Shown one piece after another: positions 1-32,319 of a stretch of DNA of 32,319 bases (the first letter of the stretch is position 1; each line of letters starts with the position of its first letter). The stretch lies in the NCBI GenBank assembly GCA_001801055.1, contig MGWP01000035.1, positions 27,918 to 60,236 of the forward strand. The letters are read 5' to 3'. The DNA is from Gallionellales bacterium GWA2_55_18. Lineage in GTDB: Bacteria; Pseudomonadota; Gammaproteobacteria; Burkholderiales; Gallionellaceae. Position numbers and translations under genes: made by a program. The notes beneath the pieces are model-generated. The model searched no databases, had not been told where the DNA came from, and worked only from the letters and a program-made list of their open reading frames with translations.

Positions 1-88
1 CGCGTTCGGCGGCGCGATGCACCAATTCTGCCGGAGTGAGCGTACCGTCGGAAATGTTGGAATGGCAATGCAGGTCGTAATCAAGCAT
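1..88 (-). CDS. PHP-domain phosphoesterase, N-terminal fragment
   Basis: Only the first 29 codons lie in the window. The protein opens MLDYDLHCHSNISDGT and continues LTPAELVHRAAER. The HCHSxxSDG motif is the first metal-binding motif of PHP-domain phosphoesterases, such as the YciV/RNase AM 3',5'-nucleotide bisphosphatase family. The ATG at 88 is preceded by AGGAA at a usual distance, which supports this start. The gene lies downstream of ratA on the same strand and overlaps the tail of a decayed rnfH. The subfamily cannot be decided from this fragment. Confidence 0.75.
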   Translation of the reverse strand, partial: MLDYDLHCHSNISDGTLTPAELVHRAAER

Positions 89-220
89 GGGTTCCTGCGG
101 TTGCCTCGCCGCGGCCCTTCTTCATTATTTTTTCTTCGGCGCACTTGCGGCGCGTTTCTCCGGGTTCAACGGTCGTCAAGTAAGGCATGCACCACTTCGA
201 TATCGATAATTGCCGCTCAT
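81..220 (-). pseudogene. rnfH: Degraded rnfH (ratB) remnant, internally deleted
   Basis: The ATG at 220 overlaps the ratA stop as ATGA, the usual coupled ratA-rnfH arrangement. After three codons (M S G) and one extra base, the DNA reads IIDIEVVHALLDDR, which resembles an RnfH N-terminus, and then reaches a stop. In a different frame it resumes as EPGETRRKCAEEKIMKKG, which resembles the basic RnfH C-terminal tail (usually DPKExRRxRA). About 60 central codons are missing. This is what remains after a frameshift plus an internal deletion. The tail frame closes at 81, just inside the next gene. The assignment rests on family memory and position, not on an alignment. Confidence 0.55.
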
Positions 221-654
221 GTTTTCGCATAAACCTTTTCCGCATGATGAATGAAAGCATCCACAAAACTGTTGGCAATGTAATGAAACACCGGCCCGAC
301 CAATTTCTCCAGCAGTTTGCTGGAAAACTCATAGTGCAAACGAAATTCTATTTTACAGGCTGAATCGCCTAGCGGGATAAACCGCCAATGACCGTCCAGA
401 TGCCGGAACGGCCCATGCTGCAAAGTCATATCGATCTGGTGCGGCGGCGTGCGCGTATTTTCGGTAGTGAAATGCTGCTTGATATGGTGGTAATCGATGT
501 GCACCGTAGCGTGTACTGTCGCATCATCCAGCCGGGTGACGCTCGAACCGCCGCACCACGGCAGAAACTGCGGATAATCTTCCACGCGATCCACCAGGTT
601 GAACATCTGCTCCGCGCTATGCGGAACCAGTACCATTTTTTCTACTAACGCCAT
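217..654 (-). CDS. ratA: RatA-type START/Coq10-like domain protein
   Basis: The product is a 145-aa protein beginning MALVEKMVLVPHSAEQMFNL. It continues with the typical VEDYPQFLPWC segment and FEFRLHYEF-like strands of the polyketide cyclase/Coq10 (START-like) fold. In E. coli RatA binds the 50S subunit and blocks subunit joining, and related proteins bind ubiquinone. The start at 654 was chosen because the family begins exactly there; the frame extends further upstream with unrelated sequence. It is divergent from smpB, with 67 bp between them, the same neighbourhood as in many Proteobacteria. Its stop overlaps the start of the rnfH remnant. Whether it acts as a toxin in this organism is unknown. 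Confidence 0.9.
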   Translation of the reverse strand: MALVEKMVLVPHSAEQMFNLVDRVEDYPQFLPWCGGSSVTRLDDATVHATVHIDYHHIKQHFTTENTRTPPHQIDMTLQHGPFRHLDGHWRFIPLGDSACKIEFRLHYEFSSKLLEKLVGPVFHYIANSFVDAFIHHAEKVYAKT

Positions 655-721
655 TGCCAGCCTGAAGTTGCAAAACCAAAGGCTGGTAGAATAGCCGAAC
701 ACACCGCAAAACTCACCTGAT

Positions 722-1171
722 ATGAGCATCATCCAGAACAAAAAAGCCTTCCATGAGTATTTCATTGAAGACAAATATGAAGCCGGCATCATGCTGGAGG
801 GCTGGGAAGTCAAGGCCATCCGCGCCGGACGCGCGCAACTCAAGGAAGCCTATGTCACCGTAAAAGACGGCGCGCTGTACCTGTTCGGCTCGCACATCAG
901 CCCGCTGCTCAACGCCTCCACGCATATCCATCCCGACCCGGTACGCACCCGCAAGCTGTTGCTGCATAAGTCGGAAATCGACAAGATCATCGGCAAGGTG
1001 CAACGTGCCGGTTACACCCTGATGCCGCTGGACATGCACTACAAGGGGGGGCGGGTTAAGCTGGAAATCGGCTTAGCCAAGGGCAAGAAACAGCATGACA
1101 AGCGCGCAACAGAGAAAGAAAAAGATTCCAAACGTGAAGCCGCGCAGGCGATGAAAAAGGAACGCCGCTAG
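722..1171 (+). CDS. smpB: SsrA (tmRNA)-binding protein SmpB
   Basis: The 149-aa protein has the standard length. It starts [17 protein letters not shown] and contains [27 protein letters not shown] and the basic C-terminal tail ([19 protein letters not shown]) that inserts in the mRNA channel. SmpB binds tmRNA and delivers it to stalled ribosomes for trans-translation and release. The gene is divergent from ratA, a common pairing. No ssrA gene is visible beside it. A 6-bp inverted repeat with a 3-base loop (1173-1187) follows the stop but has no T-run, so it is a doubtful terminator. Confidence 0.97.
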
Positions 1172-1408
1172 TCAAGCAGCGTGCTTGCGGCACCATGCTC
1201 AACTAGGCCGTTTGGCATATTGTTCTTGAAGCGGTTTTAGCGCAGTATTCAGGTTTGCGCTTTGTAGATGTCGTTTTTTCCGGCAACGATGGGGCGTTTA
1301 CTTTCCTCGCCCATATAAATACAAAGGGTTGCCAATGAATAGCCGGATTATGCGACATTCAATTCCAGATTATTCGACACAATTGGTGTCTAGTTTACAT
1401 TGGCCGTC
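1172..1408. other. Intergenic stretch between smpB and first cassette gene
   Basis: This 237-bp stretch holds no convincing gene. The small hairpin at 1173-1187 lies just after smpB. I looked for an integron attI site or an upstream attC right half (GTTRRRY) bordering the first cassette and found none that was convincing. The left boundary of the cassette cluster is therefore undefined. It could still hold the promoter of the Sel1 gene. Confidence 0.4.
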
Positions 1409-1996
1409 ATGAACAAACGCGATCTATTTTTCTCCCTTGCGATTCTTGCCGCCTCTGTGGCGCACGCAGCACCGGCTGAAACAGCCTGCACTCCCCAAGC
1501 TATCGCAGCGCTTGAGAGCCAAGCCGCTCAAGGCGATTCTCGGGCGCAGTATTGGCTTGGCACTCAGCTTGAACTAGGGGAATGTGGCACTAAAGACCCT
1601 CAACGCGCCAATTCACTTCTTCAACAGTCCGCCGCGAAAAACTTCCCTCCTGCGGTTCATGTTCTCGGCATCATGCTTCGACGCGACGGCAAAGACGCCG
1701 AAGCGCTCAAATACTTTGAGAGGTCTGCTGAGTTGGGATTCCAGCATGGGTTTGCCGACATGGGCTTCACTTATGGCTTGCGTGACTCCCCCGTTAGAGA
1801 TGCCATCCTGTCCTACGCATGGCTCACATTGGCAATCTCTCGTGAGAGCAAAGCTCCTCTTCAGGGGTATTTAGAAACTACGCGCGCTAAAATTACACGA
1901 GCTTTGTCAGAAGCTGAGCTAGTAAGTGCCAAGAGTGTGGCTGAAAAACTTAGTGCTAGGTTCTCGTCTATTCCTGCTTGGGTGGATAACCAATGA
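1409..1996 (+). CDS. Secreted Sel1-like repeat protein
   Basis: The 195-aa protein has a signal peptide (MNKRDLFFSLAILAASVAHA) and then about three Sel1-like/TPR helical repeats, recognisable as AQYWLG, AVHVLGIMLRRDGKDAEALKYF and GFADMGFTYG. Sel1 repeats are protein-interaction scaffolds; the partner is unknown, and the protein is probably periplasmic. The ATG at 1409 was chosen over an in-frame TTG three codons earlier because the signal peptide starts there. An attC-like site begins one base after the stop, so this gene reads as the first visible cassette of an integron-like cluster. Its role cannot be inferred further. Confidence 0.8.
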   Translation: MNKRDLFFSLAILAASVAHAAPAETACTPQAIAALESQAAQGDSRAQYWLGTQLELGECGTKDPQRANSLLQQSAAKNFPPAVHVLGIMLRRDGKDAEALKYFERSAELGFQHGFADMGFTYGLRDSPVRDAILSYAWLTLAISRESKAPLQGYLETTRAKITRALSEAELVSAKSVAEKLSARFSSIPAWVDNQ

Positions 1997-1997
1997 C

Positions 1998-2078
1998 GGC
2001 CAACCCACCCATCAACACGGACTGGCTTACAGCGGGCTTTGCCCGCTTCCAGCCAGCCGGTTATGTCAGACGTTAGCG
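1998..2078 (+). other. attC-like recombination site 1
   Basis: This is an imperfect 81-bp palindrome with attC architecture. R'' is GGCCAAC (1998-2004), L'' is ATCAAC (2011-2016), the central stem is AGCGGGC-TTT-GCCCGCT (2031-2047) flanked by CTGGCT/AGCCAG, L' is GTTAT (2060-2064), and R' is GTTAGCG (2072-2078). L'' and L' pair except for one unpaired C, the extrahelical base typical of attC. The R boxes deviate from the RYYYAAC/GTTRRRY consensus, so this is a divergent or decaying site. Confidence 0.65.
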
Positions 2079-2107
2079 ATTTCTCATTTCATCAATTTTT
2101 TACTCAA

Positions 2108-2641
2108 ATGACCAAATTAACTCTCTTAATCACATTTATATTATTAACACTTGGCATCCCATTTGAGGCCAACAGTGCGGTAGCTCCTCAAGGCGAGGTG
2201 ACCGAACTGCCAAAATTAAGAACGGCCTCATACGACGGAAAATGGGGAGGTACCATTAGGTGCCTTTATGACCCGGGGATGTGGCCTGAAGACGAATGTG
2301 ATATTGGTTTAAATTTCAAAATTGACGGAGATTCATTCTTTGCTGAGCAGAGTATTCGTAACAAGAAGACTGGTGAATCTAAAAAATATGAAGTTAAAAC
2401 CAAGTTTCAGTTCATGCAACTGGCCACCAATGCTGTTGCGATTTCCTTGAACAGTGGAAATGATGAAGATGGAACGTGGGTCGAGACTTGGTCATTCGTT
2501 ATGACATTGAAAGACCCCGAGCATATGATCGTTCATTGGACTCGCGTGGTTAACAATATAGACATGCCAAGGAATATGACAGGCAGCAAGTTTTCATCGG
2601 TTGGAATGGGGGAGTTAGTTCGTGAAGGCCCAACTCCGTAA
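2108..2641 (+). CDS. Secreted protein of unknown function
   Basis: The 177-aa protein has a clear signal peptide (MTKLTLLITFILLTLGIPFE, cleavage probably after ANSA). The mature region is polar and beta-rich, with two cysteines near residues 60-72, a YDGKWGGTIRC segment and W-rich stretches (GTWVETWSF). I do not recognise a family. The ATG at 2108 was chosen because the signal peptide begins there; the frame runs further upstream into the attC-like site. No strong Shine-Dalgarno is visible. The gene lies between two attC-like sequences, so it is probably a mobile cassette gene. It is AT-richer than the neighbouring core genes. Confidence 0.7.
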   Translation: MTKLTLLITFILLTLGIPFEANSAVAPQGEVTELPKLRTASYDGKWGGTIRCLYDPGMWPEDECDIGLNFKIDGDSFFAEQSIRNKKTGESKKYEVKTKFQFMQLATNAVAISLNSGNDEDGTWVETWSFVMTLKDPEHMIVHWTRVVNNIDMPRNMTGSKFSSVGMGELVREGPTP

Positions 2642-2653
2642 GTGGCTGTATAT

Positions 2654-2690
2654 CGCTAACCTTGCGCTCAAGTTCGCGCCCTTAACAAAA
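2654..2690 (+). other. Left half of an attC-like site (site 2)
   Basis: CGCTAAC (2654-2660) followed by CTTGCGCTCAAG (2661-2672) closely resembles the left arm of site 3, CCCAAC then CCTGCACTCAAG. CGCTAAC is also the exact reverse complement of the R' box of site 1 (GTTAGCG). A matching right arm (CTTAG...GTTA) is not visible before or after the IS that inserted at 2703. This is either a truncated site or a chance resemblance. Confidence 0.35.
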
Positions 2691-2702
2691 GGAGCCAGCG
2701 TC

Positions 2703-4232
2703 CAATGGCACTAACTTAAGAGAAGAATCATTCTGTTCATATAGATAGAGGCGGCTGAGAGCCTCGTCGCATTATCATGCGGGTGTCGAATCCGTGATGT
2801 GTAATGCGAAAGGGTCAGCCACCATGAATGATAGCAAGAAACGGCATCTTGCCGAACAGGTTCGCCGGTTGCGCGCGCGATTTGTCCAATCTGTGGGCGC
2901 GGTGTTGGGTGATGTCCTGCCAAGACAGCCGTTAATGAAGTGGGTTGCCGAAGAGTGCGGCAACTACCGGCAACGCATCTACGATCCATTGCAAACCCTC
3001 ACGCTGTTTATCGAACAGGTACTGGGCGCAGATCAAAGCTGTCAGGATGCTGTGGCGCGAGGCGTGAGTGGGCAAGTATCGTTGGGACAGACTCCATGCA
3101 GCCTGAATACAGCCGCCTACTGCAAAGCACGTTCACGGCTGGCGCTGGGGCTCATTGAGCGTTTGGGGCGTGAAACGGGTGAAATGCTATGCACACAACA
3201 GCCACGGGCGTGGCGCTGGCGTGGTCGTGAGGTAAAGCTCGTGGATGGCACGACGGTATCAATGCCCGACACGGCGGACAACCAAGCGAGTTTTCCGCAA
3301 AGCCGGACGCAGAAACAGGGGCTTGGATTTCCGCTGGCGCGACTGGTCACCATTGTGTCGCTGTCCTGCGGAGCTGTGCTCGATTGGGCATCCGGTCCAT
3401 GTGAAGGCAAGCAGACAGGTGAAACGGCACTGTTATGGAAACTCGCACAGCGGCTTCAACGCGGCGATATCGTGATTGCGGATCGGTGTTACGCAGGCTA
3501 TTTCCTGATTGCGTTGTTGGTGCAGATGGGCGTTGATGTGGTTATCCGGCAGCATCAGCGCCGGCACACGGATTTCCGGCGCGGTCAGCGGCTGGGAGCA
3601 AGAGATCACATTGTGAGTTGGCCCAGGCTTCAGCGTCCGAGTTGGATGGACATAGACACTTACGCCACCATGCCCGAGACACTCAGGATGCGCGAAATAA
3701 ATATCGGCGGCTGGACGCTGGTGACAACGCTGATGGATGCAAAAGAAGTCAGCAAGCGTGATCTGTTCGAGTTGTATCATGCCCGTTGGCAGATAGAGTT
3801 GGACTTGCGTTCCATCAAGACATCAATGCAAATGGACGAACTGCGTTGCAAGAGTCCGCAGATGGTGAAGAAGGAAATTGCCGTGCATCTACTCGCTTAC
3901 AATCTGGTGCGCGCGGTGATGGCGCAGGCGGCGTATCTGGGGCACGTGCTACCGCGACAGTTGAGTTTTAAAGGGACGCTACAGATGCTCAATGCGTTCG
4001 AAGAGAATTTGCGTCACTGCCCGCTCGGACGACTGGTGCTGCGCCACGCGCATCTTCTGGCTGGGATTGCGCAAATGAAGCTACCGCACCGACCAGGACG
4101 GGTTGAACCACGAGCGTTAAAACGAAGGCCAAAGCCGTTTCAATTACTCACGGAACCACGCCAAATACTGCGTGCGCGGCTTATGGCAAAACAACAGCAA
4201 CATATTTCAGCATGCTTAAGTTAGTGCCATTG
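2703..4232 (+). mobile_element. IS4-family insertion sequence, complete
   Basis: The element is 1530 bp, bounded by perfect 18-bp inverted repeats, CAATGGCACTAACTTAAG at 2703-2720 and its reverse complement at 4215-4232. It is flanked by an 11-bp direct repeat GAGCCAGCGTC (2692-2702 and 4233-4243). The repeat length and target duplication fit the IS4 family. One intact transposase gene fills it. The intact ends, duplication and frame suggest a fairly recent insertion. It landed inside the cassette region, next to the half attC-like site. Confidence 0.93.
2824..4224 (+). CDS. IS4-family transposase
   Basis: This 466-aa DDE transposase catalyses cut-and-paste movement of the surrounding element. 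The first catalytic Asp is in LVDGTTVSMPDT, the second in IVIADRCYAGYF, and the Glu lies in the YHARWQIELDLRSIK signature, which matches the IS4 Y-(2)-R-(3)-E-(6)-K motif. The ATG at 2824 was chosen (MNDSKKRHLAEQ) because AAGGG precedes it; in-frame GTG/ATG codons at 2794 and 2797 are alternatives. The stop falls inside the right inverted repeat. The reading frame is intact and the element is probably active or recently so. Confidence 0.93.
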   Translation: MNDSKKRHLAEQVRRLRARFVQSVGAVLGDVLPRQPLMKWVAEECGNYRQRIYDPLQTLTLFIEQVLGADQSCQDAVARGVSGQVSLGQTPCSLNTAAYCKARSRLALGLIERLGRETGEMLCTQQPRAWRWRGREVKLVDGTTVSMPDTADNQASFPQSRTQKQGLGFPLARLVTIVSLSCGAVLDWASGPCEGKQTGETALLWKLAQRLQRGDIVIADRCYAGYFLIALLVQMGVDVVIRQHQRRHTDFRRGQRLGARDHIVSWPRLQRPSWMDIDTYATMPETLRMREINIGGWTLVTTLMDAKEVSKRDLFELYHARWQIELDLRSIKTSMQMDELRCKSPQMVKKEIAVHLLAYNLVRAVMAQAAYLGHVLPRQLSFKGTLQMLNAFEENLRHCPLGRLVLRHAHLLAGIAQMKLPHRPGRVEPRALKRRPKPFQLLTEPRQILRARLMAKQQQHISACLS

Positions 4233-4278
4233 GAGCCAGCGTCACATTGTTTTATAGTGGTATAGACATAATCCGACT

Positions 4279-4292
4279 TTGGCTCGAGCCAA
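4279..4292. promoter_or_regulatory. 14-bp perfect palindrome upstream of hicBA
   Basis: TTGGCTCGAGCCAA is a perfect palindrome 59 bp before the hicB ATG. HicB-type antitoxins often autoregulate their promoter, so this could be an operator. No clear -35/-10 pair could be fixed around it, so this is only a suggestion. Confidence 0.25.
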
Positions 4293-4351
4293 GTTGCTTA
4301 TTGCAGGGCATAGAATGATAATCATACTTTTTACGCATTTTGGAGTCTGCC

Positions 4352-4561
4352 ATGAAAGTCTATTCAGCAGTAATTGAACGGTGTCCACAAACAGGCCTGT
4401 TCGTTGGTTTTGTCCCCGGTTTTCCTGGCGCTCATTCCCAAGGAGAAACGCTGGATGAGGTCAATCACAACCTGCACGATGTCATTACAATGCTTTTGGA
4501 GGATGGCGAACCTATGCTGGAATCCGAGTTTGTCGGGGTTCAAAACGTCGCCGTCGCTTGA
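4352..4561 (+). CDS. hicB: HicB-family antitoxin
   Basis: The 69-aa protein begins MKVYSAVIERCPQTGLFVGF and contains VPGFPGAHSQGETLDEVNHN, the partially degraded RNase H-like fold of HicB antitoxins (the GxxTLDEA-like helix is clear). It neutralises HicA by direct binding. The protein is short and has no visible C-terminal HTH or ribbon-helix-helix extension. The ATG at 4352 follows GGAG at a normal distance, so an in-frame TTG at 4340 is rejected. hicA starts three bases after its stop, giving the hicB-hicA order. Toxin-antitoxin pairs are frequent cassettes in integrons, which fits the attC-like site after hicA. Confidence 0.85.
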   Translation: MKVYSAVIERCPQTGLFVGFVPGFPGAHSQGETLDEVNHNLHDVITMLLEDGEPMLESEFVGVQNVAVA

Positions 4562-4564
4562 GCC

Positions 4565-4789
4565 ATGGGCAATATCCCCGTCCTCAAGCCCAATGAAGTC
4601 ATCGCCATTCTTATCAAACTCGGCTTCACTGAAGTCCGTCAACGTGGATCACATAAACAATTCCGCGATACGACAGGGCACTGCACAACAGTTCCGTTTC
4701 ATCAAGGCCGTGACATCTCCCCGGTCTTGCTCCGTCAAATTGCCAAAGACATCGGCCTCGCACTTGATGAGTTGCTCAAGCATAGATAG
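4565..4789 (+). CDS. hicA: HicA-family mRNA interferase toxin
   Basis: The 74-aa protein has the dsRBD-like HicA fold. It carries the catalytic His in RGSHKQF (H30), then TTVPFHQGRDISPVLLRQIA and the final helix KDIGLALDELLKH. HicA toxins cleave mRNA and tmRNA independently of translation and are held inactive by HicB. The gene is complete, with the key His present, so the toxin is probably functional. Its stop codon overlaps the first base of the following attC-like site, a typical cassette arrangement. Confidence 0.9.
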   Translation: MGNIPVLKPNEVIAILIKLGFTEVRQRGSHKQFRDTTGHCTTVPFHQGRDISPVLLRQIAKDIGLALDELLKHR

Positions 4790-4853
4790 CCCAACCCTGC
4801 ACTCAAGTTTGCTCCCTCCGGTCGCAGCGACGCGCCTTAGCCACACGTTAAAA
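4789..4853 (+). other. attC-like recombination site 3
   Basis: The site is 65 bp: R'' GCCCAAC (4789-4795, perfect RYYYAAC), L'' CTCAAG (4802-4807), a central GTCGC/GCGAC stem, L' CTTAG (4836-4840) and R' GTTAAAA (4847-4853, one mismatch to GTTRRRY). L'' pairs with L' apart from one unpaired C, and the CTCAAG...CTTAG pairing is the one I recall from the Vibrio cholerae VCR family. It lies directly after hicA and marks the right end of the cassette cluster. Confidence 0.7.
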
Positions 4854-4875
4854 GGCTACCCAACATAAACCTCAA

Positions 4876-5466
4876 ATGCCCCGCCTCCCCCTCTTTCTCC
4901 TGCTGGCCCTGCTCTCAACCGCCAGCCTCGCCCAACCGAAAGGAGCAGCCATAACCACCACCGAAACCAAACAAACCGCCTACCTCGCAGGCGGCTGCTT
5001 CTGGGGCATGGAAGATCTGGTGCGGGAGATTCCCGGCGTGCTGGCAACCGAAGTCGGCTACACCGGCGGCGGCACGCCGGATGCGACCTATGAGCAGGTG
5101 AAGACCGGCGCTACCGGCCATGCCGAATCGCTGAAGATCGTGTTCGACCCGGTGCAACTAACCTACCGCCATCTGCTGTTCGAATTTTTCCGTATGCACA
5201 ACCCGACCACGCGCAATCAGCAGGGCAACGACATCGGCACGCAATACCGCTCGGCGATTTTCTACACCAGCGAAGAACAAAAACGCACCGCCGAGGAGGT
5301 CATCAAGACCGTGGATGCTTCGGGTGACTGGAAGGCCAGAATCGTCACCGAGGTCGTGTCGTTCAAGGAGTTTTACCGTGCCGAGGAATATCACCAGAAA
5401 TATCTGGTCAAGCATCCGCGTGGCTATACCTGCCACTACATGCGGCGGATGAATTTGGGTGAATAG
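4876..5466 (+). CDS. msrA: Peptide methionine sulfoxide reductase MsrA, exported
   Basis: The 196-aa enzyme reduces methionine-S-sulfoxide in proteins. A signal peptide (MPRLPLFLLLALLSTASLAQ) precedes the catalytic domain, so it should act in the periplasm. The active-site motif GGCFWG has its nucleophile at C41. GYTGG, HAESLKIVFDP and IGTQYRSAIFY follow, and the C-terminal part has a second Cys (C186 in YTCHYMR) that can serve as resolving cysteine. The start lies only 23 bp beyond the R' box of attC-like site 3 and has no good Shine-Dalgarno, so its original upstream region may have been displaced. A dehydrogenase gene follows after 17 bp. Confidence 0.95.
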   Translation: MPRLPLFLLLALLSTASLAQPKGAAITTTETKQTAYLAGGCFWGMEDLVREIPGVLATEVGYTGGGTPDATYEQVKTGATGHAESLKIVFDPVQLTYRHLLFEFFRMHNPTTRNQQGNDIGTQYRSAIFYTSEEQKRTAEEVIKTVDASGDWKARIVTEVVSFKEFYRAEEYHQKYLVKHPRGYTCHYMRRMNLGE

Positions 5467-5483
5467 CTATTCGGGGCGCCAGC

Positions 5484-8375
5484 GTGAAAAAATCTCCATC
5501 TAATTACCGGCTCCAAGACGCGCCCGGCTATTCCCGTCTTTACGCCACCGACGCCTCCGTTTATGAGCAGGTGCCGGCCGGTGTGGTTTTCCCGAAAAAT
5601 GCGGAAGACTGCGTCGCTCTGGTGAACCGGGCGCAGGAACAGGGCCTCAGCCTGATCGGTCGCGGGGGCGGAACCAGCATCGCCGGGCAGTGCGTCGGCG
5701 AGGGTATCGTCGTCGATTTTTCCCGCTTTATGGCCAGCATATTGGCGCCGCCGCAAGATGGGAGCATATGGGTGCAACCCGGTGTGGTGCTTGACGATCT
5801 CAACGATTATCTGCGCCCGTTCGGCTTGCATTTTCCCATCGACATTTCCACCTCCAGCCGCTGCACCATCGGCGGCATGGTGGGCAATAACGCGGCCGGT
5901 TCCCATTCGGTTGTTTATGGCAGCACGCGCGAAAATGTGCTCGAAACCGATGTGGTGCTGGCCAATGGCAGCGCGGCGCGCTTCGGGCATCTCGACGATG
6001 CGGCGCGCGAAACCAAATGCAAATCTTCCGGGCTTGAGGGGGATATTTATCGCGCCGTATTCAATGCTATCGACCGCCACCGTGATGCGATCCTGGCGGC
6101 ATTCCCCGACCCCGGTATCATCCGCCGCAACACCGGCTATGCCTTGGACATTCTGGCATTGGGGCAACCCTGGGTGGCCGATGGGCGGCCGTTCAACCTG
6201 GCGTCGATCATCTGCGGCAGCGAGGGCACCTTGGCCATGGTCACTGCCATCCGCCTCAAGCTATCGCCTCTGGTGGGCGGCAAGGCGCTGGCCTGCATTC
6301 ATTTTGCTTCCCTCGAAGCGGCGCTTCAGGCCAACCGTTTTCTGCTGACCCAGGATGGGCTGGCTGCCTGCGAGTTGATCGACGCATACGTGCTGCGCGC
6401 CGCTGCGAACCATCCGGGGCAGAGATCAAACCGTGCCTGGGTGGTTGGCGACCCGGCTGCGATATTGGCGGCGGAATTTTTCGCGGACTCTCCCGCCTTG
6501 GCCAGGGACAAAGCCGAGTGGGCCGCTGCCAACCTCAAGGCCGCAGGCATCGGCGTTGCATGGCCGGTGCTCGATGGCGCCGACGCCCCAAAAGTGTGGG
6601 CCTTGCGCAAGGCCGGGCTGGGTCTGCTCATGGGCTTGCGCCAGCGTGCCCGCCCCGTGGCGGTGATCGAAGACAGCGCGGTTCCCGTTCATGCTCTGCC
6701 CGATTTCGCCCGTGATATCGGCCTGATGATGAGCCGCCACGGGATCGATTGCGCCTACTATGGCCACGCCTCGGTGGGGCTGTTGCATCTGCGCCCCGCC
6801 CTTGATCTGGATGATGAACGAGACCGGGAAATATTCCGCAGCATCGCCGGGGAAACCGCCGCACTGGTCAAGCGCTACCGGGGCTCCCTGTCCGGCGAGC
6901 ATGGCGATGGCCGCCTGCGCGCGCCCTATCTGCGCGATTTTCTCGGCGAAGAAATCCACGCGCTGCTGTGTCAGGTCAAGGCCGCCTTCGACCCCGCCGG
7001 AATTCTCAACCCGGGAAAGATAATTTCCGATCAGCCGGTGGACGCCGATATGCGCCAGCGCCCCCGGCTCGACCGGGAAATTTTTGCATCAGGGTTTGAT
7101 TGGCAAGCAGATGGCGGTTTCGACTTGGCGCTCGAGCGTTGCAATGGCAGTGGCAACTGCCGCCAAAGAACGGGGCGCGGCGCCATGTGCCCGACATTCC
7201 AGGCTACGGGCGAAGAACTGCACAGTACACGGGGCCGAGCCAATCTGTTGCGCCAGGCATTTTCCCAACCCGATGCAGCCGGATTGGACGACCCGATACT
7301 TGCCAGGGCCATGGATACTTGCCTGGGTTGCAAGGCCTGCAAGACCGAGTGCCCCTCCGGTGTGGACATGGCGCAGATGAAAGCGGAATACTTGTTCCGC
7401 CGCCATCTCAATCGCTCGCGGCAACCCAAACGCTGGCTGATGGCGATGCAGCCTTTGCTGCTGCCCCTGTTCGCAGTACAGCCAAGAATCATACGCACCC
7501 TGATGGGTCGGCTTGCACGCACGGCTTTATTGATGAAGCTGGCAGGATTTGAACGCAAGCCACCGATGCCCGCAGCAAAAGCTTTAAGCCGCCGCAAGGA
7601 GACTGCGCCTGCCACAGAACAGAGAGACGGGTTGCGCCCGATATGGTTATTGATCGACCCATATATCAACCATCTTGAGCCGGAAATCGGCGAAGCGGCG
7701 ATCTTTGTATTGCGCCGCCTGGGCTATGATCCCAGACCATACTTCATGGATTGTTCCATCCGGCTGCTGGTGAGTGAAGGTCTTCTCGATGAAGCAAAGA
7801 AAAGCTTGCGGCGGCTTCTGGGCGATTTGACCCCGCGCGGCGCGATACCGATTGTCGGGCTCGAACCGTCAGAGCTGCTGCTGTTGCGCGATGAAGCGCC
7901 CGCCCTGCTGGGTGATGCATGGCCTGACAATTTGCTGGGAAGATGCTTTCTGCTGGATGAATTCCTGCTGCATGAGCACAAGGCAGGTCGGCTACGCCAA
8001 AAAACTTTTCCGGCGATAAACCATCCGATTTATTTTCATCCGCATTGCCATGAGCGGGTGATGTGCAACCCCAATGCCATGGCGGTATTTCTGGATGCTT
8101 TATTCGGCATCAAGGCTGAAATTATTTCCACGGGCTGTTGCGGGATGGGTGGGGACTTCGGCTATCGGCACAGCAGCTTGTCAAAAGATATCTTTCACAA
8201 CAATGTGCGCCTCCCACCCGAAAACGGAGCACCTGCCACGTTGCTGGTTTCCGGCACCGGCTGTCGGCATCAGTTCGAAGAACTGGGCAACGCCAAGCCG
8301 CAACATCTGGCGCAGTTTCTGCGGGATATACTGACTGGTATCCAGGAAAACACAGGACAAGTCCATTCGCCCTGA
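5484..8375 (+). CDS. ydiJ: YdiJ-type FAD-linked 2-hydroxyacid dehydrogenase with Fe-S domain
   Basis: This 963-aa fusion protein has four recognisable parts. A PCMH-type FAD-binding domain has GRGGGTSIAGQC near residues 59-70 and NNAAGSHSVVYG. An FAD-oxidase C-terminal domain has SGEHGDGRLRAPYL. A ferredoxin-like domain has Cys motifs CNGSGNCRQ...MCP near 552 and CLGCKACKTECPSG near 613. A CCG-type C-terminal domain has HCHERV near 854 and CCGMGGDFGYRH near 885. E. coli YdiJ oxidises D-2-hydroxyglutarate; D-lactate or glycolate are other possible substrates. The start is GTG at 5484. It lies 17 bp after msrA and may be co-transcribed with it. Confidence 0.92.
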   Translation: MKKSPSNYRLQDAPGYSRLYATDASVYEQVPAGVVFPKNAEDCVALVNRAQEQGLSLIGRGGGTSIAGQCVGEGIVVDFSRFMASILAPPQDGSIWVQPGVVLDDLNDYLRPFGLHFPIDISTSSRCTIGGMVGNNAAGSHSVVYGSTRENVLETDVVLANGSAARFGHLDDAARETKCKSSGLEGDIYRAVFNAIDRHRDAILAAFPDPGIIRRNTGYALDILALGQPWVADGRPFNLASIICGSEGTLAMVTAIRLKLSPLVGGKALACIHFASLEAALQANRFLLTQDGLAACELIDAYVLRAAANHPGQRSNRAWVVGDPAAILAAEFFADSPALARDKAEWAAANLKAAGIGVAWPVLDGADAPKVWALRKAGLGLLMGLRQRARPVAVIEDSAVPVHALPDFARDIGLMMSRHGIDCAYYGHASVGLLHLRPALDLDDERDREIFRSIAGETAALVKRYRGSLSGEHGDGRLRAPYLRDFLGEEIHALLCQVKAAFDPAGILNPGKIISDQPVDADMRQRPRLDREIFASGFDWQADGGFDLALERCNGSGNCRQRTGRGAMCPTFQATGEELHSTRGRANLLRQAFSQPDAAGLDDPILARAMDTCLGCKACKTECPSGVDMAQMKAEYLFRRHLNRSRQPKRWLMAMQPLLLPLFAVQPRIIRTLMGRLARTALLMKLAGFERKPPMPAAKALSRRKETAPATEQRDGLRPIWLLIDPYINHLEPEIGEAAIFVLRRLGYDPRPYFMDCSIRLLVSEGLLDEAKKSLRRLLGDLTPRGAIPIVGLEPSELLLLRDEAPALLGDAWPDNLLGRCFLLDEFLLHEHKAGRLRQKTFPAINHPIYFHPHCHERVMCNPNAMAVFLDALFGIKAEIISTGCCGMGGDFGYRHSSLSKDIFHNNVRLPPENGAPATLLVSGTGCRHQFEELGNAKPQHLAQFLRDILTGIQENTGQVHSP

Positions 8376-8409
8376 GCCAAGTAATTCCAATTCTAAAAAC
8401 ATAATAATC

Positions 8410-8463
8410 CGTAGGTCGGGCTACGCCCGACAACTTGATCCGGCGGGCATATCCCGCCCTACG
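8410..8463. repeat. REP-like double hairpin after ydiJ
   Basis: Outer CGTAGG/CCTACG arms (8410-8415 and 8458-8463) enclose two hairpins, GTCGGGC-TAC-GCCCGAC (8415-8431) and GGCGGG-CATAT-CCCGCC (8442-8458). This is a REP-type intergenic palindrome. It could act as a transcription end, but it has no T-run. Confidence 0.7.
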
Positions 8464-8473
8464 AAAATGCACT

Positions 8474-8654
8474 TTTAACCCGGATAATCCATTATAAAAA
8501 ATGCGTCATACCGGCGCAGGCCGGTATCCAGATGATTAAAAATTACCCACGTAAGTGGGACAACATTGTAGTTTTGTCCGCTTCGCGGAGTATTTTTTAT
8601 TGCTGGATTCCGGCCTGCGCCGGAACGACGGCCTAATGGATTATTTGGGTTTAA
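8474..8654. repeat. Palindromic MITE-like intergenic element
   Basis: Long imperfect terminal inverted repeats bound this roughly 180-bp stretch. ATAATCCATTA (8484-8494) pairs with TAATGGATTAT (8634-8644), and CCGGCGCAGGCCGG on the left recurs as CCGGCCTGCGCCGG on the right, each next to ATCCAG/CTGGAT. The flanking AACCC/GGGTT also pair. Small inner hairpins are CCCAC-GTAA-GTGGG (8546-8559) and TCCGC-TTC-GCGGA. No coding capacity is seen. A further GATGCGGT...ACCGCATC inverted repeat lies between it and the toxin gene. Confidence 0.65.
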
Positions 8655-8754
8655 TTGAAGTGCCGTAGGATGCGGTGAGGCACGAACCGCATCAATCGCA
8701 AACGGTACGGTTCGTACCTCAACACTAATGTGAGCATCTTGACGCCTATTACGC

Positions 8755-9054
8755 CTATGGATGATAACGCAGCGCACTTGCTACGCGTGACGGCTTTTGC
8801 CTACAGTCGAGAACACGCCATATCTGAATGGTCTGTGCATTCATCCGATAGTAAATTGCATAGGGAAATCGCTTCGAAAGCGCGCGGAAATAACCGAAAA
8901 ACTGTTGATGAATACCGGCATAAAGTAGAAGTGCATCAATGTCGGAAAAGAGCGAATCCAAAAAGTAAGCGCCCAACCCTTCCTGTTGCCGCTCATAAAA
9001 ATCTTGTCCTGATCGAATATCGCTCATTGCGATATTCAAAATTTCAATCTTCAT
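8755..9054 (-). CDS. ParE/RelE-superfamily toxin
   Basis: The 99-aa protein begins MKIEILNIAMSDIRSGQDFY and continues with GLGAYFLDSLFSDIDALLLY and FPYAIYYRMNAQTIQIWRVL, the alpha-helical hairpin followed by the beta-sheet of RelE/ParE toxins. Family members either inhibit gyrase (ParE) or cleave ribosome-bound mRNA (RelE); which applies is not clear. The ATG at 9054 overlaps the antitoxin stop as ATGA, so the pair is translationally coupled, antitoxin first. The C-terminus is followed directly by repeat-rich DNA. Confidence 0.82.
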   Translation of the reverse strand: MKIEILNIAMSDIRSGQDFYERQQEGLGAYFLDSLFSDIDALLLYAGIHQQFFGYFRALSKRFPYAIYYRMNAQTIQIWRVLDCRQKPSRVASALRYHP

Positions 9055-9260
9055 GGAGCGCTGTCGCGCAATGTCTTTTTGGCGGCATCCCAAGAAACAA
9101 AATGCGCCTGATTTTCAGCAATGGCGCGTTCTGCATCCTTGAGCGCCTGCGCGTGCCATTCCGGCGATGGGAGCGTTACCGAATCTCGCGCCAAATCATC
9201 CCAAAGCACTTCCATCATTTGCAATTTCTCGGTGCGAGTCAAATTTTCTATGTTTAACAT
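9051..9260 (-). CDS. Addiction-module antitoxin (TIGR02574-like)
   Basis: The 69-aa protein starts MLNIENLTRTEKLQMMEVLW and continues DDLARDSVTLPSPEWHAQAL with a final SWDAAKKTLRD. This matches the small addiction-module component family that pairs with RelE/ParE toxins: an N-terminal helix for dimerisation, the xPxPEWH motif, and a C-terminal toxin-binding helix. The ATG at 9260 was chosen because the family begins with this segment; the frame reaches 13 codons further without homologous-looking sequence. It overlaps the toxin gene by four bases. The module sits at the left edge of an AT-rich island. Confidence 0.8.
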   Translation of the reverse strand: MLNIENLTRTEKLQMMEVLWDDLARDSVTLPSPEWHAQALKDAERAIAENQAHFVSWDAAKKTLRDSAP

Positions 9261-9455
9261 ATTACGTCTCACAATTTTGAATGGTGTTAATTCTAGCAAA
9301 CGTGCGCAAAAGTTACGCCCATAATTTATTACGCCTCTGAACTATTCTCAGGGGTACATTCCTCCAGCAGCACAGGAAAGCAAAGGCTCAGTTGAATTTG
9401 TCGTAGTTCTGTATGCTTCCGAGGTGTGTAATAATCCGAATACGAAGTATAAATC

Positions 9456-11183
9456 CTAAACGCCAAAAATTTTTAGCATCGAGTCTGTCACTCCCTCCAT
9501 CCCTCGGCCTGTTAATCCACCTTTCTTGCCAAAATGTGGCATCTCTTCATAAATGTAGCAGCCTGATTCACCTGCGAAGCTATCATTTAACAGCTCTTGC
9601 TCACCCAGCAAATATGCAGAGAATGTTTCGCAGCGAAATGTTTTGTACTGAAGGTTTGCACTAAACCCCATCGTGGCAGCTTGATTGATACGTCGCCCCG
9701 ATCCTGCGGTTTCAACCCGAATACCTCGGCAACCTTTCAATACCAATTTTACCGGCCCATGAAATACCAAATAGCGCAATTGGAGTGTAAGCCAAGCATG
9801 TAAGCTGCCCAGTCGCCAATGTTTGGTTATTTTAGGTGAACCTCCCCTCCGATAGACAAGCCCAACCAGACTGTGGGGCTGTAAAATTAGCGATGAACCT
9901 TCAGGCAAGGCTATAACACCTACCTCACTTAACGGGTCTTTCGTAGAGGAAATGATTACGGTTTCAAGTTGAGTGGCGCGAATGCGCGTCAATGCAACCA
10001 TCCCTGCCGCCAGACTACTCAACGGATAAGACCAATCCAATAGCCATTTCGTACTTATTTTCCCATCAATGGACGAGCTTTGAAGATACTCTGGGTGAAC
10101 TAATAACTCTTGAGATTCATCCACCAGAATCGGTATCGATACAGCAGAAATTTTTGTATTACCAGAAATAATCGGCGAATAGTCATCGCCCCCCGAAATG
10201 GCTCCAACTGACTTCGGAAGGATGCACACAGCAGGACGCCTAGATGCGAGAGGTGCCAGAACAAAATAGAACAACCCCTTGATAACTATTGGTGAAATGA
10301 TAATGCCAAACAAAATCATGAGTGCTGTCGGGATTTTATCAAGTGCAGGATTAAGCACTTTCGTTATCCAGTGGCTATCAACATCTGCCTCCTTTGCCTT
10401 GAGCTGATTCTGAAAATCAGAAAGCGCAGAGCCAGACTCAAGTGACTTGAACTGACTAACTCTTTGAGTGAAATCCTCAACTTCAAGACGCAATCTATTC
10501 AGCAAGTCGCTTTGTTCTTTTGCCGCATTCGCCTTTTGTTGATTCTTATTAAATAGCAGTTGATACTCATCATTCAGTTTATTTAGAGCCTGAAATTCCG
10601 AAGATGCGAATCTTCTACCAAAATCTCTGTAAAAAGCAGCACTTTTCTTAACTTCCTCATACTGCATCCTATTCGCCTGAAGAAGATTCCATGCAGCGAC
10701 GTGCTCATCATGAAGTTTTTTTTGCGTTGCAATTCCCAAATCCCTGCTAAAACGCCTTTCTTGCAGCGATCGCAAGTCTAGCAAAACCGCTCGCTCTTGA
10801 TTAAGCAGCTCAATTCTCGCTTTATTGAATACAAAATTGAACAGCCCATTATCATCGGAATTGAAAACAACAGATGTAATGCTTGAAGAACTCGATCTCT
10901 CCTTAATTTCCTTCTCAATATCGTCAATCCGTGATCCGAGTTCCTTCTGCGTCACATTATTAAGTCTCGTAACTCGATTCGACATTTCCATCCTAAGATT
11001 ACGAAGGAGTTCCAGAATTTCGAACTCTCCACGCTTCATGGCTTCAATATCAGCCTTCTTTTTTTCTAATGTGAGATATTCCTTTCGAGCATATTCACCA
11101 GCAACTAGGATTATGACAATGAGTAGCCATGAAAATAAATTTCGCACTACCCAACGGGCTAGTCCGATAACTGGGTTTCGCAT
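9456..11183 (-). CDS. Large coiled-coil inner-membrane protein, last gene of the island operon
   Basis: I do not recognise this 575-aa protein. One transmembrane helix lies near the N-terminus (LFSWLLIVIILVAGEYA). A long charged coiled-coil region follows, about residues 30-280 (EKKKADIEAMKRGEFEILEL, then further heptad-like stretches). A second transmembrane segment (ALMILFGIIISPIVIKGLFY) lies near residues 287-310, followed by a roughly 260-aa beta-rich domain with LPEGSSLILQPHSLVGL and GPVKLVLKGCRGIRVE. That last domain faintly recalls AIM24-type beta-sandwich proteins, a weak guess. The ATG at 11183 is preceded by AGGA and begins MRNPVIGLARWVV. The long coiled coil could span the periplasm between membrane and envelope partners. 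Confidence 0.72.
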   Translation of the reverse strand: MRNPVIGLARWVVRNLFSWLLIVIILVAGEYARKEYLTLEKKKADIEAMKRGEFEILELLRNLRMEMSNRVTRLNNVTQKELGSRIDDIEKEIKERSSSSSITSVVFNSDDNGLFNFVFNKARIELLNQERAVLLDLRSLQERRFSRDLGIATQKKLHDEHVAAWNLLQANRMQYEEVKKSAAFYRDFGRRFASSEFQALNKLNDEYQLLFNKNQQKANAAKEQSDLLNRLRLEVEDFTQRVSQFKSLESGSALSDFQNQLKAKEADVDSHWITKVLNPALDKIPTALMILFGIIISPIVIKGLFYFVLAPLASRRPAVCILPKSVGAISGGDDYSPIISGNTKISAVSIPILVDESQELLVHPEYLQSSSIDGKISTKWLLDWSYPLSSLAAGMVALTRIRATQLETVIISSTKDPLSEVGVIALPEGSSLILQPHSLVGLVYRRGGSPKITKHWRLGSLHAWLTLQLRYLVFHGPVKLVLKGCRGIRVETAGSGRRINQAATMGFSANLQYKTFRCETFSAYLLGEQELLNDSFAGESGCYIYEEMPHFGKKGGLTGRGMEGVTDSMLKIFGV

Positions 11184-11214
11184 ATTTGTCCTAAATTTAG
11201 TCAGAATATTTTCG

Positions 11215-11484
11215 TTATCTCTTTTGCTGAACGACAATCGCACTCCAATCGCGAGAGCCATCTGTCCGATACTGCACATGATCGCCGCTTTCAACTCTAA
11301 CGGAATTTGCCTTCCAATCCCTTGAGCCATCTGGGCGATACGAAATCCATGTATTACCTTTCAGCTCATAATAATTGGCTGACCATTCACGGGAACCATC
11401 CGCGCGATATTGATAAGCACGCTCATCTTCTGCCCATGTGGCTTGAGAACAGGCAAACAAAATAATACAAAGGAATGTTTTCAT
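11215..11484 (-). CDS. Small secreted protein with three YRxDGSRxW repeats
   Basis: The 89-aa protein has a signal peptide (MKTFLCIILFACSQATWA). The mature part is almost entirely three copies of a roughly 20-residue repeat: YQYRADGSREWSANY, ISYRPDGSRDWKANS and VQYRTDGSRDWSAIV. The repeats suggest a small beta-meander or beta-hairpin array in the periplasm; no family is recognised. GGGAGG lies just upstream, and of the two consecutive ATGs (11487, 11484) the second has the better spacing. It lies 31 bp before the large coiled-coil gene on the same strand. Its leader region is a near copy of the one at 11918-11978. Confidence 0.72.
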   Translation of the reverse strand: MKTFLCIILFACSQATWAEDERAYQYRADGSREWSANYYELKGNTWISYRPDGSRDWKANSVRVESGDHVQYRTDGSRDWSAIVVQQKR

Positions 11485-11534
11485 CATACCTCCCAATCAC
11501 TCAAACCACCTCAAATTTTGATCGAGGCATCATC
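11475..11534 (-). repeat. Diverged copy A of a 60-bp intra-operon repeat
   Basis: Read on the minus strand, this segment aligns end to end with 11918-11978. Both begin GATGAT-CCTC-ATC, both pass through a TTTGAG stop context, and both end in a Shine-Dalgarno followed by ATGATGAAAACAT. In this copy the first part reads DDASIKI-stop, a relic of the C-terminus DDSSIDI-stop of the 151-aa gene. It supports an ancient tandem duplication in the operon. Confidence 0.6.
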
Positions 11535-11578
11535 TGATATTCACTAAATACAGCGGAGCATTATTGTTATGTTCTCAA

Positions 11579-11872
11579 TTATGGCTCTTCTCTTAAAGTC
11601 TTCTCGAAGCGCGCATACTCTTCGGCGAAGGTTTTATCATCGCAGCCAGCTTTGCGAATAGCATCCAGCTTTGCGCTATGCGCTCTCAGCTTATCAAAAT
11701 ATCGCTTATCACGATTATTGCGACGCGATATTTTCCAGTTGAGCATAAACATCTCATACTCCATGGAAAACAAAGAGCCAAAGGATGATGTCGATTCCAC
11801 CGTCGCATCTGTAAACTCTTTATACAACGCAAATAATTTCCCGACAAATGTTTCGGAGCCTTTCTTACTCAT
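11579..11872 (-). CDS. Small soluble protein of unknown function
   Basis: The 97-aa, highly charged, mostly helical protein begins MSKKGSETFVGKLFALYKEF and has a basic centre (WKISRRNNRDKRYFDKLRAH). It has no signal peptide or membrane segment and belongs to no family I recognise. No Shine-Dalgarno is visible before the ATG at 11872. A 20-codon ORF with a good ribosome site (11927-11865) overlaps its start by eight bases, so translation is probably coupled to that leader. It lies in the middle of the minus-strand island operon. Confidence 0.6.
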   Translation of the reverse strand: MSKKGSETFVGKLFALYKEFTDATVESTSSFGSLFSMEYEMFMLNWKISRRNNRDKRYFDKLRAHSAKLDAIRKAGCDDKTFAEEYARFEKTLREEP

Positions 11873-11927
11873 TTTGAGGCTTGAGCACCAAAAATGCTCC
11901 CAGCGGTGCAGCGGTATATGTTTTCAT
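11865..11927 (-). CDS. Short coupled leader ORF (20 aa)
   Basis: ATGATG at 11930-11925 follows AGGAG. From the second ATG the frame reads MKTYTAAPLGAFLVLKPQNE and stops at 11865, overlapping the ATG of the 97-aa gene by eight bases. The start region is a diverged copy of the one before the DGSRxW-repeat gene, so this may be the stub of a second copy of that secreted protein that lost its body and now serves only to couple translation. Its expression is untested. Confidence 0.4.
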   Translation of the reverse strand: MKTYTAAPLGAFLVLKPQNE

Positions 11928-11978
11928 CATATCTCCTGATTATTATTTTCAGTCTCAAATATCGATTGAGGAATCATC
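11918..11978 (-). repeat. Diverged copy B of the intra-operon repeat
   Basis: This 61-bp segment contains the last codons of the 151-aa gene (DDSSIDI-stop), the spacer, a Shine-Dalgarno (AGGAG) and ATGATGAAAACAT. It matches 11475-11534 at both ends, with a more variable middle. See copy A. Confidence 0.6.
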
Positions 11979-12410
11979 TCCTCCACCGCTCCATGACGAA
12001 TCTGATCCAGAATATGACGCATCACTAATTGAGCTATGGCCAACAGCATCCAGATTTGCCTGCGTATCATCCAATGAACTTGAAATAGCCGATGAAGTGA
12101 TGGCGTTTGCAATCAAACTTCCAGCCACGACACCAGTCGTCACTCCAAGCGCCGTCTTGATTATGTCGCTTCCTCTGTCGTTTCCTCTATCCATACCACC
12201 TGCCATGATCCGTGTGTAATTAGCCGGGTTTGCACGAGCCAGCATTAGAGTTTTGATTGCTTCAGGATCGCCACTATTCAGAATGTAATTCTCAGCTTCC
12301 CTGCGTCGCTTCAATACTTGCTCAGCCTCTTGTTGCTTCTTCTTTTCAGCACTGCGTCCCATTATCCAAAGCACAACGAAAATTATGATTAGCCACATAA
12401 GCCATTCCAT
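11955..12410 (-). CDS. Membrane-anchored protein with Ser/Gly-rich tail
   Basis: The 151-aa protein has an N-terminal transmembrane anchor (MEWLMWLIIIFVVLWIMG), then a basic coiled segment (EKKKQQEAEQVLKRRREAEN). A short helical part follows (SGDPEAIKTLMLARANPANY), then a second hydrophobic stretch (IIKTALGVTTGVVAGSLIAN). The C-terminus is low complexity and acidic (SYSGSDSSWSGGGDDSSIDI). AAAGGGG before the ATG at 12410 is a good ribosome site. No family is recognised. It is part of the same-strand operon running from 13666 to 9456. Confidence 0.68.
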   Translation of the reverse strand: MEWLMWLIIIFVVLWIMGRSAEKKKQQEAEQVLKRRREAENYILNSGDPEAIKTLMLARANPANYTRIMAGGMDRGNDRGSDIIKTALGVTTGVVAGSLIANAITSSAISSSLDDTQANLDAVGHSSISDASYSGSDSSWSGGGDDSSIDI

Positions 12411-12423
12411 ATTTATTCCCCTT

Positions 12424-12513
12424 TCAAAATGATTTGTTCGGTTGCCCTGCTTTGTACGTCTTCAGCATTGGCCCAAACAGCTTGCACAAAATGAGCACGG
12501 CGCCAAAACCCAC
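12424..12513 (-). pseudogene. Micro-ORF resembling the tail of the 72-aa membrane protein
   Basis: From a GTG at 12513 the frame reads 29 residues, MGFGAVLILCKLFGPMLKTY then KAGQPNKSF, and stops at 12424. PMLKTYKAGQPNKSF aligns with PKLKTYKAWQPEKF, the C-terminus of the 72-aa protein encoded at 13448-13666, and the hydrophobic stretch before it also fits. The frame opens directly after the stop of the lipoprotein gene at 12535, with no ATG. It is either a truncated paralogue left by duplication or a tiny membrane protein using GTG. Confidence 0.45.
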
Positions 12514-12534
12514 TGCATTCCAATTGAAATTTAT

Positions 12535-13005
12535 TTACTGCGTGTTTTTTCTAACAAATATTCCTTGCTGAACCTTGGCAAAAATATCCTGATATATTTC
12601 TGGTGTTTCTATCGGCATTTCATACCCACCTTTCATGCCGTGACCGCTTGAGGTCTCCTTGCTGCTCACCAGATTAATACGTACCTTGGCCCGGTTTGTG
12701 ACTATTTCTTCGATAAAAGCCGTCGCCTTGATATCCTCCATAGTTTGACCAACAAACAATTGGAACCCTGCTTTTGTCGGGCTTTTAGCTGTAATTAATC
12801 CTGTATCCAAATTAGCGGACAACACGGTGTACCCGACATCCTGAAGCACCGATAAGACCGCAGCAAAAGCAACTTTCTTGCTTGTCTCAAACTCTTTAGA
12901 CTGAATCGATTGCAATTCGAGTGCCGACTTGGTTTGCTTTGGCATCGTTTCGCATCCAGCAACTGCCAGTAACATGACCAGCATAAGACAGATATTCTTT
13001 TTCAT
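12535..13005 (-). CDS. Lipoprotein of unknown function
   Basis: The 156-aa protein has a lipoprotein signal peptide with a lipobox (MKKNICLMLVMLLAVAGCET, acylated Cys at about 18). The mature part contains FAAVLSVLQDVGYTVLSANL then DTGLITAKSP, a pattern I have seen in small proteobacterial envelope lipoproteins, but I cannot name the family. It is probably exported to the outer membrane; residue +2 is Glu, not Asp. GAGAGGAAC precedes the ATG. It sits 11 bp after the OmlA-like lipoprotein gene, so the two are co-transcribed. Confidence 0.78.
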   Translation of the reverse strand: MKKNICLMLVMLLAVAGCETMPKQTKSALELQSIQSKEFETSKKVAFAAVLSVLQDVGYTVLSANLDTGLITAKSPTKAGFQLFVGQTMEDIKATAFIEEIVTNRAKVRINLVSSKETSSGHGMKGGYEMPIETPEIYQDIFAKVQQGIFVRKNTQ

Positions 13006-13016
13006 TGGTGTTCCTC

Positions 13017-13451
13017 TCAGAAAGAAGTTGAGTTGTAAGTAAATTCTTTGACTGCTGCGTCAGCAAATTTAATTACGATTGTTAACGTGCGCTGGGTACG
13101 ACTCGTCGCCCCGCTTGACTGGTTTGTATTTGCCATCCCACCACCAAGCAAACCACCACCAAGCCCAAAGGCTAGACCTGAAACCCCGCCCGAGCTGGTT
13201 GAATAGGCATAATCACTGCTCACCTTGTCGTATATCCAGGTTTCGACGCCATCCTTATCTTTGGTGACCATATTGGGCGAACCCAATGCCTTGGCAACAT
13301 CAGCCTGAGACATGCCAACCTTGATCTCCTTCTGCGCTACTCCCAGCGTCAGTTTTTGTTCACTGGAATCATTTAAGGCTTTTCGGTGATCACCAACTTG
13401 AGCGCAAGCCGGTAACAAAAGTAATGACAGCAACATGACAAATAATTTCAT
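13017..13451 (-). CDS. SmpA/OmlA (BamE-like) domain lipoprotein
   Basis: The 144-aa lipoprotein has the lipobox LLPAC in MKLFVMLLSLLLLPACAQVG. The mature N-terminal half has the SmpA/OmlA signature KEIKVGMSQADVAKALGSPN followed by ETWIYDK. A glycine-rich hydrophobic stretch (GLAFGLGGGLLGGGMAN) and a final strand (TLTIVIKFADAAVKEFTY) follow. BamE, the best-known member, belongs to the outer-membrane assembly complex, but this copy is embedded in an accessory operon, so it is not the housekeeping bamE. Its ATG overlaps the stop of the 72-aa gene as ATGA. Confidence 0.83.
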   Translation of the reverse strand: MKLFVMLLSLLLLPACAQVGDHRKALNDSSEQKLTLGVAQKEIKVGMSQADVAKALGSPNMVTKDKDGVETWIYDKVSSDYAYSTSSGGVSGLAFGLGGGLLGGGMANTNQSSGATSRTQRTLTIVIKFADAAVKEFTYNSTSF

Positions 13452-13666
13452 ACCCTATCCCCCTTCGATATGAATTTTTCAGGCTGCCAAGCCTTGTACG
13501 TCTTTAGCTTTGGCACAATCAGTTTTCGCCAAAGAAAAACAATCGCCAAAACTGCAAGAGCCAATAAGGCCAACTGCAATGCAATTGCCAGCAACTTGAC
13601 CATGATTATGAGCATCCCGAGTTTGATAAACACGAATGCCATGAGTAAACCGATAATCCAAATCAT
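13448..13666 (-). CDS. Small two-helix membrane protein, first gene of the island operon
   Basis: The 72-aa protein is dominated by hydrophobic sequence (MIWIIGLLMAFVFIKLGMLI, then ALQLALLALAVLAIVFLW), giving one or two transmembrane helices and a basic tail (LIVPKLKTYKAWQPEKF). AGGAGG before the ATG at 13666 is the strongest ribosome site in the operon. A predicted promoter with a WYL-type operator lies 46-77 bp upstream. The stop overlaps the next start. A fragment with a similar tail recurs at 12424-12513. No family name can be given. Confidence 0.75.
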   Translation of the reverse strand: MIWIIGLLMAFVFIKLGMLIIMVKLLAIALQLALLALAVLAIVFLWRKLIVPKLKTYKAWQPEKFISKGDRV

Positions 13667-13711
13667 GTGATTCCCTCCTATGTTGCTTGGCAAGAATTAC
13701 CAAGTGAGTGG

Positions 13712-13743
13712 ATCATAGAAGGGGGAAGCGACAGGGTATGTCG
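13712..13743 (-). promoter_or_regulatory. Island operon promoter with 15-bp palindromic operator
   Basis: Read on the minus strand, CGACATACCCTGTCG (13743-13729, half-sites CGACA/TGTCG) is followed after exactly 11 bases by TATGAT (13717-13712), a good -10. The -35 position falls inside the palindrome and does not resemble TTGACA. This suggests that a regulator bound there either blocks or recruits RNA polymerase. The same 15-mer with the same 11-base spacing precedes the WYL gene. Confidence 0.65.
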
Positions 13744-13831
13744 TTTTTTAAAATATTTCGTGTATCGAGTGCTGCTTTATGGGAAGACAAATCCTGCAAA
13801 TCTGCCGCCCCCAATAAACCGATTAAACAAT

Positions 13832-14734
13832 TCAAGTTACACGATCTATATACCCCTTCAACTCTCGATCCAACTCATCCTGCAACCCTTCCGGGCTGAT
13901 GATGCGAATGTGTGGAATCCAGTAGCGCACTATAGGCAGCACTTGATTTAGATGCCCTACCTTGGCAGATAAGATAAGGCCTCCATCTTCCAGTTCTTTT
14001 TCGACCACTTGATTGGCAATCAGCTTGCGGCGTTTGAAATAACCAGCCACCTCGCTGGCAATCTTCAGCACGATTTCCTTTTTCTCCTCACCAAGCCAGA
14101 TGCCATCTTCTTCGGCAAGCGTTTTGTCGATAGATGGATCTGACTCAAATTGGCTATCGAGCAATCGCAGCGATTCAATTTTTGCGAAGGAGAAGGTTTT
14201 TAGTTTTTCGCCATCTCTTGCAGCGAGATACCAGATACCCTTGTGGTTCATCAGTTTGAAAGGTGCAATCGACTCGTAATGCTTTGCGCCGTCGGCTTTG
14301 TTGTAATCGAACGCAATATGGCGGCGAGCAATGATGGCCTGTTCCAGCTCCCGGAACATCTGCTCTTTGCCAGCCAAGCTCTCGTAATTGTGCCCCTTCA
14401 CCAGCAGTGCCGATTGGATGCGGGAATCGAAGATGTCGCGCATGAATTCGTCAGAGAGCGACGGAAACAATCCGCGAACACCCGCCAAGCTGGCGAAGCG
14501 CTCGATGTCACGCGTGTTCAATTTGCCTAGAAAAGCTGGATCGAGGTGATATTTGGTGCCGGTTCTCTGCAACGGCAAATAGGCAAAGCGTTCGTTCAAA
14601 TCGCGTTGGACTGTACGGATATTCACTCCGAACTCATCGGCCAAATCTTGAGGGTCAAGCTTCTCGCCCTGATTGAGCTTCACCAGCATCATCGAAAGGC
14701 GGTAAACCAGCGTGTCGTGAGTTCCGGCGCTCAT
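13832..14734 (-). CDS. WYL-domain transcriptional regulator
   Basis: The 300-aa protein has an N-terminal winged HTH (KLDPQDLADEFGVNIRTVQR). A central region is followed by the WYL domain, which contains the literal motif in HKGIWYLAARDGEKLKTFSF, and a C-terminal WCX-like part (VVEKELEDGGLILSAKVGHL). WYL proteins sense ligands, often nucleotides or nucleic acid, and regulate DNA-damage and phage-defence genes. The ATG at 14734 was preferred over an in-frame GTG at 14755 because GGGG lies just upstream. The shared palindrome at its own promoter and at the neighbouring operon suggests autoregulation and control of that operon. Confidence 0.88.
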   Translation of the reverse strand: MSAGTHDTLVYRLSMMLVKLNQGEKLDPQDLADEFGVNIRTVQRDLNERFAYLPLQRTGTKYHLDPAFLGKLNTRDIERFASLAGVRGLFPSLSDEFMRDIFDSRIQSALLVKGHNYESLAGKEQMFRELEQAIIARRHIAFDYNKADGAKHYESIAPFKLMNHKGIWYLAARDGEKLKTFSFAKIESLRLLDSQFESDPSIDKTLAEEDGIWLGEEKKEIVLKIASEVAGYFKRRKLIANQVVEKELEDGGLILSAKVGHLNQVLPIVRYWIPHIRIISPEGLQDELDRELKGYIDRVT

Positions 14735-14774
14735 TGGCTTACCCCGCTGACGCACTGACGTAGTGATCCTTCCG

Positions 14775-14810
14775 TAAGCATTGTTGTAAGCATTGTTGCA
14801 AGCATCATTC
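14775..14810 (-). repeat. Tandem 12-bp repeats in the WYL gene leader
   Basis: TAAGCATTGTTG occurs twice back to back (14775-14786 and 14787-14798). A degenerate third copy (CAAGCATCATTC) follows at 14799-14810. They lie in the 5' untranslated region, about 40 bp before the WYL start codon and downstream of the predicted promoter. Confidence 0.7.
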
Positions 14811-14836
14811 CCAACCTTTTATATTCAAGTGGGAGC

Positions 14837-14868
14837 ATCTTAAACATGATGGGCGACAGGGTATGTCG
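14837..14868 (-). promoter_or_regulatory. WYL gene promoter with the same palindromic operator
   Basis: Read on the minus strand, CGACATACCCTGTCG (14868-14854) is followed after 11 bases by TAAGAT (14842-14837). The arrangement is identical to that at 13743-13712. The + strand identity extends over 19 bases, GCGACAGGGTATGTCGTTT. The promoter lies about 100 bp before the WYL start codon. Confidence 0.65.
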
Positions 14869-15078
14869 TTTCTCAAGGATTATTGAACATTAACAAATCT
14901 TGCCTCCATAGCTCACTTACTCTACATGCTCATCAGCAAAATTCATGTAAGCCGAAAGACCTATATATCTGCCTTGTGTCATTTGAAGCCGAGATAACTT
15001 CCCCACAATTTCCGTGGATGCCCCTGTCGATACCATGTGAACAACCCCAAAACTTCCAGCCGAGTCAGCGCAATACTC

Positions 15079-15630
15079 TCACTGATGCGCCTCAGGCTCC
15101 GGAAACAATTCTTCCTTGAAACCGAATTGGGTGATATCCCTGATGCGCGCCGGAAACAGTATTCCGTCCAGATGGTCGCATTCATGTTGCACCACGCGCG
15201 CATGAAACCCGCTTACCATCCTGTCTATCGGCGCGCCGTTTTCATCGTAGCCCTGATAACGGATATTCCGGAAGCGCGGCACCAGGCCGCGCAGTCCGGG
15301 TATGCTCAGGCACCCTTCCCAGGCCTGCTCGGTTTCATCATCCAGCGGCGTGACGATGGGATTGATGAGTACGGTTTCCGGCACGGCTTCCGCATCCGGG
15401 TAACGCGAATTTTGCCTGTCCTGATCATCTTGCGGAGGTACGCCGAAAATCACGACACGCAGGCTCACGCCGACCTGCGGTGCGGCCAAGCCCACGCCGT
15501 TCAGGGATTGCATGGTATCGCGCATATCTTCCAGCAGTGCGCGCAACTCGACGCTGCCAAAGCCGCTGACCGGTTCCGAGCGCTGCAACAGCCGCGCATT
15601 CCCCATGCGCAGCACCGGTCTAACGGACAT
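15079..15630 (-). CDS. def: Peptide deformylase
   Basis: The 183-aa metalloenzyme removes the formyl group from the initiator methionine of new proteins. All three signature motifs are present: [18 protein letters not shown] (metal-ligand Cys) and QHECDHLDG (metal-ligand His pair and catalytic Glu). The ATG at 15630 ([10 protein letters not shown]) fits the family start; an in-frame codon 11 residues upstream is less likely. It is not next to fmt in this window, so it may be a second deformylase copy. It lies downstream of the phosphorylase gene on the same strand, with a hairpin in between. Confidence 0.94.
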
Positions 15631-15684
15631 AGCAAATGCTACCCTGATAATGAAGCTTGCCATGCCCGTTTCCCTCTCTCCTAG

Positions 15685-15708
15685 CTCTCTCCCGCCTGCG
15701 GGAGAGAG
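15685..15708. repeat. 11-bp stem hairpin between phosphorylase gene and def
   Basis: CTCTCTCCCGC-CT-GCGGGAGAGAG is a perfect 11-bp stem with a 2-base gap. It could slow or end transcription from the phosphorylase gene, but no T-run follows on either strand. It resembles the abundant GGGAGAG-type intergenic palindromes. Confidence 0.6.
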
Positions 15709-15737
15709 GGACGCAGTCTCGCTGCGCGAGTTTCACT

Positions 15738-16484
15738 TTAATCGCCATCGCCACTCACCACGCATCCGAGGATGCTGCGCACCCGCTCCATTGCCACACT
15801 CGCAACAGCATTGACCCGCTCCACACTCACGCCTTGCTGGTTATCGCCGCGCCCCGCCGCATGATTCACCACCACGGCGATGATGGCGTATTTCATATCC
15901 AGCTCCATCGCCAGCGCGGTTTCCGGCATTCCGGTCATACCGACCATATCCGCGCCGTCGCGTTCGTAGCGGTTGACCTCGGCGATGCTGTCGAGGCGCG
16001 GCCCTTGCGTTGCGGCATACACGCCTCCATCCACACAAGGCTGCTGCACGGCTTTCGCGCTGCGCAAAATATGCTCGCGCAATTTCGGGCAATAGGGCAA
16101 GGTGAAATTGGCGTTGGTATAGACCGCGTCGCGCGTATCGTAAAAGGTCGCATCGCGCCCGTGGGTGTAGTCGATGATCTGGTCCGGCACGACAATGGTG
16201 CCAGGCGTCAAATCGGCGCGAATGCCCCCAACCGTTGCAATCGAAACCACTTTGCTCACGCCCTGTTCGCGCAATGCCCACAGGTTGGCCCGGTAGTTCA
16301 CCAGGTGCGGCGGAATGATGTGCCCATAACCGTGGCGCGCCAGGAAAATCACCTCATGCTGATCCAGCGTGCCAAACAGGAATGCGCCGGACGGTTCGCC
16401 ATAAGGCGTGCGCATTACTTGCCGATGGGTGATCTCCAAATTCGCCAGTTCGGTCAGGCCATGGCCGCCAATGATTGCCAACAT
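15738..16484 (-). CDS. S-methyl-5'-thioinosine / thioadenosine phosphorylase
   Basis: The 248-aa protein belongs to the MTAP/PNP family. It starts MLAIIGGHGLTELANLEITH and has FLARHGYGHIIPPHLVNYRA, VVSIATVGGIRADLTPGTIV and MVGMTGMPETALAMEL. These enzymes phosphorolyse methylthio-purine nucleosides from polyamine synthesis into methylthioribose-1-phosphate and the free base. The short form and TGMPE sequence suggest the methylthioinosine type described in Pseudomonas, which releases hypoxanthine. That fits its place after hpt, which salvages hypoxanthine. The Shine-Dalgarno (GGAGG) lies inside a MITE-like element inserted just upstream. The exact substrate is inferred. Confidence 0.88.
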   Translation of the reverse strand: MLAIIGGHGLTELANLEITHRQVMRTPYGEPSGAFLFGTLDQHEVIFLARHGYGHIIPPHLVNYRANLWALREQGVSKVVSIATVGGIRADLTPGTIVVPDQIIDYTHGRDATFYDTRDAVYTNANFTLPYCPKLREHILRSAKAVQQPCVDGGVYAATQGPRLDSIAEVNRYERDGADMVGMTGMPETALAMELDMKYAIIAVVVNHAAGRGDNQQGVSVERVNAVASVAMERVRSILGCVVSGDGD

Positions 16485-16729
16485 TAGAAAACCTCCAAAA
16501 ATTTACTGCGCGGTTCGATAGCGGCGTTGCACGGTGCTCGCTCGTCGCCTACCCAATTGGTATGTCTCTGTCGCTGCGCGCCGTGCGCCTTGCTCTCGAA
16601 GCGGCGGCTGCGACACGTTACTGGCGAAGCCAGCCGATTGCGGGAGCAGCCGCGAGTTGCCTTTCCCGCGCCTGATGCTTCGCAACTCCGTGTCAAGGCA
16701 ACATCGCTACAATTTTTTGAGGTTTTCAT
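16484..16729 (-). CDS. 81-codon ORF carried by the MITE-like element
   Basis: The frame begins at the ATG formed where the element joins the hpt stop (TAATG) and ends at a TAA that overlaps the phosphorylase ATG (TAATG again). It would be translated by coupling to hpt through the AAGGAG at the hpt end. The peptide (MKTSKNCSDVALTRSCEASG and onward, rich in R, S, C and A) looks like translated repeat DNA, not a folded protein. Its likely value is to keep ribosomes moving through the insert. No function is claimed. Confidence 0.35.
   Translation of the reverse strand: MKTSKNCSDVALTRSCEASGAGKATRGCSRNRLASPVTCRSRRFESKAHGAQRQRHTNWVGDERAPCNAAIEPRSKFLEVF
16487..16727. mobile_element. 241-bp MITE-like element between hpt and the phosphorylase gene
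   Basis: Terminal inverted repeats GAAAACCTCCAAAAATT (16487-16503) and its near complement (16711-16727) match at 16 of 17 positions. The 4-bp duplication ATTA flanks the element (16483-16486 and 16728-16731). A second inner pair, TAGCGGCGTTGC and TAGCGATGTTGC in reverse, extends the symmetry. Removing the insert and one ATTA restores AAGGAGAAATAATG, an hpt stop overlapping the phosphorylase start. No transposase is encoded. Confidence 0.75.
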
Positions 16730-17280
16730 TATTTCTCCTTTACTGCATAAATGGCGGGCAAATTACGCCACGCCCCTTCGATGTCCATGCCGTAGCCGAA
16801 CACAAAACGGTTCGGCAACTCCACCCCGACAAAATCAGCATGGATCGGCTTGGGCTTGTCATGCCGCTTGTCGGCAAATACCGCACTGTAAAATTTGCTT
16901 GCTCCGAGTTTCATCACGAGCTGGTGCAATGCCGCCATAGTATGCCCCTCATCGAGAACATCATCCAGCACCAGCACGACGCGGTTGCGGACATTCTCGT
17001 GCGGCTCGACTTTCCAGTGCATCTGCCCGCCCTGCCGCGCATCGCCATAGCGCGACACATGCACATAATCAAAATCCAGCGGAAAATCGAGCAACGGCAA
17101 TAATTGCCCGGTAAATACCACCGCGCCGCCCATTACCGACAGCACCAGCGGATGCGTGTCTGCCAAGGCGGCATTGATCTGCTGCGCGACCTTGTGCAGG
17201 GATGCCTGCACCTGCTCCGCCGAATACAGCAATTCGGCCTGTTGCAGGATATCGCGGGAGCGCTGGATGGATGCAGCCAT
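16729..17280 (-). CDS. hpt: Hypoxanthine-guanine phosphoribosyltransferase
   Basis: The 183-aa purine salvage enzyme attaches phosphoribosyl to hypoxanthine or guanine. The PRPP-binding motif VVLVLDDVLDEGHTMAAL is clear, as are VLSVMGGAVVFTGQLLPLLD and the C-terminal FVGVELPNRFVFGYGMDIEG. The ATG at 17280 was chosen because TAGGA precedes it; the frame extends 28 codons upstream through repeat DNA. Before insertion of the MITE-like element, its stop would have overlapped the next start. It pairs naturally with the downstream phosphorylase, which can supply hypoxanthine. Confidence 0.93.
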   Translation of the reverse strand: MAASIQRSRDILQQAELLYSAEQVQASLHKVAQQINAALADTHPLVLSVMGGAVVFTGQLLPLLDFPLDFDYVHVSRYGDARQGGQMHWKVEPHENVRNRVVLVLDDVLDEGHTMAALHQLVMKLGASKFYSAVFADKRHDKPKPIHADFVGVELPNRFVFGYGMDIEGAWRNLPAIYAVKEK

Positions 17281-17331
17281 GATTTTTCCTAAGCCGGGCG
17301 AGCCGGAACAAAATGTAGGAAGCCGTCTTCT

Positions 17332-17415
17332 CGTAGGTTGGGCAAAGCGCAGCGTGCCCAACAAACAGAGGTATCATTATCGATGTTGGGCACGCTGCGC
17401 TTTGCCCAACCTACG
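17332..17415. repeat. 31-bp perfect inverted repeat between galU and hpt
   Basis: The arms 17332-17362 and 17385-17415 are exact reverse complements (starting CGTAGGTTGGGCAAAGCGCA), with a 22-bp spacer. It lies between the hpt start and the galU stop. As RNA it would fold into a very stable hairpin and could act as the galU terminator, although no T-run follows. Confidence 0.85.
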
Positions 17416-17438
17416 CACTGAACCGCAATACTCATACC

Positions 17439-18305
17439 TTATTCAAGACTATCCAGATATGCGGCGAACTCATCGCGCACTTCCGGATGCTTCAGCCCCA
17501 ATGCCACCATCGCCTTGAGGTAACCCAGCTTGGAACCGCAATCATAGCGCGTGCCCTTGAAGCGATAAGCCAGCATTTTTTCTTCCCGCATCAGTGCGGC
17601 AATCCCGTCGGTCAACTGGATCTCCCCGCCCGCCCCGGCCTGCACTTTTTCCAGATAATGGAAGATGCGCGGCGTGAGAATATAACGCCCCACCACGGCA
17701 AGGGTCGATGGCGCGTCTTCCGGTTTGGGTTTTTCGACGATGGCGTTCACCTGCTCCAGATCATCTGCCAGCGGCTTGCTGCCGACGATGCCATACTGGC
17801 GGGTCTGGTCGCGCGGCACATCCTGCACGCCCAGGATCGAACACTGGTGCTGCCTGAATATATCCACCATCTGCTTGACGATGGGCGGTTCCCCGTCGAT
17901 CAAATCATCCGCGAGTATCACCGCGAACGGTTCGTCCTGTACCACCGGCTGTGCGCACAATACCGCATGCCCAAGCCCCAGCGGTTCTGCCTGGCGAATG
18001 TAGATGCAGTTGATATGCGCGGGAATCACTTCGCGTACCAGGCACAGCAATTCTTCTTTGCCGCTCATCGCCAGTTCCGCTTCCAGTTCGTAGGCCTTGT
18101 CAAAATGATCCTCGATCGCGCGCTTGTTGCGCCCGGTGATGAATACCATGTCGGTGATGCCCGCCGCCACAGCCTCTTCCACCGCATACTGGATCAGCGG
18201 CTTGTCCACGACCGGCATCATTTCCTTCGGGCTGGCCTTGGTGGCCGGAAGAAAACGGCTGCCCATGCCAGCGACCGGAAACACGGCTTTGGTGATTTTT
18301 TTCAT
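17439..18305 (-). CDS. galU: UTP-glucose-1-phosphate uridylyltransferase
   Basis: The 288-aa enzyme makes UDP-glucose from UTP and glucose-1-phosphate for envelope polysaccharides. The nucleotide-binding start [20 protein letters not shown] is followed by [57 protein letters not shown] and [13 protein letters not shown] are all typical. The length is normal. UDP-glucose leads to UDP-glucuronate, the starting point for the aminoarabinose pathway encoded further along on the same strand, but there is no direct linkage. It lies 29 bp downstream of ligA. Confidence 0.96.
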
Positions 18306-18334
18306 ATCATATCCAATAACATCAACTTGCCGGG

Positions 18335-21462
<3,128 letters not shown>

Positions 21463-21610
21463 ATTCCAAATGGAACCTTTAAATACCAAAAAAGCAGGTA
21501 ATGAAAATTCTATGCACAGATTATCTCAAGCTGGTTGATAAACGGCAAAGGCAAACAACGGTGATGTCAAACTTCATAGGCCTTTGACATCGCATATCCT
21601 CGGTATTACG

Positions 21611-22804
21611 CTACTCCGCGAACATGAAACGACCCGGAAAAATCTTCCATTTTTCTGGGGATTCCGCCGCCACAACCTTATCTCCCCTGCCTCCGACATG
21701 TGACAGGTCGATATCTTTTGGGGGTAGGTAACTGTTGTTTTTCAGATCATAGACAATCCGGACTACCGGCTGGGTCAGGTTTTTATTCTGCTTGATAACG
21801 ATCCCGAGCTTGTCGCTCTCCAGCCGCGCCAATGTTCCAACAGGGTAAATTCCGATTGTTTTGATGAACTGCTGAACCATATCCATGTGAAACAATTTGC
21901 CCGCTCCCTGAAATAGATTCTTGATAACCTGGCAGGGGTCTTCGGCCGCTCCATATGGGCGAATGGAAATACTGGCGTCATAGACATCCGCAATGGATGC
22001 CATCTGCCCAACTATGGAAATGTCATTTCCCTTCAATTGATAGGGGTAGCCGGTTCCGTCATACCGCTCATGGTGCTCCATGGCTATCGAGATCGCCTTT
22101 TCTGGAAAAGTGCCGGAGTTAATCATCACTTCCCCTCCCCACGACGGGTGTTTTTTGATGACATCCAGTTCTTCGGAGGTCAGTTTTCCCGGTTTGCTCA
22201 GAATAGCATCGGGAATCCGGATAGTTCCAATATCATGGAACAAGCCACCAAGGCCAACATCGAGTAATTCATCTTTAGCCATCCCCATGGTCCGCCCAAA
22301 GGCCATCATCAACGCGCAATGGCTTACCGAATGCTCCAACACGTAGCCATCCTTTTTTTTCTTGCGGCAAACCGTGACAATAGCATCCTTATTTTCACTG
22401 ACCGAGCTATAAATTTCCTCAAGCAACAGCCTTACCGGCTCCATTTTTATTTTTCCGCCGGAGCGGATTTCGCCAATGGAGTTTTTCAATGTGGCACTGG
22501 CTTTGCTCAGAATAATTCTGGCATCGTGAAGCTCCTCCTCCAACGACCTCGGCTCACGAAAAGTTTCATTTTCCAGCTGCGCAAGCTCGTCCTCATCCGG
22601 CCCCTCATAAACATTCAGCCCTTTTTCCGGGTCAATGTACAGACTTTTGATGCCCAGCTTTGCAATCAGCGCAATCTCATTCTGGCTTTCTATTATGAAA
22701 TTTCTGGTTTCTCCGATCCGCATCCGCTCTCTCAGCCCGCATTTGATTTCATCAATATACATACCCGGAACCAACTGCTGTATCGTGATCAATTCTCTCG
22801 CCAT
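21611..22804 (-). CDS. HD-GYP domain protein (DUF3391 type)
   Basis: The 397-aa protein has an N-terminal DUF3391-like domain (ITIQQLVPGMYIDEIKCG) and an HD-GYP domain. The HD-GYP motifs are HSVSHCALMMAFGRTMG, LFHDIGTIRIP, KHPSWGGEVM, MEHHERYDGTGYP and IADVYDA. HD-GYP proteins hydrolyse c-di-GMP or serve as its receptors. The metal-binding His/Asp residues and the GYP triplet are present, but the usual HDIGK reads HDIGT, a change at a conserved lysine that might affect activity. It is cytoplasmic. It is monocistronic or follows its own promoter, since 148 bp separate it from zipA. Confidence 0.9.
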   Translation of the reverse strand: MARELITIQQLVPGMYIDEIKCGLRERMRIGETRNFIIESQNEIALIAKLGIKSLYIDPEKGLNVYEGPDEDELAQLENETFREPRSLEEELHDARIILSKASATLKNSIGEIRSGGKIKMEPVRLLLEEIYSSVSENKDAIVTVCRKKKKDGYVLEHSVSHCALMMAFGRTMGMAKDELLDVGLGGLFHDIGTIRIPDAILSKPGKLTSEELDVIKKHPSWGGEVMINSGTFPEKAISIAMEHHERYDGTGYPYQLKGNDISIVGQMASIADVYDASISIRPYGAAEDPCQVIKNLFQGAGKLFHMDMVQQFIKTIGIYPVGTLARLESDKLGIVIKQNKNLTQPVVRIVYDLKNNSYLPPKDIDLSHVGGRGDKVVAAESPEKWKIFPGRFMFAE

Positions 22805-23108
22805 CGCAAATCCTTCCGCCCAAAAACATCACCTGAACTCTTCCCTGCCCGATTATATCAACAGCTCATTCACTTTCGCAGCAACCCTTACCCCGATGCC
22901 AATAGTCTCACAAATTGAGCAAAGGCAAGGATATGAACAACACATTTCCATATTTGGAATGCGCTAAGCATTTCGGCCATACTCAAGGTAAGTTTTTCAA
23001 TTCAGGGAACCTCAAAAATTCAGGGTTCGCCCAAATGCAAAACGCAACAAAAGAGTAAACAGGCACGCGTAGCGGATGCGTGCAAAGGTGGATTTTTAGC
23101 GGTCTGGT
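22805..23108. other. Gap between HD-GYP gene and arnD
   Basis: This 304-bp gap has no convincing gene. A 41-codon plus-strand ORF (22933-23058, MNNTFPYLECAKHFGHTQGK) has a weak AGG before it and no neighbours on its strand. It contains a short direct repeat, AATTCAGGG (twice near 23000-23025), and an inverted repeat GCACGC...GCGTGC. I treat it as a probable regulatory and repeat region. Confidence 0.4.
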
Positions 23109-24017
23109 TTAGATATCATCCATTGCCACGGCCAGCTTGCCGACCCGTCCTTCCACTTCGCGCATCGCGACCTCATGGCGCGGCAAGGCGCCCGCATCCA
23201 GCCCTTGCAAATATTGCTGCATCGAAACCAGTTCATAACCCTGCGCCTGCCATCCTTGCAACAATTGCTCGAAGATCGGCAGCAATTTGCCGCCTTCCAG
23301 TTCGGCATGCAGAGTGAAAACATGGCCGTTTGCGGGAGGTGTAACCGTCAGTTGCAAAATATGCTGTGCGATGTTGTCCAACGTGATGCCGTCACGGTTC
23401 AGCAATTCGTCCAGTGTCGGCAGCGTGGTGGGCAGTTGCGGGCAGGCGATGATCTCGGCTTGCCAGGTGGGAATAAAAGGATGCGCGCTGCGTGTATCGG
23501 AACTGTAGTCGAACCCCATGCGCTGCGTCAGGCGTAGCGCATAACGGTTTGTCTGCCAACCGGCGGCGGCGTGAGCGTGCGGCGCTTCGCCGAAAATTTC
23601 CGTGTAACGATCCACCGCGCGCTGCATTTCGCGACGCGTCCATTCTGCGCCCTTGCCTGTCACATGATCCTGCCAGCGGATATGATCGTAACAATGAATG
23701 CCGGTCTCGAAGCCCGCATCGCGCACGCCGCGCATGATCGCGGCGCATTTCCTGCCGATGTCCGGCCCCGGCAGCAATGTGCCATACAGCAGCGTTTTGA
23801 TGCCGTAGTGCTCCACCACCGAGGTACGCGATACCTTGCCGATGAAGCCGGGGCGGAACACGCGCTTGATCGCGCGCCCGGTGTGGTCGGGGCCGAGCGA
23901 GAAGAAAAAAGTGGCCTGCGCGTTGTGGCGCTGCAGCGCATCCACCAGGCGCGGCACCCCTTCACGCGTACCGCGATAGGTGTCCACATCTATTTTGAGG
24001 GCGAGTTGTTGGGTCAT
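23109..24017 (-). CDS. arnD: ArnD-like deformylase (NodB-type polysaccharide deacetylase)
   Basis: The 302-aa protein resembles E. coli ArnD over most of its length: LALKIDVDTYRGTREGVPRL, ATFFFSLGPDHTGR, FETGIHCYDHIRWQ, AAGWQTNRYAL and DYSSDTRSAHPF. The NodB fold's metal-binding Asp and His residues are visible (D10/D12 region and the HCYDH motif). ArnD removes formyl from undecaprenyl-phosphate-4-formamido-arabinose, at the cytoplasmic side of the inner membrane. It is the last gene of the arn run on the minus strand, 158 bp after the dehydrogenase with a hairpin in between. Confidence 0.9.
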   Translation of the reverse strand: MTQQLALKIDVDTYRGTREGVPRLVDALQRHNAQATFFFSLGPDHTGRAIKRVFRPGFIGKVSRTSVVEHYGIKTLLYGTLLPGPDIGRKCAAIMRGVRDAGFETGIHCYDHIRWQDHVTGKGAEWTRREMQRAVDRYTEIFGEAPHAHAAAGWQTNRYALRLTQRMGFDYSSDTRSAHPFIPTWQAEIIACPQLPTTLPTLDELLNRDGITLDNIAQHILQLTVTPPANGHVFTLHAELEGGKLLPIFEQLLQGWQAQGYELVSMQQYLQGLDAGALPRHEVAMREVEGRVGKLAVAMDDI

Positions 24018-24135
24018 CGTTTATTTTTACCCCCTCTCCCTAACCCTCTGGATGAAACAACTAGCCATTCGACTAAGCTGCCAAAGACCGCAGCCAAGTC
24101 GCTGGTTATCCCGCGAGGGGAGAGGAAATTTACCC

Positions 24136-24156
24136 CCTCCCCCTTGATGGGGGAGG
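24136..24156. repeat. GC-rich hairpin between arnA dehydrogenase gene and arnD
   Basis: CCTCCCCC-TTGAT-GGGGGAGG forms an 8-bp stem. Neighbouring CCCTCTCCC/GGGGAGAGG blocks around 24031-24170 extend the symmetry. It is a REP-like intergenic palindrome inside the arn operon that may tune the arnD transcript level. Confidence 0.6.
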
Positions 24157-24175
24157 GTTGGGGAGAGGGTGATAT

Positions 24176-25216
24176 TCAATCGACCAAGCCGCGCGCTTCA
24201 GCCACCTGGCCGCGATACGCGTCGAATATCTTGCGCAGCGTATCGGCCATGTTGGTGGTCGGTTTCCAGCCGAGTTCCTCGCAGGTATTGGTGATCTTCG
24301 GCACGCGGTTCTGCACATCCTGATACCCGGTGCCGTAATATGCCGCCGAAGTCGTCTCGACGATCTTCACCTTTTTTGCGGAGTCGCGGTACTCGGCATA
24401 TTCGTTGGCCAGCTTGAGCATCATGTCGGCGAGATCGCGGATCGCGTAGTTGTTGGCCGGATTGCCGATGTTATAAATTTTTCCGGAAGCGATGCCATCC
24501 TTGTTGGCGATGATTTTCATCAGCGCGTCGATACCGTCGTCAACGTAAGTGAAAGCGCGCTTCTGGTGCCCGCCATCCACCAGGCTGATGTTTTCGCCGC
24601 GCACGATATGCCCTAGAAATTGCGTCAATACGCGCGAGCTGCCTTCCTTGGGCGTATGGATCGAATCCAGCCCGGAGCCGATCCAGTTGAACGGCCTGAA
24701 CAACGTGAAATTCAATCCTTCCATGCCGTAACCCCAAATCACGCGATCCATCAATTGCTTTGAGCAGGAGTAAATCCAGCGCGGCTTGTTGATCGGGCCG
24801 CAGATCAATTCTGAATTTTCCGGATCGAATTCTTCGTCGTGGCACATGCCGTACACTTCCGAAGTCGACGGAAACACCAGATGCTTGTTGTATTTCACCG
24901 CCGCGCGCACGATCGGCAGGTTGGCCTCGAAGTCCAGCTCGAACACGCGTAGCGGCTGCTTGACGTAAGTGGCTGGTGTGGCGATCGCCACCAGTGGCAG
25001 AATCACATCGCACTTGCGGATGTGATACTCCATCCACTCCTTGTTGATGGTGATGTCGCCCTCGAAGAAGTGAAACCGTTCATGCCCGAGCAGGTCGGTG
25101 ATGCGCTCTGAATTCATGTCCATGCCATACACTTCCCAATCGGTGGTAGCGAGAATGCGGTTGGACAAGTGATGACCGATAAAACCATTCACGCCGAGAA
25201 TCAGTACTTTTTTCAT
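24176..25216 (-). CDS. arnA: UDP-glucuronic acid oxidative decarboxylase (ArnA C-terminal half)
   Basis: The 346-aa short-chain dehydrogenase corresponds to the C-terminal domain of E. coli ArnA. It has the NAD-binding motif VLILGVNGFIGHHLSNRIL and the FEGDITINKEWMEYHIRKCD segment, the catalytic Ser region PSTSEVYGMC, the YSCSKQLMDRVIWGYG (YxxxK-like) region, and FNWIGSGLDS as in ArnA. The reaction is UDP-glucuronate to UDP-4-keto-pentose plus CO2. The ATG at 25216 follows AAGGA by seven bases; an ATG at 25222 is too close to it. It starts 10 bp after the formyltransferase gene, so here ArnA is encoded by two genes. Confidence 0.92.
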   Translation of the reverse strand: MKKVLILGVNGFIGHHLSNRILATTDWEVYGMDMNSERITDLLGHERFHFFEGDITINKEWMEYHIRKCDVILPLVAIATPATYVKQPLRVFELDFEANLPIVRAAVKYNKHLVFPSTSEVYGMCHDEEFDPENSELICGPINKPRWIYSCSKQLMDRVIWGYGMEGLNFTLFRPFNWIGSGLDSIHTPKEGSSRVLTQFLGHIVRGENISLVDGGHQKRAFTYVDDGIDALMKIIANKDGIASGKIYNIGNPANNYAIRDLADMMLKLANEYAEYRDSAKKVKIVETTSAAYYGTGYQDVQNRVPKITNTCEELGWKPTTNMADTLRKIFDAYRGQVAEARGLVD

Positions 25217-25226
25217 TGCCATTTCC

Positions 25227-26147
25227 TTAACGATTGAATTCAAATTTTGCCGTGCCATGCTGTACGGCGAATTCCGCCGCACTCATTGCAATTCCATCCA
25301 GTTCGAAGCGCACCACGCGCAGCACGCCCTGCCCGCAGATCGCATAGGCCTTGCCATCCTTCACATAGAACGCCGGGTTTTCACCCGAAACCTCGCAGCC
25401 CGTTACCAGCGTTTGCAGGATGCGCAGCGGCTTGCCCAGCAGTTGCGTGGTCGCGCCCGGATACGGCGGAGCCACGGCGCGCACCAGGTTGTGTATCTGC
25501 TGCGCGCTTTGCGACCAGTCGATGACGCCGTCTTCCGCCTTGCGCCCGCCGAAATATGCGCCCTTGCTCAAGTCCTGTTTGACCGCCTGCGCCTTGCCTG
25601 CCAGCAATGCGGGCAGCACGCCGTTCAGCGCGATCTCCGCCGCCACCGTCACTTTCTGGAACACCTGCAACGCGGTATCGTCGGGCAGGATCGGCACCGC
25701 CTGCTGCGCGACGATGTCGCCGTTATCCGGCTTTTCCGTCATGTAATGCAGCGTCGCGCCGGTTTCCGTTTCGCCGTGGATGATCGCCCAGTTCACCGGC
25801 ACGCGACCGCGGTATTTCGGCAGCAGCGAGCCGTGCATGTTCAACGCGCCATGCTTGGGAATCTCCAGCAATTCGCGCTTGAGCATCTCGCGGTAATAGA
25901 ACGAAAAAAAGAAATCCGGCTGCAACGCGCGTATCTGTTCCACTACCTCCGGCGTATTCGGATTGTCCGGCGTGATCGCCGGAATGCCGTGCAGCGAGGC
26001 CAGTTCCGCCACGCTGTCGAACCAGATGTTTTCCTTCGGGTTGTCGCGGTGCGTGACCAGCAGCGCGACCTCCACGCCGTGTGCGAGCAGGACGGATAAG
26101 CATCTATAGCCAACGTTGTGGTAAGCGAAAACGATTGCGCGACTCAT
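25227..26147 (-). CDS. arnA: UDP-Ara4N formyltransferase (ArnA N-terminal half)
   Basis: The 306-aa protein matches the N-terminal domain of ArnA: IVFAYHNVGYRCLSVLL, LLVTHRDNPKE, FSFYYREML, MHGSLLPKYRGRVPVNWA with the catalytic His/Asn region, and GETETGATLHYMTEKPDNGD. It formylates UDP-4-amino-4-deoxy-arabinose with N10-formyl-THF. The C-terminal OB-like part is also present (VRAVAPPYPGATTQLLG). No strong Shine-Dalgarno is visible before the ATG at 26147. A palindromic repeat separates it from arnC upstream. Confidence 0.92.
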   Translation of the reverse strand: MSRAIVFAYHNVGYRCLSVLLAHGVEVALLVTHRDNPKENIWFDSVAELASLHGIPAITPDNPNTPEVVEQIRALQPDFFFSFYYREMLKRELLEIPKHGALNMHGSLLPKYRGRVPVNWAIIHGETETGATLHYMTEKPDNGDIVAQQAVPILPDDTALQVFQKVTVAAEIALNGVLPALLAGKAQAVKQDLSKGAYFGGRKAEDGVIDWSQSAQQIHNLVRAVAPPYPGATTQLLGKPLRILQTLVTGCEVSGENPAFYVKDGKAYAICGQGVLRVVRFELDGIAMSAAEFAVQHGTAKFEFNR

Positions 26148-26164
26148 ACTGAAGGTAAACCAAA

Positions 26165-26238
26165 AACCCCTCCCAGCCTCCCCTTGTCAGGGGAGGAGCT
26201 TTGCTCTCCCACTGACAAGGGGGAGTTGGAGGGGGTTT
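26165..26238. repeat. Long imperfect palindrome between arnC and the formyltransferase gene
   Basis: The left arm 26165-26190 and right arm 26212-26238 pair imperfectly (core CCCCTTGTCAG/CTGACAAGGGG, outer AACCCC/GGGGGTT), with a GGAGGAGCTTTGCTCTCCCA-like inner hairpin. It is an intercistronic palindrome similar in style to the one at 24136. Confidence 0.7.
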
Positions 26239-26241
26239 TAC

Positions 26242-27252
26242 TCATTCCTGGCTATCCGAAAACAAAGAAGGATGCGCCGCATCTTCACTCGGCTTTGCCC
26301 TTCGCCCTTTGCCCTTTTCCTGTTTTTCCAGCACCGCCTCCACCAGATAGCGCGGTCGATGACGCACCTGCTGGTAGATGCGCCCGATGTATTCGCCGAG
26401 CAGGCCGATACCGAACAGCGCGATACCGATCAGGAAGAACATCAGCGCAAATAAAGTGAACAGGCCTTCCGCTTCCGGGCCAATCACCAGGCGACGTATC
26501 ACCAGAAACACGAAGAACAGGCCGGAAAGCACCGAGATCAGCATCCCGGCCATCGAAAACATTTGCAACGGCACCAGCGAAAAACTGGTCATCAAATCAA
26601 AGTTGAGGCGGATCAAGCTGTACAGCGAATACTTCGATTCGCCCGCAGTGCGCTCCTCATGCCCCACCACCACTTCGGCGGGATTGCGCGCAAAGGTGTA
26701 GGCCAGCGCCGGGATGAAAGTGCTCACCTCCTTGCAACTGTTTACCGCATCGACGATGTGGCGGTCGTAGGCACGGAACATGCAGCCCTGATCGGTCATC
26801 TTGATACGCGTGATGCGTTCGCGCAGCCCGTTCATCGCGCGCGATGCAACATGCCGCCACCAGCTATCGCTGCGCTGCCTGCGGATCGAGCCGACGTAAT
26901 CGTGGCCCTCGTCCATCTTTGCCAGTAGCAGTCCGGTATCCTCCGGCGGATTCTGTAGATCCGCATCCAGCGTCACCACGCGCTGCCCGCGGCTGTGCTC
27001 GAAACCCGCCATGATCGCCATATGCTGGCCGAAGTTACCGTTGAACAGAATCACCCGTGTCACATCGGGGCGCGCCTGAAACTGCTCGCGCAGAAGCGCG
27101 GCGGAGCGATCGCGGCTGCCGTCGTTGACGAACAGAATCTCATAGGAAATGCCGAGCTTGTCCAGTGCCGGATATAGCCGGTCGAACAATGCCTGCAAGC
27201 CCTGCTCTTCGTTATAAACGGGAATGACGACGGAAAGTTGTGGATTGCTCAT
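26242..27252 (-). CDS. arnC: Undecaprenyl-phosphate formamido-arabinose transferase (ArnC-like GT2)
   Basis: The 336-aa protein has a GT-A domain (LSVVIPVYNEEQGLQALFDR; NDGSRDRSA; VVTLDADLQNPPED with the metal-binding Asp; QGCMFRAYDR) and two C-terminal transmembrane helices (MLISVLSGLFFVFLVIRRLV and LFALMFFLIGIALFGIGLLG), ending in GEYIGRIYQQVRHRPRY. This is the ArnC/DPMS layout. ArnC moves Ara4-formyl-N from UDP to undecaprenyl phosphate at the inner membrane. The ATG at 27252 (MSNPQLSVVI) fits; the frame runs nine codons further upstream. It is the first gene of the arn run here; arnB is not upstream. Confidence 0.9.
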   Translation of the reverse strand: MSNPQLSVVIPVYNEEQGLQALFDRLYPALDKLGISYEILFVNDGSRDRSAALLREQFQARPDVTRVILFNGNFGQHMAIMAGFEHSRGQRVVTLDADLQNPPEDTGLLLAKMDEGHDYVGSIRRQRSDSWWRHVASRAMNGLRERITRIKMTDQGCMFRAYDRHIVDAVNSCKEVSTFIPALAYTFARNPAEVVVGHEERTAGESKYSLYSLIRLNFDLMTSFSLVPLQMFSMAGMLISVLSGLFFVFLVIRRLVIGPEAEGLFTLFALMFFLIGIALFGIGLLGEYIGRIYQQVRHRPRYLVEAVLEKQEKGKGRRAKPSEDAAHPSLFSDSQE

Positions 27253-27378
27253 GGGGCGGCATTTTACCGCATGGGGCACGGTTAGCGAAATCTGGAATTG
27301 TTTGGCAAGTTGGGTAGCTGCACGCTTAGACCAACCATACCTGAGCCTGTATTTAGTTCCGGTTTGTCCAACTTGGGT

Positions 27379-28380
27379 TCAGAAAAAACGCTGGCGCGCA
27401 TCGACAGGTATATCCATCCCTGTCGCTTGCGCACGCTGCAACAACTCCCAGTAGTAACGATAGGAGGCGCGGTCATGCAGCTTGCCTTCATGCTGGATAG
27501 GCCCCCAGGCCGCATCCTGGGCGGCGATAAGCAGAGCGGCCGCTTCATCGACTTCGGCGAAATCCGGGCGCATGGCTTCGACGATGGGCTGGATCTGGGC
27601 CGGATGGATGCTCCACATGCGCAGGAAACCGAGTTCCTGCCGGGCACGGCGCGCGTCTTCCCGCACCACATTGGTATCGCGGATTTCGGTGGTGACGTTG
27701 TGGCTGGGCACGACGCCGTTGCCGAGAGCGGCGGCAGCGATCGCGCACTTGGCGCGTACCACCAGCGCATGATCGAACTGTCCGGGCGAGCGCATCGCGG
27801 CGGCTGGAATCGCGCCGTGATGCGCCGAGACGAAGTCCATCAGGCCAAAGTCGAGAACTTCGACGTGAGGCAAGCGGGCGATTTCCCATACTTCATGCAG
27901 CGCGCCGGGTGTCTCGATCAACACATGGACAGGTATCTCGCGGGCAATGCCGAGGCGGTTTCTCAGTTCGTCGAGCGCGGCGATCTGCACCGCAACATCT
28001 TGTGTATTTTCCGGTTTGGGCAATACGATGTAGGCCACGCGCTGCCCGGCCCGGCTGATGACGATATCCAGTTCGTCGCGCCAAACCGGGTGCCTGACAT
28101 CGTGGATGCGGACGCCGATGCGGTCAAAGCGGTTCTCGCCGGACAGGATCAGCGCTGCAATCATCTCCGCATGTTCGCGCTCCCTGCCTGCGGGTGCACC
28201 GTCCTCGCAATCGGCGGTGATATCGAAAATGGAGCGCCCATCAACCGATAATTCGGCCTGAATCTGGAGCGCTTTTTTCAGCAGCTTTTCACTGCCCGCA
28301 AAATGCTCGCAAGCGGCCAGCATGGGAAATGGCCGGTTGCCCGGGTAAAGCACATCGGAGGGGTGAAAGAGATTGTTCAT
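27379..28380 (-). CDS. HpcH/HpaI-family CoA-ester lyase (CitE/malyl-CoA lyase-like)
   Basis: The 333-aa TIM-barrel protein has SIFDITADCEDGAPAG (substrate/metal Asp/Glu region), YIVLPKPENTQDV, VHVLIETPGALHEV (metal-binding Glu) and GLMDFVSAHHG. Family members cleave or form C-C bonds in malyl-CoA, citramalyl-CoA or beta-methylmalyl-CoA. The real substrate is not evident from sequence alone. The ATG at 28380 was chosen as the family-like start (MNNLFHPSDVLYPG). It lies 126 bp upstream of arnC on the same strand, but nothing links it to lipid A modification. Confidence 0.87.
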   Translation of the reverse strand: MNNLFHPSDVLYPGNRPFPMLAACEHFAGSEKLLKKALQIQAELSVDGRSIFDITADCEDGAPAGREREHAEMIAALILSGENRFDRIGVRIHDVRHPVWRDELDIVISRAGQRVAYIVLPKPENTQDVAVQIAALDELRNRLGIAREIPVHVLIETPGALHEVWEIARLPHVEVLDFGLMDFVSAHHGAIPAAAMRSPGQFDHALVVRAKCAIAAAALGNGVVPSHNVTTEIRDTNVVREDARRARQELGFLRMWSIHPAQIQPIVEAMRPDFAEVDEAAALLIAAQDAAWGPIQHEGKLHDRASYRYYWELLQRAQATGMDIPVDARQRFF

Positions 28381-28512
28381 TCGGAGAGATTCCAAAAAAT
28401 GGCGAGTGTCAATAAAATAATATCATATTGCAGCAGCCTCAATTTTGCATGACAAGCGGTGGACGAGTGTCGGCAATGTGTTTGCTTGAGACGGTGCTGA
28501 AGTTTTGGCCGT

Positions 28513-28538
28513 GTTAATGAAAAACGTTAATGAAAAAC
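28513..28538. repeat. Tandem 13-bp repeat upstream of the ATPase gene
   Basis: GTTAATGAAAAAC occurs twice in direct succession (28513-28525 and 28526-28538), just before the 48-bp palindrome. It could be a regulator binding array or a scar of replication slippage. Confidence 0.75.
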
Positions 28539-28554
28539 TAGACAAATTCAAAAA

Positions 28555-28602
28555 TAGCCTGTAACGTCGCTGAGTAAATTTACTCAGTGACGTTACAGGC
28601 TA
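28555..28602. promoter_or_regulatory. 48-bp near-perfect palindrome ending in the ATPase start codon
   Basis: The arms 28555-28578 and 28579-28602 match at 23 of 24 positions with no loop (TAGCCTGTAACGTC... mirrored into ...GACGTTACAGGCTA). The last base is the A of the ATPase ATG. As DNA it is an extended operator-like or cruciform site. As RNA it would fold a hairpin directly against the start codon, with no Shine-Dalgarno exposed. Confidence 0.85.
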
Positions 28603-29873
28603 TGAAATACACAAGACCTGAAGAGGCAAAACTCAAGCAGAGGCTCTCTGAGTCCGTGCGGTTTATCAATATTCTGGCGGGGCCTCGGCAAGTGGGAAAA
28701 ACCACGATTATCAGAGACTTGATTCCGCCAAATTCACCTCAAGGTTTTTACATTTCAGTCGATGAAGAGGCTGTGGTATCCCCATTCAGCAAATCGGGCA
28801 ATGCTGTTTCTCCTCCGCAAAAAAGAGATGCGGAATGGTTGCGATACTATTGGCATGAGGCACGCAATCGGGCGAGTAAGTGGGCGGAAATTCGTTTTCG
28901 GGATAGTGCCACTACTCAAAATGAACCCTATATATTTGCCGTCGATGAAATCCAGAAAATCGAGCAATGGTCGGAAATTGTTAAAGGCTTGTGGGATGAA
29001 GACCGCGCCAGCAGCCTCAACATGCATGTTGTACTGCTCGGTTCCGCTCCGTTGCTCATCCAAAAAGGCTTATCCGAGAGCTTGGCCGGGCGTTATGAGT
29101 TAATGCCCGTCACTCATTGGGGCTTTGCCGAAATGCAGCAGGCATTCGATTTCAGCCTTGAGGAGTTCATTTATTTTGGCGGTTATCCGGGCAGCGCTTC
29201 GCTTATACACGACGAGTCGCGCTGGCGCAGTTATGTGAAAGAAAGCCTGATCCAACCAAATATCGAAAAAGACATTCTACAAATGGTGCGCATTAAAAAT
29301 CCGGCTCTGCTCAAGCAGTTGTTTGAACTGGGTTGCCATTATTCCGGCCAGGAATTGTCGCTCACAAAAATGATCGCGGAGTTGAATGAAGCCAAGCACA
29401 CAGTAACGCTTGCTGACTATTTGCAATTATTGATGCAGGCAAAATTATTGGCCGGACTGCATAAATATGCGGCGAAAGAAATACGTAAACGAAACTCTGT
29501 ACCCAAGCTCATCATATTCAACACCGCGCTGATGTCCGCCATCCAGGATTACACCTTTGCCGAAGCTCAGGCCGACCGCAGCTATTGGGGCAGGTTGGTG
29601 GAAAGCAGCGTCGGCGCGCATCTGCTCAACACTTGTGACAACGATACACAGGTTCACTATTGGCGTGATGGGGCGGATGAAATTGATTTCGTTCTAACCA
29701 GAGGCAGAAAGCTCGCGGCAATCGAAGTCAAAAGCTCTGCCAGTCCGCGCTACGCGCGCGGGCTGGAAATATTTGCCCAGCGCAATCCTTCCGCCAAAAC
29801 TATTCTGGTCGGTGCGGGTGGTGTTTCGCTTGCGGAATTCTTGTCCTACCCAACCGAACATTGGCTGGGCTAA
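28602..29873 (+). CDS. AAA_14/DUF4143-type ATPase
   Basis: The 423-aa protein has the archaeal-ATPase-like fold. Its Walker A is GPRQVGKTTI (residues 27-36), its Walker B is YIFAVDEIQKIEQW, and the sensor-like VVLLGSAPLL and GGYPGSASL follow. A C-terminal DUF4143 domain carries DEIDFVL (near residue 359) and AAIEVKSSASP, which together resemble the D-ExK core of PD-(D/E)XK nucleases. The ATG at 28602 was preferred to an in-frame GTG at 28587 inside the palindrome. Its stop is 5 bp before a NACHT-like gene, so the two form an operon. Such ATPases are widespread and poorly characterised; a link to defence is inferred from the neighbour. Confidence 0.85.
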   Translation: MKYTRPEEAKLKQRLSESVRFINILAGPRQVGKTTIIRDLIPPNSPQGFYISVDEEAVVSPFSKSGNAVSPPQKRDAEWLRYYWHEARNRASKWAEIRFRDSATTQNEPYIFAVDEIQKIEQWSEIVKGLWDEDRASSLNMHVVLLGSAPLLIQKGLSESLAGRYELMPVTHWGFAEMQQAFDFSLEEFIYFGGYPGSASLIHDESRWRSYVKESLIQPNIEKDILQMVRIKNPALLKQLFELGCHYSGQELSLTKMIAELNEAKHTVTLADYLQLLMQAKLLAGLHKYAAKEIRKRNSVPKLIIFNTALMSAIQDYTFAEAQADRSYWGRLVESSVGAHLLNTCDNDTQVHYWRDGADEIDFVLTRGRKLAAIEVKSSASPRYARGLEIFAQRNPSAKTILVGAGGVSLAEFLSYPTEHWLG

Positions 29874-29878
29874 ACATC

Positions 29879-32319
29879 ATGCTTCATCAAGTTCCGCGAA
29901 CCTGCACTTTTATACCGGATGGCGCCAGCCCGGAAAGCCATGAGATTACATCTTTTCGTGAGTACAATGCCTATGTGTTGCTCGGCGATCCTGGTGCAGG
30001 AAAAACGACGCTGTTCAAGCAAGAGGTCACGGATAGCGGCGGGCTTTATCTCAGCGCCCGAGACTTTTTGACCTTTAATAGAGTTGATGCATGGCAGGGA
30101 AAAACACTGTTCATTGATGGCCTGGATGAAACACGGGTGGTAGTAGAAGATGCGCGCACGCCGCTCGATGCGATACGCGGCAAACTCGATCAACTTGGCT
30201 GCCCCCGCTTCCGTCTTTCTTGCCGCGAGGCCGACTGGCTGGGGGGCAACGATCAAACCGCGCTCAATGCCTGCGCCCCAGGCGGCAAGGTTATGGTACT
30301 GCACCTGAATGCGTTGACCGACGATGACATCAAGGTAATCCTCGCAAAAGATGAGCGTGTCCCTGACGCCGATAGTTTTAAGCAGAAAGCCGAGCAGTTC
30401 AGCCTGGAGGGCTTGCTGCACAACCCGCAAACGCTGGATATGCTGATTGCCGCAGTGCAAGGCAATAACTGGCCGAAAACCAAGCTTGAAACTTATCAGC
30501 TCGCCTGCCAGAAAATGGCGGTAGAGCATAGCGACGAACACAAGGCGAGCCGCAAGAAACCATCAATCCCAATCGAGCAATTACTCGATGCTGCCGGTTT
30601 CTTGTATGCCACCCAGTTGTTAGCCAATGCGGTCTGGTTTAATGAAGCTGATGATGCGAGTGAGGGGCAGGTTTGCCTAAACGCGATCAAAATTCCTGAC
30701 GATTTACCCTGTACACAAGCGCTCAAATCCCGGCTGTTTAAATGGGTGCAAGAAAATCAGTACGCACCTGTACACCGCAGTGTCGCCGAATTTCTGGGCG
30801 CGCGATTTCTCGCCAAGAAGATTAACAAAGGCTTGCCGCTCAGCCGCGTTTTGGCGCTGATGACCGGTTTCGATGGCGGCGTGGTGGCCGCGTTGCGCGG
30901 CCTGATGAGCTGGCTGGGCGCTCATTCTTCCGAGGCGCGAAACCATTTAATTGGGATAGATCCTTTAGGTATGGTGCTCTACGGCGACGTACAGCTATTC
31001 TCGACGCAAACCAAGCAACAGCTCTTATCCGCGTTGCGGCATGAAGCCGAGAGAAATGGTTATCTGCACTACGATTACTGGGCAAGCTACCCATTTGCGG
31101 CGCTCACCACCAAAGACATGGCAAGCCAATTATTGGATTTGCTAAATAGCCCTTCCCGCGAAAAGCACGATCAGCAGATATTGAATTGCATACTAGACGG
31201 CTTGAATTATTCAGAGTGCATTCCAGAGTTAAAATATGCGTTGACCTCCATTGTTCGCGACCAGACTTATTGGGAAAGCGTTCGGGTTGGTGCGTTAGAA
31301 GCGTTTATGCATCAACACCCAGAAGATGTCGATAGCTTATTTGCACTTGCTGAGGACATTCGATTAAACAAGGTTGAGGACGATAAAAATCGCCTGCTGG
31401 ATTTGCTGCTGCCTAAACTATCCCCGAAAATAATCCGTGCCAGCAATGTGTTTGACTATCTAAGGCCTGCCAAGGCTGCTCGTGACAATTACATTGTTGC
31501 CAACTTTTTCTGGGATGGTGAATTCCTTCAGAACGCTGAGGATCAAGATTTGCCGATTTTGCTGGATGAATTAACCAGGCGTGACGTTAATTTTCTTCGC
31601 CAGTCATCGGGTCAGAATTTATTCGGCATGGTTGGGGCGCTTTTAGTTCGAGGGCTGCAAACTTTCGGCAGCACAATATCCGATGATCGCTTGTACGACT
31701 GGCTCTCGCTAGGCCTTGATGAATATGCAATCAGCAATCTGGAAGAGGAGCATCAGCAACAAATTCGTGTATGGCTGGAAGATCAGCCCGAGCGCTATCT
31801 TGGTTTGCTAAGAGCAGGGTTAAGTCGAATAACCGACCCGGAAAAAATAAACCACGAGTTTCATGGTGCACTCGCGAGACTCTACAACGCCACCGCCCCT
31901 GAAAACCTTGGCTTGTGGTGGTTGGATCAGGCGCTGGACGCCACGTATTCCAAGCTAAGAGATTATTATTTCCGGGAAGCATTCTGGACATTAAAAAATG
32001 GCAAAAGCCAGCAAGGCTTGCCGTTAAAATCCCTGGAAGATTGGGTTCGTCAACACCCGGAATTTCAAAATACCTATCAGGAACTAACCAGTGGTGAAAT
32101 TCCTGAATGGCAGATCAGGCACGAGCAATCCAAAAAAGAGCGTGGGATTAAGCGCGAAGAGGAGAAAGCAGTGCGCCTTGCCAATTTCCGGGAACATCTG
32201 CCAGCTATTCAGGACGGTAGCGCATATCCACAGGTGTTTCATCATCTGGCCAACGCGTACTTTGAGCACAATGGGCAAGCCAATGCAAAGACCGGCCTCG
32301 AACGCCTGGCGGAGCTTCT
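29879..32319 (+). CDS. NACHT-like STAND NTPase, C-terminally cut by the window edge
   Basis: The frame is open from the ATG at 29879 to the window edge (813 codons seen). Near the N-terminus are NAYVLLGDPGAGKTTLFKQ (Walker A, residues 36-43), TLFIDGLDETRVV (Walker B with the DGLDE of NACHT NTPases, 77-86), FRLSCREADW (sensor-like, 111-120) and LHLNALTDDDIK. HRSVAEFLGARFLAKK matches the helical arm that follows NACHT domains. The rest is alpha-helical and repeat-like, as in sensor regions. No N-terminal effector domain precedes the NTPase. Bacterial NACHT/Avs proteins sense phage proteins and kill infected cells. Here a defence role is an inference from the motifs and the upstream ATPase. Confidence 0.82.
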   Translation, partial: MLHQVPRTCTFIPDGASPESHEITSFREYNAYVLLGDPGAGKTTLFKQEVTDSGGLYLSARDFLTFNRVDAWQGKTLFIDGLDETRVVVEDARTPLDAIRGKLDQLGCPRFRLSCREADWLGGNDQTALNACAPGGKVMVLHLNALTDDDIKVILAKDERVPDADSFKQKAEQFSLEGLLHNPQTLDMLIAAVQGNNWPKTKLETYQLACQKMAVEHSDEHKASRKKPSIPIEQLLDAAGFLYATQLLANAVWFNEADDASEGQVCLNAIKIPDDLPCTQALKSRLFKWVQENQYAPVHRSVAEFLGARFLAKKINKGLPLSRVLALMTGFDGGVVAALRGLMSWLGAHSSEARNHLIGIDPLGMVLYGDVQLFSTQTKQQLLSALRHEAERNGYLHYDYWASYPFAALTTKDMASQLLDLLNSPSREKHDQQILNCILDGLNYSECIPELKYALTSIVRDQTYWESVRVGALEAFMHQHPEDVDSLFALAEDIRLNKVEDDKNRLLDLLLPKLSPKIIRASNVFDYLRPAKAARDNYIVANFFWDGEFLQNAEDQDLPILLDELTRRDVNFLRQSSGQNLFGMVGALLVRGLQTFGSTISDDRLYDWLSLGLDEYAISNLEEEHQQQIRVWLEDQPERYLGLLRAGLSRITDPEKINHEFHGALARLYNATAPENLGLWWLDQALDATYSKLRDYYFREAFWTLKNGKSQQGLPLKSLEDWVRQHPEFQNTYQELTSGEIPEWQIRHEQSKKERGIKREEEKAVRLANFREHLPAIQDGSAYPQVFHHLANAYFEHNGQANAKTGLERLAEL

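Follow-up and report, generated by a model that had tools for sequence, protein, structure and literature searches.

We analysed a stretch of 32,319 nucleotides from the genome of Gallionellales bacterium GWA2_55_18, referred to as a whole as the window. On its minus strand, an hpt-like phosphoribosyltransferase gene (16729-17280, PF00156) stands upstream of a gene for S-methyl-5'-thioinosine phosphorylase (15738-16484, PF01048, with NF006599 above cut-off), and 241 bp separate the stop of the first from the start of the second. Repeat searches resolved these 241 bp (16487-16727, minus strand) into a composite insertion, consisting of a 142-bp MITE-like element and a nested 99-nt unit. It is bordered by an ATTA target-site duplication, read from the sequence at 16483-16486 on the phosphorylase side and at 16728-16731 on the hpt side. 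Inverted-repeat comparison delimited terminal repeats of 17 bp that are 94% complementary: the gene-distal arm occupies 16711-16727, and the gene-proximal arm, which bears a Shine-Dalgarno (SD) motif, occupies 16487-16503 (both minus strand; the arms covary, see below). The element ends read ..AACCTC..CGTAGCGAG and CGCAGTAG..GAGGT. A first-pass annotation had proposed an insertion of 241 bp with an ATTA duplication, and this insertion is real: a second copy lies at the same junction in another genome of the genus (G013).

The ORF list contains an 81-codon mini-ORF that spans the insertion (16484-16729, minus strand) with a TAATG overlap at each end, its ATG overlapping the hpt stop and its TAA overlapping the phosphorylase ATG. 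On the same strand, GGAGG (16492-16496) stands 7 nt ahead of the phosphorylase ATG, and AAGGAG (16735-16740) precedes the duplicated upstream ATG. All of this had been described in the first-pass annotation and is borne out by the sequence, as is the proposed original state: without the element and one ATTA, the junction reads AAGGAGAAATAATG, a TAATG overlap with AAGGAG in front. Purine-rich motifs similar to AAGGAG precede the ATG at element-free hpt junctions too. The mini-ORF gave no match in Pfam, and a scan of the element for promoters and terminators yielded nothing above chance. A known RNA family was considered for the element and rejected, as an Rfam search of the element was without match. 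Elsewhere in the window, a long inverted repeat (GTAGGTTGGGCAAAGCGCAGCGTGCCCAAC and its complement) lies upstream of hpt at 17325-17420; the only two Rfam hits of the window, weak matches to miRNA families that we attribute to chance, fall on this unrelated repeat.

That the 241 bp form a single element, as first annotated, had to be given up, since the 142-bp form stands at the same junction in relatives. We searched the own genome (1.69 Mb, 71.5% complete) at the DNA level and obtained 13 matches, namely the element itself, 11 copies of the inner part and one of the outer part. With the 241-bp sequence as query, copies, mostly partial, were found in 28 of the 61 genomes searched, own genome included. 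G013 carries a full-length 241-bp copy at the same hpt junction (96-97% identical), G027, G025 and G076 carry the 142-bp form alone, the inner part being absent, and G026 carries the inner part plus one further insertion. The composite form was also found at further loci, with nine distinct left flanks, three of which are hpt junctions of different genomes. Because relatives carry the 142-bp form alone at this junction, the insertion is, on comparison of the aligned copies, a 142-bp palindromic element that received an independently repeated 99-nt unit (33 codons) with the frame kept. The inner unit occurs, among the matches listed, in at least 80 public contigs, mostly of Gallionella, Sideroxydans, Ferrigenium, Gallionellales and unclassified Nitrosomonadales. 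A third repeat (AGCCATTCGACTAAG- and CAGCGACTTGG-like stretches) was seen within some copies of both elements (L135, L008, L010, L078, L115, L149); nesting thus reaches up to three deep.

We then compared the hpt junction among relatives. A protein search of 41 genus genomes matched the phosphorylase in 40, and 30 junctions were read. Five of these contain the element; G076 and G073 were added by the family survey described below. The empty site had been expected to be an uninterrupted TAATG overlap, which holds for only two of the 25 element-free junctions (G036 and G009); in 12 of the 25, stop and start lie at most 8 bases apart, and 11 have longer or different spacers. The two element-free genomes with the best-scoring phosphorylases (G008 and G017) read TAACTATG, and two about as close (G016 and G018) have longer spacers. 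GGAGG was absent from all 24 element-free junctions with a script-located start, which indicates that the phosphorylase-side SD came with the element and bears out the proposal that the inverted repeat contributes a new ribosome site. Derivation of the SD from the host site was rejected on the same count and because the arms of the ptsI copies are unlike the native junction. Predicted pairing with the 16S rRNA, calculated with what we take to be its tail sequence, amounted to -9.3 to -10.0 kcal/mol at the five filled junctions versus -4.5 to -8.8 kcal/mol at 13 element-free short junctions. Between the own genome and G013 the element is 96.7% identical and the adjoining phosphorylase gene 77.3%, while G008, G017 and G018, with closer phosphorylase genes (83.9-87.5% identical), lack the element. 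Since the element is far more alike than the adjoining gene and closer relatives are without it, the pattern fits repeated insertion at this junction, or transfer between lineages.

Using the 142-bp form as query, we found the family in 41 of 61 genus genomes. We read 118 loci, mostly the highest-scoring, of which 95 distinct copies passed the filters for length, flanks and duplicates; as candidates were ranked by similarity to the hpt copy and at most 14 were scored per genome, the counts describe this set and are not genome-wide frequencies. In 50 of the 95 copies, one end has the ATG of an ORF of at least 120 codons at an offset of -1 to +3 nt (-1 in a single copy), versus 275 of 8025 random 142-bp windows from the same loci (3.4%). 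When both ends were scored (190 ends), the ATG fell at +2 in 30 cases, at 0 in 10 and at +1 in 8, against a background of 1.1 per offset between 10 and 80. There was no ATG excess where the element end lies 4 to 20 nt upstream. Start-site location applies to 22 of the 34 copies whose arms fully match the query and to 28 of the 61 whose arms do not, and on account of the latter the excess does not stem only from choosing hpt-like arms. Exclusion of nested copies and copies with truncated ends left 43 start-site copies at 26 genes.

The genes downstream of start-site copies are diverse. NCBIfam assigned 18 of 19 start-site proteins (L208 had no assignment), several of them cut by the locus end and below the curated cut-off: nuoL, ptsI, hprK, sucD, D-amino-acid transaminase, PduO-type adenosyltransferase, glmS, purE, dapF, lolD, ruvA, pyrC, ccmC, a hydrogenase-4 subunit, hisG, rlmH, nucleoside bisphosphate phosphatase and feoB. 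The best profile begins at residues 1-7 in all assigned proteins except those of ccmC and feoB (NuoL, PtsI, HprK, SucD, GlmS, DapF, PurE, LolD, RuvA, PyrC and RlmH are among them), which makes the predicted start codons credible. A co-directional ORF ends at the far boundary (-30 to +12 nt) in 41 of the 43 copies and at 24 of the 26 genes; start-site copies therefore mark operon junctions. At ptsH-ptsI, for instance, where 25 of 30 loci were readable by pattern, the genes overlap as ATGA or GTGA in 16 of the 25, and elements with differing arms occupy the junction in G012, G078 and G064, and also in G007, G061 and G080. Contrary to what the first-pass annotation had anticipated, orientation is mixed (30 versus 20). 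An exception to the paired arms described below was seen in three genomes, where the ends are partly unpaired in copies located at the start, or slightly inside, of a gene that we presume from its N-terminus to be kdsB-like (L203, L205, L224).

The family is also present outside the genus. In two genomes from other families of the order (G056 and G037), 2 of 20 hits lie at 0 to +3 nt of a start, both with arms of the SD type; another two are found at +6 and +8, and most of the 20 are not at starts. A third such genome (G059) gave no element hit at that cut-off. SD-bearing arms and start codons hence go together, an association to which targeting and survival could each give rise. In G056 we also saw copies with the same core and CAGGC..GTTG / CAAC..GCCTG arms, which by eye sit at TTAG/CTAA-like sites and not at start codons (L406-L408, L412-L416).

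We next looked at the features that make up the hpt junction in the other start-site copies. A second ATG at the far end is present in 28 of the 43 copies (18 of 26 genes; chance 17.8% per window), and the frame from it is open through the element in 23 of 43. The mini-ORF stop overlaps the next start in 19 of the 43 non-nested copies (11 genes), as ATGA in 15 and as TAATG or TGATG in 4. The suspected preference for TAATG junctions was thus right in that copies concentrate at stop/start junctions and wrong in the motif, which is mostly ATGA. Of 42 start-site copies, 26 are open in frame 0; among 37 copies elsewhere, 9 are open when read forward and 25 when read in reverse. We considered whether the open frame demonstrates selection for coupling and rejected this, copies elsewhere being about as open. 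Contrary to what had been supposed, the frame is not special to junctions, and openness, being a property of the palindromic family, permits selection for coupling and does not prove it. Flanks share a 4-5-mer in 22 of 43 start-site copies, 21 times containing ATG in gene orientation, and in 8 of 41 other non-nested copies, never with ATG (e.g. TTCA, AGAAT). The scan permits shifts and reports shared 4-mers for 11.7% of windows placed at random, and the presence of ATG is partly set by start-site selection. Of 50 gene-proximal ends, 31 contain an SD-like 5-mer, as do 19 of 43 gene-distal ends and 19 of 82 ends of copies elsewhere. Counted by gene, the proximal end has it in 15 of 26 versus 15 of 70 ends elsewhere (Fisher p=0.001); the SD is not significantly better kept at proximal than at distal ends (15 versus 11 of 26 genes; discordant 8 versus 4). 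Some start-site copies are without the left ATG or without an SD.

The terminal arms vary much yet pair. In an alignment of 41 copies, which pools start-site copies with others, 88.6% of cells pair, inner helix included, versus 30-53% with one side slid. Both sides have changed in 20 of 24 pairs, and likewise in 25 of the 39 pairs of a consensus fold computed independently. Pairs switch from T-A to C-G with no wobble state in between: at columns 16-129, for instance, UA occurs 21 times, CG 17 times and GU never. At the hpt junction, the arms are AACC/GGTT in most copies and AGCC/GGCT in G026; G025 has the pair of G026 plus one further mismatch. As the terminal arms pair in the predicted RNA hairpin of the element (fold z-score -2.1), GGAGG lies in the stem opposite the other arm, and translation of the mini-ORF would open this stem.

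The nested unit follows a different plan. At the hpt junction (all parts minus strand), its palindromic core GACACGG...ACGTGTC spans 16612-16694, with an 18-nt centre (16646-16663) complementary to the unit's two flanks, the left arm at 16695-16703 and the right arm at 16603-16611. In general, the halves of the unit are conserved, and the 18-19-nt centre between them is complementary with one of its own halves to the left flank and with the other to the right flank. From 153 anchors, 35 of them without a canonical left half, we obtained 95 distinct units in 21 centre classes. At least 8 of the 9 positions compared between centre and flank agree on 77 left and 63 right sides, versus 400 left and 575 right among 32341 permuted pairs with unlike centres. 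The score is 6 on 24 right sides and 4 on two left sides; the commonest class has a one-base bulge in its example, for which the score is 6. By raw count, 47 of the 95 units lie within ORFs open on both sides. Units (L007, L058, L091, L094 and others) often lie in frame in conserved genes, and tandem arrangements with a period of 99 or 102 nt were seen as well. Units were also found at SD-ATG sites (GGAGGTG..ATGA and alike; L004, L042, L111, L122, L123), where the short frame can end on the next start codon. Three units with CGCGCG-type right arms (L047, L048, L056) come from a MAG labelled Chitinophaga pinensis, possibly through a label or binning error.

Orthologues without the unit were read at three genes by pattern, which covered 28 of 30 Atm1 loci (not L284 and L292), 4 of 16 HisF loci and 16 of the 22 MurG loci displayed; the query genomes for HisF and MurG (G081 and G072) belong themselves to the searched set. 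The Atm1-like ABC gene has the in-frame unit in 7 genomes (full-length matches, DNA of 6 read) beside 22 insertion-free sequences, MurG in 3 genomes beside 13, and HisF in one genome beside 3. At the Atm1 site, the bases adjoining the unit are native and mirrored in the unit centre. The MurG arms are GGAC/GTCC in G072 and G062 and GGGC/GCCC in G005. That the arms are wholly host-derived was rejected, since in both MurG and Atm1 each arm proves on comparison to have come in part with the unit.

How might such an insertion leave the phosphorylase gene translated? We consider it probable that a 142-bp non-autonomous Gallionellaceae element inserted at the phosphorylase start, and that the junction it forms, an SD plus a mini-ORF, leaves the gene translated and allows the family to be tolerated. 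Insertion at the start codon, with duplication of about 4 bp including part of that codon, has left one ATG preceded by the native SD-like motif and the other by the element's SD. The upstream copy opens a frame through the element, which the 99-nt unit entered without breaking it. A ribosome from the upstream gene could run on through the mini-ORF and stop on the next ATG. The phosphorylase, we infer, is still translated, with ribosomes either reinitiating once they have terminated at the TAATG of the mini-ORF or binding at the element SD, which mini-ORF translation is expected to expose from the predicted hairpin. We ascribe tolerance in housekeeping operons to ends that are SD-like and a palindrome that is often stop-free, and not to evolution of coupling copy by copy. 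In this broader form, which includes ATGA and TGATG junctions besides TAATG, the idea of the first-pass annotation holds, and the interpretation overall is partly supported.

Pure survivorship, with insertion at many places and survival of those copies that have an SD end just before an ATG or lie outside genes, would dispense with start-codon targeting. We rate it a serious contender, somewhat below an even chance: shared 4-5-mers elsewhere are without ATG (8 of 41 copies, at a 4-mer chance of 11.7%), the order harbours the subfamily at TTAG/CTAA-like sites (by eye), and SD-type arms co-occur with start-site location. However, a filter on SD spacing would not need the exactness of the +2 offset (30 ends) or the far-end ATG (28 of 43), and it is at odds with the missing excess 4 to 20 nt upstream of the ATG. 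A reading in which the element's SD alone drives translation, the mini-ORF being irrelevant, is rather less likely than not. Here the stop/start overlaps follow from geometry, for 142 bp plus 4 bp is 2 mod 3, so that the TGA of ATGA falls in frame; the open frame as a family property, the 15 of 19 overlaps of ATGA type and the start-site copies without the left ATG all agree with it, but the predicted hairpin has the SD base-paired. That same pairing with the other terminal arm would suit a translational attenuator recruited for regulation, its SD locked until the upstream gene and the mini-ORF are translated. We think this unlikely, even with both sides changed in 20 of 24 arm pairs: the covarying alignment pools start-site copies with others, the fold z-score is only -2.1, and the presence and absence of the element at one junction among congeners is unlike a conserved regulator.

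The complementarity of the arms and of the nested centre calls for an explanation of its own. Probably it arose once the elements were in place, as template switching corrected imperfect inverted repeats against each other (quasipalindrome correction), a known mechanism (PMC8604942, PMC7202029). Copies at one site can differ in a paired manner (hpt and MurG arms), which points in this direction, as do T-A to C-G pair switches without GU intermediates. Against it, mismatches stand uncorrected in some orthologous copies (Atm1-like gene, G008 and G081), and at hpt different subfamilies may have inserted separately, rather than a single copy having changed. For the nested unit, one could instead imagine that its replaceable 18-19-nt centre matches the insertion site because insertion is guided by or templated on the target, the unit being re-addressed at each move; we regard this as very improbable, and template-switch correction is probably to be favoured over it.

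If the favoured reading of the outer element is right, it provides a concrete way for mobile DNA to spread in dense operons: by landing on a start codon and rebuilding the translation junction, with its SD and stop/start overlap, on the other side. Start-codon landing together with an own ribosome-binding site may explain how the family spread among housekeeping genes without breaking them. Tolerance of mobile DNA between co-translated genes, where insertions should be polar, would become testable, and predicted short ORFs and start sites at such junctions may turn out to be element-derived. The paired arms lend themselves, as a natural data set, to estimating how fast inverted repeats are corrected in bacteria.

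Several known systems resemble parts of this one. Termination-reinitiation at ATGA/TGATG overlaps is treated as an established process in the sections consulted of PMC6728339, and the mini-ORF and its downstream gene form such an overlap; the difference is that a mobile element built it and that coupling is predicted here from sequence. REP repeats tagged with GTAG/CGTC are palindromic and sometimes intragenic, with inserts encoding 20-30 residues, according to an excerpt of PMC3733652. We considered a REP (20-40 bp stem-loop with a terminal GTAG/CGTC tag) and rejected it, the outer unit having an extrapolated length of 136-145 bp and GTAG only internally; the Gallionellaceae elements, at 142 bp and about 95-99 nt, have other ends. 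Rickettsia palindromic elements are palindromes of about 100-150 bp that lie in frame in conserved protein genes, as outlined in parts of PMC10969869 and PMC2229807. The nested unit resembles them as an in-frame 33-codon insert (Atm1-like ABC protein, MurG, HisF) absent from orthologues. It occurs in other organisms, the outer element lies between genes at start codons, and the likeness, as with intragenic REPs, is one of behaviour. Searches of open-licence papers yielded no description of a bacterial start-codon MITE family or of the elements found here in Gallionellaceae. Bacterial MITEs (ERIC, Correia, RUP, MITEAba12) are characterized in the portions consulted of PMC2229807, PMC10969869 and PMC6382973 by about 100-250 bp, terminal inverted repeats, no transposase gene, a short target duplication and many dispersed copies, some with open frames. 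The present element is like them in its 142 or 241 bp, its 17-bp repeats, its mini-ORF without Pfam match, its dispersed copies with empty hpt and ptsI junctions, and its target duplication, exact here as ATTA and weaker at other copies (22 of 43 start-site, 8 of 41 other). Unlike described MITEs, it combines exact start-codon location in operons with an SD in the terminal repeat and variable, covarying arms.
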